From Brachyspira murdochii DSM 12563 (GTDB lineage: Bacteria > Spirochaetota > Brachyspiria > Brachyspirales > Brachyspiraceae): a stretch of DNA of 64,000 nucleotides. The first letter of the stretch is position 1, and the number at the start of each line of letters is the position of its first letter. Below, in pieces: positions 1-64,000 of this stretch. Below the pieces are notes generated by a model, which made no database searches, was not told where the DNA came from, and was given only the letters and a program-made list of their open reading frames with translations. Made by a program: the position numbers and the translations under genes. The stretch lies in the NCBI RefSeq assembly GCF_000092845.1, contig NC_014150.1:2603510-2667509 (forward strand), given 5' to 3'.

Positions 1-216
1 GGTGTAAATGTAATGATGAATATGATAAAGCATATTAAAGATAGTATGTACAAAACTATTATAAATGATAAAAATATAAGAGAATATGCTTTTAATGATA
101 ATCTTAGTGCTGAAAAGTTTATAGATATAATATTTTCATTTATAATGGATTCTATGATAAAGGGAAATTATGATAGTTCTTCTATAAAAGAGATTATTAA
201 GAGGACTATTTATTGA
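1..216 (+). CDS. C-terminal end of a possible TetR-family regulator (5' partial)
   Basis: The reading frame is open to the first base of the window, so only the last 71 or so residues are visible. They are predicted to be mostly helical (two amphipathic stretches) and carry no catalytic motif. A helical C-terminal ligand-binding domain directly before, and co-directional with, an ABC exporter gene 31 bp downstream is the usual arrangement of a TetR-type repressor and its efflux target. No DNA-binding helix-turn-helix is visible because the N-terminus lies outside the window. The family call is therefore an inference from context; a different small helical protein is possible. Confidence 0.4.
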   Translation, partial: GVNVMMNMIKHIKDSMYKTIINDKNIREYAFNDNLSAEKFIDIIFSFIMDSMIKGNYDSSSIKEIIKRTIY

Positions 217-247
217 TATATAAAAAATAAAATAAAGGAAAAAGTTT

Positions 248-1996
248 ATGATTAATAAAAGGCTTATTGCTTTGATGGGATATGCCAAAAAATATATAGC
301 TTGGCATGTTATAATACAGCTTGTTAATCTGGCACTTAATATAACAGCCGTATTTTTTATGGCTGATATTATACAAAAGGCTTCTAATGGAAATATAACA
401 AAAGAAGATATTATAAAGTTATGCATAGCTATTTTTGTAATAATAGTATTAAGATTCAGATTTACTGTTTTAATGTCAAAAATGTCATACTATGCTTCTG
501 GAAGAGTTAAGCAGACTTTAATAGAAAAAATATATTCAAAACTACTCACACTTGGAAGCAGATATAAAGAAAAATTTTCTACAAGCGAAATAGTGCAAAT
601 ATCTATGGAGGGAGTTGATCAGTTAGAAACTTATTTTGGAAGATATTTGCCTCAGTTTTTTTATAGTATGATAGCTCCTATAGTGCTTTTTGCTGTGCTT
701 TCTACTATAAGTATAAAGTCAGCTGTTATACTTTTAATATGTGTTCCTCTAATACCTATATCAATTATTGCTATAGTAAAAATTGCTAAAAGAATACTAA
801 AAAAATATTGGGGAAGCTACAGCGATTTGGGAGAGATGTTTTTAGAAGATGTACAGGGACTTACTACTTTAAAAATATATAAAGCTGATGAAAATAAGAA
901 TAAAGAGATGAATATAGAAGCTGAAAAGTTTAGAATTGCTACTATGAATCTTTTATTTATGCAGCTTAATTCTACAACTATAATGGATATAATAGCATAT
1001 GGCGGTGCTGCTTTGGGAGTTATAATTTCTGTACTTGAATATATGAAAGGAAATATTAATATTGCCGGCACATTTACTATAATAATGCTTTCTGCCGAGT
1101 TTTTTATTCCATTAAGACTTTTAGGTTCATTCTTTCACATTGCTATGAATGGAATATCTGCAAGCGATAAGATGTTTGAAATACTTGATATGAAAGATGA
1201 TGATAAAAGAGTAAATAAAATTAATAAAAATAATGAAGAGATTACTTTTAAAGATGTTAGTTTTGCATACAATGAAGATAAAACTATATTAAAAGATATT
1301 AATATGACTATAAAAGAAAAATCATTTGTTTCTATAGTTGGTATTTCAGGTTCTGGAAAAAGCACTATTGCTGGGATTATATCATTAAGAAATGAAAATT
1401 ATAAAGGCTCTGTTAAGATTGGAGATATAGAAATTTCTACGATAGATAAAGATGATTTATACAAAAGAATAGTTGTAGTTGATCATAACAGTTATTTATT
1501 TGAAGGCACTGTATATGATAATTTAAAAATGGCTGGAGATAATATAACAGAAAATCAGATGAATGAGGTATTAAAAAAAGTTGAGCTTTATGATTTTTTA
1601 CAGTCTGAAGACGGACTTAATACAAAGATAATGGAAAAGGCTGCAAATTTATCTGGAGGACAGAAACAGAGATTGGCATTAGCAAGGGCTATACTTCTTA
1701 AAGGGGACATATATATATTTGATGAAGCTACTTCTAATGTTGATGTTGAAAGTGAAGAGAGTATTATGAAAGTGATAAGAGATATTGCCAAAGAAAAAAC
1801 TGTTATATTAATATCTCATAGGCTTTATAACTCTATGCTTTCAGATAAAATATACTTCTTAAAAGACGGAGTGATAAAAGAAGAAGGTACACATAATGAG
1901 TTAATGAATATAAATGGAGAGTATGCTAAAGTTTTTAATGAGCAGACCAATTTAGAGAGCATAACAAAAGGAGATAGTTTAAGAATAGCTATATAA
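248..1996 (+). CDS. ABC exporter half-transporter, fused permease and ATPase
   Basis: This 582-residue protein has an N-terminal block of about six membrane helices (residues 1-300) followed by a nucleotide-binding domain. The Walker A motif GISGSGKST lies near residue 365, the signature LSGGQKQR near 467, and Walker B with catalytic Glu (IFDEATSNVD) near 490, so the ATPase site looks intact. The length is typical of bacterial ABC half-exporters. The start at 248 has an AAAGGA ribosome site at a good distance. The next gene encodes a second half-transporter, so the two probably form a heterodimer, as in CydDC-like or multidrug exporters. The substrate cannot be read from the sequence; the architecture resembles CydD, but I would not assign that function. 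Confidence 0.88.
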   Translation: MINKRLIALMGYAKKYIAWHVIIQLVNLALNITAVFFMADIIQKASNGNITKEDIIKLCIAIFVIIVLRFRFTVLMSKMSYYASGRVKQTLIEKIYSKLLTLGSRYKEKFSTSEIVQISMEGVDQLETYFGRYLPQFFYSMIAPIVLFAVLSTISIKSAVILLICVPLIPISIIAIVKIAKRILKKYWGSYSDLGEMFLEDVQGLTTLKIYKADENKNKEMNIEAEKFRIATMNLLFMQLNSTTIMDIIAYGGAALGVIISVLEYMKGNINIAGTFTIIMLSAEFFIPLRLLGSFFHIAMNGISASDKMFEILDMKDDDKRVNKINKNNEEITFKDVSFAYNEDKTILKDINMTIKEKSFVSIVGISGSGKSTIAGIISLRNENYKGSVKIGDIEISTIDKDDLYKRIVVVDHNSYLFEGTVYDNLKMAGDNITENQMNEVLKKVELYDFLQSEDGLNTKIMEKAANLSGGQKQRLALARAILLKGDIYIFDEATSNVDVESEESIMKVIRDIAKEKTVILISHRLYNSMLSDKIYFLKDGVIKEEGTHNELMNINGEYAKVFNEQTNLESITKGDSLRIAI

Positions 1997-2318
1997 AATA
2001 AATATATACTAAAAATTTTTAAATTTGTAATTTTTTTATTGTTCTTTTTCCCGCCGCAAAAAGAACCAAAAAGTGCAAATCTAAAAGTAATGCTAAATAG
2101 TACTAATTATGTTTTACATGTAGAATAAATTATTAAATTTAGCCTGAAATATAGCCTTTCGCTACTGCGGGCTGTGCCTGCTTCTTTGTGGCAACAAAAG
2201 AAGTGGGGGTGTGGGGGCTAGTCCCCACAAATATAAATAAAATTAATTTTTAAACAAGTCTAGTAATTATAAAAAGAAAAACAACTTTAAAATTTTATAT
2301 AACAAAGGAGTTTATAAA
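1997..2318. repeat. Dispersed non-coding repeat between two ABC half-transporter genes
   Basis: This 322-bp gap has no convincing gene. It contains pieces that recur elsewhere in the window. At 2003-2031 the minus strand carries a copy of the promoter-like 29-mer, followed by the block GGCGGGAAAAAGAACAAT, which is found in the same order on the plus strand at 15038-15065. AAAGAACCAAAAAG at about 2063 recurs near 15180. A hairpin with arms of the CTTCTTTTGT/ACAAAGAAG type at about 2180-2205 has relatives at about 14990 and 15165. The GC-rich islands stand out from the AT-rich background. The repeat sits between two genes that probably encode partners of one transporter, so it may have entered an older operon. 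Confidence 0.7.
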
Positions 2319-3977
2319 ATGAGAAGAAGCGGTATAAAAATTATGGCGGAATTAATAGGCTTAATAACTCCGCTTATACATGTTATGATACTTGCAATAA
2401 CTACAGGAGTTCTAGGTTTTTTATGTGCCATATCAATAACTATATTCGGCGGATATGCCATATTAACGTATTTAGGATTAAATAATTTGTTTACTATAAA
2501 AACTATATTTATAATAGTTTTGGTGCTTGCTGTTTTAAGAGGGGTACTTCACTATATAGAACAGCTGAGCAATCACTTTATAGCTTTTAAACTACTTGCT
2601 TTAATAAGAGATAAAGTTTTTAAGGCTTTAAGAAAATTATCCCCTGCCAAACTTGAAGGAAGAGATAAAGGAAATTTAATAGCTCTTATTACAAGCGATA
2701 TTGAACTTCTTGAAGTGTTTTATGCACATACTATTTCACCTATAGCAATAGGAGTATTAACTTCAATTATTATGACAATTTTTATAGGAAGTTTTAATAT
2801 TATATTAGGAGTTATAGCATTATTAGGATATATCACTATAGGTTTTATAATACCTTATTTTTCATCAAGGTTTGGGAAAAATGACGGAATGTCTTACAGA
2901 GATGATTTTGGTAAATTAAACAGTTATTTTCTTGATAGTTTATGGGGTATAAAAGAGGTACTGCAATTTGGATACGGAGATAAAAGAGCAAAAAATATAG
3001 AAACAAAGACTGACAGTTTAATGCATATCAATGAAAAGCTAAAAAAATATGAAGGTTTTATATCTGCAATTACAACTTCTGCTGTAACATTATTTACATT
3101 TGCTGTACTCGTTGTAAGTATTATACTTTCAAAAGATGTAAAAAATAATTTCGCTAATATTATAATACCTACAATAGCAATGGCTAGTTCATTCGGACCT
3201 GTTATAGCACTTAGCAATTTATCAAATAATTTGTTTATGACCTTAGCAAGCGGAGAGAGAGTATTAAACTTGCTTAAAGAAAAGCCTATTATTGAAGAAG
3301 TTTATAATGGAGAGAAAGATTTAGAGTTTAAAGGCTTGGAATGTAAAGATATATATTTTGACTATGAAGGCGAAGAGATATTAAATGATTATAATTTAGA
3401 AATAGAGACTAATAAGATAATAGGAATAAGCGGAAAAAGCGGAAGCGGAAAGTCTACTCTTTTAAAACTATTTATGCGTTTTTGGGATATAAAAAAGGGA
3501 AGTCTACAAATATCATCTAAAGATATAAAAGATATAAATACCGATTCTCTTCGTGATATGGAAAGCTATGTAACACAGGAGACTTCTATTTTTAAAGATA
3601 CTATAGAAAATAATATAAAAATAGCAAATCAAAATGCCTCAAGAGAAGATGTTATAGAAGCATGTAAAAAAGCCTCACTCCATGATTTTATTATGACTTT
3701 GCCTAAAGGATATGATACTAATGTAGGCGAGCTTGGAGATACTTTATCAGGCGGAGAAAAGCAGCGTATAGGAATAGCTAGAAGTTTTTTACATAATGCT
3801 CCTTTTATACTTCTTGATGAGCCTACAAGCAATTTAGATAGTTTGAATGAGGCTGTTATATTAAAATCAATAAAAGAAAACAGCGTTAACAGAACAGTTG
3901 TTTTAGTTTCACATAGACTTTCTACACTTAATATAGCAGATAAAGTTTATAAGATGAAAGAAGACAGGGTTAGTTAG
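2319..3977 (+). CDS. ABC exporter half-transporter, second subunit
   Basis: The 552-residue product has about six N-terminal membrane helices (residues 1-300) and a C-terminal nucleotide-binding domain. It has Walker A GKSGSGKST near residue 369, the signature LSGGEKQR near 477 and Walker B LLDEPTSNLD near 498. A strong AAAGGAG ribosome site precedes the ATG at 2319. The catalytic Glu and the signature are both canonical, as in the upstream half-transporter, so both sites of a heterodimer could be active. The gene is close in size and orientation to the gene at 248-1996 and probably its partner, although the repeat-filled gap means it may have its own promoter. CydC-like architecture; the exported substrate is unknown. 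Confidence 0.88.
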   Translation: MRRSGIKIMAELIGLITPLIHVMILAITTGVLGFLCAISITIFGGYAILTYLGLNNLFTIKTIFIIVLVLAVLRGVLHYIEQLSNHFIAFKLLALIRDKVFKALRKLSPAKLEGRDKGNLIALITSDIELLEVFYAHTISPIAIGVLTSIIMTIFIGSFNIILGVIALLGYITIGFIIPYFSSRFGKNDGMSYRDDFGKLNSYFLDSLWGIKEVLQFGYGDKRAKNIETKTDSLMHINEKLKKYEGFISAITTSAVTLFTFAVLVVSIILSKDVKNNFANIIIPTIAMASSFGPVIALSNLSNNLFMTLASGERVLNLLKEKPIIEEVYNGEKDLEFKGLECKDIYFDYEGEEILNDYNLEIETNKIIGISGKSGSGKSTLLKLFMRFWDIKKGSLQISSKDIKDINTDSLRDMESYVTQETSIFKDTIENNIKIANQNASREDVIEACKKASLHDFIMTLPKGYDTNVGELGDTLSGGEKQRIGIARSFLHNAPFILLDEPTSNLDSLNEAVILKSIKENSVNRTVVLVSHRLSTLNIADKVYKMKEDRVS

Positions 3978-4005
3978 AAAATTATAGCTAATAATAAAAA
4001 ATTAT

Positions 4006-4056
4006 AATATCAATACTGCAGCATTTTAGTTTAATACTGCAGTATTGATATTTTTT
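4006..4056. terminator. Bidirectional intrinsic terminator between convergent genes
   Basis: A 16-bp perfect inverted repeat (arms 4006-4021 and 4037-4052, built on ATCAATACTGCAG) is flanked by a T run on the plus strand and an A-rich stretch on the other side. It sits between the plus-strand ABC gene and the minus-strand deaminase gene and can serve both. Confidence 0.85.
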
Positions 4057-4062
4057 GATAAA

Positions 4063-5442
4063 TCACATATTTAAATATTTTCTTTCTGTTTCATAAGCAA
4101 GTTTATATATTTTCTCTTCATCAATGGAAGTAAGTTTTCCTTTTTCTGAAACGACTTTTCCATTAACTATAGTATAATCAACAGTATTCTTCCAGCCTAT
4201 AGTGCATAATATAGATTTAGAATCAAAATCAGCACCTACCATTTCCAAACGCCTCATATCTATCATGAATAAATCTCCAGCTTTTCCTACTTCCAAACTT
4301 CCTATATCATCACGTCCTAAAACTTCGGCACCGCCTTTTGTAGCCATTTTTAATATATCATAAGCACTAGGAGCATTATTACTTGAATTAAGTCTGTGAA
4401 GAAGATAGCATACTCTCATCTCTTCTAACATATTAGATCCGTCATTACTTGCACTGCCGTCAACAGCCAAACTTACAGGCACACCTAATTTTAACATCTC
4501 TGGTATATTGCATACTCCAGAACTTAATTTCATGTTGGATATAGGACAATGTGCTACTCCAGTTTTTGTATCAGCTAAAAATTTTAATTCCTTTTCATTA
4601 AAATGAATACCATGTGCATACCAAACATCATTACCCACCCAGCCTAAAGATTCCATATATTCCAAAGGACGCATATTAAATTTTTCTTTTACATACACTT
4701 CTTCATCTTTAGTTTCGCATAAATGAGTATGAAGCCTTACTTTCAAATCTCTTGCTAGAATAGCAGATTGTTTTAATAATTCTTCGCTTACATTAAAAGG
4801 TGCACAAGGAGCTAATGCCACCATATTCATAGAGTATTTTGAATTGTCATGATACTTTTCAACTACTCTTTGGCAGTCTTTCAAAATTACATCTAATGGC
4901 TGTACTACAGAATCTGGGGGAAGTCCGCCGTCTTTTTTGCTCAAATCCATACTTCCTCTTGAAGCATACATTCTTATACCCAAATCTTTAGCTGCTCTAA
5001 ACTGAGAATCTATTATTCCTTCAGCATTATTATTTGGAAATAAGTAATGATGATCAAAACAAGTTGTACATCCTGTTTTTAAAAGCTCTCCCATAGCAGT
5101 AATAGAACTGTAATATACTACTTCACTATTTAAATTTTTCCAAATTTCATACAGATTGGTAAGCCATTCAAATAATTCCATATTCTGAACCTGAGGCAAA
5201 TTTCTGCTGAATATTTGAAATAAATGATGATGAGTATTAATAAGCCCCGGATATACAAAATAACCTGAAGCATCAATAACCCTGTCTGCATTTTTTTCTT
5301 TTATTAATGTTTCCTTTTCTGCCATTTCTCCTATATATGTTATAACTCCGTTTTCTATTAGTATATTAGCTGAGTTATAAACAGCATCATTTTCCGAACA
5401 GGTAACTATAGAAGAAGCGTTTTTGATAAAAAGACTAGACAT
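4063..5442 (-). CDS. 8-oxoguanine deaminase-like amidohydrolase
   Basis: The 459-residue protein is a member of the metal-dependent amidohydrolase superfamily (cytosine deaminase/TRZ type). Visible landmarks are the metal-binding HxH in INTHHHLFQ (residues 68-76), LHTHLCE, a YAHGIH block, AHCPISNMKLSSG, and the catalytic Asp block AVDGSASNDGSN. The run after HHH (about residues 74-101: LFQ..SRNLP..Q...LFEWL..LYEIW) is, from memory, characteristic of the subgroup that contains 8-oxoguanine deaminase, which converts 8-oxoguanine to uric acid and ammonia. Related guanine or s-triazine deaminases are the main alternatives. The ATG at 5442 has a GGAGGT ribosome site. Upstream are a consensus promoter and a guanine-class riboswitch, which independently point to a purine substrate. 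Confidence 0.8.
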   Translation of the reverse strand: MSSLFIKNASSIVTCSENDAVYNSANILIENGVITYIGEMAEKETLIKEKNADRVIDASGYFVYPGLINTHHHLFQIFSRNLPQVQNMELFEWLTNLYEIWKNLNSEVVYYSSITAMGELLKTGCTTCFDHHYLFPNNNAEGIIDSQFRAAKDLGIRMYASRGSMDLSKKDGGLPPDSVVQPLDVILKDCQRVVEKYHDNSKYSMNMVALAPCAPFNVSEELLKQSAILARDLKVRLHTHLCETKDEEVYVKEKFNMRPLEYMESLGWVGNDVWYAHGIHFNEKELKFLADTKTGVAHCPISNMKLSSGVCNIPEMLKLGVPVSLAVDGSASNDGSNMLEEMRVCYLLHRLNSSNNAPSAYDILKMATKGGAEVLGRDDIGSLEVGKAGDLFMIDMRRLEMVGADFDSKSILCTIGWKNTVDYTIVNGKVVSEKGKLTSIDEEKIYKLAYETERKYLNM

Positions 5443-5479
5443 ATATTATACCTCCGTTAACTAAAAAATAAGGCAAAAA

Positions 5480-5542
5480 ACTTATAGTCAATTATTGAGG
5501 TAATTGGTAGAAACGTTCAGCCTATTATGAACTTATATAAGT
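5480..5542 (-). ncRNA. Purine riboswitch aptamer, guanine class (leader of the deaminase gene)
   Basis: Read on the minus strand, 63 nt fold as the three-way junction of a purine riboswitch. P1 pairs ACTTATA (5542-5536) with TATAAGT (5486-5480). J1/2 is TAA. P2 is GTTCA/TGAAC with loop TAATAGGC, which holds the GG needed for the loop-loop kiss. J2/3 is the hallmark GTTTCTACC. P3 is AATTA/TAATT with loop CCTCAA, which supplies the CC partners. J3/1 is GACTA. The ligand-specifying base (position 74 in the xpt numbering) is C, and the pocket uridines 22, 47 and 51 are present, so guanine or a close relative is the predicted ligand. The P2 hairpin has the same 18-nt length as in xpt. L3 differs from the usual CCNUAAA. 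Confidence 0.88.
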
Positions 5543-5562
5543 AAATAAATCGCCTAAAGAGA

Positions 5563-5590
5563 ATTATAAAGTATTTTAATTTTATGTCAA
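5563..5590 (-). promoter_or_regulatory. Consensus sigma-70 promoter of the riboswitch-deaminase transcript
   Basis: On the minus strand there is a perfect TTGACA (5590-5585), a 16-bp spacer, and a perfect TATAAT (5568-5563). Initiation about 7 nt downstream would put the start near 5556, leaving a short lead before the aptamer P1 stem at 5542. The expression decision would therefore rest mainly on the riboswitch. Confidence 0.82.
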
Positions 5591-5615
5591 TTTATATAGA
5601 AGATATTGTTTGTAT

Positions 5616-5661
5616 AATAAAAAATCATTGCCTATTTATAATTTTAAATAAGCAATGATTA
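5616..5661 (-). terminator. Intrinsic terminator of the beta-barrel gene at 5716-6324
   Basis: A long stem with arms 5623-5638 and 5645-5660 (AATCATTGC/GCAATGATT core) is followed on the minus strand by a run of T residues. It separates the upstream envelope genes from the deaminase promoter. Confidence 0.75.
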
Positions 5662-5715
5662 AATTAATTAATAGGAGAAATAAAACATTTTTATATAATT
5701 TGTATTAATATTTCA

Positions 5716-6324
5716 TTAAAAATAATATCGTCCGCCTACACTTATTCTTCCAAAACCAGCCTTATTTATTTTTTCTGGATATCCTAGTTCTTTTCCATTA
5801 TGCACCATATGAAGACCTCCTCCAAACTCTAAAACTATACCCACATGTTTGCTTACATTTATATTAAATCCAGCTCCTCCTCCTACCTCCCAATAGTACG
5901 GTTTTGCAAATAAAAACTTCCCGCTTCTATCAGCATCAAAAGATAAAAATCCGAAACTTGCAAAAGCAAATCCGTATCTCGCTATACTTATTTTACCTGT
6001 ATACTCATCATCTCCTCCAAATGTAAACTTCTGCATAAGTCCTAATTGGTACATTTGAGGGCTGTCATCATATATTTTAGAGCCTGTTACCGAAGTGTAG
6101 CTTTTTATCTGAAAATTATTATATTTCATAATCTTAAATCCAAACTCTATATTAACAGTTGTCTTTATAGAATCTGCACTGCTGAATATTCCTATAGAGA
6201 AAAATCTATTATCCAATACAGACTGAAATCCTTTTTTTTCTTCAGTATTTTCTTCCGCTTTAAGTATAGCGAATGAAGATAAAAGTATAATATTTATTAT
6301 AAAAATATATTTTAATATTTTCAT
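5716..6324 (-). CDS. Outer membrane beta-barrel protein
   Basis: The 202-residue product starts with a signal peptide (MKILKYIFIINIILLSSFAILKA, cleavage near residue 23) and then alternates short amphipathic strands with Gly/Asp/Asn turns. It ends in GGRYYF, with the terminal aromatic residue expected of BAM-assembled barrels. This suggests a small eight-stranded barrel in the outer membrane. It shares the general layout of the proteins at 9516 and 44045 but is not a close copy of either. No enzyme motif is visible. It has its own terminator and a gap of 64 bp to the DUF454 gene upstream. The exact role is unknown. Confidence 0.7.
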   Translation of the reverse strand: MKILKYIFIINIILLSSFAILKAEENTEEKKGFQSVLDNRFFSIGIFSSADSIKTTVNIEFGFKIMKYNNFQIKSYTSVTGSKIYDDSPQMYQLGLMQKFTFGGDDEYTGKISIARYGFAFASFGFLSFDADRSGKFLFAKPYYWEVGGGAGFNINVSKHVGIVLEFGGGLHMVHNGKELGYPEKINKAGFGRISVGGRYYF

Positions 6325-6388
6325 TGACTTTCCTTTAATAAAATATAACTGCTATTTTTAAGAATGTTATTTATTTGAGATTAAAAAA

Positions 6389-6802
6389 TTACTCTATATT
6401 ATCTAAATTATCTAATTCATTTGTACTTTTATTTATTTCATCTTCTTTTATAGTTTTTATCTGGGTAAAAAAGTATAAATATTTTGAAATAAAAAGTATT
6501 ACAAGTGTTATTCTAGCATAAATGTTGTTTACAAAAATGAATGTAATTATAAGCATTGCACTTACTGGAAGAAGTATGCTTAGCTTAGATTTTAAAGTCA
6601 TAGCTCTTGACTTTAAAAAACTCTCTAAATGTTTTTTATATAATTTTGTAGACGTAAACCAATTATGAAACTTTTTAGAGCCTTTTGCAAAAAAGAAAGA
6701 TGCAAGCAAAAGAAAAGGTGTAGTAGGCAGTATAGGAACAACTATTCCAACAGCACCAATACCTACAAAAATAAAACCTAGAACTATAAATAATACTCTC
6801 AT
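6389..6802 (-). CDS. DUF454 (YbaN-like) inner membrane protein
   Basis: The 137-residue protein matches the DUF454/YbaN pattern: an N-terminal helix rich in Gly, then the diagnostic GIVVPILPTTPFLLLASFFFAKGS stretch in pieces (residues about 22-44), a SxKFHNW motif, and two further membrane helices around residues 75-110. The C-terminus is charged and probably cytoplasmic. Its function is not established. It overlaps the upstream YgbA_NO gene by 4 bp (ATGA type), so the two are translationally coupled. Confidence 0.85.
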   Translation of the reverse strand: MRVLFIVLGFIFVGIGAVGIVVPILPTTPFLLLASFFFAKGSKKFHNWFTSTKLYKKHLESFLKSRAMTLKSKLSILLPVSAMLIITFIFVNNIYARITLVILFISKYLYFFTQIKTIKEDEINKSTNELDNLDNIE

Positions 6803-7218
6803 ATTATACCTTTAAAATTAATCTTTTTATTTTTATTAAAATTATGCTTTATCATAACAATAACATGTTTCAATGCTATTATAGGATTATAAAGAAGCAT
6901 TCTTTTACCTGAAAAACGCATTATATTTTTTATTTTTTCTTTCATATCTTTATTATAGCACTGAGATTTACATGCACTGCAGAAAGTTTTTGTCTCCATA
7001 AACCTGCATTTATCAGTTCTTATGCTAGCATAATTATATATGTTTTCACATTCCTTGCAAATATTTTTACTGCCGAAAGTTTTATTATAAGATTTATGGT
7101 ATTCTTTATGATTATTTCTGCAGTAAATTTCTATCATACAAAGCATAGTTTTTTTCTCATTTTCTCTTTTTTTGTCTTCATCGCTATAACATAAAAAATC
7201 ACAATAATTTTTTATCAT
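6799..7218 (-). CDS. YgbA_NO (nitrous-oxide-stimulated promoter) family protein
   Basis: This Cys-rich protein has the family pattern: R/E/K-rich start, MCMIEIYCRNNH, CKECENIYNYASIRTDKC, a CSACKSQCY cluster, and MRFSGKRMLLYNPIIALKH near the end. The Cys arrangement suggests metal or Fe-S binding. In Escherichia coli, ygbA belongs to the NsrR regulon and responds to nitric oxide. I place the start at 7218 because that ATG has an AGAGG ribosome site, whereas the ATG at 7269 (17 codons upstream) has none. The gene is coupled to the DUF454 gene by a 4-bp overlap, which suggests an envelope or nitrosative-stress pair. Confidence 0.82.
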   Translation of the reverse strand: MIKNYCDFLCYSDEDKKRENEKKTMLCMIEIYCRNNHKEYHKSYNKTFGSKNICKECENIYNYASIRTDKCRFMETKTFCSACKSQCYNKDMKEKIKNIMRFSGKRMLLYNPIIALKHVIVMIKHNFNKNKKINFKGII

Positions 7219-7318
7219 TTTTATAACCTCTATTTGTTCATATATTGGGTATCTTTTTGATAAAGACACCCAATAATATATTTTCCCAAAGATCTATATA
7301 AATCAATAATTTAGCAAA

Positions 7319-8638
7319 TTAAAATTTCCAAGTGATACCAGTACTTCCATTGAAGGCAAGTGAGCTGTTTGCTCTATTTCCAATACCATCAACAGTAGTA
7401 GCACCTCCAATCTGAGCTTCAAAATACCATTCCAAATTAGGTTTAGGAGTGATGTATAATTCTCCGTATACCAAATATCCCACAGAGTAGAATAAAGGCG
7501 GTATTCTTACAGGTTTTGAACTTGTTGCATAAGCATTAACTCCTCCAGTAAGCATAGAAAATGAAACAGCAGGTTCTAAATACACACTTATAAACTCGCT
7601 TTCAGCAGTAAAACCTACCGGCATAGATACACCTATAAACTGAGGTTTCGTAATATAATATTCTGTTCCTCCTATTTCTATGGAAGCTCCTGCCATTGTA
7701 GATTTGAAATTATGAGCAGTAAAATCATACCATGCAGGCATACCTGAACCAGAATATGTGGAATTATCCATTTCAAAAGCACCCATTGGAGAAGAAGCAT
7801 CTATATTATAAGAACCAAATTCTACAGCACCGCTATGTTTATTACCAGAAACAGTTAAAGAATAAGAAGTACCAGTGAAGTCGGCTATTGAACCTTGATA
7901 TACTACTCTTATTTGAGGTTCTATCAATACAGGGTCAGTTGCTGCTATAAAATATCCTCTTGCATCTATACCTATTGACTGAGCTGTAGTATCATCTGCA
8001 AATCCAAACTGTCCGTTACCGCCTATTTCTGGATTTAACATGCCTGATAAAGTTCCAAAATTAGCAGAGCTAAATGCTACAGATCTGCTTGAATTGGCTT
8101 TTAATCTGTACATACCGTATTTAAGATTAACTCTTATTCTGCTGAAAATATCATTTCCAGTGTAGTATTCTACTCTTATATCTGTTGAAACGGCTATATC
8201 ACCATCATTAATGCTTCCGCTTCCTACTCCTATTGTTACAGGTACATTTATTCTCAAATTGTCATTCAATGCAGTGGCTGTGATTATAGGGGTATGTGCC
8301 TGCCAAGAACCTGATACATATTTGAATTGATAACCGACTCCTATACCGAAACTATCTGTTTTATATCCAAATCCTGCTATAGCTGCGGGTCTGAAATTAT
8401 TTATGCCGCCTTCTGTTCCGACATCCAAATTATCAAGCAATACTCCTGCCGTTTCTCCTTCAACACCTGCCATAAATCTGAAATTTTCTGTACCTGCTAA
8501 TACTCCTAATCTGTCAAGTCTTATAGTAAGCTGATTTTCATCTACTAAAAAATCATTAAAATCTTCTAAAATAGTATAACCAAATATACTATAAACACTT
8601 GTTATTAAAGCTGTTAAAATTAAACATAAACGTTTCAT
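7319..8638 (-). CDS. Brachyspira variable-surface-protein-like outer membrane protein
   Basis: The mature 439-residue product begins with a signal peptide (MKRLCLILTALITSVYSIFG) and consists of many short amphipathic strands with aromatic girdle residues, ending in STGITWKF with a terminal Phe, as expected of an outer membrane barrel. The N-terminal block LTIRLDRLGVLAGTENFRF looks, from memory, like the variable surface protein (Vsp) family of Brachyspira hyodysenteriae. The start at 8638 is preferred over 8674 because it has an AAGGA site and directly begins the signal peptide. The gene stands alone, without tandem copies here, so no local recombination cassette is visible. Confidence 0.72.
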   Translation of the reverse strand: MKRLCLILTALITSVYSIFGYTILEDFNDFLVDENQLTIRLDRLGVLAGTENFRFMAGVEGETAGVLLDNLDVGTEGGINNFRPAAIAGFGYKTDSFGIGVGYQFKYVSGSWQAHTPIITATALNDNLRINVPVTIGVGSGSINDGDIAVSTDIRVEYYTGNDIFSRIRVNLKYGMYRLKANSSRSVAFSSANFGTLSGMLNPEIGGNGQFGFADDTTAQSIGIDARGYFIAATDPVLIEPQIRVVYQGSIADFTGTSYSLTVSGNKHSGAVEFGSYNIDASSPMGAFEMDNSTYSGSGMPAWYDFTAHNFKSTMAGASIEIGGTEYYITKPQFIGVSMPVGFTAESEFISVYLEPAVSFSMLTGGVNAYATSSKPVRIPPLFYSVGYLVYGELYITPKPNLEWYFEAQIGGATTVDGIGNRANSSLAFNGSTGITWKF

Positions 8639-8745
8639 AATATTATCCTTTATTTTGTTTATAATTTTTAACAACTTTGTATTTTATTAATACAATATTT
8701 TTTATTATAAAACCCTATCACTATTAAAACTGTTTTTATTTTTTA

Positions 8746-9426
8746 TCATAATGGTTTGTTTTTGGTATTGTTTCTTTCTATTGCCTCCTTTAATAATTCT
8801 CCGTTTTTATATATGCCTTTGCTCATTTCAATATACTTATTATAATTTTCATCATCTTTTATCTTGAAGTAGTATTGAGAAAGCCATACATATGATAAAT
8901 ATTTTTGGTATTTTTCTTTTGCATTATCCAATGCCTTATTAAAATATTCAAAAGCCTTTTTATTGCTTCCGCCTGCTATGGCTGGAGCATGCATATATCC
9001 TACAGCAGTACCAAGAAGTGCAAAAAAATTGGAATTATCTTTATCTAAAATATTTTTATATATTTCTTTACTTTTTGAACCAAAAGAAATTTTTTCAGGT
9101 ACTTTGCAGTAATAAACTATATAATTCATAAGCTCTGATACACTTATTAAATAATCAATATCATCTGATTTTATATAGTCTGCATTTGCTTCAATTATTG
9201 CTTTTAAATAATTATATTTTTCTTTTTCATCTTCTATTGTTTTTGATTTTACAAGGGCGTATATATTTTTAAATGTTTTTGAATTATTATTTTCTGCCAC
9301 TTTTATATCATAACTTGAAGAGTAATAGCTATTATAAAAACTATTTATTTCTTTCGAATTATATGAATATGCTTTATTTGTTATAATAGTTATTATGATT
9401 AAATATATTATAGTTTTTATTTTCAT
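8746..9426 (-). CDS. Secreted TPR-like protein
   Basis: The 226-residue protein has a signal peptide (cleavage near AYS, residue 21) and then helical pairs. The region around residues 135-205 contains GTAVGYMHAPAIAGGSNKKA followed by FEYFNKALDNA and YVWLSQYYFKIKD, which is a TPR-like solenoid of the kind seen in periplasmic TatT-type proteins. No lipobox Cys is present. It lies 89 bp downstream of the beta-barrel gene 9516-10148, and the intervening segment carries a GTTAG-N6-CTAAC palindrome, so the two are probably co-regulated. The partner or ligand is unknown. Confidence 0.6.
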   Translation of the reverse strand: MKIKTIIYLIIITIITNKAYSYNSKEINSFYNSYYSSSYDIKVAENNNSKTFKNIYALVKSKTIEDEKEKYNYLKAIIEANADYIKSDDIDYLISVSELMNYIVYYCKVPEKISFGSKSKEIYKNILDKDNSNFFALLGTAVGYMHAPAIAGGSNKKAFEYFNKALDNAKEKYQKYLSYVWLSQYYFKIKDDENYNKYIEMSKGIYKNGELLKEAIERNNTKNKPL

Positions 9427-9449
9427 TAAGAAGTCCTATTTTTAGAATT

Positions 9450-9486
9450 GTTAGTATAGTTATCTAATTTGTTAGTATATTCTAAC
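9450..9486. promoter_or_regulatory. Palindromic operator, GTTAG-N6-CTAAC, with a second imperfect site
   Basis: GTTAGTATATTCTAAC occupies 9471-9486. An imperfect relative, GTTAGTATAGTTATCTAA, lies at 9450-9467, both upstream of the TPR-like gene that starts at 9426. The identical 16-mer recurs at 10198 and 40605. Two tandem sites upstream of one gene suggest cooperative binding of a dimeric repressor. Confidence 0.65.
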
Positions 9487-9515
9487 ATTTAAAAGAAAAA
9501 AATCAATACATAAAA

Positions 9516-10148
9516 TTAATTTTTATCCTCTAATTTAGGTCCGAATTTAAATCCTATTAAAGCACCGCCTCCAGAACCTCCTATTCTTGGAGTATCAGTC
9601 AAAGATCTTAAAGGAAGCCCATAGTCATGCGATATATAAACACCTAAAACTATTGCTAAATTATCAGTTATAAATATAGAATAGTCTAAAGTCGTCTTAA
9701 AATAATGCATAACGGATGCACTATATCCGTATTCTAAATCTTTTTTTCCAGCCATAGGTATTTTTATTCCGCCTCCTATTGCAAGAGAAACTCCCCAAAT
9801 AGTGATTTTGGGCATAAATCCTATTTCAAAATTATGCATATACATAGATGTGTCTATAATCTCTCCATTTTCAAAAGTTTTTGATGATGGAAAACTGTCA
9901 TACGTATATCCTAAATCAATAAATAATCCAGCTCCTATCCTGTTATATATTTTATGCATATATCCTAATTGTATTTCTAATCCGCTGTCTATACCTTTTT
10001 TTGAAGTGTAGCCTAGATTTTTCATAGCATTATTTGGTGTTCCTATTGAAGCTCCTATTGGTACATTTAAAGATATTTCAAATCCTCCTCCATATCCGAA
10101 TAAATTAATTGATAATATTACAATTAATAATAATACTTTTTTAGTCAT
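9516..10148 (-). CDS. Outer membrane beta-barrel protein, paralogue of the gene at 44045
   Basis: The 210-residue product has a signal peptide (MTKKVLLLIVILSINLFGYG) and an alternating strand/turn pattern. Its first strand, FEISLNVPIGASIGTP, matches FNINVPIGMGIMIP in the protein at 44045-44722. Both proteins also share GFMPKITI/GGMPKVYI, a conserved LDYSIFITDNLAIVLGVYISHDYG/ADYNIFFREDMAIAIGLYLGYDWG region and similar length, so they are paralogues. The last residues (EDKN) are charged rather than aromatic, which is unusual for a barrel terminus. The gene is preceded by two copies of the palindromic operator. Confidence 0.68.
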   Translation of the reverse strand: MTKKVLLLIVILSINLFGYGGGFEISLNVPIGASIGTPNNAMKNLGYTSKKGIDSGLEIQLGYMHKIYNRIGAGLFIDLGYTYDSFPSSKTFENGEIIDTSMYMHNFEIGFMPKITIWGVSLAIGGGIKIPMAGKKDLEYGYSASVMHYFKTTLDYSIFITDNLAIVLGVYISHDYGLPLRSLTDTPRIGGSGGGALIGFKFGPKLEDKN

Positions 10149-10176
10149 GGTAACAATCTCCTTATGATTAATTAAA

Positions 10177-10213
10177 GTTAGATTATATTTAATAAAAGTT
10201 AGTATATTCTAAC
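10177..10213. promoter_or_regulatory. Palindromic operator pair upstream of the beta-barrel gene
   Basis: A perfect copy of GTTAGTATATTCTAAC is at 10198-10213. A degenerate site beginning GTTAGATTATATT is at 10177. The minus strand reads TATAATCTAAC through the degenerate site, so a TATAAT -10 element for the gene starting at 10148 overlaps it. Repressor binding would block that promoter. Confidence 0.65.
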
Positions 10214-10359
10214 AATAAATTTAAAAAAATCAATATTAATTATAGTTTTTATTAATTTAATGAAAATACTAAAAAAATATATATATTATGTATATAATAA
10301 TTGAAAAAAAAATTATATTAGTATATCATTACTGTAAATAAAAATTCATTGGAGGAAAC

Positions 10360-11760
10360 ATGGCTGTATCTAAAAAGAAGCCGGCAGAAAAAGCTTCGTC
10401 AAAATCTAGTAAAAAAACTGCAGCAGCTAAAAAAACTGCAGCGAGTAAAAAAGCAGTAAAAACAGCAGAGAAAAAAATACCTGCTCCGAAATATTATGTA
10501 TCAGAAGTTCCATTAAAAACAGCTGATAGAGAGATATTTGCTGCAATGAAAAATGAGTATAAAAGGGAAGTTAATGGTTTTGAGTTAATAGCTAGTGAGA
10601 ATATAGTTTCACGTGCTGTTATGGAAGCTCAGGGCTCAATATTCACAAATAAATATGCTGAAGGCTACCCGTCAAAAAGGTATTACGGCGGATGCAGTGA
10701 AGTTGATATTGTTGAAAACTTAGCTAGAGAAAGAGCAAAAAAACTATTTAAAGCACCATTTATAAATGTGCAGCCTCATTCTGGTTCACAGGCTAATATG
10801 GGTGTTTATATGGCTATACTTCAGCCGGGCGATACATGCTTGGGTTTATCTCTTGATGCAGGCGGACATTTAACTCATGGAAAAAATGTAAACTTTTCTG
10901 GTAAGATATATAATTTTGAACATTACAGTGTTAGAAAAGATACTATGCAGATTGACTATGATGAAGTAAGAGATATAGCTAAAAGAGTTAAGCCTAAATT
11001 AATAGTAGCAGGCGGAAGTGCTTATCCTAGAGTAATTGATTTCAAAAAATTCAGGGAGATAGCTGATGAGGTTGGGGCTATGTTAATGGTAGACATGGCA
11101 CATATTTCCGGATTAGTAGCTGCCGGACTTCACCCAAATCCTGTTAAACATGCACATTTTGTTACTGGTACTACTCATAAAACTTTGAGAGGACCTAGAG
11201 GAGGATATATTATTTCTACTGAAGAAGATTTAGCTAAAAAAGTAGATAAAACAATATTTCCGGGTATACAAGGCGGACCTTTGATGCATGTTATAGCTGC
11301 TAAAGCTGTATGTTTTAAAGAGGCATTAGATCCTAAATTTGTTAAATATCAGGAGCAAGTTTTAAAAAATGCTGAAGCTATGTCTAATATGTTTTTATCA
11401 AAAGGATATGAATTAGTTTCCGGAGGAACTGATACTCACTTAATATTAGTTGATGTAAAAAAATCCAAAGGTATAACTGGACAAGTTGCTGAAACAGTTT
11501 TAGATAGAGCACATATCACTACAAATAAAAACGGCATACCTTATGATACAGAATCTCCAATGGTTACAAGCGGTATAAGACTTGGTACTCCTGCCATAAC
11601 TACAAGAGGTTTAAAAGAAAAAGATGTTATGGAATTAACTCAGTATATTGATGAGGTATTAAGTAATAGTGATGATGAAAAAGTGATAAATGCTGTAGGC
11701 AAAAAAGTTTCTGCTTTATGTAAAAAATTCCCAATGTATAAATATATATCTGAGATGTAA
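10360..11760 (+). CDS. glyA: Serine hydroxymethyltransferase with a Lys/Ala-rich N-terminal tail
   Basis: This PLP enzyme interconverts serine and glycine with tetrahydrofolate and supplies one-carbon units. The catalytic body has [35 protein letters not shown], the active-site lysine in [14 protein letters not shown] (near residue 274) and a [11 protein letters not shown] block, all canonical. The protein is 466 residues, about 50 longer than usual, because it starts with a tail of Lys, Ala, Ser and Thr (residues 1-45) that resembles histone H1 tails. The tail is genuinely within the gene: the ATG at 10360 has a strong TTGGAGG ribosome site and no other start lies near the normal N-terminus. 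The gene ends at a strong terminator. Confidence 0.96.
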
Positions 11761-11794
11761 TTTTTATATGATATAGTTTTTATATATTGTAAAT

Positions 11795-11830
11795 AAAAGG
11801 GAGTGATTTTTTAATCCTCCCTTTATTTTT
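11795..11830. terminator. Bidirectional terminator between glyA and the HAD gene
   Basis: Arms AAAGGGAG (11796-11803) and CTCCCTTT (11817-11824) enclose a 13-nt loop. A T-rich stretch follows on the plus strand and an A-rich stretch precedes it, so both convergent genes can use it. Confidence 0.82.
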
Positions 11831-11843
11831 TATTAAATTGTTT

Positions 11844-12503
11844 TTATATAATTTCTATATATTCTAGTACCTTATCTATTCTATCTACTGCAATATCAGC
11901 TCCGTTTTTTAATAACTCTTCTTTGCTGTAAGTATTTGTGATTGCTGCTGTTTTTATACCGCTTTTTTTAGCTCCTATTATTCCTGCAATACTGTCTTCA
12001 AATATTATTACATTTTCTTTTTTTATATTATTATTATAGTTTTTTAAAAGTTCAAAAGCATTGAGAAATAAATCTGCTTCAGGTTTTGCTCTTAGTTTTT
12101 CATTATGACAGGAATAATCTTTTATATATTTTGCTATAGATTTTTTTTCAGCCATTTTTTTTACATAATTTATATTACTGTTTGAAGCTATAACAATATC
12201 AATACTTTTTAATCTTTCCAATGTTTCAATAACACCATCGAATGTTTCCAAATCTGTCTCTATTATTTTGTGAAAATATATTTCGGCTTCTTTAAAAAAA
12301 TTATCAGGTACATAGTATCCGTTATTTTTTAGAAAATTATATATATCATTAGTTTGATATCCAGCCAATGATTTAAAATCAAAATCTTTAAGTACATTCA
12401 TTTCAGATGCAGTATGAATTAGTGCTTTTGTATATAAACTCTCACTATCAACTAAAGTACCGTCAAAATCAAATATAGCTCCTTTTATTTTTATACTATT
12501 CAT
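11844..12503 (-). CDS. HAD-family phosphatase, beta-phosphoglucomutase-like
   Basis: The 219-residue protein has HAD motif I FDFDGTLVDSE (residues 11-21, with both catalytic Asp residues), motif II IASNSN (near residue 110), a Lys before the PEADLF segment (motif III), and motif IV IFEDSIAGIIGAKKSG. The helical cap sits between motifs I and II, as in subfamily IA enzymes such as beta-phosphoglucomutase, phosphoglycolate phosphatase and 2-deoxyglucose-6-phosphatase. The substrate is probably a small phosphosugar but cannot be fixed from sequence. The neighbour nagB is divergent and also handles phosphosugars, which is only suggestive. Confidence 0.85.
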   Translation of the reverse strand: MNSIKIKGAIFDFDGTLVDSESLYTKALIHTASEMNVLKDFDFKSLAGYQTNDIYNFLKNNGYYVPDNFFKEAEIYFHKIIETDLETFDGVIETLERLKSIDIVIASNSNINYVKKMAEKKSIAKYIKDYSCHNEKLRAKPEADLFLNAFELLKNYNNNIKKENVIIFEDSIAGIIGAKKSGIKTAAITNTYSKEELLKNGADIAVDRIDKVLEYIEII

Positions 12504-12593
12504 AGAATTTCCTTAATCAATTTTTATTATCAAGAATTGTATATTTATTTATATCAAAATCAAGAGAAAAAATTAATAAAAAATTTGTATTGT

Positions 12594-12622
12594 TTGATAA
12601 TAAATGACATATGTGTTATAAT
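12594..12622 (+). promoter_or_regulatory. Sigma-70 promoter of nagB
   Basis: TTGATA (12594-12599), a 17-bp spacer and TATAAT (12617-12622) form a near-consensus promoter. Its predicted start near 12629 lies downstream of the upstream in-frame ATG at 12611, which supports the nagB start at 12683. Confidence 0.8.
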
Positions 12623-12682
12623 TTTTTTAGCAGGCTATTTTATGAAAAATATGATAATCCAATTTTAAAGGAGTATATTATT

Positions 12683-13444
12683 ATGGGTTTAAAATTAATT
12701 ATTGCAAAAGATGCTAAAGGAGTAGGAAAAAAAACAGCTTTAGAAATTATTAATTTGTTAAAAGTAAAAAAAGATGCAGTTTTAGGTCTTGCTACAGGAG
12801 GTACTGCTGAGGCTGTGTATCCTCATTTGATAAAAGCCTATGAGAAAAAAGAAATAGATTTTAAAAATGTGAAATCTGTAAACTTAGATGAGTATAAAGG
12901 ATTAGACCCAAAAAATGAACAAAGCTACAGATATTTTATGAATAAAAATTTATTCGACCATGTAAATATAGATAAGAAAAATACCTTTGTTCCAAGAGGT
13001 ATAGGTGAAAAAGAGAAAATACTAGATGATTTCAATAAAAAAATAGAAAAACTACCTAGAGATATACAATTATTAGGAGTAGGTCCTAATGGTCATATAG
13101 CATTTAATGAGCCTGATGAAGTTTTGCATGCAAATGCTTTGTGTGTTAAACTTAATGAAAAAACTATTAAAGCTAATTCAAGATTCTTTGCCTCAGAAAA
13201 AGATGTTCCTAGAGAGGCATTCAGTATGGGTATGGGCGGAATATTAAAAGCCAAAAAAATAGTTATAGCTGCTATTGGTAAAGGGAAAGCTGCTGCTATG
13301 AAAGAGCTTTTAACTAATGATAAAATTACTACTAAATGTCCTGTTACATTCTTAAAACTTCATAATGATGTAGTTGTTGTTATAGATCAAGAATTGGCTG
13401 ATGCTATACCAGAACTTAAAGAGAAAAAAGCTAATAAGAAATAA
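12683..13444 (+). CDS. nagB: Glucosamine-6-phosphate deaminase
   Basis: The enzyme converts glucosamine-6-phosphate to fructose-6-phosphate and ammonia, the last step of amino-sugar catabolism. Landmarks in the 253-residue protein are LGLATGGTAEAVYPHLI, the NLDEYKGL block with the catalytic Asp, LLGVGPNGHIAFNEPDE with the catalytic His and Glu, and NSRFF (KANSRFF). The NGH form in place of DGH is also found in Bacillus subtilis NagB, so it is not a defect. The start at 12683 follows an AAGGAG ribosome site and lies downstream of the predicted transcription start; an upstream in-frame ATG at 12611 would precede it. The gene stands alone, without nagA. Confidence 0.93.
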   Translation: MGLKLIIAKDAKGVGKKTALEIINLLKVKKDAVLGLATGGTAEAVYPHLIKAYEKKEIDFKNVKSVNLDEYKGLDPKNEQSYRYFMNKNLFDHVNIDKKNTFVPRGIGEKEKILDDFNKKIEKLPRDIQLLGVGPNGHIAFNEPDEVLHANALCVKLNEKTIKANSRFFASEKDVPREAFSMGMGGILKAKKIVIAAIGKGKAAAMKELLTNDKITTKCPVTFLKLHNDVVVVIDQELADAIPELKEKKANKK

Positions 13445-13468
13445 TTAAAAAAATAATGCTTGTAATTT

Positions 13469-13497
13469 AGGGCAGCTTATAATGCTGTCCTTTTTTA
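13469..13497 (+). terminator. Intrinsic terminator of nagB
   Basis: Stem AGGGCAGC/GCTGTCCT (13469-13476 and 13484-13491) with a 7-nt loop is followed directly by TTTTTT. Confidence 0.88.
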
Positions 13498-13562
13498 TTT
13501 TATTCTTTGAAAATGGTTATATTTAAATACGATATAAATTTAATAAATATAGGATTTTGTAT

Positions 13563-14720
13563 ATGAAAAAGAAAGCTGTTTTAATAGTGGTAGATAGCTG
13601 CGGAGTAGGGGCATTGCCTGATGCAGCTCTATTTGGTGATGAAGGAGTTAATACACTTGCTCATTTAGCTGAGGCTGAAGGAGGAATAAGTATACCTAAT
13701 ATGGAAAAAATGGGTATTGGAAATATTATAGATATAAAGGGCGTTGCCAAAAATAATAATGCTTTAGGATATTATGGAAAGGCTATGGAAACTTCTAAGG
13801 CAAAAGATACTACTACTGGACATTGGGAAATAGCAGGGCTTGTTTCAGAAAAACCTTTTAATACATATCCTAATGGTTTTCCAGAAATTACTCTAAAAAA
13901 AATAGAAGAGTTTTCTAAAAGAAGAATAGTATGTAATAAACCTTATTCTGGAACTGAAGTAATAGACGATTATGCAGATGAGCAGTTAAAAGACGGTGCT
14001 TTGATAGTATATACTTCTGCTGATTCTGTACTTCAAATTGCAGCTCATGAAGATATAATACCTATAGATGAACTTTACAGCATATGCAAAAAAGCTCTCG
14101 AAATATGTAATGAATATTCACCTGTAGCTAGAGTAATAGCACGCCCTTATATAGGAACTAAAGGCAGTTATAAAAGAACAGAAAGAAGACATGATTATTC
14201 AGTGCCTCCAAGCGGAGAAACTATGCTTGACAGATTAAAAAGTCATAATCTTCCAGTTGTAGGAATAGGAAAAACAAGCGATATATTTGCAGGGGTAGGC
14301 ATTACTGAAAACAGACTTACAAATAAAAACAATCTTGATGGTATAGAAAAAACTATAAAAGCTATTAAAGAAATTGATGAAGGATTAATATTTACAAATT
14401 TGGTTGATTTTGATATGCTTTATGGGCATAGAAGAGATCCTAAAGGATATAAAAATGCTTTGGAAGAGTTTGATAAATATATACCAGAAATGACTAATAA
14501 TTTAAATGATGAGGATTTATTTATTATCACAGCAGACCATGGATGCGATCCTACATACAAAGGAAGCGATCATACAAGAGAGTATATCCCTATATTGGCA
14601 TACGGCAAAAATTTAAAAAAGAATATTAATATAGGAGTAAAAGAATCATTTGTATCAATAGCCGCTTCAATAGAAAAACATCTTCTAGGGTGTACAAAAT
14701 TAGAAGGCTGTTTCTTGTAA
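13563..14720 (+). CDS. deoB: Phosphopentomutase
   Basis: The enzyme moves phosphate between C1 and C5 of ribose or deoxyribose and links nucleoside breakdown to central metabolism. It belongs to the alkaline phosphatase superfamily. Metal-binding landmarks are VVDSCGVGALPDA near the N-terminus, KDTTTGHWE near residue 85, and FIITADHGCDPTYKGSDHTREY near residue 325. The length, about 385 residues, is typical. I use the ATG at 13563, with AGGA upstream; a TTG at 13557 is in frame but less likely. It ends in a strong terminator and is a single-gene unit next to guaA, so two purine-related genes are neighbours. Confidence 0.95.
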   Translation: MKKKAVLIVVDSCGVGALPDAALFGDEGVNTLAHLAEAEGGISIPNMEKMGIGNIIDIKGVAKNNNALGYYGKAMETSKAKDTTTGHWEIAGLVSEKPFNTYPNGFPEITLKKIEEFSKRRIVCNKPYSGTEVIDDYADEQLKDGALIVYTSADSVLQIAAHEDIIPIDELYSICKKALEICNEYSPVARVIARPYIGTKGSYKRTERRHDYSVPPSGETMLDRLKSHNLPVVGIGKTSDIFAGVGITENRLTNKNNLDGIEKTIKAIKEIDEGLIFTNLVDFDMLYGHRRDPKGYKNALEEFDKYIPEMTNNLNDEDLFIITADHGCDPTYKGSDHTREYIPILAYGKNLKKNINIGVKESFVSIAASIEKHLLGCTKLEGCFL

Positions 14721-14733
14721 TTGCTAATATCAT

Positions 14734-14775
14734 TTAATAACTGGGGAAAAAACTATCTCCAGTTATTAAATATAT
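14734..14775 (+). terminator. Intrinsic terminator of deoB
   Basis: An 11-bp stem TTAATAACTGG/CCAGTTATTAA (14734-14744 and 14759-14769) is followed by an AT-rich stretch with a T run (ATATTTTATC). The weak T tract lowers confidence slightly. Confidence 0.7.
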
Positions 14776-14884
14776 TTTATCTTTACTTCCAGTCATTTAT
14801 ATTTAATACTTAATTTTATTTATTTTTATCGCTTTAATAATTATACACGACACAATAGTATTATTTAAATTAATGTACTAATTA

Positions 14885-15419
14885 ACGCACGATTGACCTT
14901 TTTACCTAAACAATTATAATTTGTCAAAAATTAATTTTTTAAATTTAAAATATTTGCGGGGATTCACAGTCGTGCCCGCTCTGCGTGCCTTCGGCAACCC
15001 CACTTCTTTTGTGATGCTGTCCGCCTGTGGCGTGCGGCGGGAAAAAGAACAATTAAAAATTGACAAACTTAAAAATTTTTAGCATATACCTAAACGACTA
15101 TAATTTGTCAAAAAATAAATTTTTTTAATTTAAAATATAGCAGGGCTTTGCCCCGCACCCCAGTTCTTTTGTTGGCACAAAGAACCAAAAAGACTGCATT
15201 TTTAGCCTAAATTTTAGGTATTACCATACATTTAATACATATCTTTAAAATATAAAGTTCTGTCAATTGCGTTTTTTTAAACTTTTTTGTGCGGCAAAAA
15301 AGTTGATAATTCTATATAATGTGCATCAATTGACAAAATAAAATTGTTTCAGTATATACAAAATAAGCCTTATTAATGAAAACAATTTTTATTATACAAA
15401 AAATCATCTTATCGTGCGT
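14885..15419. repeat. Composite non-coding repeat island bounded by a 9-bp inverted repeat
   Basis: The 817-bp gap between deoB and guaA has no gene. Within it, ACGCACGAT (14885-14893) and its exact complement ATCGTGCGT (15411-15419) bound a segment of 535 bp. Inside are two direct copies of a roughly 48-bp block beginning ACCTAAAC (14904 and 15088), two GC-rich hairpin blocks (14956-15060 and 15131-15200), and two promoter-like 29-mers (15060-15088 and about 15337-15365). Pieces of the same blocks occur at 1997-2318 and near 26300. The whole looks like a non-autonomous mobile or recombining element without coding capacity. Confidence 0.6.
15060..15088 (+). promoter_or_regulatory. Promoter-like dispersed 29-mer
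   Basis: TTGACA, then the 17-mer AACTTAAAAATTTTTAG, then CATATA. The geometry matches a sigma-70 promoter and the spacer sequence itself is conserved in the other copies (2003-2031 minus, 25131-25159, 26545-26573, 38709-38737). It is followed at once by the second ACCTAAAC block. Confidence 0.55.
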
Positions 15420-15537
15420 AGCTAAAAATTTTAATGTATATTTTATATTATGATAACTATTAATTGAAATTTTATTATTTTGATATAATATTATTCAATT
15501 AATTATTAATCGCATTTCATAATTAAAGAGGAAATAT

Positions 15538-17082
15538 ATGCAAAACAATATAGATAAGGTTTTAATACTAGATTTCGGCTCACAATTTACTCAGCTTATT
15601 ACAAGAAGAATAAGGGAATTAAATGTTTATTCAGAGATACACCCTTTTCATGTTTCAATAGATTTTATAAAAGAATTCAATCCTAAAGCAATAATACTTT
15701 CAGGAGGTCCTTCAAGCGTGTATGAAGAAGATGCTCCTAAAGTAGATAAAGCATTATTTGAATTAGGTATTCCTATACTTGGTATATGTTATGGTATGCA
15801 GATAATAGTATATTCTATGGGCGGAAAAGTTGAAAGTGCTTCAAAAAGAGAATATGGAAAAGCAGAAATAGAAATAACTAATCATGAGAGCATATTCAAA
15901 TCATTTGATAAAAAAAATATAGTATGGATGAGCCATGGAGACAGTATTAAATCTATACCAGAAGGTTTTGAGCTTATAGCAAAAACCCCTAATACGGAAC
16001 TTGCTGCTATAGAAAATAAACAAAAAAATATTTATGCTATACAGTTTCACCCTGAGGTTGTTCACACTGAAAATGGTATAAAAATTATAGAGAATTTCCT
16101 TTTTAATATTTGTAAATGCGAGAAAAATTGGAATATGGGTTCCTTTATAGAATATGAGGTTAATAGAATAAAAGAGAGAGTAGGGGATAAAAACGTAATA
16201 CTTGGGCTTTCTGGAGGAGTTGATTCTTCAGTGGCTGCTGTATTAATAGAAAAAGCTATAGGAAAACAACTTAAATGCATATTTGTAAATAATGGACTTT
16301 TAAGAAAAGATGAAGATAAAAAAGTAGTAGAAGTATTCAGAGATAATTTTAATATTGATTTGATATATGTTGATGCTTCAAAGAGGTTTTTAGACAAATT
16401 GGCAGGTGTTACAGACCCAGAGCAAAAAAGAAAAATAATAGGTCATGAATTTGTAAGTGTATTTAATGATGAAGCTAAAAAGATAGAGAATGTAGGATTT
16501 TTAGCACAGGGTACTCTTTATCCAGATGTAATAGAGAGTGTATCATTAAGGGGAAGTTCTGCTGTTATAAAAAGCCATCATAATGTAGGCGGACTTCCGA
16601 AAGATATGAAATTTGAACTTTTAGAGCCTTTCAGAGAATTATTCAAAGATGAGGTTAGAGAAATTGGGCTTGAATTAAAATTACCAGAAGATATTGTATA
16701 CAGACAGCCTTTTCCCGGACCTGGTCTTGCCGTTAGAATACTTGGAGATATCACAGAAGAGAGAGTAAAAATACTTCAGGAGGCTGATGATATAGTTGTA
16801 GCTGAAATAAAACATGCAGGACTTTACAGAAAATTATGGCAGTCATTTGCTGTACTTCTTCCGGTAAAAAGTGTTGGCGTTATGGGAGACGGCAGAACTT
16901 ATGAACAGGTTTGTGCTGTAAGAGCAGTTGAGAGTGTTGATGCTATGACTGCAGATTGGGCTAAAATCGATTATAATGTATTAGGTATAATATCAAACAG
17001 AATAATAAATGAAGTAAAAGGTATTAACCGTGTTGTTTATGATATATCTTCAAAACCGCCTGCTACAATAGAATGGGAATAA
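15538..17082 (+). CDS. guaA: GMP synthase (glutamine-hydrolysing)
   Basis: This enzyme makes GMP from XMP, ATP and glutamine. The 514-residue protein is complete. The glutaminase domain has [23 protein letters not shown], the nucleophile in GICYGMQ (near residue 86) and the His/Glu pair in FHPEVVHTE. The synthetase domain has the PPi loop [10 protein letters not shown] (near residue 225). The C-terminal dimerisation domain ends in the typical [15 protein letters not shown]-like -10 (about 15483) and an AAAGAGG ribosome site precede it. I looked for a purine riboswitch in its leader and saw none, in contrast to the deaminase gene at 4063. Confidence 0.97.
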
Positions 17083-17101
17083 AATAAGAAAATATATTTG
17101 A

Positions 17102-17135
17102 TGGGGCTATTATTTTTAATAGCTCCATTTTTTAT
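17102..17135 (+). terminator. Intrinsic terminator of guaA
   Basis: An 11-bp stem TGGGGCTATTA/TAATAGCTCCA (17102-17112 and 17117-17127), with one G-T pair, is followed by TTTTTTT. Confidence 0.88.
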
Positions 17136-17212
17136 ATATAAAGCTTTGTTTTTTAACATATCATAATGTATAATTTTCTCAAGTTTTTATTAAAAATAAA
17201 GGAACTGTAAAA

Positions 17213-18031
17213 ATGCATAAACAAAAAATTATAGAAGCTGATAAGAAAGCTAAAAAAATATTATTTAATTATTTCTGGAAAGATGGTTGGATTGATGATA
17301 GAGAACAAAAAATAAATGATGATGATTTTTTATATGCTAAAGAAAAAGGATTGATGTTTGATTTTTCTGATAAAATTATTAAACATGATGACATTATAAA
17401 AAATATACCAGCTCTTTTAAAAGAAATAGATTTTAATAATACAGTTAAAGCATTTTTATGCAGTTTATCAACTAGAGCATTGCATTTGAGAAGTTTTATA
17501 TCAAGCTATTATTTAGCTGAAAAAATAATTGAGCATCATTTTATAGCTGAAAACTCATACTGTGATGAATGCTTTAAATATTATATTTTGGGCGATAATT
17601 TTTATTTGAAATATAGAAATGTGTATAACTTTGAAAAGTTTAAATGGGGTGGAGTAAGACTCTCAAATCTATCATATATTTATTTTGATTTATTAGAGTT
17701 TAGTAAAATTAACTTTGATGAAGGCAATTTAAATCCTTTAAGAGAAGATATAGAAATTTTTAATAATGTATTAAAACAAATTGATTCATATAATAATAAA
17801 AATGATTCTGTAAATAAAATGCAAAAAACATTAAAAGATATATTTCCTTCATCAAAAGAGCAAAGAATAATACTTCTTGAAATATTATCATATTTGGATA
17901 TTTTAGAAGCTAAAGAAGAGAGAGAATACAGAGATACAGAATTATCAGAGAAATTGATGCATTGGAGAGGAGGTGATTCTTATAATAAAGAGAGTGCTTT
18001 GAAGATTTTTAAAAAATATATTTTTATTTAG
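17213..18031 (+). CDS. Hypothetical soluble protein, family not recognised
   Basis: I do not recognise this 272-residue protein. It has no signal peptide or membrane segment and is rich in Lys, Asp, Glu, Asn, Phe and Tyr. Visible features are a conserved-looking YFWKDGWIDD near the N-terminus, a paired Cys motif CDEC near residue 121, a WGGVRLSNLSYIYFD segment, and an RGGDSYNKESALKIFKKYIF C-terminus. The predicted fold is largely helical. An AAAGGA site precedes the ATG at 17213. It has its own transcription unit after the guaA terminator and faces the PAP2 gene across about 275 bp of AT-rich DNA. Its isolated position beside housekeeping genes gives no functional hint. Confidence 0.75.
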   Translation: MHKQKIIEADKKAKKILFNYFWKDGWIDDREQKINDDDFLYAKEKGLMFDFSDKIIKHDDIIKNIPALLKEIDFNNTVKAFLCSLSTRALHLRSFISSYYLAEKIIEHHFIAENSYCDECFKYYILGDNFYLKYRNVYNFEKFKWGGVRLSNLSYIYFDLLEFSKINFDEGNLNPLREDIEIFNNVLKQIDSYNNKNDSVNKMQKTLKDIFPSSKEQRIILLEILSYLDILEAKEEREYRDTELSEKLMHWRGGDSYNKESALKIFKKYIFI

Positions 18032-18307
18032 ATTTTACAAAATTAATTTCTGTTAAAAATTTCAAGTTTGTCAATTTTTATTTTTTATTAAATGTATTAT
18101 TATATTTTTTAATTTATTTTATAAAAAATACTACTATCTAAATATAGTTCTTTCATTTGAGTGAATACTTTGTAAAATTCGCTTATTTCACTAAATTTAT
18201 TACTAATGCATACTAATTAATACCATAAGATATAAAAACTTGCTGTAAATATCTAAATTTAAAAAATACGTTTTTTGATAAAGATAAATTATAGTTGTTT
18301 AACTATG

Positions 18308-18871
18308 TTATATAAATTTTTTTATTAATTTCATATTAGTTTTATTTAAAATAATATAGATGGCAGAAGAAACAGCTATTCCAATAAAAGCTCCAAATAC
18401 AACATCGCTTGGATAATGAACCATCAAATAAACTCTTGAAAAACCTATAATTAAAGCTATTAATAAAGCAATGAAACTATATTTTTTATTAAAATATAAA
18501 AATATAGGAAAAAGAGCAGCAAATGAAGCTGTTGTATGAGATGAAGGACATGAAAAAGAGGTTTCTAAATGTTTTCCCGCTTCTACCCAATACTCATAAT
18601 AAATAGGGTCTGTAAACGGACGCTCTCTTGCTATTAAAGGTTTTAGTATCACAGCACCTATCAATACAGCAATAAATAAACTAATAGCCATATTGATACC
18701 GCAAATCCTAGTATTTTTTATGACAATTAATACAGCAGATAAAATTATTAAACTAAGTCCTTCTCCTAGATTAGTTACCAAAGAAAAGAAAAAGTCAAAT
18801 ATTTTATAATTGACATGAAGATTATGGGCAAACTCTATTATAGTTTTATCAAAAATGTTTATAATTTCCAT
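18308..18871 (-). CDS. PAP2-family membrane phosphatase
   Basis: The 187-residue protein has five or six membrane helices and the three phosphatase motifs of the PAP2 superfamily: KPLIARERPF (near residue 70), PSSHTTAS (near 109, with the catalytic His) and SRVYLMVHYPSDVVFG (near 144, with His and Asp). The likely substrates are undecaprenyl pyrophosphate (BcrC/PgpB-like recycling for cell-wall synthesis) or phosphatidic acid. The window also encodes a DUF368 lipid-carrier translocase at 61277, but the genes are far apart. The start at 18871 has a GGAAAA ribosome site of moderate strength. Confidence 0.88.
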   Translation of the reverse strand: MEIINIFDKTIIEFAHNLHVNYKIFDFFFSLVTNLGEGLSLIILSAVLIVIKNTRICGINMAISLFIAVLIGAVILKPLIARERPFTDPIYYEYWVEAGKHLETSFSCPSSHTTASFAALFPIFLYFNKKYSFIALLIALIIGFSRVYLMVHYPSDVVFGAFIGIAVSSAIYIILNKTNMKLIKKFI

Positions 18872-19006
18872 TGTTCATTTTCCTTTACCAATATATAATA
18901 GCTTTAATTATTTCTAATTTAATAGAACTAAAAACAGTTAATTTTATTTATCGTAATATTATTTAATTTGTTAGTATAATGTTTTTTATAAAAAAGAGTG
19001 CCTATT

Positions 19007-19660
19007 ATGAAAAATATACTATTAATGTTATTAACATTATTATTTATATCATGCAATAGTTTTTCTTATAAAGATATAGTATCATATGCTTTAATTATTT
19101 CTTCGGAAAAAGGACATGAAAAAATAGTAAATATATTATTGAAATGCAATACAGATATTAATATGAAAGATGATGAATACGGTTATACTGCTTTAATGGA
19201 AGCCTCATCAAAAGGTTATACAAAAATAGTTAATATATTATTACAGCATAATGCCGATGTAAATCTTCAAAATTATGATGGACGCACTGCTTTAATGCTT
19301 GCTTCATCAAAAGGACATACTGAAATAGTTAATATGTTATTAAATTATAATGCCGATGTCAATATAAAATGCGATAATGACCGTACTGCTTTGATAGAAG
19401 CTGCTGTAAGCGGATACACTGAAATAGTTAATATTTTAATAGAACATAATGCTGATATAAATGTTAAAAGTTATGACGGACGTACTGCTTTAATAAGAGC
19501 CTCTCAAAAAGGATATGAAGAAATAGTAAATATATTATTAAATCATAATGCTGATACGTCTATAAAAGATATATCTTGTTTTACGGCATTAGATTATGCT
19601 TTATATGCTGGAAATTCTAATATCATAAAAATGCTTGAAAACCATCAATTCAAAAAATAA
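19007..19660 (+). CDS. Ankyrin-repeat lipoprotein
   Basis: The product (217 residues) begins with a lipoprotein signal (LLTLLFISC, Cys near residue 18) and then carries about five ankyrin repeats of 33 residues with the consensus GRTALMxASxKGHTEIVNxLLxHNADVNxK, up to the C-terminus. It should sit on the periplasmic face of a membrane and bind a protein partner, which cannot be identified. The start at 19007 is preferred to an in-frame GTG at 18998. A GTTAGTATAAT sequence at 18970, a half-site of the palindromic operator fused to a -10 element, lies upstream. Ends at a strong terminator. Confidence 0.85.
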   Translation: MKNILLMLLTLLFISCNSFSYKDIVSYALIISSEKGHEKIVNILLKCNTDINMKDDEYGYTALMEASSKGYTKIVNILLQHNADVNLQNYDGRTALMLASSKGHTEIVNMLLNYNADVNIKCDNDRTALIEAAVSGYTEIVNILIEHNADINVKSYDGRTALIRASQKGYEEIVNILLNHNADTSIKDISCFTALDYALYAGNSNIIKMLENHQFKK

Positions 19661-19710
19661 ACTCAATATAATGATAGTTTTTAATTACTATTATATATTG
19701 AGTTTTAAAA
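19661..19710. terminator. Bidirectional terminator after the ankyrin gene
   Basis: Arms ACTCAATATAATGATAGT (19661-19678) and its near complement (19687-19703) make a stem of about 17 bp, with T residues after it on the plus strand. It also lies after the stop of the minus-strand dehydrogenase gene. Confidence 0.8.
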
Positions 19711-19735
19711 ATAAAATTAACAAAAATTAAATAAA

Positions 19736-20749
19736 TTAAAATCTTACAATTTCTCTAGTTATTTCTTTTAAGCTGTGAACACCGCACATAGTCATGGCAT
19801 CTTCAAGTTCGGCACCTAATTGTGCAGCATAAGATTTAACTCCTTCTTCACCTCCGCCGTATGCTGCTATTACAAAAGTTCTAGCAATAACAACTCCGTC
19901 AGCCCCTATAGCAAGAGCTTTTAATATGTCGGCACCGCTTCTAATTCCGCCGTCTACCAATATTTTTATTTTTCCTTTAACCGCATCAGCAATTTCAGGC
20001 AATACTTCAGCAGTAGAAGGACATTGATCAAGTACGCGTCCTCCATGATTGGATACTATTATAGCATCAGCTCCAGCCTCCAATGCTTTTTTAGCTCCTT
20101 TTACAGTCATTATTCCTTTTATTATAAATGGTCTTTGAGCAATCTCTTTTATTTGTCTTAATTCATCAACTGTTTTGCTTCCAGCCTTTGGTGTAAGATT
20201 TTTTAAGAAAGGAAGTCCTGCAGCATCAACGTCCATAGCAACAGCAAAAGCATTTGAATCAGCTACTAATTTCATTTTTTCTTTTATAACATCCATATTC
20301 CAAGGCTTAACAGTAGGTATTCCTATGCCGTTTTGTTTTTTTATCATAGTAGTAGCAGCAATCATTACATTAGGATTAGTTCCGTCTCCTGTGAAAGCAG
20401 CAATGCCAGCCTCATGACATGATTTTACCAATATATCATTATATTCTTCTTCTGTGTATTTATCGCCATAGTGAAGCTGAACAGCACCTACAGGACCAGC
20501 AAATATAGGGTATTTGAATTTTTTGCCGAACAGTTCAAAAGAAGTATCAATATCTTCATTAGAACATATTGTATCCATGTTGAGCCTTATTTCTCTCCAT
20601 TTGTCATAATTTCTAATAGCTACATCTCCTATTCCTTTAGCACCGGGTCCGGGCATACTGTTTTTACATACTTTACCATTACATATGATGCATGCTTTAC
20701 AGAACCCCATACAGTCTTTTGCTGTTTCTATAATTTCTTTATATGTCAT
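19736..20749 (-). CDS. FMN-dependent alpha-hydroxy-acid dehydrogenase
   Basis: The 337-residue TIM-barrel enzyme belongs to the lactate/glycolate oxidase family. Landmarks are GPVGAVQLHYGD, the FMN-phosphate region with the catalytic His in VSNHGGRVLDQCPST (near residue 233) and LVDGGIRSGADILKALAIGADGV near residue 265. It oxidises a 2-hydroxy acid such as lactate, passing electrons to an unknown acceptor. An unusual N-terminus, with Cys residues in CMGFCKACIICNGKVC (residues 13-28), could hold a metal or Fe-S centre; similar Cys-rich starts occur, from memory, in clostridial homologues. This would suit an anaerobe in which oxygen is not the acceptor. GGAGGAAAT upstream sets the start. Confidence 0.87.
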   Translation of the reverse strand: MTYKEIIETAKDCMGFCKACIICNGKVCKNSMPGPGAKGIGDVAIRNYDKWREIRLNMDTICSNEDIDTSFELFGKKFKYPIFAGPVGAVQLHYGDKYTEEEYNDILVKSCHEAGIAAFTGDGTNPNVMIAATTMIKKQNGIGIPTVKPWNMDVIKEKMKLVADSNAFAVAMDVDAAGLPFLKNLTPKAGSKTVDELRQIKEIAQRPFIIKGIMTVKGAKKALEAGADAIIVSNHGGRVLDQCPSTAEVLPEIADAVKGKIKILVDGGIRSGADILKALAIGADGVVIARTFVIAAYGGGEEGVKSYAAQLGAELEDAMTMCGVHSLKEITREIVRF

Positions 20750-20925
20750 AACATTTCCTCCGATAATAATAATTAAATTGATAATAATTCATAGTAATAA
20801 TACTAAATATAAAAAATAAAACAAGCAAATTTATTAATAACAATTTTTTTATAGTATTAAATTATTTTTATAATATAATGCTATTAGATTGTAGAAAATT
20901 AATAAATAAAAAACAGGAATTATGA

Positions 20926-22779
20926 ATGACAAGAATATCTAATTATCTTTTTAATAAACATATAGAAAAATGCAAAATATCATTAAAAGGCTTTGAGAAA
21001 AGTGAAGTTCAAGATTTAAAAGATGATTTTAAAAAAGAAGCAGAAAAAATTCTAGCTGATGCTAATAATTTTTTAAATGGTATTGATGCATTAAATTATT
21101 CTGATTTTGATACTTTTAACAGCAAGGCTGAAACTTTTAATGATGAATTAAACACAATACTTGAAACATTTTATATAAAAGATCCCGATGAAATTTATAC
21201 TTATAACAGATTTATTGAGTATTTTCATTATGATAATACTATGTTTAATGATGAAAATGATAAAATAGATGTCAATGATTTGCATATTTTAGATGAATAT
21301 TTTGATTATAATACTAATGGAGTTGTTGATAACAATACAGGATCATATGAGAAAGCTATAGAGTATTATAATAAAGCTATAGACTTGATCCCTAATTATG
21401 CTTTGGCTTATTATAATAGGGGACTTGCTAGAAATAATTTAGGATTTTTTAAAAAAGCCATAAAAGATTACGATAAAGCTATAGAATTAAGTAAAAATTA
21501 TAAAGATGCTTATTATAATAGAGGGCTTGCTAAAAATAATGCTAATTTACACAAAGAAGCTATTGAAGATTACTCTAAAGTTATAGAGTTAGACCATAAA
21601 AATATAGATGCATATAATAATAGAGGTGTTTCAAAAAATTATTTACACCTTTTTGATGAGGCTATAAAAGATTTTAATAAGATTTTAGAGTTAGATCCTA
21701 ATAACTATTATGCCTATGGTAATAGGGGCAATTCTAAACATGATTTGGGACTTTATAAAGAGGCTATCAAAGATTATGACAAAGCTATAAAGATTAATCC
21801 TAATTATGCAGATTGTTATTATAACAGGGCAAATTCCAAAAAAGAGTTAGGTTTATTTAAAGAAGCCATAAAAGATTATGATAATGCTATAAAATGGAAA
21901 CCTAAAGATATAAATGTTTATATTAATAGAGGAAATGCTAAATATGATTTAGAATTATATGAAGAAGCTATAAAAGATTATGATAAAATTATAAAATTGG
22001 ATTCTAATTATACGGACGCTTATTATAACAGAGCAAATGCAAAAAGAGAGCTAGGTTTATATAATGAAGCTATAAAAGATTATGATAAAGCTATATATTT
22101 GAATCCTAATTACAGTGAAGCATATAATAATAGAGGGCTTGCTAAAAGCGGTTTAGGAATGTATAAAGAAGCAATAAAAGATTATGAAGAATCTATAGAT
22201 TTATGTGCTGATAATCCAGAAGCCTATTATAATATAGGAAGTGCTAAATATGATTTGGGACTTTTAAAAGAATCCATTAAATATTATGATAAGGCTATAG
22301 AATTAAGACCAACTTACAGTGAAGCATACAATAACAGAGGACTTTCTAAAAATGATTTAGAATTATATAAAGAAGCTATAAAGGATTATGATAAATCTAT
22401 AGAGTTAAATCCTAATGACAGCAATACTTATAATAATAGAGGACTTACTAAAAGTAGTTTAGGTTTGTATAAAGAAGCTATAAAAGATTATAGTAAGGCT
22501 ATAGAGTTAAGCCCTAATTATGTATATGCTTACAGCAACAGAGGAAGTGCTAAAGATGAATTGGGAGAGTATAAAGAAGCTATAAAAGATTATGATAAAG
22601 CTATAGAATTAAAACCAAATATGGCTTATTTATATAATGATAGAGGCTGGGTTAAGAAAAATGCGGGACTATATAAAGAAGCATTGAAAGATTATAAAAA
22701 GGCTTTAGAATTAGAGCCAAATAATGAATATGCAATTGAAAATATGAAAAGTCTTAAAAAAGAATATGGACTTAAATAA
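20926..22779 (+). CDS. TPR protein with a conserved N-terminal family domain
   Basis: The 617-residue protein has a non-TPR N-terminal region of about 130 residues, including NYSDFDTFNSKAETFNDELN (residues about 58-77), and then about 14 tetratricopeptide repeats of 34 residues (consensus KEAIKDYDKAIELNPNYxxAYYNRGxAKxxLGLY). There is no signal peptide, so it is probably cytoplasmic. The N-terminal block recurs in the gene at 25231 and in the decayed copy at 26627, so these form one local paralogue family. The repeats are very regular at the DNA level, which makes copy-number change by recombination likely. Partners are unknown. Confidence 0.85.
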   Translation: MTRISNYLFNKHIEKCKISLKGFEKSEVQDLKDDFKKEAEKILADANNFLNGIDALNYSDFDTFNSKAETFNDELNTILETFYIKDPDEIYTYNRFIEYFHYDNTMFNDENDKIDVNDLHILDEYFDYNTNGVVDNNTGSYEKAIEYYNKAIDLIPNYALAYYNRGLARNNLGFFKKAIKDYDKAIELSKNYKDAYYNRGLAKNNANLHKEAIEDYSKVIELDHKNIDAYNNRGVSKNYLHLFDEAIKDFNKILELDPNNYYAYGNRGNSKHDLGLYKEAIKDYDKAIKINPNYADCYYNRANSKKELGLFKEAIKDYDNAIKWKPKDINVYINRGNAKYDLELYEEAIKDYDKIIKLDSNYTDAYYNRANAKRELGLYNEAIKDYDKAIYLNPNYSEAYNNRGLAKSGLGMYKEAIKDYEESIDLCADNPEAYYNIGSAKYDLGLLKESIKYYDKAIELRPTYSEAYNNRGLSKNDLELYKEAIKDYDKSIELNPNDSNTYNNRGLTKSSLGLYKEAIKDYSKAIELSPNYVYAYSNRGSAKDELGEYKEAIKDYDKAIELKPNMAYLYNDRGWVKKNAGLYKEALKDYKKALELEPNNEYAIENMKSLKKEYGLK

Positions 22780-22816
22780 AATTATATAAAAAATTAGTTT
22801 TATAGGAAATTGTATT

Positions 22817-25069
22817 ATGAATAATAGTAATAATAGTATTGAAGAATTATTAAATAAAGCTAAGGAATCATTTGAAAATAAGGATTATGAAAAAGCTATT
22901 GAATATATTGATAAAGTTATATTTTATAATGGTGATTCTTATGATCTTTATCATAATAGAGGATTAGCAAAATTAAATTTGCGTTTATATGAAGGAGCTA
23001 TAAAAGATTTTGACAGAGCTATTGAGCTTGGGGATTATAATTCCTATTATGAAAGAGGATTGGCCAAATTTTATATGGCTTTTTATAAAGAAGCAATAGA
23101 AGATTTTAATAAAGTTGTAGAATTAGATAAAAGTTCTGCAGCAAGTTTTGCATATAACACTATTGGTTTATGTAAATACAATCTAAATGAATTTGATGAA
23201 GCTTTAAAATATTATAATAAAGCTATAGAAACAAATCCTAATCTCATTATCGCCTATCATAACATTGCTTTGTTAAAACATTCTATGGGTTTAGATGATG
23301 AGGCTTTGTCTTATTTAAATAAAGCTTTAGAAATAGATACTAATAATATTGAAACATATTTAAAAATTTATTCTATAAAATTAGGTTTAGGTTTAGAGCG
23401 GGAAGCTAATGAATATTTAGATAAAATTATGGAAATGTATCCTGATGACCTTTATATTTATGACAGAATAGGAAACATAAAAATTGATGCAGGATATATG
23501 GAGGAATCTTTAGAATATTTAAAAAAAGCATTAGAAATAAATCCTAACTTTATTGATGCATATTATGATATTGCTTTTGCTTTGCATAAATTAAATTTAA
23601 ATGATGAGGCTTTATCTTATTTAGAAAAAGCACTTCAAATTTCTCCTAATAATGCAGATACTTATTTTAAAATATTTTTAATTAAAAGGGCTTTAGGTGA
23701 TTATGACGGAGCTTTATCTTGTTTAGAAAAAATACTTGAAATAGATGATACTGATGTTGCTATTTATAATGAAATTGCTTTGATAAAAATTGAATTAGAA
23801 TTATATGAAGAAGCTTTATATTATTTGAATAAGGCTTTGTGTATAGATAATAATAATGCTGAAATATATAATACTATTGGTTTGGTTTATCATTATAAAA
23901 GAAATTATGAAGAAGCTATTAAAAACTTCAATAAGGCCTTAGAGTTAAATACTTCTATGGACATGGCATATTATAATATTGGTTTATCATATTATGAAAT
24001 GCATGATTATGAAAAAGCTATTGAATACTATAATAAGGCATTGGAGATAAATACTCAATATTCAGCTGCTTATATTAATTTGGGACTTATTGAGCATAAT
24101 TTTGGAAATTATCAAGAAGCAATTAACTATTATAAAAGAGCATTAGAAATAAATCCTAATTATAGCTTATCTTATTATAATATTGCTCTTGCTGAAATGA
24201 GTTTAGAAGATTATGATAAGGCTTTGGAAGATTTTAATCATGCTTTGGAATTGGGATATAATGAAGCAGATATTTATACTAATATTGGGCTTATATATTC
24301 AAGAGAGGCTATATATGATAAAGCTATAGAGTATTATAATAAAGTATTAGAAATAAATCCTAATAAAGTTAATGCCTATTATAATATTGCTTTTTGTTTA
24401 TCTAATATGGATAAATACAAAGAAGCTTTGGAAATATATGATAAAGTTATAAGAATGTATCCAGGTAATTTTGATGTTTATTATGAAAGAGGCTATACTA
24501 AATACAGAGTGTCAAAGTATGAGGAGGCTATAAGAGATTTTGATATTATTATAAATGTGAATTCCAAACATTATAATGCTTATTATTATAGAGGATGTTC
24601 TAAAAAATATTTAAAGAATTATGATGAGGCTATAAAGGATTTTGATAAAGCCATAGAATATAATCCAAATAATCCAGACTATTACAGTGAAAAAGCTTCT
24701 TGTTATGATTATTTAAATAAATATAGAGAAAGTATTGAAAATTATGATAAAGCCATTGAGTTAAATGATAATGATTGGTTTTTATATATTTTAAGAGCTA
24801 AAGAGAAATTTCTTTTATCAAAGGAAACTAATTTAGAAAATAAAACAAATGATAAGAAATCGTTTTTTAATAAAATTATATCAAAAATTACTTCATCTAA
24901 AAATTATACGGATTTAGAAAAGTCAGCATTAAATGATTTAGAGAAATCTTATAACTTAGCTTTAGAAGATGAATTTAATCTTATGGTATTTAAAGATATT
25001 ATAAAAGATGAATTTACCAATATAGATTTAGCAGCTGATTTTTGTAAGGATAATAATATTACTTTATAA
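22817..25069 (+). CDS. Large TPR protein without the family N-terminal domain
   Basis: The 750-residue product is nearly all TPR: about 19 repeats begin within the first 20 residues (LLNKAKESFENKDYEKAIEYIDKVIFYN) and run to about residue 660. The last 90 residues differ (SFFNKIISKITSSKNYTDLEKSALNDLEKSYNLA...) and may be a distinct C-terminal helical domain. No signal peptide or membrane span is seen. Only 37 bp separate it from the previous TPR gene, so they are probably co-transcribed. Its repeats are less uniform than those of its neighbours, with variants such as DEALSYLEKALQISPNNADTY, suggesting an older expansion. Confidence 0.84.
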   Translation: MNNSNNSIEELLNKAKESFENKDYEKAIEYIDKVIFYNGDSYDLYHNRGLAKLNLRLYEGAIKDFDRAIELGDYNSYYERGLAKFYMAFYKEAIEDFNKVVELDKSSAASFAYNTIGLCKYNLNEFDEALKYYNKAIETNPNLIIAYHNIALLKHSMGLDDEALSYLNKALEIDTNNIETYLKIYSIKLGLGLEREANEYLDKIMEMYPDDLYIYDRIGNIKIDAGYMEESLEYLKKALEINPNFIDAYYDIAFALHKLNLNDEALSYLEKALQISPNNADTYFKIFLIKRALGDYDGALSCLEKILEIDDTDVAIYNEIALIKIELELYEEALYYLNKALCIDNNNAEIYNTIGLVYHYKRNYEEAIKNFNKALELNTSMDMAYYNIGLSYYEMHDYEKAIEYYNKALEINTQYSAAYINLGLIEHNFGNYQEAINYYKRALEINPNYSLSYYNIALAEMSLEDYDKALEDFNHALELGYNEADIYTNIGLIYSREAIYDKAIEYYNKVLEINPNKVNAYYNIAFCLSNMDKYKEALEIYDKVIRMYPGNFDVYYERGYTKYRVSKYEEAIRDFDIIINVNSKHYNAYYYRGCSKKYLKNYDEAIKDFDKAIEYNPNNPDYYSEKASCYDYLNKYRESIENYDKAIELNDNDWFLYILRAKEKFLLSKETNLENKTNDKKSFFNKIISKITSSKNYTDLEKSALNDLEKSYNLALEDEFNLMVFKDIIKDEFTNIDLAADFCKDNNITL

Positions 25070-25130
25070 ATTACAATATTAGCAGCTGTTTTATTTTTTG
25101 TTTTAATTTTGGAAAAATAACAATAAAAAA

Positions 25131-25159
25131 TTAACAAACTTAAAAATTTTCAGTATATA
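25131..25159 (+). promoter_or_regulatory. Promoter-like dispersed 29-mer upstream of the third TPR gene
   Basis: TTAACA, the conserved 17-nt spacer AACTTAAAAATTTTCAG, and TATATA. It lies 72 bp before the start codon at 25231, a plausible promoter distance. It matches the copy ahead of the TPR pseudogene. Confidence 0.62.
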
Positions 25160-25230
25160 CTATGATATAATTGTATCATATATAAAATTGTAACTTGTAT
25201 ATTAATAATAAAGAGTTATAGGAGTTAAAA

Positions 25231-26289
25231 ATGGCAACAATGACTAATTTTCTATTTATGCAACATGTAAAAGAATCTAAAAACAAATTAGACAATTTTC
25301 AAAAGGAATTAAATAAATGTGTATATGAATTTAATGATTTTTTAAATAATATTGATGCAGAAAACTATTCTGATTTCGATGATTTTAACGACCGAGCAAA
25401 AACTTTTAATGAAGAATTAAATAAAATAATTTCAGATAAAACATATCTTATAGGCAGTTTTACAAATATAGTTGACAATAAGAAAGAAGTTGATATTGAT
25501 CGTTTAAACAATCTTACTGATTATCATGATTATAATTCTAAAGGTATTTATAAAAGTGCTAATGGAGAATATGCAGAAGCTATAAAATATTATGATGAGG
25601 CTATAAAGTTAAACCCTAATATGTCAGATGCTTATTATAACAAAGCTATTGCCAAAACTAAACTTGGACTTTTAAAAGAAGCTATAGAAGAATATGATAA
25701 GGCTATAGAGTTAAGAGCGGATTATGCAGACGCTTATTATAACAGAGGACTTCTTAAAAGCGATTTAGTACTTTTAGAAGAAGCTATAAAAGATTTTGAC
25801 AAAGCTTTATCAATAGATCCTAATTTGTTTGATGCTTATAATAACAAAGGAGTATTAGAAAATGAACTTGGACTTTTTAAAGAAGCAATAAAAGATTTTA
25901 ACAAAGCTATAAAAATATCAGATAATGATGCGGTTATTTACAACAACAGAGGTAATTCAAAATATAATTTAGAGCTTTATGAAGAAGCTATTAAAGATTA
26001 TGATAAAGCTATAAAATTAAATCCTAATTATGCTCTTGCATATAATAATAGAGGTAATGCTAAAGATAATTTAGGACTTTATGAAGAAGCTATAGAAGAT
26101 TTTGATAAGGCTATAAAATTAAAACCTGATTATGCAGATGCTTATAATAACAGAGGCCTTACTAAGGAAAATTTAGGTCTTTATGAAGAGGCTTTAAAAG
26201 ATTATAAGAAGGCTTTAAAATTAGATCCTAATAATGAATATGCTAAAGAAAATATAAAATATCTTAAAGAAGAATATGGCTTGAAATGA
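25231..26289 (+). CDS. TPR protein, paralogue of the gene at 20926
   Basis: The 352-residue protein repeats the layout of the 617-residue neighbour: an N-terminal family domain of about 110 residues with NYSDFDDFNDRAKTFNEELN (residues about 47-66), then about seven TPRs. The C-terminus (ALKDYKKALKLDPNNEYAKENIKYLKEEYGLK) is nearly the same as that of the first gene, so the two differ mainly in the number of repeats. An ATAGGAG ribosome site precedes the start. The promoter-like 29-mer upstream could drive it independently of the gene at 22817. Confidence 0.86.
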   Translation: MATMTNFLFMQHVKESKNKLDNFQKELNKCVYEFNDFLNNIDAENYSDFDDFNDRAKTFNEELNKIISDKTYLIGSFTNIVDNKKEVDIDRLNNLTDYHDYNSKGIYKSANGEYAEAIKYYDEAIKLNPNMSDAYYNKAIAKTKLGLLKEAIEEYDKAIELRADYADAYYNRGLLKSDLVLLEEAIKDFDKALSIDPNLFDAYNNKGVLENELGLFKEAIKDFNKAIKISDNDAVIYNNRGNSKYNLELYEEAIKDYDKAIKLNPNYALAYNNRGNAKDNLGLYEEAIEDFDKAIKLKPDYADAYNNRGLTKENLGLYEEALKDYKKALKLDPNNEYAKENIKYLKEEYGLK

Positions 26290-26626
26290 AGTTGTAATAT
26301 AACCAAACAACTATATTTTGTCAATTTATGATTAATTATAACTTATAAATAATATAAAATATTAACACATAGTAGTAAAATATGTTTTAAATATAATATA
26401 AAAGTATACATTTTTGCAATAATGAATAATCAGCCGCATACTTACAGTACTTCCTTTGGTCGCATATAGTTGGCTATCCATAATGATTTGCAATACCGTG
26501 AGGAAAGCCTCCGTGAAGCGTACCCAATGGGTATAGGCGAATAGTTGACAAAGTTAAAAATTTTTAGTATATATTTTGAATTTAATATTAATCGTTGATT
26601 AATTATAGGATTTGAATATAGCGGCA
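26290..26626. repeat. Intergenic segment with dispersed repeat pieces and a GC-richer block
   Basis: No gene is convincing here. Directly after the TPR stop, ACCAAACAACTATATTTTGTCAA (from 26302) is a relative of the ACCTAAAC blocks at 14904 and 15088. At about 26430-26540 there is a 110-bp block of clearly higher GC with small hairpins (GAGG-AAAG-CCTC; TACCC-AAT-GGGTA). A promoter-like 29-mer follows at 26545-26573. A minus-strand reading frame across the block is not supported as a gene. Confidence 0.5.
26545..26573 (+). promoter_or_regulatory. Promoter-like dispersed 29-mer upstream of the TPR pseudogene
   Basis: TTGACA, then AAGTTAAAAATTTTTAG (17 nt), then TATATA. It is the best match to a sigma-70 promoter among the copies and lies 54 bp before the ATG of the pseudogene. 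Confidence 0.62.
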
Positions 26627-27244
26627 ATGAATAATTATTTTTTCTTAAGACATATACAAAGAATGTAAAAGAAAATTAAAAGATTTTGATAAGCCTAAAA
26701 CATTAAAAAATAAAGCAAAAAAATATAAGATGAATTTAATAATTTTTTAGATAGTATTGACACAGAAAATTATTCTGATTTTGATGATTTTAACAGCAGA
26801 GTAAAAATTTTTAATGAAGAATTAAATAAAATACTAAAAGCTAATCAAATAGATAATTCTGATATTATAAGTATTTTTACGAATATATATGATATAGAAG
26901 TTGATATTGATGATTTAGAGAAAAAAGCAAATATTTTGATTATAATGATAAAGGGCGTTGTAAAAGTATAAATAAAGAATATTCATAGGCTATTCAATAT
27001 TATGATAAAGCTATAGAATTGAAGTCTGATTTTCCTTATGCCTATATAATAAAGGTCTTGTTAAATATTAACTTGGACTTTATGAAGAAGCTATAAAAGA
27101 ATATACTAAGGCTATAGAATTAAAAGCGGATTATGCTGATGCTTATTATAACAGAGGGCTTGGGTTTATACAAAGAGGCATTAAAAGATTATGAAACTGC
27201 AATAGAAAATATAGATAATCTTAAAAAATATTACTGGTTTGACT
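26627..27244 (+). pseudogene. Decayed TPR gene of the 25231/20926 family
   Basis: From an ATG at 26627 the translation follows the N-terminal domain of the neighbouring TPR gene, but stops after 13 codons. The family signature reappears in another frame (IDTENYSDFDDFNSRVKIFNEELN, about 26757-26830). TPR fragments such as YDKAIELK and AIKEYTKAIELKADYADAYYNRGLG follow in shifting frames, with a stop after about 27240. Several frameshifts and stops are needed to read through, so this is a true pseudogene, shortened to about two or three repeats. It shows that this family is being lost as well as duplicated. Confidence 0.85.
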
Positions 27245-27323
27245 AAATATATAATAGAGTTTTTTATAAATTTACTGAAAAATCATATTGTATATAAGCA
27301 CAATAATATAATAGTCATTATAA

Positions 27324-27362
27324 TAAAAAAGGGACTTAATTTTTATATTAAGCCCCTTTTTT
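27324..27362 (-). terminator. Terminator of the mgl operon (also usable from the plus strand)
   Basis: Arms about 27326-27339 and 27348-27362 (AAAAGGGACTTAA against TTAAGCCCCTTTT, one mismatch). On the minus strand the stem begins 4 nt after the stop of the small membrane protein gene and ends in a run of T residues. This places that small gene at the end of the mgl transcript. Confidence 0.85.
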
Positions 27363-27366
27363 ATTT

Positions 27367-27540
27367 TTAGTTATATATTAACCCCATAATATATCTTATA
27401 AACTCAGCTGCCAAAAATATCATGACAATAAAGCCTAAGAATATCCATGATTTTAAAGTACGTTTTCTAGTTTCTCTTTTATTAAATTCTCTCCTAAAAG
27501 GATCATTATTATTATCATATTCCATAATAAAATCCATCAT
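27367..27540 (-). CDS. Small membrane protein coupled to mglC
   Basis: A 57-residue reading frame starts with ATG ATG overlapping the mglC stop (the TGA at 27539-27537 lies inside ATGATG) and ends 4 nt before the operon terminator. The N-terminal half is hydrophilic and basic (PFRREFNKRETRKRTLKSW), followed by one membrane helix (IFLGFIVMIFLAAEFI) and the end RYIMGLIYN. Basic residues before the helix predict a cytoplasmic N-terminus. Overlap with mglC and the terminator position argue for a translated partner of the sugar transporter. I know of no family. It is short enough to be missed by usual gene finders. Confidence 0.7.
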   Translation of the reverse strand: MMDFIMEYDNNNDPFRREFNKRETRKRTLKSWIFLGFIVMIFLAAEFIRYIMGLIYN

Positions 27541-28559
27541 ACTTTTTTCAAATATTTTTGTGTATCAACAGCAACAGCAGCGATGATGATAGCACCTTTA
27601 ATTATGTACTGAAGATATGGAGAAATACCAACGAATGTCATACCATAGTTAATAACTTGGAATATCAAAACTCCGGAAACTATACCTAAAATAGATCCGA
27701 TACCTCCAGAGAAAGAAACTCCTCCAACAACGCATGCCGCAATAGCATCAAGTTCATAACCATTACCCAAATTGTTAGTAGCAGAACCCACACGGGCAAC
27801 CTCTAAGGAACCAGCTATACCATATAAAGCACCAGACATAGTATAAACTATCATAAGAGTAAGAGGAATATTAACACCGCTTACAGCAGCAGCTTCAGGG
27901 TTTCCTCCCACAGCAAATATGTTTTTACCTAATTTAGTTTTATTCCAAACAACCCACATAATAGCGGTTATAATGACTGCAAATATGATTAGGTATGATA
28001 TAGTATAACTTCCTAATTTTATACCGCCTTGAGCAAGATTACTAAATCTAGGATCAAGTCCTCCGATAGGCTGAGCACCATAAGGAGGTCTGTCAAAATA
28101 AGTACTAGTTACACCATAAAGTATAAGCTGCATACCTAAAGTAGCAATAAATGGAGTTACATAAAGTTTAGAAATGATAAAACCATTTAAAAATCCAAAT
28201 ACCATAAGTATAAGCATAACTAAAAGTATAGGAAGTATAACCGGAAGCATAGGTAAATCCGGATACATTCTAGTAGGGTTAGAAGGAGATTGTAAAAGTG
28301 AAGCACTTACAACTGCAGCAAGTCCTACAGCTCTTCCTGCTCCTAAGTCATTACCTTGTGTTACAAGAAGAGTACCAACTCCTACAGCTATTATCATACG
28401 AGTAGAAGCCTGAGCAAATATATTTAAGAAATTACTCAATTTGAAGAAACTAGGGTCTTTAATGATAATACCTATAATTATTATAAGTAATGCTGCAAAT
28501 ATAGCATTGTTTAATACAAATGATTTAATAGTTTTAATGTTTATTTTATTAGTGTCCAT
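27537..28559 (-). CDS. mglC: Galactose/methylgalactoside-type sugar ABC permease
   Basis: The 340-residue protein has eight to ten membrane helices and the carbohydrate-permease signatures GNDLGAGRAVGLAAVVSASLLQ near residue 70 and GKNIFAVGGNPEAAAVSGVN near residue 212, with GGVSFSGGIGSILG near 280. It forms the membrane channel for the MglA ATPase and MglB-type binding proteins. It starts 18 bp after mglA and its stop overlaps the small membrane protein gene. It is the only permease gene next to four binding-protein genes, so it probably serves several of them. Confidence 0.93.
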   Translation of the reverse strand: MDTNKINIKTIKSFVLNNAIFAALLIIIIGIIIKDPSFFKLSNFLNIFAQASTRMIIAVGVGTLLVTQGNDLGAGRAVGLAAVVSASLLQSPSNPTRMYPDLPMLPVILPILLVMLILMVFGFLNGFIISKLYVTPFIATLGMQLILYGVTSTYFDRPPYGAQPIGGLDPRFSNLAQGGIKLGSYTISYLIIFAVIITAIMWVVWNKTKLGKNIFAVGGNPEAAAVSGVNIPLTLMIVYTMSGALYGIAGSLEVARVGSATNNLGNGYELDAIAACVVGGVSFSGGIGSILGIVSGVLIFQVINYGMTFVGISPYLQYIIKGAIIIAAVAVDTQKYLKKV

Positions 28560-28577
28560 GATTTTTCCTTTTTAAAA

Positions 28578-30083
28578 TTATAAATATTTAGCAGACAATG
28601 CCATAATTTCTTCCTGATTAGTATTTTTAGTTTCAACTATACCAGCAACTCTTCCATTACTCATAACCATGATTCTGTCAGTTATTCCAAGCAATTCCGG
28701 CATTTCTGAACTTACAACTATTACAGCTTTTCCAACGGTAGCTAAATCAATAATAAGTCTGTATATATCATATTTAGCACCAACATCAATACCTCTTGTA
28801 GGTTCATCAAGCATTAATATATCAGGCTTGCTTAAAAGCCATCTTCCTAAAATAACTTTCTGCTGATTTCCTCCTGATAATGACTGTATAGCTGTTTTTT
28901 CAGAAGGGGTCTTTACCTGCATACTGTCTATAACCCATTTAGTATCTTCATGCATTTTTTTATTGTCCAAAAATCCAAATTTATTTTTGTAATGGTCTAT
29001 ATTTGCTATAGTAGAATTAAAATTAATAGAAAGCATACTAAATATACCAGTCTGTCTTCTCTCTTCCGTAACTAGAGCAAAACCATTTTTTATAGCTCTT
29101 CTAGTAGAGGAGTTATTAACTTCCTGACCCATTTTTATAACATGTCCGGAAGATAAAGTACGCATACCAAATATACTTTCTAATACTTCAGTTCTTTTAG
29201 CACCAACAAGCCCAGCTATACCAAATACTTCTCCTTTTCTTACATTGAAATTAACATCCTTAAGTGAAGGCTGATAAAATGCTGTAAAATCTTTTATTTC
29301 TAAAATATTTTCAGCAGGCGTATTTGTTTTTTCTGGGAAACGATTAGTTAAATCTCTTCCTACCATTTGCTTAATAATCATATCAGTGGTTAATTCTTTA
29401 GACGGAGTAGTAGCAACATATTTACCGTCTCTCATTATAGTAACTTCATCAGATATTTGAAGTATTTCTTCCATTTTGTGAGATATATAAATCATACCTA
29501 CACCTCTGCTTTGAAGTTTTTTTATGATTTTAAATAATTTTGCTACTTCTTTTTCTGTGAGGGAGCTAGTAGGTTCATCTAATACTAATATTTTTGAGTT
29601 ATAAGAAACAGCCTTTGCTATTTCAACCATTTGCATTTCTGATACAGATAATGTAGATACTTTTGTTCTAGGATCTAGAGGTATTTCTAAATCATCAAAA
29701 ATTGCTTTAGTATCATCATACATCTTCTTCTCATCAATAATAACTCCCATCTTAGTCGGATATTTACCAAGCCATATATTATCCTGTATATTTCTCTGTC
29801 TAACTTGGTTAAGCTCTTGGTGAACCATAGCCACACCATTATTTAAAGCCTGTTTAGGTGATGTAAAATTAACTTCTTTGCCGTCTAAATATATTTCTCC
29901 GCTGTCTTTGCGGTATATACCAAACAAACATTTCATTAAAGTAGATTTACCAGCTCCATTTTCACCCATAAGAGCTACTACTTCTCCCTCTCTTACAGTG
30001 AGCTTAACATCATCTAATGCTTTAACACCGGGAAAAGACTTTGAAATACCTTTCATTTCAAGAACAATCTTTTTATTATCCAT
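28578..30083 (-). CDS. mglA: Sugar ABC transporter ATPase, MglA type
   Basis: The 501-residue protein carries two nucleotide-binding domains, as is usual for CUT2 sugar transporters. The first has GENGAGKST (near residue 40), an [14 protein letters not shown] signature and [14 protein letters not shown]. The second has the degenerate Walker [10 protein letters not shown] (near 287), [15 protein letters not shown] and [15 protein letters not shown]. The degenerate second Walker A is normal for this family. It lies 94 bp after mglB with a stable intercistronic hairpin and 18 bp before mglC. Confidence 0.95.
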
Positions 30084-30129
30084 ATATTAAAAACCTTTAA
30101 TAATTGAAATTTTACTCTGCTATAATAAT

Positions 30130-30156
30130 ACAGGGATATTAGATTAATATCCCTGT
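30130..30156 (-). other. Intercistronic hairpin between mglB and mglA
   Basis: An 11-bp perfect stem ACAGGGATATT/AATATCCCTGT (30130-30140 and 30146-30156) with a 5-nt loop. On the minus strand it is not followed by a T run, so it is more likely an mRNA 3'-end stabiliser or weak attenuator that keeps binding-protein mRNA above ATPase and permease mRNA. Confidence 0.6.
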
Positions 30157-30177
30157 TTATTATAATAAAATTATTTA

Positions 30178-31230
30178 TTATTTATATGCTTCTTCAGCAA
30201 CATTTACATTATTTTTAGTTATAGGAACATAAGGAACGCGAACAGCTTTTACTTCGTCCAAAGTCCAAGTAGTACCGTCTAACGGATCTTTTCCAGCTGC
30301 AGCATTTAAAGTAATGTCTACAAGAGCCTGAGACTGACCTACTGGGTCATTAAGTACTGAACCTGCTACAGTTCCTTTTTTGATTTCATTAATCATTTCT
30401 GGAATAGCATCAACACCAACTATAGGAATATATTTAGTAGTATCGCCTTCTTTGTTATATCCTAAAGCTTGTACTGACTGCAAAGCACCTAAAGCCATAG
30501 CATCATTGTTGCAGAAAATATATTCTATTTTATCGCCATGTTTTTGCATCCAAGCATCTACTATATCTTTAGCTTTTGCTGTATCCCACATAGCAGTTTG
30601 TTCTGGTTCTAATCTTTCTACTTGAAGACCATTATTAGTTATGTATAAAGTAACATGACTAGTTCTAGCTTCAGCATCTGGGTGACCTGGTTCTCCTTTT
30701 AATAATACATACTGTATAATTCCGTCGCCGTTTCTATCCCAAGTAGGATTAGCTTTCCAAGTATCTACAACAATTTTTCCCTGCATATCGCCTGATTCTT
30801 CAGGAGTAGTACCTACATACCAAGTTTTATCATAGCTAGCCATAGCCTGAGCACTAGGCTGTTTGTTGAAGAAAATAACTGGTATATTTTTAGCTTTAGC
30901 TTTATCTATAATAGTTTGAGCTGCTTGAGGATCAACCAAATTAATAGCTAATGCTTTTGCATCTTTTTGAATCATAACATCAACTTGGTCATTTTGCTGA
31001 GCTTGGTTATTTTGAGAGTCATTGATTATTAAATTAGCTTTTCCATTGATTCTGCTTTCAATGTTTCTTCTGTAGAAAGACATAAAGTTATCATCATAAC
31101 GATATATTGTTACTCCTATAGTAGGACCATCAGCAGATGCTGCAGATGAAGAAGAATTGCCGCCGCATGATACTGCAAAAATAGAAGACATTATTAATAA
31201 TGCTCCCATAACGATAAGTGATTTTTTCAT
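30178..31230 (-). CDS. mglB: Galactose/glucose-binding lipoprotein, copy 1 of 4
   Basis: The 350-residue periplasmic binding protein has a lipobox (IFAVSC, Cys near 22) and a Ser/Gly linker. Comparison with E. coli MglB from memory shows the sugar ligands intact: YRYDDNFM (Asp and stacking Phe), GHPDAEART (His, Asp, Arg), TAMWD (stacking Trp), NNDAMA, VGVDAIPE and VLNDP. The calcium loop DRNGDGIIQ is also present. It should bind glucose and galactose. It is the first gene of the mglB-mglA-mglC unit, with an AAGGAG site and a TTGACT-type promoter upstream. A glucose-galactose MglB lipoprotein has been described in Brachyspira. Confidence 0.95.
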   Translation of the reverse strand: MKKSLIVMGALLIMSSIFAVSCGGNSSSSAASADGPTIGVTIYRYDDNFMSFYRRNIESRINGKANLIINDSQNNQAQQNDQVDVMIQKDAKALAINLVDPQAAQTIIDKAKAKNIPVIFFNKQPSAQAMASYDKTWYVGTTPEESGDMQGKIVVDTWKANPTWDRNGDGIIQYVLLKGEPGHPDAEARTSHVTLYITNNGLQVERLEPEQTAMWDTAKAKDIVDAWMQKHGDKIEYIFCNNDAMALGALQSVQALGYNKEGDTTKYIPIVGVDAIPEMINEIKKGTVAGSVLNDPVGQSQALVDITLNAAAGKDPLDGTTWTLDEVKAVRVPYVPITKNNVNVAEEAYK

Positions 31231-31671
31231 GTTAGAAAACTCCTTAAATTAATTAATATTCTCTATCTAACTAGTATATAAATTTATTTTCTTAAATCAA
31301 GTCAAAACAAATTTTTTACATTTTGACAATTATATTACATCTGTTTCAAAATTATTAACACTTATATATTTTTAATTCGGCATTTTTTTATTATAGTTTT
31401 AGTTTTGAATGACTATATGTTTTATTATGTGAAATTGCAGTTATTTTTTGATAAGGTTTTACTTAAGTGTAATAAAAATAAGCATATTCCAACTACACTT
31501 CATTTTGTAAAAAAACTTGATATTTATGTATTAAAATAGCTGATTACCCAATATTTAAAATATTATATCAGAAGTTTAAAATTAACTAATTTTTTCAATA
31601 ATATCTTAATAGATTTAAAATTATTAAAAGACAGCCAATATTATTATCAGCTGTCTTTTTTATTATATATT
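31231..31671. promoter_or_regulatory. Control region of the mglBAC operon
   Basis: This 441-bp gap holds no gene. On the minus strand, TTGACT near 31305 with a TTTATA hexamer 17 bp on, or TATACT slightly further, is a plausible mglB promoter, followed by a leader of about 45 nt and AAGGAG. A CTAACTAG sequence near 31270 resembles a half-site of the palindromic operator but has no partner, so I do not call it. The mglB2 terminator lies at the far end. The rest is featureless AT-rich DNA. Confidence 0.45.
31626..31664 (-). terminator. Terminator of mglB copy 2
   Basis: Stem AAAAGACAGC/GCTGTCTTTT (31626-31635 and 31650-31659) with a 14-nt loop. On the minus strand it follows the copy 2 stop and ends in TTTT. 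It shows that copies 2-4 are not simply read through into the mglBAC unit. Confidence 0.78.
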
Positions 31672-32706
31672 TTAGTTGATTTCATCTGAAAATTCAATAG
31701 TTATTGGTTTGTAATGTACTCTTACAGATTTTGTATTATCTAATGTCCAAATAGTACCTAATATTGGATTTAAAGTTTCATTTTTGAATAAGTTTACTGC
31801 TAAATCAGAAATTGCTTTTGCCTGAGTTAAACTATCATTGAGAACTGTACCAACTATATTGCCGTTTTCTATTTCTTTAATAGTTTCATTGATAGCATCT
31901 ATTCCTACTATTGGGATAAATTTATTAGATTCGCCTTTATTATAGCCAAATCCCTGCACAGATTTTAAAGCTCCTAATGCCATTTCATCATTATTTGAAA
32001 ATATATACTCTATTTTTGTATCAGAATCTTCATTATCATTATGATTGGACATCCAAAAGTCTACAATATTTTTAGCTCTATCTCGATTCCACATAGCCGT
32101 TTTTTTATCTAAGATTTCTAATTCTATACCGCTGTTTTCAATAAATGAAATGAGGTTTTCTGTGCGGATTTTTGTATCAGCATGCCCCGGTTCTCCTTCA
32201 AGAATTACACATTGAATTTTACCGTCTCCGTTTTTATCCCAAGATGGGTTTGCTTTCCAGCTGTCTGCAATAATTTTACCCTGAATATTGACTGCTTCTT
32301 CACTTAAAGTACCTACATACCATACTTTATCATAACTATTCATAACTGAAGGGTCTGGGGATTTGTTAAACAATATTATAGGAGTGTCACTGTTTTTAGC
32401 TTTGTCAACTATATCCTGTGCTGCCTGAGTGTCTACCAAATTTATTACTAAAACTTTAGCACCTTTTGAAATATAATTATCTATCTGACTATTCTGTGTA
32501 GTTTGATTGTTTTGAGAATCATTTACTATATATTTAGCTCTTCCTGATATGAATTTTTCTATATTATTCTTTAAACTGTTAGCAAATGGATCATCTGTTC
32601 TATATATAGTAATTCCTATAAAATTATTATTAGTTTTCTTATCTGAGCAAGAAATTACAATAAAACTTGCTAAAATTATTAGTAATAATAGAACTCTTTT
32701 CTCCAT
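31672..32706 (-). CDS. MglB-type sugar-binding lipoprotein, copy 2 of 4
   Basis: The 344-residue protein has a lipobox FIVISC (Cys near 20). Pocket residues by comparison with E. coli MglB are largely kept: YRTDDPF (Asp and Phe; Tyr replaced by Thr next to them), GHADTKIRT (His, Asp, Arg), TAMWN (Trp), NNDEMA, VGIDAINE and VLNDS. The calcium loop is DKNGDGKIQ. It should still bind an aldohexose, perhaps with altered preference because of the Thr and Asn changes. It carries an insertion (NDNEDSDTK) before IEYIFSNND that the other copies lack. A TAGGAGC ribosome site, shared with copies 3 and 4, precedes the start. Confidence 0.9.
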   Translation of the reverse strand: MEKRVLLLLIILASFIVISCSDKKTNNNFIGITIYRTDDPFANSLKNNIEKFISGRAKYIVNDSQNNQTTQNSQIDNYISKGAKVLVINLVDTQAAQDIVDKAKNSDTPIILFNKSPDPSVMNSYDKVWYVGTLSEEAVNIQGKIIADSWKANPSWDKNGDGKIQCVILEGEPGHADTKIRTENLISFIENSGIELEILDKKTAMWNRDRAKNIVDFWMSNHNDNEDSDTKIEYIFSNNDEMALGALKSVQGFGYNKGESNKFIPIVGIDAINETIKEIENGNIVGTVLNDSLTQAKAISDLAVNLFKNETLNPILGTIWTLDNTKSVRVHYKPITIEFSDEIN

Positions 32707-32777
32707 ATATGCTCCTACAATTGTTTTTTTGTATTTTATAAAACATTTAAAACTTTATTATGTAAATTTAATGTTTT

Positions 32778-33806
32778 TTATTTATACGCTTCAGATGCCT
32801 CATTAATATTTTCTAATGTAATAGCTCTGTATGGTACTCTTACTCCTTTTACCTCGTCTAATTTATATTCAGTTCCTGCAAGCACATCTTGTCCTTTAGC
32901 AGCATTAAGAAGCATATCAACTATTGCTTTGGCCTGATCTTTAGGACTTTGTAAAACTGTACCAACTACTGTTCCTTTTTTTATTTCTTCTATAATTTCT
33001 GGTATGGCATCTACTCCTACTATAGGTATAAATTTATTATTATCGCCTATATTATATCCCTGTTTTTGAATAGATTTTAATGCTCCTAAAGCCATAGCAT
33101 CATTATTAGAAAATATAAACTCTATATTATTGCCGTACTTTTCTATCCAAGCATCTGCAGCTGTCTGAGCCTGAAGTATATCCCAATTAGCTGTTTGTTC
33201 ATCTAATTGTTCTATTTCTATAGCATTATTAGTTAATACGGCTTTTATTCTTTCTGTTCTAGCTTCGGCATCAGGGTGTCCTGCTTCTCCTTTTAATAAA
33301 ACATATTGTATTTTTCCATCCCCGTTTTTATCCCAAGCAGGATTTGAATTCCATGCTTTTACTACTATCTCTCCCTGCATATTTCCAGATTCTTCGCTTA
33401 AAGTACCTACATACCATGCCTTATCATAGCTTAACATATCTTCTTTGCTTGGTTCTTTATTAAAGAATATAACAGGTATTCCGGCAGGTTTAATTTTGTT
33501 AATCATAAAACTTGCTGATGCTGGATCTACCAAATTAATAGCTAAAGCATTGACATTTCTTTGAATAGCAGCATCTATTTGATCATTTTGTTTTACCTGA
33601 TCATTTTCCGAATCGTTCATTATAAATTTTGCCTTTCCATTAAGCATAGTTTCAATATTTCTTCTCATAAAGGAAATAAAGCTGTCGTCATATCTATATA
33701 TTGTAATTCCGACTTCTATTTCATCGTCAGAATTTTTTGTATTATTTGTGCAGCTGATTAATAAAAATAGTGATATAATCATAAATGTTAAAATTGCTTT
33801 ATTCAT
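32778..33806 (-). CDS. MglB-type sugar-binding lipoprotein, copy 3 of 4
   Basis: The 342-residue protein has a lipobox LFLLISC (Cys near 19). It is the closest to copy 1 in the N-terminal lobe: YRYDDSFISFMRRNIE, GHPDAEART, TANWD, NNDAMA, VGVDAIPE. The Asn of VLND, a sugar ligand in E. coli MglB, is replaced by Gln or Ser (VLQSP). The calcium loop DKNGDGKIQ is intact. Its C-terminal lobe change suggests a shifted sugar preference. It sits 71 bp upstream of copy 2 on the same strand and is probably co-transcribed with it. Confidence 0.9.
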   Translation of the reverse strand: MNKAILTFMIISLFLLISCTNNTKNSDDEIEVGITIYRYDDSFISFMRRNIETMLNGKAKFIMNDSENDQVKQNDQIDAAIQRNVNALAINLVDPASASFMINKIKPAGIPVIFFNKEPSKEDMLSYDKAWYVGTLSEESGNMQGEIVVKAWNSNPAWDKNGDGKIQYVLLKGEAGHPDAEARTERIKAVLTNNAIEIEQLDEQTANWDILQAQTAADAWIEKYGNNIEFIFSNNDAMALGALKSIQKQGYNIGDNNKFIPIVGVDAIPEIIEEIKKGTVVGTVLQSPKDQAKAIVDMLLNAAKGQDVLAGTEYKLDEVKGVRVPYRAITLENINEASEAYK

Positions 33807-33954
33807 AAAAAGCTCCTATTTTATGTAGTTATATTTTAGTTTATTAAAAAAAAACTTATAAGTCAAATAAAAATATGTAAAAATTGTAATTTATTATTAT
33901 TATTTTTATCAATAAACCTAAACATAAATAGATTATAACTTTAAGAATTATATT

Positions 33955-34968
33955 TTATTCATATATTTTTATGGCTCTCTCTATATTAGATAATGTTACA
34001 GGTATATACGGTATTATAACATATTTATTATTATAAAAATTAAAATGTGTTCCGTCTAAAGGTGATTTGCCGTTTATTATATTGCTTGATATAGAAGATA
34101 ATACTTCAGCCTGAATTGCTGGATTTTGAAGCACTGTAGCAAATATACCGTAATTTTTTATCTCTTCTAAACATTCTGGTATGCCGTCTATTCCTATTAT
34201 TGGTATATAGTTAAGCATTCTGCTGTTTTTGTTAAGTCCTAATTTTCTTAATGTTTCTAATGCCCCTAATGCCATATAATCATTATTGCATATAATATAT
34301 TCTATTTTCTCTCCATATTTGGCAATTAGATTTTCCATTACTTTTGATGCATTATCCTTTTTTCCCATAGCAGAAACTTCGGATAATATATCCATTCTTA
34401 TATTGTTTGATGATATATATTTTTTCATGTATTCTGTTCTCTTTATTGTGTCAGGGTCATTAATGTCTCCTTTTATTATAACAGCCTGTATTTTTCCGTC
34501 CTGATTTTTATCCCAATTAAGTCTGTTTTTCCAGCTTTCTGCTATTACTCTGCCCTGAGCCATTCCAGCCTCGTCGCTAGTGCCTCCAATATACCATACT
34601 TTATCATATGTGTTCATAACTTCTGGATTTGGTTCTCTATTAAAAAATACTATAGGTGTATTTTTTATGCTTACTTTGTCTATTACTTTTTGTGCCTGAC
34701 TTTTATCTACTAAATTAACAGCAAGTAAATTAACATTCTTTTTTAAAAGCATTTCTATCTGGGCATTTTGGGTAGATTGGCTATTGTAAGAGTCAACTAT
34801 AAGCAAGGAAGATTTTATATTTTTTTCTATATATTGTTTTAAATATTTCATATAATTATCATCATACCTGTAAAGTGCTACACCTATGGAATTGTTTTTT
34901 TTCTGTGTGTATAAAATAAGAGAAGATGATAATAATAATATAAATAATAAAATAAAAAATTTCTTCAT
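33955..34968 (-). CDS. MglB-type binding protein, copy 4 of 4, diverged pocket and no lipobox
   Basis: This 337-residue paralogue has the family fold, with YRYDDNYM, DKNQDGKIQ calcium loop, NNDYMA and IGIDGIPE. It departs at key positions: the stacking Phe becomes Tyr, the block that holds the sugar-binding His reads GDINDPDTIKRT (His lost; Asp and Arg kept), the stacking Trp becomes Gly (SAMGKK), and VLND becomes VLQN. Its signal peptide (MKKFFILLFILLLSSSLILYTQ) has no Cys, so it would be soluble in the periplasm or held by an uncleaved helix. It probably binds a different ligand. It is separated from copy 3 by 148 bp. Confidence 0.88.
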   Translation of the reverse strand: MKKFFILLFILLLSSSLILYTQKKNNSIGVALYRYDDNYMKYLKQYIEKNIKSSLLIVDSYNSQSTQNAQIEMLLKKNVNLLAVNLVDKSQAQKVIDKVSIKNTPIVFFNREPNPEVMNTYDKVWYIGGTSDEAGMAQGRVIAESWKNRLNWDKNQDGKIQAVIIKGDINDPDTIKRTEYMKKYISSNNIRMDILSEVSAMGKKDNASKVMENLIAKYGEKIEYIICNNDYMALGALETLRKLGLNKNSRMLNYIPIIGIDGIPECLEEIKNYGIFATVLQNPAIQAEVLSSISSNIINGKSPLDGTHFNFYNNKYVIIPYIPVTLSNIERAIKIYE

Positions 34969-35053
34969 TTGTAAATGCTCCTAATGCCTTTAATATTGCT
35001 TTTAAATTATAGTTTAATAGTTTTTATTGTCAAGTAATATAATTTTATTTTTA

Positions 35054-37380
35054 TTAAATCCTGCTTTTTGATAAATATTTTATGACTAAATACAATGCTA
35101 AAATAATAATAACTATGATATGTGAAAAGGCACTTATATAATTAGAAATTATAAAATATTTTGGTACTTCCCATTTCACCTCTTTAAAACTTAAAAAATT
35201 ATCTAACTTTTCAGTATCATTAGTAGAAAATCCGCTGAACTGGGGAAAATCATCATTAAAAAATATTAAACTTCTAGGATCAGTAAAATTGTATCGTCCG
35301 TCAATTATTTTGTATGGAGAGCCTTCTTCTTTTGCTTTGAAAGTTTCTAATCCATATCCATATATAGATTCATAGGGAAGTCTTGATGTATTTAATTTAT
35401 AATTATCATTTGTAAAATCCATCATATTATTAATCTCTGATTTATTATTTATATATGTTACTTTATATTTACTATGATTATTTTTTATTGCCATAAATAC
35501 ATCATTATCAAAATCTATATTAATTTCCTTAAAATTATTATTAATACTGTATATATTTATAAATTTATATGAATATAGTATAGAAGTTGATAATATTATG
35601 AATAAAATCATATTGCTTTTATTATTGAATTTAAACTTGTTAAATAGTATAGAAAATATCATAACAATGGGTATTATTAAAGAACTTGATATTCTATAAT
35701 GTAAATTTACATATCTTAATTTTGTGAAACTAGAACGTATAATACCATTTGCAAAAAATAAATCACAGTACAAATAAATAAATATTAGTAAAAATATAAT
35801 ATTAAATTTATATTTTCTTATAAATTCTTTTTTTTCTTCTAAAGAGGAATTTTTTAAATTATAAAATATCATAATTGCAATTAATATAATCATAAAAACA
35901 GGCATAGCTATATCTCTCTCCCAAATAAGACTATTAAAATCTCTTGTATAGCTTATAATATTTTGAATAGGTGTTAAAAAAGTATTGATAATATTTCTTG
36001 TAATGTATATTGGATCATTGGTATGTATACCTTGTTCTCCTCTTTCTATAAGCCTTCCAAAATATACAGACATTATAAATTTAGACATTGATAATATTAT
36101 AGATAATAAAAACGAAGCTATTATAGAAATACATTGATATATAAATTTTTTATTTGCTTTAAATAAAATAGAATCAACTGCAATTAGTGTAAAACAAGTA
36201 TAGAAAAATACTGTTTGCATAGCACCGCCAAATAGCATCATTGAAAATAATAGTGCATTTATTAATATTCTTATAATATAATTAAATTTGTCAGAGAAAG
36301 AAAGATATACTATTAATGCTGTAAGAGGATGATATAAAAAAGCCCAATGTCCTACCATTATATGATATATATAATATCCTGTAAAAGAAAAAAGTATTGA
36401 TGACATTAAAGATATTTCAAAGTTTAATTTTAGTACCTCTTTACTAAAACAATAATATGATATAAAACCTATTATAGAAAATATAAGTGTACATAATAAA
36501 TATGCTTTCCAAAAAGGCATTATATATCTTAAAAAATAAAATATAGAAAATTGGTCATACTGAGGATTGGGGTATGATATTAATCCTGCACCAAATAATG
36601 GAGATGCAAACTCTATATTAAAAATACCATTATTTTCAGCATAAGTTAATAAAGAATATGCTCTTGGAAGTATCATACTAATATCTTCACCTACAAAAGG
36701 ATAGTATAAATTAATAATAAATATATTTGCTATTCCTACTAATATAGATATTGTTATAACTATTAGAAATTTATACTTATTATTTAACATAAGCTCTTTT
36801 ATAAATGGCTGTTTAATATTAAATATAAAATAAAAAGATATTACTAAAAATATACCTATGTAGTTGAATGATAATTTTAAAAAAACATTGCTTATTACTG
36901 CAAATACAAAGAAATATAAATATAAAAATAATGCTCTATATTTTATATTTTTTACTAATATAGCGGTAATTACTGATATCATAAAAAGACATATTATTAT
37001 GCATATCATATATACTTCTTCTTTGAGCTTAAGTATATATTCTGCCTTATATTCTTTATTATTATTTAATTTTTCTGATGATAATATTTCTATTTTTTAT
37101 CACCATTTTTTATACTAATTACTTCTTTTATATAGTATGGAAGTTTTTTATTATTTAAAAATATATAGTATAAATCGCTTTGCTTAAATATTGGATCTTT
37201 AGTTTGTATATTAACTAAATATCTAAATATTTTTTCACCGCTTATTGTGTTTGATTCTTCTAACATATATATATCAGATATATAACAATCTCTTGATATA
37301 TTTCCTAATATTGAAAAAGAAATCATAAAACTTAGAGACAATATAAATATAATAATAGGCACTATAATTTTTTTTATCAT
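35054..37380 (-). pseudogene. Polytopic membrane protein (YfhO/GT-C-like), split by a frameshift in an A tract
   Basis: Two minus-strand frames together make one protein. The first (37380-37090, 96 residues) has an N-terminal membrane helix and a periplasmic segment ending VISIKNGDKK. The second (ATG 37009 to 35054, 651 residues) has about 13 membrane helices, motifs such as FVGEDISMILPRAYS, NPQYDQFS and VGHWAFLYHP, and a C-terminal periplasmic domain, resembling YfhO or other GT-C type glycosyl transfer proteins. Between them an A6 run (plus T6 at 37093-37098) leads to TAG; adding one A would continue KKIEILSSEKLNNNKEY... into the second frame without a stop. It may be a pseudogene, a phase-variable gene, a slippage site or a sequencing error. 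Confidence 0.72.
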
Positions 37381-37520
37381 TTATTACTCTTTTTTATTTT
37401 TTTTAAATTATATATTAATAATTAATAAATTACTATTTATAACATCTATTTTATTTTTTAAAATACTTTATAATAAAGAAGTTATCATTAATAATAATTA
37501 ATAATTAGGAATAAAATAAT

Positions 37521-38582
37521 ATGAATAAAGCAGAAGTAAAAATAAAAAATGATATAAATATTAACTATGATATTTTAGTTCAAAAGGGATTAATAAAAGA
37601 AACAGGCAAATTAGTAAAAAATATATTAAGAGGAAAAAGAGCTTTAATAGTTACAGATGATATAGTAGATAAACTTTATACTGACACTGTAAAAGAAAGT
37701 TTGGAAAAAGAAAATATTATAACTTCTGTATGCGTTCTTAAAAATGGAGAACCTAATAAAAATATAGAAAGTATAATTGATATTTTCTCTTCTCTTGCCA
37801 AAAACGAATTAAGCCGTAAAGATATAATAATAGCATTAGGCGGAGGAGTAATAGGGGATATGGCTGGATATGCTGCTGCTTCTTGGATGAGGGGTATTGA
37901 TTTTGTGCAGATTCCTACTACATTGCTTGCATGTGTAGATTCTTCTGTTGGCGGTAAAACTGGTATTAATATAAAAGAAGGAAAAAACCTAGTAGGAGCT
38001 TTTCACAGCCCTAAACTCGTTATAATAGACAGCAATACTTTATTAAGCCTTCCTAAAAGGGAGTTCAATGAAGGAATGGCTGAAGTGATAAAGCATGCAT
38101 TTTTATTTGATGAAAAACTTTTAGAGCTTATAGAGGATCACTGTTATAATAATGCTGAATTGGATATGGATTATATACTTAAAAGAAACTGTGAATTAAA
38201 GGCTCATATTGTAGAAATAGATTATAAAGAGCAGAGAGAGAGAATGTTTTTAAACTTCGGTCATACTATAGGACATAGTGTGGAAAATGCTGCAGGTTAT
38301 GGTGTGCTGCTTCATGGAGAGGCTGTTGCTATAGGTATGATTTTTGCTATAGAGTACGGCATTAAAAAATCTATAACAAAAGATAAAAATATATTAGAAA
38401 GAGCTAAAAATATATTAAAAGCATTTTCTTTGCCTATAGCTATACCTGATAATATAGATTTGAAAGAGGCTATTAAACTTGACAAAAAAAGAAGTGATGA
38501 TAAAATCAATTTTGTATTTTTAGAATCTATTGGAAAACCTTGTGTTGAAAAAGTAAGTATTGATGATATTCTAAATGAATAA
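37521..38582 (+). CDS. aroB: 3-dehydroquinate synthase
   Basis: The NAD-dependent second enzyme of the shikimate pathway turns DAHP into 3-dehydroquinate. The 353-residue protein has ALGGGVIGDMAGYAA (near residue 110), QIPTTLLACVDSSVGGKTGIN, the KNLVGAFHSP block, the zinc ligands in EGMAEVIKHA, LNFGHTIGHSVE and LLHGEAVAIGM (Glu, His, His), and KRSDDKINFVF. All catalytic landmarks are present. Other shikimate genes in the window, aroD and aroE, lie 20 kb away and are not in an operon with it. The last 20 bp, including the stop, are repeated upstream of the next gene. Confidence 0.96.
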   Translation: MNKAEVKIKNDININYDILVQKGLIKETGKLVKNILRGKRALIVTDDIVDKLYTDTVKESLEKENIITSVCVLKNGEPNKNIESIIDIFSSLAKNELSRKDIIIALGGGVIGDMAGYAAASWMRGIDFVQIPTTLLACVDSSVGGKTGINIKEGKNLVGAFHSPKLVIIDSNTLLSLPKREFNEGMAEVIKHAFLFDEKLLELIEDHCYNNAELDMDYILKRNCELKAHIVEIDYKEQRERMFLNFGHTIGHSVENAAGYGVLLHGEAVAIGMIFAIEYGIKKSITKDKNILERAKNILKAFSLPIAIPDNIDLKEAIKLDKKRSDDKINFVFLESIGKPCVEKVSIDDILNE

Positions 38583-38670
38583 ATTTACTTTTGTAATTAT
38601 GTTTTCTATTGTTATTAATATTATGATTAATGATATTGGTAAATATTATGAGTATTACAATTTTAATTAA
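38575..38670 (+). pseudogene. Truncated 31-codon remnant overlapping the aroB stop
   Basis: An ATG inside the last codons of aroB opens a 31-residue frame, MNKFTFVIMFSIVINIMI..., that resembles the signal peptide of the next gene (MNKFILALMLSIVMLVLC). The DNA GATATTCTAAATGAATAAAT occurs at 38566 and again at 38759. It looks like a leftover or duplicate 5' end of the secreted-protein gene, not a functional gene. Confidence 0.5.
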
Positions 38671-38708
38671 AAAGAATAAAAACTAAATTTGATTAATGAA
38701 AACAAAAA

Positions 38709-38737
38709 ATTACAAACTTAAAAATTTTTAGTATTTT
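38709..38737 (+). promoter_or_regulatory. Promoter-like dispersed 29-mer upstream of the secreted-protein gene
   Basis: ATTACA, the conserved 17-nt AACTTAAAAATTTTTAG and TATTTT. The hexamers are weaker than in other copies. It lies 32 bp before the ATG at 38769, close for a promoter but possible with a short leader. Confidence 0.45.
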
Positions 38738-38768
38738 TTACAAAAAATGAGTATGGAGGATATTCTAA

Positions 38769-39440
38769 ATGAATAAATTTATTTTGGCACTTATGCTTTC
38801 TATTGTCATGCTTGTATTATGTGCCGCTAATACAAAATCTGATAAAAAAACAAAATACGAAAATACAAAAACAGAAGTAATAGGTTCTGCTTCTATTGAT
38901 ATAAAAAATAATAGTTACACTAATATAGATAAATATGTTATAAAAACTTTAGATGCTTATAAAGTATATACAAATAAATATAATGATATAATTAACATAA
39001 ATGGAAATAAATATTATATTTCTAGTGTATATACTTTTAATATTGATGATGAAAGTTTTTATGAAAAACAAGATTCGGAGGATTATGTTTATATAAGTAT
39101 ATGGAAACTAAATAATAATAAGGCAGATTTTGTTTCTGCTTTTTATCCCATTAGTGCATCTTCAGAAATAGATTATATATCTTCTAATATTACTAATAAT
39201 ATGCTTGAATTTGAAATAGCTCGTTATTCTACTAGCTATCAATATGTTAATTATTATAAATTTAATATAGTTGAAAATAATAATACAATTAATTTTTATC
39301 TTACTAACTTTTCAGAAAAAACTCCTGAGCGGGATTATAATACAGGAGAAATATCAGATGTTGAATATATATTTGAGCATGATAATGTTAATATGAATGA
39401 TCTTGGTAAATTAGGTTACGGATATTATAATCTTAATTAA
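38769..39440 (+). CDS. Secreted protein of unknown function
   Basis: I do not recognise the family. The 223-residue product has a signal peptide (MNKFILALMLSIVMLVLCAA) with a Cys at residue 18 whose context, LVLC, is a poor lipobox. The mature part is rich in Asn, Tyr, Ser and Asp, with likely beta strands such as NGNKYYISSVYTFNI and YQYVNYYKFNI, and so could be a beta-rich periplasmic or surface-exposed domain. A TGGAGG site precedes the ATG. It shares a 20-bp 5' repeat with the end of aroB and ends in a strong terminator. Confidence 0.72.
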   Translation: MNKFILALMLSIVMLVLCAANTKSDKKTKYENTKTEVIGSASIDIKNNSYTNIDKYVIKTLDAYKVYTNKYNDIININGNKYYISSVYTFNIDDESFYEKQDSEDYVYISIWKLNNNKADFVSAFYPISASSEIDYISSNITNNMLEFEIARYSTSYQYVNYYKFNIVENNNTINFYLTNFSEKTPERDYNTGEISDVEYIFEHDNVNMNDLGKLGYGYYNLN

Positions 39441-39450
39441 TAAATAATTA

Positions 39451-39489
39451 AGAGGCATTAACTTTTTTATAAGCTAATGCCTCTTTTTT
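39451..39489. terminator. Bidirectional terminator after the secreted-protein gene
   Basis: Stem AGAGGCATTA/TAATGCCTCT (39451-39460 and 39475-39484) is followed by TTTTTT on the plus strand. The minus-strand flavodoxin gene ends 21 bp further on. Confidence 0.88.
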
Positions 39490-39509
39490 GTTTTAGGATT
39501 TATTTTTAT

Positions 39510-39941
39510 TTATGCTTTCACCAATGCCTCGCCTAAACTCACACATTCACTTACAGCATTATCATCTGGAGTGAGATTTGCGATAAGTCCGTCTTTAACT
39601 AAAGAAGCACCTGCCGAACTTACATCCTCCTGCCAATTTCTCATCCATTCGCCATCGCCCCAATCATAAGAACCGAATAAAGCAACTTTTTTTCCTGATA
39701 AACTTCCTCTTATGGAATCATAAAAAGGCTGAAATTCAGACTCTTCCAAAACTTCTGCTCCCATAGCAGGACAGCCTAATGCTATTTTTGAATAGTTATT
39801 TATATTTGCCGCATTGAAACTTGATACACTAAAAATATCAGCTTCTCCTCCAGCATTTTCCACACCTTTTTTTACATTTTGAGCCATTAATTCAGTATTA
39901 CCTGTGCCGCTCCAATATATTATTCCTATTTTATTACTCAT
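39510..39941 (-). CDS. Flavodoxin
   Basis: The 143-residue FMN electron carrier has the phosphate-binding loop WSGTGNTELMAQ (residues 10-21), LGCPAMGAEVLEE near residue 58 and FGSYDWGDGEWM near 92, both flavin-contacting loops. It replaces ferredoxin when iron is scarce in many bacteria. It is second in a probable operon after the DUF3793 gene, with 39 bp between them and a CCTCC-complementary GGAGG site. The operon promoter is overlapped by palindromic operators, so iron or redox control is plausible. Confidence 0.93.
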   Translation of the reverse strand: MSNKIGIIYWSGTGNTELMAQNVKKGVENAGGEADIFSVSSFNAANINNYSKIALGCPAMGAEVLEESEFQPFYDSIRGSLSGKKVALFGSYDWGDGEWMRNWQEDVSSAGASLVKDGLIANLTPDDNAVSECVSLGEALVKA

Positions 39942-39980
39942 ATTATTACCTCCTTACGTAATAAATAATAATTTTTATTA

Positions 39981-40547
39981 TTATAAAGAATGAAGTTTGT
40001 AATCGTCCATTATCTCCAAAATGCCCTTTCCTCTTAAAAATGTATTTATATAAAAAGTTCTGCATCTATTATAATTATCAAAAGTTTTTAGAGCTTCTTT
40101 TTTATTATGATACACTTTCCAATATCCTGTATATAAACTATTTTTTCCATAGTTATTTATAAAGCCGTTTATGTCTATAAGCGGATAACCTAAAAATATA
40201 CCTATTTCATGAGGAAAAGTTTTAGAATACTGCATTCTTCTTTTTAAAATTCCTATGCTTTCATATATATTTTTTGACCTATATCCGTAATTTTTCAAAA
40301 ACTTAAAAATATTATCATCTGATAAATAATTTTCTAACGCTTTTTTGTTATAAACATAAACTACAGCCTTATTATTATAATATTTTATAACAGCTACATT
40401 TATACCTCTTTTGTTTAGAATATTGTTGTATAAAGAAATTTTTTTATTAAGTTCTTCTTTAAACTTATATTCATAAGTAAATATATTAGCTATTTTTATA
40501 CCCGATAGAGTGGGGGCACAATGGTCAATAATTAATTTATCAAACAT
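39981..40547 (-). CDS. DUF3793 family protein
   Basis: The 188-residue protein matches the DUF3793 pattern: IDHCAPTLSGIKIANIFTY at the N-terminus, FPHEIGIFLGYPLIDINGFI near residue 122, YTGYWKVYHNKKEAL and a Cys in NRCRTFYI. The biochemical function is unknown. In other bacteria this family is often found beside flavodoxin, as here. It has no signal peptide. AGGAG precedes its start, and two palindromic operators lie in its promoter region. Together with flavodoxin, this suggests a role in iron- or redox-responsive physiology. Confidence 0.85.
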   Translation of the reverse strand: MFDKLIIDHCAPTLSGIKIANIFTYEYKFKEELNKKISLYNNILNKRGINVAVIKYYNNKAVVYVYNKKALENYLSDDNIFKFLKNYGYRSKNIYESIGILKRRMQYSKTFPHEIGIFLGYPLIDINGFINNYGKNSLYTGYWKVYHNKKEALKTFDNYNRCRTFYINTFLRGKGILEIMDDYKLHSL

Positions 40548-40560
40548 TCAATCTCCTATT

Positions 40561-40620
40561 GTTAGACTATTCTAACATATAGATTAAAAATTGTCAACAG
40601 TTTTGTTAGTATATTCTAAC
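40561..40620 (-). promoter_or_regulatory. Promoter with two palindromic operators before the DUF3793-flavodoxin operon
   Basis: The minus strand carries TTGACA (40597-40592), a 17-bp spacer and TAGAAT (40574-40569). Operator one, GTTAGACTATTCTAAC on the plus strand (40561-40576), covers the -10. Operator two, GTTAGTATATTCTAAC (40605-40620), lies just upstream of the -35. The second is identical to the sites at 9471 and 10198. Occupancy of operator one would block polymerase, so repression is the simplest model. Confidence 0.72.
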
Positions 40621-40671
40621 ATTTTTTTGAAAAATTTATTATTTTTATTATTATTGCTAATAAAATAAGAA

Positions 40672-41595
40672 TTAAATAAAACTAATGATTATACAGAATA
40701 TCAATGACATTATAATTTGAAGCGATAAAAAACCAGATATGAATTTATTAATTTTTTCATTATTTGTATACATTAATAGTATGAAAGGCGATGGAGATAG
40801 AAAATATATAATCATAGACTTTACAAGAATTGAATTTACAGTGATTATTTTTGACATAACAAATAAAGCCAATGATATTAATACCGCCATAGTAGCAAAT
40901 CTTACAAAGAATAATTTAATTGCTTTTTTGAATATATCTATTTCAAATTCAAGTTCGGCACCTATACATATTAATATCATAGGGGATAAAGGCTCTGCTA
41001 AAAAAGATATTATTCTATTGTATGTAGATGCAAAATTTGAATTATCAATTTTTTCTCCAAAATTAAATAAAGCACCTATTATACCCAATATAAGGCTTAT
41101 TATTATTGGGCTTTGGAATATAGATTTTATTATTTGTTTGGCACTTTGTTTATTTCCAGATATTAAAGTCAATCCTGTTGTAACTACTGTAAAAACAAAT
41201 ATATTATTTACCATATCCATTTGTATTATTTGAAAGAGATTATCTTTTCCTATAATCATATTGAGCATAGCTAAAGCAAACATTCCGCTTTCAATACAGG
41301 TATTTGTATAAGGAACATATTTTTTTATATCATCTGTAAATAATGGCTTATACAAGAATCCTAACAAATATGCAGAAAATATAATTATAAATCCAGATAT
41401 TATTAATACTATAGAATCCTTATTAAATGTACCATGGATAATGATATTAAAAAAAGTGAATGGAAGAAATAAATTAACTGCTAAATTTTTTATAGTTTTT
41501 ATTCCTTCATTACTGATTATATTGAAATGTTTTAATATTTTACCGAATGCTATTAAAAGAAATATAGGAAGTATTAGTTCTATAATAGTATACAT
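40672..41595 (-). CDS. AEC-family transporter
   Basis: The 307-residue protein has ten predicted membrane helices in two halves, typical of the auxin efflux carrier (AEC) family, with a Pro-containing helix near the start (ELILPIFLLIAFGKILK) and the family-like NLAVNLFLPFTFFN segment near residue 40, and ESGMFALAMLNMIIG near 105. Members carry carboxylates such as malate or other organic acids, but the substrate here is unknown. I use the ATG at 41595; the in-frame TTG at 41607 is less likely. It stands alone between the DUF3793 operon and htpG. Confidence 0.86.
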   Translation of the reverse strand: MYTIIELILPIFLLIAFGKILKHFNIISNEGIKTIKNLAVNLFLPFTFFNIIIHGTFNKDSIVLIISGFIIIFSAYLLGFLYKPLFTDDIKKYVPYTNTCIESGMFALAMLNMIIGKDNLFQIIQMDMVNNIFVFTVVTTGLTLISGNKQSAKQIIKSIFQSPIIISLILGIIGALFNFGEKIDNSNFASTYNRIISFLAEPLSPMILICIGAELEFEIDIFKKAIKLFFVRFATMAVLISLALFVMSKIITVNSILVKSMIIYFLSPSPFILLMYTNNEKINKFISGFLSLQIIMSLIFCIIISFI

Positions 41596-41821
41596 TTTTT
41601 TACCCAAATATCTTATTATGATATATATAGTATATAAAATATTATATAAATAATTAAAATTTATTGTAATAAAATATTTGCTTTTTTTTAAATTTTTATT
41701 ATAATTATAAAATATTCACAAACTTTTATATATTTAGACTTTATATATTCACTTTAATACTTTTATATTTAATCTTTAACCTTTAAAGAATTTTAAATAA
41801 CTAAATTAAGGAGTTTATATT

Positions 41822-43738
41822 ATGGCAGAAAAACAAATACTAAATTTTGAAGCCGAAACTAAACAAATATTAAATTTAATGGTGCATTCTATATACACTC
41901 ATAAAGAAATATTTTTAAGAGAGCTTATCTCAAATGCAAGCGATGCATTAGATAAAGCAAGATTTGAATCTATAACAAACGGCGATAAATACCCAGACAT
42001 AGATAATTTAAGAATAAAAATAGATACAGATGAACAAAACAGAACTCTAACCATTCAGGATAACGGTATCGGTATGACTAGAGAAGATGTTATCAATAAT
42101 ATAGGTTCTATTGCAAGAAGCGGTACTAAAGCATTTTTGGAAAGAATACAGAAAGATAAAGAAGCATCAAAAGAAAGCGGTATTGATTTGATAGGGCAGT
42201 TCGGAGTTGGTTTTTACTCTGCTTTTATGGTTGCTGATAATATTGTAATAGAGACAAAGCATGCCGACAGTGATAAAGGCGTACGCTGGGAAAGTAACGG
42301 AGACGGTTCTTACTCTGTGGAAGATATTGATAAACAAGACAGAGGAACTAAAATTATATTAAAATTAAAAGGAAAAGATGAAAAATTAGAGGAAGAAGGT
42401 TTTATTGATGATGATTACTGCAATAAATATACATTAGAGCGTTTAATACATAAATATTCTAATTATGTTCATTATCCTATAGTTATGGACATGCCTATAC
42501 CTAAAAAAGACGAAAAAGAAGTTCAGCAGTATGAAGAGAAAACTATTAACTCTATGATAAGTATATGGCAGAAATCAAAAAGCGATGTTAAGCCGGAAGA
42601 GTATAATGAGTTTTATAAAGAGCATTTTCATGATTATGCTGATCCTTTTGAGGTTATACATACTAAAGCTGAAGGTACTATAGAGTATACGGCACTTTTA
42701 TTTATACCTTCAAAAGCTCCTTTCAATTTCCTTCACCCAGATTTTGAAAGAGGACTTGAACTTTATTCAAGAAATGTATTTATAATGAGTAAATGTAAGG
42801 ACTTACTTCCAGAGTATTTAAAATTTGTAAGAGGATTAGTTGATTCTCCAGATTTCTCACTTAATATTTCAAGAGAGATTTTGCAGCACAGCACTCAATT
42901 AAAAAGAATAGCTTCTAATGTTGAAAAGAAAGTTCTTGATACTTTGGAAAATATGCTTAAAAATGACAGAAAAAAATATGAGAAATTCTTTAAAGAGTTT
43001 GGTGAATCTATCAAAATAGGAATATATTCTGATTTCAGTAAAAAAGATAAACTTGCAAATCTATTGTTATTTGAATCTTCTAGTACAGCAGAAGGAGAAT
43101 ATACAACATTAGCAGAATATAAATCAAGAATGAAAGAAGGTCAGGAGTTTATATATTATGCTGCTGCCAAAGATAAATCAGCTATAGAAAAACTTCCTCA
43201 TATGGAAGGAATGAAAGAGAAAGGCTATGAAGTATTATATTTTACTGACAGAGTAGATGAGTTTATGGTTAGTATGATGAGAGAGTTTGACGGTACTAAA
43301 CTTCACTCTATACTTCAAGCTGATAATTCTGAAAATAAAGATGAAAACAAAGACAGTGCAAGCAAAGAAGTTCTTAATGCTATAAAAGATGTATTAGGTG
43401 CTGATAAAGTTGCTGAAGTAAGAGAGACTAACAGACTTAAAGAGAGTGTTGTTTGTCTGTCAAATAAAGAGGATTCTATCAGCTTTAATATGGCTAAAGT
43501 TTTGGCTGAAACTGGAAATAATATGTTTGGTATGAAGCCGGAAAGAGTATTAGAAATTAATACTTCTCATGATGTTTTCAAGGCTATAGAAAAAGAATAC
43601 AATGAAAATAAAGTTTCAGAGCTTTTCAAAGAGTACAGCGAGCTTTTATATGATGAGGCATGTATACTTGAAGGACTTCCTCTTGAAGACCCAAAATTAT
43701 TTGCAAGCAGAATGAGCAAATTAATGCTTAAGTTATAA
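41822..43738 (+). CDS. htpG: Chaperone HtpG (bacterial Hsp90)
   Basis: The 638-residue protein has the GHKL ATP-binding motifs: ELISNASDALDKARFE (near residue 35), DNGIGMTREDV (near 80), GSIARSGTKAFLE and IGQFGVGFYSAFMVAD (near 128). The middle domain includes the LYSRNVFIMSKCKDLLPEYLKFVRGLVDSPDFSLNISRE stretch, and the C-terminal domain ends in SRMSKLMLKL. It is complete. An AAGGAG site sets the start. I saw no CIRCE element upstream, so HrcA control is not indicated. Confidence 0.97.
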   Translation: MAEKQILNFEAETKQILNLMVHSIYTHKEIFLRELISNASDALDKARFESITNGDKYPDIDNLRIKIDTDEQNRTLTIQDNGIGMTREDVINNIGSIARSGTKAFLERIQKDKEASKESGIDLIGQFGVGFYSAFMVADNIVIETKHADSDKGVRWESNGDGSYSVEDIDKQDRGTKIILKLKGKDEKLEEEGFIDDDYCNKYTLERLIHKYSNYVHYPIVMDMPIPKKDEKEVQQYEEKTINSMISIWQKSKSDVKPEEYNEFYKEHFHDYADPFEVIHTKAEGTIEYTALLFIPSKAPFNFLHPDFERGLELYSRNVFIMSKCKDLLPEYLKFVRGLVDSPDFSLNISREILQHSTQLKRIASNVEKKVLDTLENMLKNDRKKYEKFFKEFGESIKIGIYSDFSKKDKLANLLLFESSSTAEGEYTTLAEYKSRMKEGQEFIYYAAAKDKSAIEKLPHMEGMKEKGYEVLYFTDRVDEFMVSMMREFDGTKLHSILQADNSENKDENKDSASKEVLNAIKDVLGADKVAEVRETNRLKESVVCLSNKEDSISFNMAKVLAETGNNMFGMKPERVLEINTSHDVFKAIEKEYNENKVSELFKEYSELLYDEACILEGLPLEDPKLFASRMSKLMLKL

Positions 43739-44044
43739 AAAATGTTTAATTAATTAAAATTGATAACTGATTAGAAATAGTTAGTTTATCAAAAACTTTA
43801 ATAAAGGACCTAAGTTTCAATACTTAGGTCTTTTTATTTTTTGTAATTTATTTTAAATCTCCACTTTTAAATTTATAGCTTTATTTGACCTATTAATTTT
43901 ATTTATATTTAATACTCACATCCGCTCAAATGCTTTTTATTTATGCACTGCACGCGTTAAAATAAATTTATAGCAACAACTATAATTATAACTGTCTTTT
44001 TATTTTTAGAGTAAATTTAACTCGTGGTTTAAAATTTTGTATTT
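43739..44044. other. Intergenic segment with htpG terminator and possible repeat pieces
   Basis: At 43807-43830 a stem GACCTAAG/CTTAGGTC followed by TTTTT is the htpG terminator. The rest is non-coding. Short GC-containing words such as GCACGCGTTAAAAT (about 43960) and TCGTGGTTTAAAATTTT (about 44022) stand out and look like fragments of dispersed elements, but I cannot match them to a second copy inside the window. Confidence 0.6.
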
Positions 44045-44722
44045 TTATCTAAAGAAAGATGCATATCTATAAGCTATTTGTATTCCTAAATCTAAATTTC
44101 CGTATGCCTCTCCTTTTGTAATCTCAGGCAGATCAACGTTATTAAGATTAAATCCCCAATCATAACCTAGATATAATCCAATAGCTATAGCCATATCCTC
44201 TCTGAAGAATATATTATAATCAGCTAAAAATTTTAAATATGTTCTTGGAGTACTTTTACCATTTGAAGAGTAATCTTTTCCTTTGTATTGTATTGTAAGA
44301 CCTGGTCCTAAAGATAGTCTTATTCCTATGTCAAGTCCCAAAGAAAAATCTCCTATATAAACTTTGGGCATTCCTCCAAAAGTGATAGAATTAGCTTCAT
44401 AAATATAATTAATATTTACATTATTTTTATGTATACTTGTTTTATTATATGAATAAGAAAAAGTACCTAAAAAACTCATACTCACTAAATCACTTATTCC
44501 TAAATAATATCCTAATCCTATACCAACACCGCTTTGAAAATTTACTTCATTTCCTGTAGGCTCATATTTAGGAATGTTTCCATGCGGAATCATTATCCCC
44601 ATTCCTATTGGTACATTAATATTAAAATCAAGCCCATGTCTTATCATTATTGGATACAGCTTATTAGAAGCAGTTAATATTATAAGCAATAGAAATACTA
44701 TCATATAATTTCTTTTTATCAT
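44045..44722 (-). CDS. Outer membrane beta-barrel protein, paralogue of the gene at 9516
   Basis: The 225-residue product has an N-terminal signal anchor (YMIVFLLLIILTASN) and alternating strands: FNINVPIGMGIMIP, GIGLGYYLGISDLVSM, FGGMPKVYIGDFSLGLDIGI, LADYNIFFREDMAIAIGLYLGYDWG. Similar blocks in the same order occur in the protein at 9516-10148. The end, IAYRYASFFR, has aromatic residues but ends in Arg. GGAGA precedes the ATG. It lies 23 bp after the PepSY-like gene and is probably co-transcribed with it. No palindromic operator is seen here, so regulation of the two paralogues differs. Confidence 0.7.
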   Translation of the reverse strand: MIKRNYMIVFLLLIILTASNKLYPIMIRHGLDFNINVPIGMGIMIPHGNIPKYEPTGNEVNFQSGVGIGLGYYLGISDLVSMSFLGTFSYSYNKTSIHKNNVNINYIYEANSITFGGMPKVYIGDFSLGLDIGIRLSLGPGLTIQYKGKDYSSNGKSTPRTYLKFLADYNIFFREDMAIAIGLYLGYDWGFNLNNVDLPEITKGEAYGNLDLGIQIAYRYASFFR

Positions 44723-44745
44723 ACTATCTCCAATATATTAATATT

Positions 44746-45171
44746 TTAATCATCAAATTTCTGACCTAGAAGCTGTCCATTATTTGAATCTATATAAAGT
44801 TTCATCATATTATTAAGCTTTATTTCATAAAGATTCCATTTTCTTTTTATTTTTGTTACCACATTATTTGGATATGTTTTTAATACAGTATTTGCTACAT
44901 ACTGCGGGAGTATATTTAAAGGTAATGCAGTGTAATTTCCTTCTATTTCTTTTAAATCCCCATTTCTAAAAAACTCTATTTCTACTCCGTTATCCAAAGC
45001 TATTTCATAAGTTTTTCTGTCCATTTCAGCATAAATAATGGAATTGTTTGGAAAATAACTTTTTACAAACTGAAGTATATTATTCGGCAGTTGATTTGGT
45101 GCAATATATATTTCATCAGCGTATACTGCCGCCGCCGCTATAAAAAATAACAGTATTATTTTTTTATTCAT
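44746..45171 (-). CDS. Periplasmic PepSY-like (DUF2874) protein
   Basis: The 141-residue protein has a signal peptide (MNKKIILLFFIAAAAVYA, cleavage near residue 18) and two copies of the PepSY-like motif: FVKSYFPNNSIIYAEMDRKTYEIALDNGVEIEFFRNGDLKEIEG and VLKTYPNNVVTKIKRKWNLYEIKLNNMMKLYIDSNNGQLLG, shown here in outline. Each repeat is about 55 residues. Such proteins are found in the envelope of Bacteroidetes and spirochaetes; the function is unknown. It is the first gene of a two-gene unit with the beta-barrel gene, suggesting they act together in the envelope. Confidence 0.8.
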   Translation of the reverse strand: MNKKIILLFFIAAAAVYADEIYIAPNQLPNNILQFVKSYFPNNSIIYAEMDRKTYEIALDNGVEIEFFRNGDLKEIEGNYTALPLNILPQYVANTVLKTYPNNVVTKIKRKWNLYEIKLNNMMKLYIDSNNGQLLGQKFDD

Positions 45172-45715
45172 GTTTCCTCTTGTTTTTATATTTTATGTTT
45201 TCTTTATATTAGCATTTCTGCAAAATATATAATTATCTAAATTAATAATATTTTTATAATATCAGTCTTTATATTTCAATAAAGTTCTTTTCTATACAAT
45301 TCTATACAATTTTTGTGTATTTAAAAAAATTACTTTACTATTTTATTCAATGTACTATTTGAATTAAAATTTATTATAATTTCATATATTTTATTTAATT
45401 TATACTTTGCAGATATATTATTATAATTAAAATAATATTTAATAAAGTTTTTTTTATACAATATTTTAATATATGAAACTAAATATTTACATAAAAGTAA
45501 AAATATAAGTATTATTATAAAAAATATTTTAATCATTGCATTTATTGTAATTATTTTATACATATTGCACTTACTTATATAAATATAACAAAAATTTTTA
45601 TAAATATCAATTAAATATCAGTAAAATAATAATTAAAAAAATTAAAATAATCTGGTAATTAATAAAAAATAATATAAAATATATAAATATCTAATTTCTT
45701 TTTTGGGTAATTATT
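45172..45715. other. Long AT-rich intergenic region with no supported gene
   Basis: This stretch of 544 bp is extremely AT-rich. A minus-strand frame of 77 codons (45563-45330) would give a peptide of almost only Ile, Lys, Asn, Phe, Tyr and Leu, with a weak ribosome site, so it is probably chance. Repeats such as CAATTCTATACAATT near 45298 are short. Promoters for the PepSY-like gene (minus) and for the HD gene (plus) should lie here but have no clear consensus. Confidence 0.5.
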
Positions 45716-47154
45716 ATGATAATAGATTTAAAAAAATATATGTCTGTAACATTATCACATATAAAGACCTGTATTAATAGTATAATAGAGAAACAATTTG
45801 ATATTATACTTGTTAGTGAGATGGTATATTAAGTTTTATTCCATACGATAAAGCAGAAGAAGTTTTTAAATCTTTAGAGAATAACAGTTATCTTGATAAA
45901 TGCACGATTTATATAAATAAACAGTTCAGTAATATTATTGGAACACAGGAGAGTATAGATTTAAATAAACAGCATGCAGATATACATGATATTGATATAT
46001 TTTATAAGCTATATAAAAATTGTATATTTGAAACGGATAAAGAATATTATAATGCTCATTTCAAAGAATTAATATCTATAAGGCATGTTGAAAGAATAGA
46101 ATATTTAAAAAATTTATTTAATAAATTGAAAATGTTTATTTCTCAAAGTAAATTAGATTTAGAGCTTGCCAAATTAATAGGAAATATTTTAACAGATATA
46201 GGTATTATAGAACGTTTAAATCTTATATATCATTTGAACTATATAAAACAAAACAGCATATCCAGCTTAAAAGATTATCAGAATGTTAAGAAAGATGATC
46301 TTATATTTGCTGATATTATAGGTACTATAGTTAATTTGCTTGAAAAAGAGTATGAAACTTTTGGCATATTCAATAATTTATCTTCTTTCATCGATGATAA
46401 TGTCATATCGCACAGCAACAGAGTTTTTGTTATGATGGTTGAATTTCTTCATTACTATAATGAGGAGATATCAAGAGGCATAGCTTCAAAACTAAGGGTT
46501 GATTATAGAAGAAAATATTATTCTTTTTTCAATGATATAGGAATGAAATTTCATCTTCTTACTAAGGCAGATAGGATAGAAGATATATCAAGAGTAGGAT
46601 TTAGAAAAATCGAACAAAATGAAATAAAATATTATGCAAGGGCGGCATTTTGGCATGATATAGCTCTTGTAGATGTTTTGCCTAATATTCCTATTATTGA
46701 AAATAATGAAGGAGACACACATGCTATATTGGGCTTTAATCTTTTAAAATACTGTATGGCACAAAATGAATATACGTATACTACAGTAGGACTTCATCAT
46801 GAATATTATGGATTTGGATACGGAATATTTATGAATATGTATAATAAGCAGTTTGCCAATAAAAATTTTAATAATATAGAACATATATTAACTTATGATC
46901 CTAGTGATATTAATAGTTTATTAGCCTTATCATATTTTCCGGCTAAGGTATTAGAAATAGTAGATTCTTATGATAGTTTGTATATGAAATTCTCAAAAAA
47001 TAAAGAGATAGGGAATATACCAAATGAAGTTATTTCTTTTATGTATGAAAATTTTTTGGAAAATAATATAAAAATAGATCCAATAATTTTCCATATATTT
47101 ATAAAATATTTGGAAAATGTTAGGAATGCTCCTATATATGATTGTCCTTTATAA
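45716..47154 (+). pseudogene. HD-GYP-like phosphodiesterase gene with a frameshift near its 5' end
   Basis: The ATG at 45716 opens 38 codons (MIIDLKKYMSVTLSHIK...LVSEMVY) before a stop at 45830-45832. The following codons in another frame read DGILSFIPYDKAEEVFKSLENN and continue without a stop to 47154. Restoring a single A in AGTGAGATGG gives VSEDGILSFIPYDKAEE, so a one-base deletion is the simplest cause. The body contains SHSNRVFVMMVEF, FWHDIALVDVLPNIP (the HD pair, near 46654), THAILGFNLL, and TVGLHHEYYGFGYG, as in HD-GYP cyclic-di-GMP phosphodiesterases, though the GYP-type motif is altered. A protein from 46126 (342 residues) could still be made and keeps the HD domain. Confidence 0.65.
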
Positions 47155-47177
47155 TTAGTAAAAATTAATTATACTGC

Positions 47178-47221
47178 TTGACAATTTACGAAAATCTTAT
47201 ATTCTTATTATAAAGATTTTC
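47178..47221 (+). promoter_or_regulatory. Promoter of the sigma factor gene overlapping a hairpin
   Basis: TTGACA (47178-47183), a 16-bp spacer and TATTCT (47200-47205). A stem GAAAATCTT/AAGATTTTC (47190-47198 and 47213-47221) brackets the -10 and is followed by a T-rich stretch, so it may be the terminator of the upstream HD gene. Confidence 0.55.
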
Positions 47222-47260
47222 TGTTTTTGTTATAAAATGTTTGTATTTTAGGGAAAGTAA

Positions 47261-48190
47261 TTGTTAAAAAAAGATGTTAATCAAGAGTATAAAGGACCTG
47301 TGAGCGTATATTTAAAGCAAATAGGTGAAATAAGAAGACTCTCTAAGGAAGAAGAATTGGATTTATGGCAGCGTCTTGAAGTCTGCCGAGATAAAAAGGC
47401 TTTGCTTTTAGAAAAAGAAGATGAAGAATCAAAAAAAGAGCTTGAATCTTTAGAAAAAGAAATTGATTCTATACAGCATAAACTTGTCAAATCAAATTTA
47501 AGATTGGTAATAAGCATAGCCAAAAGATACTATAACAGCGGAGTACCTTTTATAGATATTATAGATGAAGGCAATATTGGTCTTATAGAGGCAGTAAAAA
47601 GATTTGAATATAAAAAAGGGTTTAAATTTTCTACTTACGGTGTTTGGTGGATAAAACAGAGCATAGTAAAAGAAATATCAAGCAAAAGGCATATTATACG
47701 ATTTCCTATGCATATAGCTAGATTAATAAAAAAAAGCATACAAACTTCAAAAGTTTTAACTCAAAAGCTAGGACGTGAGCCTACTACTGATGAAATAGCC
47801 AAAGAGATGAAGATAGACAGAAAAACTCTTTCTTATATAATGATATTCACTCAGGATACAGCAAGTGTCGATTCATTTTTTAAAAACTCTGATAATAATG
47901 ATATGACTTCTATAATAGAAGATAAAAACTTCCCTTCTCCTCATCAAAAGGCATTTATGGACAGTCTCAGAGATACATTGACTGAAGCTTTAAAATGTTT
48001 AGATGAAAAAGAGAGAACAGTTATTATTTCAAGATTTGGTTTGTATGGAAAGGAAGCAAAAACTCTTGAAGATACGGGTAAAGAATTGAATATCACCCGT
48101 GAGAGAGTAAGGCAGATTCAGATAAAAGCTATTAAGAAACTTGCGGGGCTTAATTTATCCAAAGAATTAAAAAGTTTCTTGTGGGATTAA
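47261..48190 (+). CDS. RNA polymerase sigma factor, sigma-70 group 2 type
   Basis: The 309-residue protein has regions 1.2 to 4 but lacks region 1.1 and the long non-conserved insert of RpoD. Region 1.2: PVSVYLKQIGEIRRLSKEEE. Region 2: SNLRLVISIAKRYYNSGVPFIDIIDEGNIGLIEAV and FKFSTYGVWWIKQSI. Region 3: RFPMHIARLIKKS. Region 4: TLEDTGKELNITRERVRQIQIKAIKKL. The YGVWWIKQS form differs from the usual YATWWIRQA of primary factors, so this is probably an alternative, RpoS-like factor. It begins with TTG after AGGGAAAG; there is no ATG before region 1.2, which may keep expression low. Confidence 0.88.
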   Translation: MLKKDVNQEYKGPVSVYLKQIGEIRRLSKEEELDLWQRLEVCRDKKALLLEKEDEESKKELESLEKEIDSIQHKLVKSNLRLVISIAKRYYNSGVPFIDIIDEGNIGLIEAVKRFEYKKGFKFSTYGVWWIKQSIVKEISSKRHIIRFPMHIARLIKKSIQTSKVLTQKLGREPTTDEIAKEMKIDRKTLSYIMIFTQDTASVDSFFKNSDNNDMTSIIEDKNFPSPHQKAFMDSLRDTLTEALKCLDEKERTVIISRFGLYGKEAKTLEDTGKELNITRERVRQIQIKAIKKLAGLNLSKELKSFLWD

Positions 48191-48289
48191 TTTTATTTAT
48201 CAAATAATACAATAAATTCTTTTTTTTATTAAACAATTTCTAATTTTACCGAAAAATTAATATATAAATAAAATCATGGATGGAATTTT

Positions 48290-49162
48290 ATGTCTAACGA
48301 AATGAAAGCAAAATTAAAACCAATTATCATTATAGTAATAGTTCTTGTAATTCTAGCTGCAGGTTTCTTTATTGCAAAAAGCATACTAAGCAGCAGAAAT
48401 ATACCTATATTTGATTTTACACAAAATGAAACAAATGGTATGCCTGAAGATACAATTACAACAGATGATATATTCGGCGAAGATATAACACCTGAAGAAA
48501 AAGACTTCTTAGCAACTAATAATACAATAACACCGGATAATACTAATAGTAATGTTCAGACAAATAAAGATTCTTCTATAAATCTGTCAGGAAATGGTTT
48601 GTATGAAGTAAATACAAATAATATACCGGATATACCTCCTTCTTCAAAACCAAATAATAATAGAGGAAGTTCTGCTTATACTTATAATACAGAAAATACA
48701 GTATTGGTAACCACTTCCAATACTTTAAGACCGAACAATAATGCAATGACAGTATTAGATGATAATACTAATCAATCTGTTAGAATAAGTTCATTCATTA
48801 TAAACTATAATGACAGATTTGTGGCAAGCAGAAATAATCCTCTTTTAATAACTTTGGCTGTAAAAACACCTCCTGAAGCAAGATATGCTAAAATAAGAGT
48901 GTATGCTAGAAAAATAGATAACAATTACAATATATTAAGCAGAGATTTAGTATTCTATTTGCCTAAAATATATGTACTTGATGGTCAGGCTCAGACACAG
49001 TTCTATTTTGCTGGAAGAATGTCATCAGGAAGCCGCTATCTTACTAAAGGCAGATATTTACTATATGCTGAGGCTGAAATTACTGATGCTAATGGAATGT
49101 CCGTTGGAAAAACTGGAAGATATCCTCTTCCTAAATGGAATTACGTTGTAACTTTAGAGTAG
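48290..49162 (+). CDS. Single-span membrane protein with a beta-rich extracytoplasmic domain
   Basis: I do not recognise this family. The 290-residue protein has a short cytoplasmic start, one membrane helix (PIIIIVIVLVILAAGFFIA, residues 12-30), a Asn/Thr/Asp/Pro-rich linker to about residue 160, and a C-terminal domain of about 125 residues with regular beta strands (IRISSFIINYNDRFV, LLITLAVKTPPEARYAKIRVYARK, LTKGRYLLYAEAEITDANG) that resembles an immunoglobulin-like sandwich. It probably faces the periplasm. It is downstream of the sigma factor gene with a 99-bp gap and has its own terminator. Confidence 0.76.
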   Translation: MSNEMKAKLKPIIIIVIVLVILAAGFFIAKSILSSRNIPIFDFTQNETNGMPEDTITTDDIFGEDITPEEKDFLATNNTITPDNTNSNVQTNKDSSINLSGNGLYEVNTNNIPDIPPSSKPNNNRGSSAYTYNTENTVLVTTSNTLRPNNNAMTVLDDNTNQSVRISSFIINYNDRFVASRNNPLLITLAVKTPPEARYAKIRVYARKIDNNYNILSRDLVFYLPKIYVLDGQAQTQFYFAGRMSSGSRYLTKGRYLLYAEAEITDANGMSVGKTGRYPLPKWNYVVTLE

Positions 49163-49183
49163 ATTTTTTTATTAATAGATTGA

Positions 49184-49219
49184 AGCTCTGGTATCTTATA
49201 AAGATATCAGAGCTTTTTA
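49184..49219 (+). terminator. Intrinsic terminator of the membrane protein gene
   Basis: Stem AGCTCTGGTATCTT/AAGATATCAGAGCT (49184-49197 and 49201-49214), with one mismatch, is followed by TTTTTATATTTTTG. Confidence 0.85.
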
Positions 49220-49506
49220 TATTTTTGTTATTACAAATTAAAAATATATAAATATTATTTTATGCTTTAAAATATTATGAATATAGTATGACATTGCTTA
49301 TAAATTAAAAATACAGTATAGTTATTGCAGTAATGTTTCATCAATATAAAATAAAACTGGGCATATGCCTGAAATATATACAGCATAAATAAATTTATAC
49401 ATTTAAATTTAATTGCATACAAAAATGAAAAAGCTATGGTTATAAAACATTTACTTAAATTTGATTATATTATAGAATATAATAAATTATTTAAGGTTTT
49501 TTTATT
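49220..49506. other. Intergenic region upstream of dapF, nothing definite
   Basis: Very AT-rich DNA with a small palindrome GGGCATATGCC at about 49359 and no consensus promoter or RNA structure I can support. The dapF promoter should be in its last 80 bp, where TATAGAATATAATAAA near 49470 could supply a -10. Confidence 0.4.
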
Positions 49507-50346
49507 ATGATATTGAATTTTACAAAAATGCATGGCATAGGAAATGATTATATTTATGTAGATTGTTTCAAAGAAAAGTTTACAGTAGAAGATGCTATGA
49601 AATATTCCCCTATATTGAGCCATAGACATTATTCTATAGGAGCAGACGGGATTATACTTATAATGCCTTCTGATAAAGCAGATGTTCAAATGAGAATGTT
49701 TAATTATGACGGCTCTGAAAGTGAGATGTGCGGTAATGGTATAAGGTGTGTGGCAAAATATGCTTATGATAAAGGAATAAGTAAAAATAACCCTATGAAA
49801 ATAGAGACTTTGAGAGGTATATTAGACGCAAAACTTTTTATAAAAGATAATGAAGCTGATAGCGTTGAAATAAATATGGACTCTCCTATACTTGAGGGCT
49901 TAAAAATACCTACTACTATAGATAAAAATGTGATAATAGATGAGCCTATAACTTTTAATGGTAAAACATATTATTTTACCTGTGTTTCTATGGGAAATCC
50001 TCATACAGTTATATTTGTAGATGATGTTTCTAATATGGATATTGCTGATATAGGAAACTATATTGAAAACAACACTATATTTCCAAACAGAACTAATGTA
50101 GAGTTTGTAGAAGTAATAAATAGGGGTGAGGTTAAGCAAAGAACTTGGGAGAGAGGAAGCGGCGAAACTTTAGCCTGCGGTACTGGGGCATCAGCTGTAT
50201 GTGTTGCCGGATTTATAAGTAAAAGAACAGATAATATTATACTTAATCATCTTTTGGGGGGCGATTTAATATTAAGATATGAAAATAACAGCGTATTTAT
50301 GAGAGGAGAGGCTAGATACTCTTTTGAAGGCTCTGTTAAATTGTAA
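49507..50346 (+). CDS. dapF: Diaminopimelate epimerase
   Basis: The enzyme makes meso-diaminopimelate for peptidoglycan and lysine synthesis. The 279-residue protein has both catalytic cysteines: SEMCGNGIRC near residue 76 and SGETLACGTGASAV near residue 225, plus TKMHGIGNDYIYVD at the start and PHTVIFVDDV in the middle. It is complete. A TAAGG ribosome site is only moderately strong. No other dap gene is adjacent. Confidence 0.95.
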   Translation: MILNFTKMHGIGNDYIYVDCFKEKFTVEDAMKYSPILSHRHYSIGADGIILIMPSDKADVQMRMFNYDGSESEMCGNGIRCVAKYAYDKGISKNNPMKIETLRGILDAKLFIKDNEADSVEINMDSPILEGLKIPTTIDKNVIIDEPITFNGKTYYFTCVSMGNPHTVIFVDDVSNMDIADIGNYIENNTIFPNRTNVEFVEVINRGEVKQRTWERGSGETLACGTGASAVCVAGFISKRTDNIILNHLLGGDLILRYENNSVFMRGEARYSFEGSVKL

Positions 50347-50489
50347 AAAATGTATAAAAATATTAAAGATAATGTAAAAAAATTGTATTTTGTTATGACA
50401 TTTTTGAAAAAAATGTTAATTTTAAAGTATATAATAATTATCTTTTTTGCAGTTTATATATAAGCATATTTTAGCTAAGAGGGGGGTGT

Positions 50490-51050
50490 ATGAAAAGAAC
50501 GGTTATAATATTGGTTTTATTTCTTTGTAATTTAAATCTTGAAACGCATAATTTTAATATAAATGATTATTCTTTTCCTTCTAATGATTGGGTTACTTTA
50601 ATAAAAGATGTTTCAAATCATTATAATCAGGACTTTTGGTTTATAAAAGATGTGTTTGATGTTTGCGTTAACTATAATGTAGACCCTCTTTTAATGGTTG
50701 CTTTAATAAAAGTTGAAAGCAGCTTTATTCCTACAGCTTTATCCAAAAAAAATGCATACGGATATTGTCAGATAACACCCATTGCTAATGAAGATGTAGA
50801 TCCTTCACTAAACAGATATAATGCAAGAGATAATATTATACTTGGTGTAAGATTTATAGATAAACTATTAGATAGATTTGATGGTGATATAATAAAGTCT
50901 TTAAGATATTATAATGCCGGAAATAATTACGATGAATACGGAGAATCTTATGCAGAAAGTATAAGATATGAATATACAAATATGGTTAGCCTTTATGTTA
51001 AAGATGAAAGTTCATACGGAAATATATACAGAAAAGAGGTCTTTGAATAA
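50490..51050 (+). CDS. Secreted lytic transglycosylase, SLT domain
   Basis: The 186-residue protein has an N-terminal signal-like segment (MKRTVIILVLFLCNL) and an SLT domain. The catalytic Glu is in LMVALIKVESSFIPTAL (near residue 75), followed by KKNAYGYCQITP, the motif that replaces the usual xGLMQxxP, then NIILGVRFIDKLLDRF and SLRYYNAGNNY. It cleaves glycan strands of peptidoglycan. The site GAGGGGGGTGT before the ATG is an unusually G-rich ribosome site. It converges on flgG, so it could help insert the flagellar rod, although that is inference from position. Confidence 0.86.
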   Translation: MKRTVIILVLFLCNLNLETHNFNINDYSFPSNDWVTLIKDVSNHYNQDFWFIKDVFDVCVNYNVDPLLMVALIKVESSFIPTALSKKNAYGYCQITPIANEDVDPSLNRYNARDNIILGVRFIDKLLDRFDGDIIKSLRYYNAGNNYDEYGESYAESIRYEYTNMVSLYVKDESSYGNIYRKEVFE

Positions 51051-51072
51051 TATAAAATCAAGACCTCTTAAT
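51035..51072 (-). terminator. Possible terminator of flgG inside the 3' end of the transglycosylase gene
   Basis: Arms AGAGGTCTT (51035-51043) and AAGACCTCT (51060-51068). On the minus strand it is followed by TTTTC. The left arm lies in the coding end of the transglycosylase gene, so the convergent transcripts overlap. Confidence 0.5.
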
Positions 51073-51097
51073 ATATAATTACTAGTTATTAAAAAAA

Positions 51098-51892
51098 TTA
51101 TCTTTTTAAGTTTACAACTGTTGCAAGCAAGTTATCGCTAGTTTGTACTGCTTTAGAGTTCATTTCATACGCTCTTTGTGCCACAATCATATCAACCATT
51201 TCATCAACTACTTTAACGTTTGACATTTCAACGAATCCCTGATGTATTCTAGGAAATCCGTTAGCACCAGGTTCACCTTCAAAAGCAGGACCGCTTGCTA
51301 TAGTTTCTTTATATAAGTTATCGCCTATAGAAAGAAGTCCGGGCTGATTGATAAATCTATGAAGTGTAATTTGACCTATTTCTACAGGATCATTTTCATC
51401 ACCTATTTTTACAGATACAACACCTTCTCTTGATATAGATATTTGCTCTACCAAAAAGTTTTCTGGAAATACTATTTCTGGTACTAGTCTGTATCCATTT
51501 GAAGTAACCATTTGACCGTTAGCATCAATTTTGAAAGATCCGTCTCTAGTATATGAAACGCTTCCGTCCGGCATTAATACTTGAAAGAAACCTTCTCCTT
51601 CCAATGCCAAGTCAAGTTTATTTCCTGTTGCCTGTAAAGAACCTTGATCAAACATTTTTTGTGTAGAAGCACTTTTTACACCTAGTCCTGTTTGAAGTCC
51701 TACAGGTCTTACTGTATCTTCTGTAGCTGGTGTGCCTTGTATTTTTAAGTTTTGATATATTAAATCTTCAAAATCAGCTCTTACTTTTTTATATCCTATA
51801 GTGTTAACATTGGCAAGGTTATTTGCGATAGTGTCAGTTTTAAACTGCATACCATTCATACCGCTTGCTGCTGTCCATAAAGAACGTACCAT
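51098..51892 (-). CDS. flgG: Flagellar distal rod protein FlgG
   Basis: The 264-residue rod protein has the N-terminal flagellar motif SLWTAASGMNGMQFKTDTIANNLANVNTIGYKK, in outline, FEDLIYQNL, the central domain with GEGFFQVLMPDGSVSYTRDGSF, and the C-terminal QGFVEMSNVKVVDEMVDMIVAQRAYEMNSKAVQTSD coiled segment. Length and motifs are those of FlgG and not FlgF. It forms the distal rod of the periplasmic flagellum. The start is the ATG at 51892 with AGGGAG upstream; a GTG at 51901 is in frame. It is alone: flgF and the ring genes are not adjacent. Confidence 0.95.
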   Translation of the reverse strand: MVRSLWTAASGMNGMQFKTDTIANNLANVNTIGYKKVRADFEDLIYQNLKIQGTPATEDTVRPVGLQTGLGVKSASTQKMFDQGSLQATGNKLDLALEGEGFFQVLMPDGSVSYTRDGSFKIDANGQMVTSNGYRLVPEIVFPENFLVEQISISREGVVSVKIGDENDPVEIGQITLHRFINQPGLLSIGDNLYKETIASGPAFEGEPGANGFPRIHQGFVEMSNVKVVDEMVDMIVAQRAYEMNSKAVQTSDNLLATVVNLKR

Positions 51893-52074
51893 ATAATACA
51901 CTCCCTAATTTATAAATTTATTGATATTATATATTCGGTAATTATAAAAATTGCTTTATAGAATTTATATAAAAATATTATGTTAAGTTATTTAATTCTG
52001 TTTTGATATTAAAATACTTGTTAAAGATAAAATTCTGTTATAAAATAATATAAATTAAAAAAGGTATTTTGAAA

Positions 52075-53460
52075 ATGTCATATTCCAAGCTAATAATTAA
52101 AAATTTCGGTAAGATTAAAGAGGCAGAAATAGAGCTTTCTAATTTTATATTGTTTATAGGTGATAATAATAGCGGAAAAAGCTATTTGATGACATTGATA
52201 TACGGTTTGATGGAATACAGTAAAGCTATTGCTGATATTATGTTTCAAGATAAGGATTTTATTTACAGCTTGGAAGAATATAAAAAAATTAAAATTATTG
52301 TTGATAAATATGTAAAAATAAATGAGAAAATAGAAAATGATAATGTAGTTACTGATAGTCTTTTAATAAATAAAGATGCTGATAAAAAATTGTCTCTTTT
52401 AAAAAAGGATGAAATTAATTTATTTAATGAATTATTAAACAAATTATTAAATAAATACAAAATAGAAATTTTGAAATTTATTTTTAATGATAATGATAAT
52501 GTAATAAATTTAGAAAGTATATATTTTGATAATTCAAATTATTTATTTAATATTTTTATTACTAAAAAATCTCTATTTATTCGTAAATTAAATTCTTTTT
52601 CTATATTAAAAATAGGAAATGATGATAGTATCGACTATATTTTTATAATGAGAAATATATTTTCTAATATATTAGAAAATAATTCTTCTTCTTTTGAATT
52701 AAAATTTTTACCAACATCAAGAACAGGTTTTTTATTAACATATAAAGAATTATCAAAAATATCAAATATGCATCAATTTAGTATTGGAGATAAAAAAGAA
52801 AAAACTTTATTTCAGAAACCTATTATAGATTTTATTAATAGTTTAATAGATTTGTCTTATAATTTTGAAGAAAGTGAAGACTTTAAAGATATAATAGAAA
52901 TACTTGAAAATAATATACTAAAAGGTAAAATTAATATTAATAAAGAAACAAATGCTATGTATTATCAGCCGAATAATAAAGATTTAAAAGTACCTATGCA
53001 TTTATGCTCTGCTGTTATTACAGAAGTTGCTCCATTATATTTATTTTTGAAATATTACAATATATTTGGGGATTTATTTATTGAGGAGCCAGAATTATCA
53101 TTGCATTTAAAATTGCAGAAACAATTAGCCCGTATATTAATAAACTTAGTTAATAAAAAAAGAAATATTATAATATCTACTCACAGCGACACAATATTGG
53201 AACATATAAATAATATGGCAGTTCTTAACAGTATGAAAGATGATAATAAAAAAAATCAAATATTAAAAGAGTATTCATATACAGAAGATGACACTATAGA
53301 TATAGATAAAATTAGGATATATCAATTTGATACTGATGATAATGATATTACAGCCATAAAGGAATTGAAAGGCGACAGAGAAACAGGATTTTATATAGAA
53401 ACATTTCATAAATATATAAATAATGCCTCTTTAGAATATGATGCAATAAATGAAGATTAA
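52075..53460 (+). CDS. AAA/ABC-type ATPase of an ATPase-nuclease pair
   Basis: The 461-residue protein is an OLD/RecF-like ATPase without a TOPRIM domain. Walker A is GDNNSGKS (residues 29-36), directly after an N-terminal strand pair typical of SMC-type heads. A PTSRTGFLLT motif is at 213-222 and a signature-like CSAVITEVAPLYLFLKY at 311-327. Walker B LFIEEPELSLH (334-344) has two acidic residues, and an H-loop STHSD is at 368-372. The middle (residues 60-290) is a long helical insertion. It begins with an AAGG site and shares one base with the next gene, so they are translated together. Such ATPases are common in anti-phage systems (for example PtuA of Septu, AriA of PARIS). Confidence 0.8.
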   Translation: MSYSKLIIKNFGKIKEAEIELSNFILFIGDNNSGKSYLMTLIYGLMEYSKAIADIMFQDKDFIYSLEEYKKIKIIVDKYVKINEKIENDNVVTDSLLINKDADKKLSLLKKDEINLFNELLNKLLNKYKIEILKFIFNDNDNVINLESIYFDNSNYLFNIFITKKSLFIRKLNSFSILKIGNDDSIDYIFIMRNIFSNILENNSSSFELKFLPTSRTGFLLTYKELSKISNMHQFSIGDKKEKTLFQKPIIDFINSLIDLSYNFEESEDFKDIIEILENNILKGKININKETNAMYYQPNNKDLKVPMHLCSAVITEVAPLYLFLKYYNIFGDLFIEEPELSLHLKLQKQLARILINLVNKKRNIIISTHSDTILEHINNMAVLNSMKDDNKKNQILKEYSYTEDDTIDIDKIRIYQFDTDDNDITAIKELKGDRETGFYIETFHKYINNASLEYDAINED

Positions 53461-54065
53461 TGATTATGGACGATTTTAATAAACTTTATAATACTCCTTT
53501 TATAGATAATCAAAGATATTTATTTGATAATACCATGTGCAAGATTGATGTGATAGAAGATATTTTTACTATAAAAGATGAAAAATCAGAAATGGAATGC
53601 CGTATAAAATTAAACTCTAAATCTATTTGCAGTTCGGATATAGAAGGCAATAAAAAATTTAACCATTTAAGAATGAATAAATGTGCTGATGCTGTTATTA
53701 TAAATAAAAATAAAAATGATAAATTTGATTTGCATATAATAGAATTAAAAAATGATGTTCATGATGATGATTTGAAAGAACTTCATAAACAGTTTTTAGG
53801 TGCATATTTGAGAATAAGAGCTATTTTTTTAGCCTATTCTAATGATATAGAAAATATAAAGTTTTATCTGATATATAATAATTTTAATAAGTCATATAGA
53901 AATATAAATAGTACAAATAAGAAAAAAGATAAAATTATTGAAAGACAATTATTATCTAAAAATAAAATTATTAATAATATATTTCTTCCAATTTATCCGT
54001 TTAATTCTAATACATTAAATATAAAAAAACATAATATAAGTTTAGAAAATGAAATAATCATTTAA
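53460..54065 (+). CDS. PD-(D/E)XK-like nuclease partner of the ATPase
   Basis: The 201-residue protein is translationally coupled to the ATPase (TAATG overlap at 53458-53462). It has no family I can name, but its centre reads KCADAVIIN (Asp 77) and, 18 residues on, LHIIELKND (Glu 95, Lys 97), followed by a helix with QFLGAYLRIRAI. That spacing and the hydrophobic strands fit the PD-(D/E)XK nuclease core, D-x(n)-ExK. An acidic residue before the core (Asp 60 or Glu 62) may complete the site. Its C-terminal part is basic and Asn-rich, perhaps for nucleic acid binding. Together with the ATPase it suggests a two-gene effector system. Confidence 0.6.
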   Translation: MIMDDFNKLYNTPFIDNQRYLFDNTMCKIDVIEDIFTIKDEKSEMECRIKLNSKSICSSDIEGNKKFNHLRMNKCADAVIINKNKNDKFDLHIIELKNDVHDDDLKELHKQFLGAYLRIRAIFLAYSNDIENIKFYLIYNNFNKSYRNINSTNKKKDKIIERQLLSKNKIINNIFLPIYPFNSNTLNIKKHNISLENEIII

Positions 54066-54194
54066 TTTTATTATTGTGATTTAGTTTATTAAATATACTG
54101 TGAATAATTCTTTGTATATTTTTATTATTGATATTTTTACAAATAGTATTATAATGGCATTTCAATTAACTTTTTATATTTATTGGTTTTATTT

Positions 54195-54845
54195 ATGGAT
54201 TATGTAATATCTACTACTTTGTACCTATTAAAAGGAACATACATCACCTTATGTCTTTACTTTGTAACGGCAATATTTTCTCTTCCATTATCTATGCTTT
54301 TTGCAGCATTGCAGTTTAGTGCTCCAAAGTTTATAAGGTATATTTTTGATATATATGCTTGGATATTTAGAGGAACTCCTTTAATACTTCAGCTTATATT
54401 CTTTTATTATGGGCTTCCTCTTATGACCAATAATATGATAGCTTTTCCGGCTTTTACATCCGCTGCTGTAACTTTTATACTTAATTATTCTGCCTATCTT
54501 ATGGAGATATTCAGAGCTGGTATTGAAAGTATAGAGAAAGGTCAGTATGAGGCTGGTTTTGCTCTTAATTTAAGCTATAGACAGATTATGACTAGAATAA
54601 TACTTCCTCAGGCTGTGAGAAGAGTACTTCCTCCGCTTTCTAATGAGGCTATTAACTTAATAAAAGATACTGCTTTGGTCATAGTGTTGGGTATAGGCGA
54701 TTTAATGCTTCATGCCAGACAAATACTTACTAGAGATTATAAATTACTTCCGTTTTTTATAGCAGCTATTATATACTTGCTTTTTACTTCTATTTTGGTT
54801 CTTGTATTCAGACAATTGGAGAAGAAATATGTCATTAGAAACTAA
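54195..54845 (+). CDS. Polar amino-acid ABC permease
   Basis: The 216-residue protein has five or so membrane helices and the HisMQ/GlnP signatures: FRGTPLILQLIFFYYGLP near residue 55, SAYLMEIFRAGIESIEKGQYEAGFALNLSYRQIMTRIILPQAVRRVLPPLSNEAINLIKDTALV in outline from 95 to 160. The EAA-type loop (EAGFALNLS) binds the ATPase. The ATG at 54195 is used; a TTG at 54183 is in frame. It overlaps the ATPase gene by 17 bp. The substrate is a polar amino acid, not fixed by sequence. Confidence 0.9.
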   Translation: MDYVISTTLYLLKGTYITLCLYFVTAIFSLPLSMLFAALQFSAPKFIRYIFDIYAWIFRGTPLILQLIFFYYGLPLMTNNMIAFPAFTSAAVTFILNYSAYLMEIFRAGIESIEKGQYEAGFALNLSYRQIMTRIILPQAVRRVLPPLSNEAINLIKDTALVIVLGIGDLMLHARQILTRDYKLLPFFIAAIIYLLFTSILVLVFRQLEKKYVIRN

Positions 54846-55611
54846 AGAAACTAATTTGAAAGTTGTAAATATAAAAAAACATTATAAAGACACTCCAGCT
54901 ATAAACGGAGTATCATTTACGGTTAATAAAGGAGATATACTTTCTATTATAGGACCTTCAGGAGCTGGAAAGAGTTCGCTTTTAAGAAATATTATACAGA
55001 TAGAAGAGCCAGACTACGGAGAGGTTTATATAGATAATGAGGTTTTATTTTGTAAGAGGGAAGGTGAGAAGGCATTAAATATTACACATTCAGATTTTAT
55101 GAAGCGTAAAGAAAAAATAGGTATGATATTTCAGCATTTTAATTTATTTCCTCATAAAACGGCATTAGAAAATATAATAGAAGCTCCTATCATAGTAAAG
55201 AAACAGAATAAAGACGAAGCTATTGAAGAGGCATTAAAACTTTTAGATAGTGTAGGGCTTAAGCATAAAAAAGACAGTTATCCTAATGAACTATCAGGAG
55301 GACAAAAACAGAGAGTGGCGATTGCAAGGGCTTTGGCTATGAAACCAGAAATACTTCTCTGCGATGAGCCTACATCAGCATTAGACCCAGAACTGATAGG
55401 TGAAGTTTTATCAGTATTAAAAGAGCTTGCAAAAGAAAAAATGACTATGATAGTTGTAAGTCATGAAATAAGTTTTGTAAGAGAGCTTTCTACAAATATT
55501 GCTTTTATGGACGCTGGAAAAATTATCGCTATGGATACTTCGGATAATTTTTTTAATAATCAGAGTAATGATAGGATTAAAGATTTCTTAAACAAGATAT
55601 TTCATAAATAA
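54829..55611 (+). CDS. Polar amino-acid ABC transporter ATPase
   Basis: The 260-residue protein is GlnQ/HisP-like, with Walker A IGPSGAGKSS (near residue 41), Q-loop MIFQHFNLFPHKTALENI (near 102), signature LSGGQKQRVAIARALAMKP (near 157), Walker B LLCDEPTSALDPE and VVSHEISF. The 783-bp gene begins within the 3' end of the permease gene with GGAG ahead of the ATG at 54829. The amino-acid group in this family is variable. It precedes two binding-protein genes. Confidence 0.93.
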   Translation: MSLETKETNLKVVNIKKHYKDTPAINGVSFTVNKGDILSIIGPSGAGKSSLLRNIIQIEEPDYGEVYIDNEVLFCKREGEKALNITHSDFMKRKEKIGMIFQHFNLFPHKTALENIIEAPIIVKKQNKDEAIEEALKLLDSVGLKHKKDSYPNELSGGQKQRVAIARALAMKPEILLCDEPTSALDPELIGEVLSVLKELAKEKMTMIVVSHEISFVRELSTNIAFMDAGKIIAMDTSDNFFNNQSNDRIKDFLNKIFHK

Positions 55612-55658
55612 TATTTTTATATAAAATCAAAAATTGGAAATTAATTTTCAAATAAATG

Positions 55659-55686
55659 TTGACATTTTCTTAAATAGTATTACAAT
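55659..55686 (+). promoter_or_regulatory. Sigma-70 promoter of the binding-protein genes
   Basis: TTGACA (55659-55664), a 16-bp spacer and TACAAT (55681-55686). It gives the binding proteins their own, stronger transcription, separate from the permease and ATPase. Its leader of about 185 nt contains a small open reading frame. Confidence 0.75.
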
Positions 55687-55718
55687 ACGTAGTAATGAAG
55701 TAGGTTATGGAGCTGCTT

Positions 55719-55802
55719 ATGAATAATAATTATTGTTTATGCAATATTTCTAATATTCTTTTTTTGTCATTTCATTATACCAATCATAGATATCATAGAT
55801 AA
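55719..55802 (+). CDS. Possible 27-codon leader peptide
   Basis: GGAG at 55709-55712 is correctly spaced from an ATG at 55719. The frame encodes MNNNYCLCNISNILFLSF... and ends HYTNHRYHR before TAA at 55800-55802. Three of the last nine codons are His and two are Arg. Its position in the leader of an amino-acid binding protein gene is suggestive of attenuation, but the frame is short and could be chance. Only a weak downstream hairpin is seen (AGCT-containing, about 55815-55845). Confidence 0.35.
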   Translation: MNNNYCLCNISNILFLSFHYTNHRYHR

Positions 55803-55877
55803 AATCTTTAATTATAAGCTGTATAAGCTAATTTTATAAACTAATTAAATATAAAAATTTCTTAAGGAGAAAAAATT

Positions 55878-56705
55878 ATGAAACGTATATTAACTTTTTT
55901 ATTATTGGCTTTTTTTGCAGTTATTATAAGCTGTAATAATAATTCAGGAAGTGCTAATAATAATGCAGCACCAGAATCAACAGAGGATAATTCTCTTCAA
56001 AAGGTAAAAGATGCAGGCAAATTAGTATTAGGTTTGGATGATACTTTTGCTCCAATGGGTTTCAGAGATGAAAACGGAGAAGTTGTAGGATTTGATATTG
56101 ATTTGGCTAAAGAAGTTGCTTCAAGACTTGGTGTAGAATTAGAGATAAAACCAATAGAATGGTCTAGTTCAATATTAAGCCTTAATAAAGGCGATGTAGA
56201 TGTGCTTTGGAATGGTGTAACTATCAATGACGCTAGAAAACAGCAGATTAATTTTTCTAAACCTTATCTTAATAACAGACTTGTTATAGTAAAAGCTATT
56301 GATGATGCTGCTATTAACTCTAAAGATGACTTATCAGGAAAAGTATTGGGTGTTCAGGTTGGAAGTAATGATGAAGCATTAACTGCTGATCCTTCAAGTA
56401 AAGATGCTAAAGAAATACGCAGATATGATGTAAATGTAAATGCATTTTTGGATTTGCAGGCTAAAAGAATAGATGCTGTTATTATAGATGAAGTAGCTGC
56501 TCAGTACTATATATCAGAAAAGAAAGCACCTTTTGTTGTAGTTGATAATAGCCCTTTAACAGAAGAATTGTATGGTGTTGGCTTTAGAAAAAGTGATGAA
56601 AAACTTTTGGCAGAGGTTGACAGAATATTAGATGAGATGAAAGCTGACGGAAAGGCTGCTGAGATATCTCAGAAATGGTTTGCTAAAGATATAGTTTTAA
56701 AATAA
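55878..56705 (+). CDS. Amino-acid-binding lipoprotein, copy 1
   Basis: The 275-residue lipoprotein has a lipobox AVIISC (Cys near 19), an Asn/Ser/Ala linker, and the SBP_bac_3 pattern: GKLVLGLDDTFAPMGFRDENGEVVGFDIDLAKEVASRLGVELEIKPIEW in outline (residues 47-96), the ligand Arg/Asp region, WNGVTINDARKQQINFSKPYL, and QKWFAKDIV at the end. It delivers a polar amino acid to the permease. An AAGGAG site precedes the start. Copy 2 follows after 43 bp. Confidence 0.92.
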   Translation: MKRILTFLLLAFFAVIISCNNNSGSANNNAAPESTEDNSLQKVKDAGKLVLGLDDTFAPMGFRDENGEVVGFDIDLAKEVASRLGVELEIKPIEWSSSILSLNKGDVDVLWNGVTINDARKQQINFSKPYLNNRLVIVKAIDDAAINSKDDLSGKVLGVQVGSNDEALTADPSSKDAKEIRRYDVNVNAFLDLQAKRIDAVIIDEVAAQYYISEKKAPFVVVDNSPLTEELYGVGFRKSDEKLLAEVDRILDEMKADGKAAEISQKWFAKDIVLK

Positions 56706-56748
56706 AATTATATTTTTAATATTTTATTTATTGATGGAGAAAATAAAG

Positions 56749-57609
56749 ATGAAAAAAGCATCAATTATTATATTGTCTTTCTTTTTATTATTTGCTGTTT
56801 CATGTTCTAAAGAAGATAATAAAAATCAGCCTTTAAATAATTTTGATATTGTTAAAGAAGATGAGATGCAAGTTCAGGAAGAAGATAATTCTTTATCAAG
56901 AGTACAAAATGCAGGAAAATTGGTACTTGGTTTAGATGATACTTTTGCTCCGATGGGATTTGTAGGAGATAACGGCGAAATAGTTGGATTTGATATTGAT
57001 TTAGCAAGAGAAGTTGCTAAACGTATGGGAGTTCAGCTTGAAACTAAACCTATAGATTGGGGCAGCTCCACATCCATTTTAACTAATGGTGAAATAGATG
57101 TTCTTTGGAATGGTCTTAATATCAGCGATGAAAGAAAGTTGTATATGAATTTTTCAAAGCCATATTTGAATAATATGCTTATTATTGTTAAAAATAATGA
57201 TGATGAAAGTATTAATTCTATAGATGATTTGGCAGGTAAAATTGTAGGTGTTCAATACGGCGGTAATTATGAGCAAATATCAAATCACCCTATAGTTTCA
57301 CAGATAAAAGAATTACGTCAGTATAATGGAAATATTGATGCACTTGCTGATTTGCAAAATGACAGATTAAATGCTGTGATAATAGATGATGTTTTTGCTC
57401 AGTATTATATAGCTCAAAAAAATGCTCCTTTTACTATAGTATACAGCACTCCTTTTACAGATGGTTTATATGCTGTAGGAATAAAAAAATCCGATAAAAA
57501 ACTTTTGGAGGAAATTGATAAAATATTAGATGAGATAAAATCTGACGGAACAGCTTCAGAAATATCTCAAAAATGGTTTAACAAAGATTTAATTATAAAG
57601 CAGCCATAG
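56749..57609 (+). CDS. Amino-acid-binding lipoprotein, copy 2
   Basis: The 286-residue lipoprotein has a lipobox LFAVSC (Cys near 19) and a longer acidic linker (DEMQVQEEDNS). It is a tandem duplicate of copy 1, with GKLVLGLDDTFAPMGFVGDNGE, GFDIDLAREVAKRMGVQLE, WNGLNISDERKLYMNFSKPYL and QKWFNKDL conserved. The start at 56749 is preferred to 56734 because GGAGA is well placed before it. Differences cluster around residues 150-190 (VQYGGNYEQISNHP against VQVGSNDEALTADP), a lobe-2 ligand region, so ligand preference may differ. Confidence 0.91.
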   Translation: MKKASIIILSFFLLFAVSCSKEDNKNQPLNNFDIVKEDEMQVQEEDNSLSRVQNAGKLVLGLDDTFAPMGFVGDNGEIVGFDIDLAREVAKRMGVQLETKPIDWGSSTSILTNGEIDVLWNGLNISDERKLYMNFSKPYLNNMLIIVKNNDDESINSIDDLAGKIVGVQYGGNYEQISNHPIVSQIKELRQYNGNIDALADLQNDRLNAVIIDDVFAQYYIAQKNAPFTIVYSTPFTDGLYAVGIKKSDKKLLEEIDKILDEIKSDGTASEISQKWFNKDLIIKQP

Positions 57610-57620
57610 ATATTATTGGT

Positions 57621-57660
57621 AATAAGACAAGGGTAGTAGATACTCTTGTCTTATTTTTTA
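57621..57660. terminator. Bidirectional terminator after the amino-acid transporter genes
   Basis: Stem AATAAGACAAG/CTTGTCTTA (57621-57631 and 57645-57653), followed by TTTTTTA. It also serves the convergent LRR gene. Confidence 0.82.
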
Positions 57661-57673
57661 TTGATAATGAAAT

Positions 57674-58534
57674 TTATAAGCTTTTTATTATCATTCCGTT
57701 TATATATAAATATTTTAATTTTTTTAATTTATAAATTTCATTAGGCAAAGATGAGAGGTTTCCTTTTATATATAGTTTTTTTAGATTTTCTAAATTATAA
57801 AAATCATTTTCTATAGTTATTAATGAGCTGCTGCTAAAATATAACTCTTCCAAGGTATTGATATTTCCTATATACTCACTTATAACCTTTAAATTATTAT
57901 CCAGCAATGATAAAATTTTTAATTTTGGAAGTTCTGTTATTGCTTTAGGAATAGATTTTATTTTATTATTATTAATATAAAGTTTTTTTAAATTAGTTAA
58001 TTTTGAAATCTTATTAGATATATTTACTATATTGTTATTTGATATATCTAATTCTTCTAATTTTGATAAATAAAATACTTCATTAGGAATTTCATCTAAT
58101 GAATATCCTGATAGATTAAGAGTTTTTAATTTCTTTAATTTAAATATTTCTTTAGGAAAACTTTTTAATATATTATTTGATATATCTATTTCTTCAGCAT
58201 TTTGCAAGACAATAATTTTTTTAGGTATTGATTTAATTTTATTAAAACTGATATCAATATATTTTAAATTTTCCAGCGATAATATGCATTCTGGAAATTT
58301 ATCTATATCATTATTACATATATCTAAATGTCTAAGATTTGTTAATATACTTATTTCATTTGGAATATATCTAAGCTTAAGACTGCTTAAATCTAAGTTT
58401 TTAATATTTAATAAATCTTCTTTTTTATAGCTTTTTATTTTAGTTATATTATTATTTTCAAAGAAATCATATAAAACTTCTAGTTTATTATTTATTATTT
58501 CATTATTATTTTTTGATGACGATATATTTTTCAT
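57674..58534 (-). CDS. Leucine-rich repeat protein
   Basis: The 286-residue protein has no signal peptide. After about 50 residues it has about nine leucine-rich repeats of 23 residues with the pattern LPxxIxxLxxLxxLDISNNxIxxIP (for example LRHLDICNNDIDKFPECILSLENL). The repeat type is that of bacterial and spirochaetal LRR proteins. It is likely a cytoplasmic protein-interaction scaffold. The start at 58534 is chosen because AAGGAG is 7 nt upstream, whereas the ATG at 58540 is only 1 nt from it. The partner is unknown. Confidence 0.84.
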   Translation of the reverse strand: MKNISSSKNNNEIINNKLEVLYDFFENNNITKIKSYKKEDLLNIKNLDLSSLKLRYIPNEISILTNLRHLDICNNDIDKFPECILSLENLKYIDISFNKIKSIPKKIIVLQNAEEIDISNNILKSFPKEIFKLKKLKTLNLSGYSLDEIPNEVFYLSKLEELDISNNNIVNISNKISKLTNLKKLYINNNKIKSIPKAITELPKLKILSLLDNNLKVISEYIGNINTLEELYFSSSSLITIENDFYNLENLKKLYIKGNLSSLPNEIYKLKKLKYLYINGMIIKSL

Positions 58535-58622
58535 TATCATTCTCCTTTTCTAATCATATATTATAATTATATTAGGAGTCTATGACAGATTTTGTCATTG
58601 ATATGAAAAAATATAAAAAAAT

Positions 58623-59363
58623 CTAATTTTTTGTATAAATACTGTCTAAGATATATTTAAGTTTCATAGCCTCTAGCTGCCCTGGTGCCGATGAACGTTT
58701 AGCTGAGGCAAATGTTAGTATAGAGCCGAATATTCTGCTTATAATTCCAAGCTCTCCCATAGATATAGCTATTATAGGAAAATCTTTTATTTCGTTTGAA
58801 GCATCTAATAATGTTATTACATCTTTTTTTGTTTTAGGCATATATGCTACTTTTGCTATATCACATTTGAATTTTATCATTTTTTTTATTCTTGATATTA
58901 TTTCTTTTTTTGAAGGTGTTTTATTAAAATCATGATTTGATATTATTGTTTTTATATTGTTTGCTTTTGATAATTTTATTAATTTTTTGATATTATCATC
59001 TTTTAATGTTAATAATTCTAAATCTATTAAGTCAAAACATTTATTTTCGATGACAGCATTATATACATCTATTATAGAATTATTATATTTTATATTTCCT
59101 CCTTCCTTTATGCTTCTTAATGTAAATAATATAGGCTTGTTTGTTGTTTTTTTTATTTCATTAGAGATAGATATTATATAATCAAAATTTGAAGTGTCAT
59201 TTATAAAAAAATCTGCCCTCCACTCTATAATATCAACAGGAAGTTTGTTTATCTCTTTTATATATTTTATTATATCTTTTTCATTTTTTTCTACTACAGG
59301 TATACATATTTTTGGAGATCCGATTCCTAATTTTATATTCTTTATTTTTACTATATTTTCCAT
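58623..59363 (-). CDS. aroD: 3-dehydroquinate dehydratase, type I
   Basis: The shikimate-pathway enzyme converts 3-dehydroquinate to 3-dehydroshikimate through a Schiff base. The 246-residue protein has DIIEWRADFF (near residue 44), PILFTLRSIKEGG, IISNHDFNKTPS with the catalytic His (near 146), DIAKVAYMPKT with the Schiff-base Lys (near 173) and MGELGIISRIFGSILTFASAKRSSAPGQ. It is 34 bp from aroE on the same strand, so they form a pair that catalyses consecutive steps. aroB is 20 kb away. Confidence 0.94.
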   Translation of the reverse strand: MENIVKIKNIKLGIGSPKICIPVVEKNEKDIIKYIKEINKLPVDIIEWRADFFINDTSNFDYIISISNEIKKTTNKPILFTLRSIKEGGNIKYNNSIIDVYNAVIENKCFDLIDLELLTLKDDNIKKLIKLSKANNIKTIISNHDFNKTPSKKEIISRIKKMIKFKCDIAKVAYMPKTKKDVITLLDASNEIKDFPIIAISMGELGIISRIFGSILTFASAKRSSAPGQLEAMKLKYILDSIYTKN

Positions 59364-59397
59364 TTTCTAAATCCTCTCATTTTTATGTATACTTAAT

Positions 59398-60249
59398 TTA
59401 TTTAAATATGATATTTTTTATATATTCTACAGGCATTTTTTCATTAGTCCAAAGCTCAAATGATAAAGCACCCTGATACAATAACATTCCCATACCGTTT
59501 ATGATTTTACATCCTTCTTTTTCTGATATTTGAAGCAGTTTTGTTTTTGCGGGACTATATATACAATCGCTTACTACTAAATCATCTCTAAAAAAAGTTT
59601 TATCTTCTATTAAAGAAACATCTTCTTTCATACCAACGCTTGTAGCATTAATTAATATACTGCTGTCGTCTATTTTTCTTTTTAAAATGTTTTTATTTTC
59701 AAGTGAGAATAATTCTATAGAGCAGTTAGTTTTTTCTGCTATATTATCAATAATTTTTTTTTGTTCGCCCCAGTTTGTATCTCTTTTAAAAACATATATT
59801 CCTTTTACTCCATACAAAGCAGCCTGTGATATTATAGCAATAGAAGCTCCTCCAGTACCCAGTATTGTAATATTTTTATCTTTTATAAATATATTTTCTT
59901 CTTCTAATGATTTTATAAAACCCTCTCCATCAGTAGAGTATCCTTTGAGTATTCCATTATCATTGACTATGGTATTAACGCTTTGAGTGAGTTCTGCGGC
60001 CTCTGATATTTCATCAAGATATTTTATTACCTCTTTTTTATTGGGCATTGATAGGTTTACGCCTCTCATGTTTAATGTTTTTATTGAGTTTACAGCATCT
60101 TTTAAATTATTTTTATCCACTTCAAAAGCTAAATAAGCATAATTAAGATTAAGTTTATTAAATGCTTCATTATGCATAATAGGGGATATACTATGCCGGC
60201 ATGGAGAAGCAAATAATCCAGTAAGTATAGTTGAAGAGTTTATTTTCAT
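59398..60249 (-). CDS. aroE: Shikimate dehydrogenase
   Basis: The NADPH-dependent enzyme reduces 3-dehydroshikimate to shikimate. The 283-residue protein has the substrate-binding SPCRHSISPIMHNEAF at the start, the catalytic Lys and nearby residues in NLSMPNKKEVIKYLDEI (near residue 64; the first part replaces the usual NVTxPxK), NTIVNDNGILKGYSTDGEGF, the Rossmann motif ILGTGGASIAI near residue 130 and the end-region GMGMLLYQGALSFELWT. It precedes aroD in the pair. Confidence 0.94.
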   Translation of the reverse strand: MKINSSTILTGLFASPCRHSISPIMHNEAFNKLNLNYAYLAFEVDKNNLKDAVNSIKTLNMRGVNLSMPNKKEVIKYLDEISEAAELTQSVNTIVNDNGILKGYSTDGEGFIKSLEEENIFIKDKNITILGTGGASIAIISQAALYGVKGIYVFKRDTNWGEQKKIIDNIAEKTNCSIELFSLENKNILKRKIDDSSILINATSVGMKEDVSLIEDKTFFRDDLVVSDCIYSPAKTKLLQISEKEGCKIINGMGMLLYQGALSFELWTNEKMPVEYIKNIIFK

Positions 60250-60357
60250 GAATATATAACCTTATAAAATATAAAAAATACTGCTACTAATAATAATATA
60301 ATTTTTATTATTGTCAATTAATACTATTTTTAATTCTTAAAAATAATGTTTAATTAC

Positions 60358-60385
60358 TTGATATTTTGCAAAAACTAATTATAAT
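60358..60385 (+). promoter_or_regulatory. Sigma-70 promoter of ridA
   Basis: TTGATA (60358-60363), 16-bp spacer, TATAAT (60380-60385). The gene starts 56 bp downstream with an AAAGGAG site. Confidence 0.75.
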
Positions 60386-60440
60386 TAACATAATAAAGTA
60401 ATGAAAAAAAATATATAAAAATAGAAAGGAGAATTAGTAT

Positions 60441-60824
60441 ATGGATAAAAAAATCATTAAAACACACAAAGCTCCGCAAGCTATAGGACCTTATTCTCAA
60501 GCTGTGAAAAGCGGAAATTTCATTTTTGCTTCAGGTCAGATACCTTTGGATCCAGTAAGCGGAAATATGGCTGAAAATGATATAAAAAAACAAACTGAAA
60601 GAGTTATGGAAAATATAAAAGGTCTTTTAGAATCAGAAAATTTAACTATGGCTAATATTATTAAAACTACTTGCTTTTTAACTGATATGGCTAATTTCGC
60701 TTCTTTCAATGAAGTATATGCAGCATACTTTCCAGAAAATCCTCCTGCAAGAAGTACAGTTGCAATAAAATCTCTTCCAAAAGATGCTTTGGTGGAAGTT
60801 GAAATAATAGCTGCTATAAGCTAA
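60441..60824 (+). CDS. ridA: RidA-family enamine/imine deaminase
   Basis: The 127-residue protein has the YjgF/YER057c/UK114 pattern: IKTHKAPQAIGPYSQAVKSG, FIFASGQIPLDPVSG, ENIKGLLESENLTMANIIKTTCFLTDM, and the catalytic Arg in NPPARSTVAIKSLPKDALVEVEIIA. It hydrolyses reactive enamines and imines formed by PLP enzymes such as threonine dehydratase, in the cytoplasm. Length is typical. It is a single-gene unit. Confidence 0.95.
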   Translation: MDKKIIKTHKAPQAIGPYSQAVKSGNFIFASGQIPLDPVSGNMAENDIKKQTERVMENIKGLLESENLTMANIIKTTCFLTDMANFASFNEVYAAYFPENPPARSTVAIKSLPKDALVEVEIIAAIS

Positions 60825-60891
60825 TTTATTAAATTTATTAATAATAGCCATGAGTATAATTTTATATTCATGGCATTTTTTGTGAAAATTG

Positions 60892-61222
60892 TTATTTTTT
60901 ATTATTGCTAATAAAAATTGTTCACTAAAAATGTATGGTAAATGAATTTTCTATATGCTCACAATTTTTATATTTGGCTTTCTAATATTTAAAAATTATT
61001 ATTTTTTATTATTATTGCTAATAAAAATTGTTCGCTAAAGATGTATAGCAAATGAATTTGCTATACGCTCACAATTTTTATATTTAGCTTTCTAATATTT
61101 AAAAATTATTATTTTTTATTATTATTGCTAATAAAAATTGTTCGCTAAAGATGTATAGCAAATGAATTTGCTATACGCTCACAATTTTTATATTTAGCTT
61201 TCTAATATTTAAAAATTATTAT
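60892..61222. repeat. Three tandem 110-bp repeats, each with a nested hairpin
   Basis: The unit repeats with a period of exactly 110 bp (for example ATAAAAATTG at 60911, 61021 and 61131). Copies 2 and 3 are practically identical; copy 1 has several substitutions. Each holds an inner stem GTATAGCAAA/TTTGCTATAC with a TGAA loop and an outer pairing AAAAATTGT/ACAATTTTT. In copy 1 the changes mostly keep pairing through G-T wobble. The array fills the gap between ridA and the DUF368 gene and is not a CRISPR, because the unit is contiguous with no spacers. Confidence 0.88.
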
Positions 61223-61276
61223 TTTTTATTATAATAAAAATTAAAATAAATTTAATAAACTTATAAAGAGGAAACG

Positions 61277-62137
61277 ATGAAAAACTATATATCATATTTT
61301 ATAAAAGGAATGGCTATAGGTATTGCTAATGCTATTCCGGGAGTTTCAGGCGGTACTATTGCTTTTGTACTTGGAATATATGAAAAATTGACATATTCAA
61401 TATCTATTCTGCCTGAGGCATTAATAAAACTTAAATGGTCTGATATTAAAGAGAGTCTAAAAGTATTAATACCTGTTGCCGTTGGAGCAGCTATTTCTAT
61501 AGTATTATTTCTTAAACTTATTAATTATACTTTTACATATTATCCTATTCCTACAAGAATATTTTTTGTAGGTCTTATATTGGGTTCATTTCCATTTATA
61601 ACAAAGACTGTAGAAGAGTTTAATATTAAAGTATTTATAGCATTTGTACTAGGGGCTTTTATTATGTCTGTATTTGTGTATTTTGATATTAATAAACCTG
61701 TAAGTGATACCGCTGTATATACTGGTTCTTTTTCAATTATTTATTGTTTTAAGTTATTTTTATGCGGTATTGCTGCTGCTGTTGCTATGGTTATACCGGG
61801 TATATCAGGTTCTTTACTTCTATTAATATTAGGAGAATATGAAAATATATCATACTTTATATCAGCATTTGTTGAAACTTTTAATTTATCTTTATTAATA
61901 CCTTTAATATTTTTGGGTTTTGGTGTTGTTATAGGTATATTTAGTATATCAAAATTGGTAACAGTATTACTTCAAAAATATAAATCTATATTATTCGGCT
62001 TTGTACTTGGTATTATAATAGTATCTTTTTTAAGTTTATGGCCTAATATAACATCTTTAAGTGTGCCTATGCTTGCTTCTACTGTTATTTCTATGTGTGT
62101 TGGATTTTTAGTGGCTATTGTTATGGAGAAGATATAA
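61277..62137 (+). CDS. DUF368 polyprenyl-phosphate translocase
   Basis: The 286-residue protein has about eight membrane helices and the two DUF368 motifs, GMAIGIANAIPGVSGGTIAFVLGIYE (residues 11-36) and AAAVAMVIPGISGSLLLLILGEYE (near 170-193), internal repeats of one another. DUF368 proteins have been implicated in returning undecaprenyl phosphate across the inner membrane for cell-wall and glycan synthesis. GAGGAAA precedes the ATG. It follows the three-hairpin repeat array and has a large 3' hairpin. Confidence 0.9.
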   Translation: MKNYISYFIKGMAIGIANAIPGVSGGTIAFVLGIYEKLTYSISILPEALIKLKWSDIKESLKVLIPVAVGAAISIVLFLKLINYTFTYYPIPTRIFFVGLILGSFPFITKTVEEFNIKVFIAFVLGAFIMSVFVYFDINKPVSDTAVYTGSFSIIYCFKLFLCGIAAAVAMVIPGISGSLLLLILGEYENISYFISAFVETFNLSLLIPLIFLGFGVVIGIFSISKLVTVLLQKYKSILFGFVLGIIIVSFLSLWPNITSLSVPMLASTVISMCVGFLVAIVMEKI

Positions 62138-62162
62138 TATTAATATATACTGATAAGTTATA

Positions 62163-62225
62163 GAGGCTTAAAATATTATAATTATTTCATTAAGGAAATA
62201 AATTATAATTTTTAAGTCTTTTTAT
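62163..62225 (+). terminator. Intrinsic terminator of the DUF368 gene
   Basis: A long imperfect AT-rich stem (arms about 62165-62186 and 62197-62218, GCTTAAAATATTATAATT against AATTATAATTTTTAAGTC) is followed by TTTTTAT. Confidence 0.68.
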
Positions 62226-62337
62226 TTATGTATATATTATAATGTATTTGTATTATTGTTGTAATTAATATTCTGCTTTATTAAATTTTATATATTTCAT
62301 TTCCGAGAATTTTTATAGTGTATATAAGGATAACTGC

Positions 62338-63342
<1,005 letters not shown>

Positions 63343-63359
63343 TTGGAGTGTAAATATTT

Positions 63360-64000
63360 ATGAAGACTTATGCAGCAGTTTTGGCATCTGTTATAACAAT
63401 AGTAGCTATTTTAGGCGGTGTATTTATTACTAAAGTTTCTGCCTTATCTTCTCCTGAAAGGTATTTTCAGAAAGGTAAAAGAAGCTACGAGATAGAAAAT
63501 TATGAAGATGCTATTAATAATTTAAATGAATATTTATCCATAGACAGCAGATCCAGACCTATAACCAATATAGCAGAATCATATTTTATGGTAGCCGATT
63601 CATTGAAGAGATTAAAAAAATATTCTTTGGCAAAAGAGAGACTTACAGACATAATTAACAATCCTAATTTTGCATATTATTCTACAAATGCAGTTCTAGC
63701 CTATGCAGATATTTCAAGATTAGAAAATAGTGCAGATCCTTATATAATGTCAAAATTGCAGGAAAACTTGAAGACAGCAGATAAAGATTTGTCTTCAAAA
63801 ATTAATATTCAGTACGGGTATCAATTGTTTCTTCAAAAAAAATACGGAGAAGCATTGAGCTATTTTTTAAGGGCTGACGGAGAATTAGCGGTTTTAGGAA
63901 GAGCGAGAGTATATTTCAATATGAATGAATATGACAGAGCTTTTGAAACTTATGAGGATTTCCTTAAATATAATAAAACGAGTATATATTATGATGAAGT
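63360..64000 (+). CDS. Membrane-anchored TPR protein, 3' partial
   Basis: The frame from the ATG at 63360 is open to the last base, so the 3' end is missing. GGAG at about 63344 precedes it. The visible 213 residues have an N-terminal membrane helix (TYAAVLASVITIVAILGGVFIT) and then TPR-like pairs: RYFQKGKRSYEIENYEDAINNLNEYLSI, SYFMVADSLKRLKKYSLAKERL and GRARVYFNMNEYDRAFETYEDFLKYNK. With the preceding gene it forms an operon of membrane-anchored TPR proteins whose partner is unknown. It may be a YfgM/BamD-like scaffold. Confidence 0.82.
   Translation, partial: MKTYAAVLASVITIVAILGGVFITKVSALSSPERYFQKGKRSYEIENYEDAINNLNEYLSIDSRSRPITNIAESYFMVADSLKRLKKYSLAKERLTDIINNPNFAYYSTNAVLAYADISRLENSADPYIMSKLQENLKTADKDLSSKINIQYGYQLFLQKKYGEALSYFLRADGELAVLGRARVYFNMNEYDRAFETYEDFLKYNKTSIYYDE

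Follow-up and report, generated by a model that had tools for sequence, protein, structure and literature searches.

In the adenine-responsive ON switches of pbuE and add, the ligand-free state uses strands of the aptamer itself for a terminator or for masking of the ribosome site. The 8-oxoguanine riboswitch of Paenibacillaceae, which Hamal Dhakal is said to have described in 2023, is reportedly linked to 8-oxoguanine deaminase genes and reportedly also acts as an ON switch. A third system, the guanine-I riboswitch of the xpt type (RF00167), has partner genes of biosynthesis, salvage or transport. We have analysed a window of 64,000 nucleotides, meaning the whole stretch of DNA under study, from the chromosome of the gut spirochaete Brachyspira murdochii DSM 12563, and observed a leader which can be compared with each of these systems. 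With the guanine-I riboswitch it shares the three-stem junction, all the junction bases, C74 and the GG/CC kissing-loop bases, the differences being that its loops L2 and L3 are one base short, that it is predicted to be an ON switch acting on translation, and that its partner gene encodes a deaminase. Like pbuE and add it is predicted to use aptamer strands in the ligand-free state, although those switches have U74 and bind adenine, whereas the window's aptamer has C74. In respect to the Paenibacillaceae riboswitch as reported, the scaffold, the downstream enzyme family and a likely ON direction are the same, whereas the pocket in the window is unaltered and the phylum is a different one.

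The RNA belongs to the guanine-I class, a known kind of riboswitch and not a new one; its partner gene is uncommon and its platform is probably of the ON type. Our main reading, to which we assign a probability of roughly 0.6, is that this guanine-class riboswitch turns on a catabolic deaminase that feeds purine breakdown. This would add a purine catabolic gene to those under a canonical guanine aptamer, with the aptamer predicted to act as an ON element.

Aptamer, promoter and deaminase gene

A covariance model search of the window resulted in a full-length match to the Rfam purine riboswitch RF00167 at positions 5465–5560 of the minus strand (50.3 bits, E 1.5e-5, for a gathering cut-off of 37 bits), which in a search of the whole 3.24-Mb genome is the sole match to this model (E 1.9e-7). 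The aptamer core of 63 nt, supported by this match and by covariation on 10 sequences, spans 5480–5542 on the minus strand, where all the elements of the leader given below also lie, and comprises P1 (5536–5542 with 5480–5486), P2/L2 (5515–5532), J2/3 (5506–5514) and P3/L3 (5489–5506). The junctions J1/2 (UAUAA), J2/3 (GUUUCUACC) and J3/1 (GACUA) match the consensus, and the pocket of the guanine consensus is complete, with U22, U47, U51, C74 and the other junction bases in place. The first-pass annotation of this DNA had described, from the letters alone, a purine aptamer with these junction hallmarks, with C74 and with canonical pocket bases, and had proposed a covariance-model search as a check; the search and the inspection of the pocket bear out this description, down to the exact coordinates.

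The stems P1, P2 and P3 covary over the 10 sequences, as inferred from the pairing of 99.4% of the cells and from five pairs with both sides changed, a result that none of 500 shuffles equalled and that compares with 23–36% paired in slid controls. The two loops are 6 nt long and not 7: L3 is CCUCAA, one base under the consensus CCGUAAA, and L2 is AAUAGG, likewise one base short, and the kissing-loop bases, GG in L2 and CC in L3, are present in all aligned rows. Other classes built on this scaffold were considered and rejected. An adenine riboswitch requires U74, and the xanthine-II and guanine-II variants are characterized by J2/3 insertions, plus U51G in the case of xanthine-II (PMC9295807), whereas J2/3 of the window has no insertion and U51 is retained.

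The aptamer is preceded by a promoter at 5563–5590, composed of a −35 element TTGACA (5585–5590) and a −10 element TATAAT (5563–5568) with a spacer of 16 nt. The match is exact, as had been annotated, and there are just two such perfect promoters in the 64-kb window; other Brachyspira leaders keep TTGACA and a −10 element that reads TATAAT or TATACT. On the other side, 37 nt separate the aptamer from a gene at 4063–5442 (minus strand, start codon ATG at 5440–5442 in the list of open reading frames) for an amidohydrolase of 459 aa. Its product had been likened to 8-oxoguanine deaminase, and in agreement with this it scores 568.2 bits on the NCBIfam model NF006055 ‘8-oxoguanine deaminase’ (cut-off 532), the best relatives in the structural database being PDB 3hpa and 7ww2. 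Alignment with these two structures evidences the motifs HHHLFQ (71–76), APC (211–213), HTHLCE (238–243), AHGIHF (276–281) and VDGSASND (327–334), and the metal and catalytic residues of the NF006055 family are present together with the active-site Cys. The family score above cut-off and the His-x-His, His/Glu, His and Asp motifs are thus common to this enzyme and to the 8-oxoguanine deaminase Pa0142, whereas identity to plasmid-borne proteobacterial members of NF006055 is ∼44%; a plasmid search with the deaminase returned mainly proteobacterial relatives. An assignment to the guanine deaminases was rejected, as the enzyme scores 162 bits on TIGR02967 against a cut-off of 375. Enzymes of the 8-oxoguanine deaminase group can also convert guanine to xanthine (PMC6186785); some related enzymes are weak on guanine, with a kcat/KM of at most 2.2e3, and neighbouring enzymes differ in substrate (PMC13054789). 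Convergent with the deaminase gene, at 248–3977 on the plus strand, lie genes for two ABC exporters that resemble CydD and CydC and score under the equivalog cut-offs.

Distribution and relatives

The deaminase gene occurs in 17 of 26 Brachyspira genomes, at 84–100% identity, and the aptamer is found in 16 of these 17 versus none of the 9 genomes without an intact gene (p 3.2e-6, a value that ignores kinship), being located directly 5' of the gene in most aptamer-bearing genomes. One genome has the gene without the aptamer (G167), another a decayed gene fragment and no aptamer (G136), and a third has two deaminase genes in tandem with an aptamer before each (G113; L053 1380–1477 and 3047–3142). 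Promoter, stems and loops are conserved across the Brachyspira leaders, with compensatory changes in P1–P3, and the junction bases are invariant with a single exception, G113a, the first aptamer of the tandem pair, in which J2/3 has lost one base (GCUCUACC). In B. pilosicoli G103 one contig carries the aptamer together with the first codons of the gene and another contig the remainder (L030, L046), which suggests an insertion close to the gene start.

The same arrangement is found outside the spirochaetes, since Blautia caecimuris (Lachnospiraceae) has an enzyme with 71% identity, and the aptamer that precedes its gene has loops as short as those in Brachyspira. A maximum-likelihood tree shows the Brachyspira enzymes as monophyletic (100/100) and sister to the enzyme of B. 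caecimuris plus one further Lachnospiraceae sequence, the leader of which is lost to a contig end (97/93), and this whole group is nested among Lachnospiraceae. The nesting in the tree and the presence of the same aptamer–gene pair in B. caecimuris suggest a probable joint transfer of the gene and its aptamer into Brachyspira from a Lachnospiraceae-like donor, a gut Firmicute. The spirochaete host pointed out in the first-pass annotation is thus confirmed, but the combination of aptamer and gene did not arise as an innovation of spirochaetes; a literature search, which stopped short of the original 8-oxoguanine riboswitch paper, found no guanine-class aptamer with an 8-oxoguanine deaminase gene in a spirochaete. 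The pairing is rare, as the aptamer is absent from ∼55 other Firmicutes deaminase loci, a set that includes a phylum-wide sample around Blautia and for which mostly ∼1.5 kb of flank was examined.

With a covariance model built from these aptamers, relatives were detected in 79 of 392 Lachnospirales genomes. Among the best 30 loci, 19 stand before genes which, on inspection of the translations, are guanine-deaminase-like, 7 before a gene for an FAD-dependent oxidoreductase and 1 before a purine permease gene, with 3 unparsed; the two of these guanine-deaminase-like proteins that were scanned reach 346 and 367 bits on TIGR02967, slightly below its cut-off. Many Lachnospirales aptamers have L2 and L3 of 6 nt, which indicates that the short loops are a trait of a larger group: the L3 that had been singled out as unusual does depart from the consensus, but is common among these relatives. 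In addition to the 6-nt loops, the guanine-deaminase-linked aptamers share with the window's aptamer a similar P3 sequence and platform strands taken from P3/L3. They differ from it in the gene that follows and in the base before C74, which is often C or U there and A in the window. Those of the guanine-deaminase-linked aptamers with C or U at this position (GCCUA or GUCUA; L115–L125 and L138) possibly form a variant group. The aptamers before the oxidoreductase gene (L126, L127, L128, L136, L137, L140 and L142) have terminator-like hairpins made from P3/L3, and a scan of one of the oxidoreductases against NCBIfam gave no hit with an E value up to 1e-30.

Among spirochaetes, purine aptamers above the cut-off were found in 44 of 393 genomes, and those elsewhere in the phylum precede, by inspection, purE/purK-, purC-, purL-, xpt- and permease-like genes. 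In two cases read from one spirochaete group (f49/g120; L021, L029) the aptamer stands directly before a gene that, by inspection, is guanine-deaminase-like, and G replaces the A before C74. Another spirochaete aptamer (G041; L002 1518–1586) passed the 2'-deoxyguanosine-II model RF03165 with 62.4 bits for a cut-off of 60, and has a C74 pocket that is guanine-like in look and a purL-like gene downstream.

Direction of the switch

Folding of the B. caecimuris leader gives a terminator (−31.6 kcal/mol, z −6.9) that has L3 and the 3' strand of P3 as its 5' arm and is followed by U6. Since ligand binding must break this L3/P3 terminator, the Blautia leader should be an ON switch, and a terminator-like 5' arm inside the aptamer is also found in 15 of 25 related leaders. 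In the minimum-free-energy fold of the free Brachyspira leader, from which this terminator has disappeared, UACCUC of P3/L3 (5497–5502) pairs with GAGGUA of the Shine–Dalgarno region (5449–5454, located from sequence and folds), the 3' strand of P3 pairs just before the Shine–Dalgarno sequence, and the 3' strand of P1 is engaged in a hairpin. The resulting OFF helix has a z of −2.7, with 4 of 200 shuffles as good. For seven main-clade leaders, opening of the Shine–Dalgarno sequence is 1.5–4.4 kcal/mol dearer without the aptamer, a difference that shuffled spacers equal in 2–72 of 300 cases, and for the divergent leaders G058 and G113a the opening cost has no excess over shuffles. Covariation of the Shine–Dalgarno helix was looked for in the aligned leaders and not found, which can be understood from the fact that its aptamer side is frozen. 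A hairpin with a U-run at 5463–5485 (AUAAG-CUUAU), which in the folds is mutually exclusive with P1, was considered as a transcription terminator of the Brachyspira leader and rejected. All 8 aligned leaders retain its strands, but its U-run, missing in G113b, is not conserved, so that a terminator at this site is unlikely.

On these folds the Brachyspira switch is probably an ON switch. The case for a ligand-free structure that shuts off expression and is incompatible with the aptamer is strong in Blautia, moderate in the main Brachyspira clade and absent in G058 and G113a. In the ligand-free RNA, UACCUC would pair with the Shine–Dalgarno sequence and the 3' strands of P3 and P1 would pair with the leader just upstream, so as to block translation; upon binding of guanine (or hypoxanthine), P1 and P3 would form, the masking helix would be broken and the ribosome site would become free. 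The locus looks like a riboswitch that moved between phyla with its gene and was then rewired, its platform having presumably changed after the transfer from transcription control by a terminator to translation control at the ribosome site.

The opposite direction, in which guanine binding lowers the production of the deaminase, would be in line with the common behaviour of guanine riboswitches, which lower expression in the presence of abundant guanine (PMC9295807), and the energy differences on which the ON model is based are modest. However, in the folds of the Brachyspira leader neither a terminator nor a strong masking helix was found that could coexist with the bound aptamer, the Blautia terminator and the terminator-like arms of the related leaders are made from aptamer strands, which for Blautia means disruption by the ligand, and there would be little sense in silencing a catabolic enzyme at times of abundant substrate. 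We thus regard an OFF switch as unlikely.

Ligand and purine breakdown

The sequence of the pocket makes guanine the likely ligand, with hypoxanthine as a possible one, given that guanine-I pockets discriminate only ∼10-fold. This limited discrimination, which applies to hypoxanthine and xanthine (PMC9295807), also speaks for a general oxopurine sensor that would report total salvageable purine, guanine being one ligand only. We consider such a sensor quite unlikely, as there is no hypoxanthine-specific gene downstream and the enzyme would remove an exocyclic amino group that is absent from hypoxanthine. Still less probable is that the RNA senses 8-oxoguanine despite its canonical pocket, by means of the short loops or of the context, and induces removal of this compound. 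The gene downstream does belong to the 8-oxoguanine deaminase family, and a variant of the guanine scaffold that senses 8-oxoguanine is known (PMC9295807; PMC11625349). Nevertheless, all the pocket bases are canonical, the guanine-deaminase-linked aptamers carry the same loops, and the known variants, according to PMC11625349, carry mutations in those bases of the guanine scaffold that are key to ligand recognition; set against this published description, the window's aptamer has no such mutations. An independent solution to 8-oxoguanine sensing, raised in the first-pass annotation and amounting to a second evolution of this specificity with an unaltered pocket through shortened kissing loops or the platform, is highly improbable for the same reasons, the closest aptamer relatives being those that control guanine-deaminase-like genes.

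Most likely, then, the RNA does not sense DNA damage but induces the enzyme when guanine is abundant. The assignment of the enzyme to the 8-oxoguanine deaminase family rather than to guanine deaminase counts against this catabolic ON reading, as does the weak activity of related enzymes on guanine; on the other hand, no guanine deaminase over the cut-off was found in 29 Brachyspiraceae genomes. The B. murdochii genome (G000, C1:2998000–3017500) encodes YgeW, YgeX, YgeY, carbamate kinase, SsnA, YgfK and a selenium-type xanthine dehydrogenase, a set known from anaerobic purine degradation. SsnA is present in 17 of 17 Brachyspira genomes with the deaminase versus 2 of 9 without it, and a homologous gene from a related genus (G140) is located 3' of a xanthine-permease-like gene. 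These observations and the enzyme family are consistent with a guanine-induced enzyme at the entry to purine breakdown: it would deaminate guanine and/or 8-oxoguanine to xanthine/urate, and these products would pass to the enzymes of anaerobic purine degradation, whose genes lie elsewhere in the genome. We suggest in this way that, in Brachyspira, an enzyme annotated as 8-oxoguanine deaminase may be the point at which guanine enters anaerobic purine breakdown. The purine-degradation cluster in the window's genome is complete-looking.
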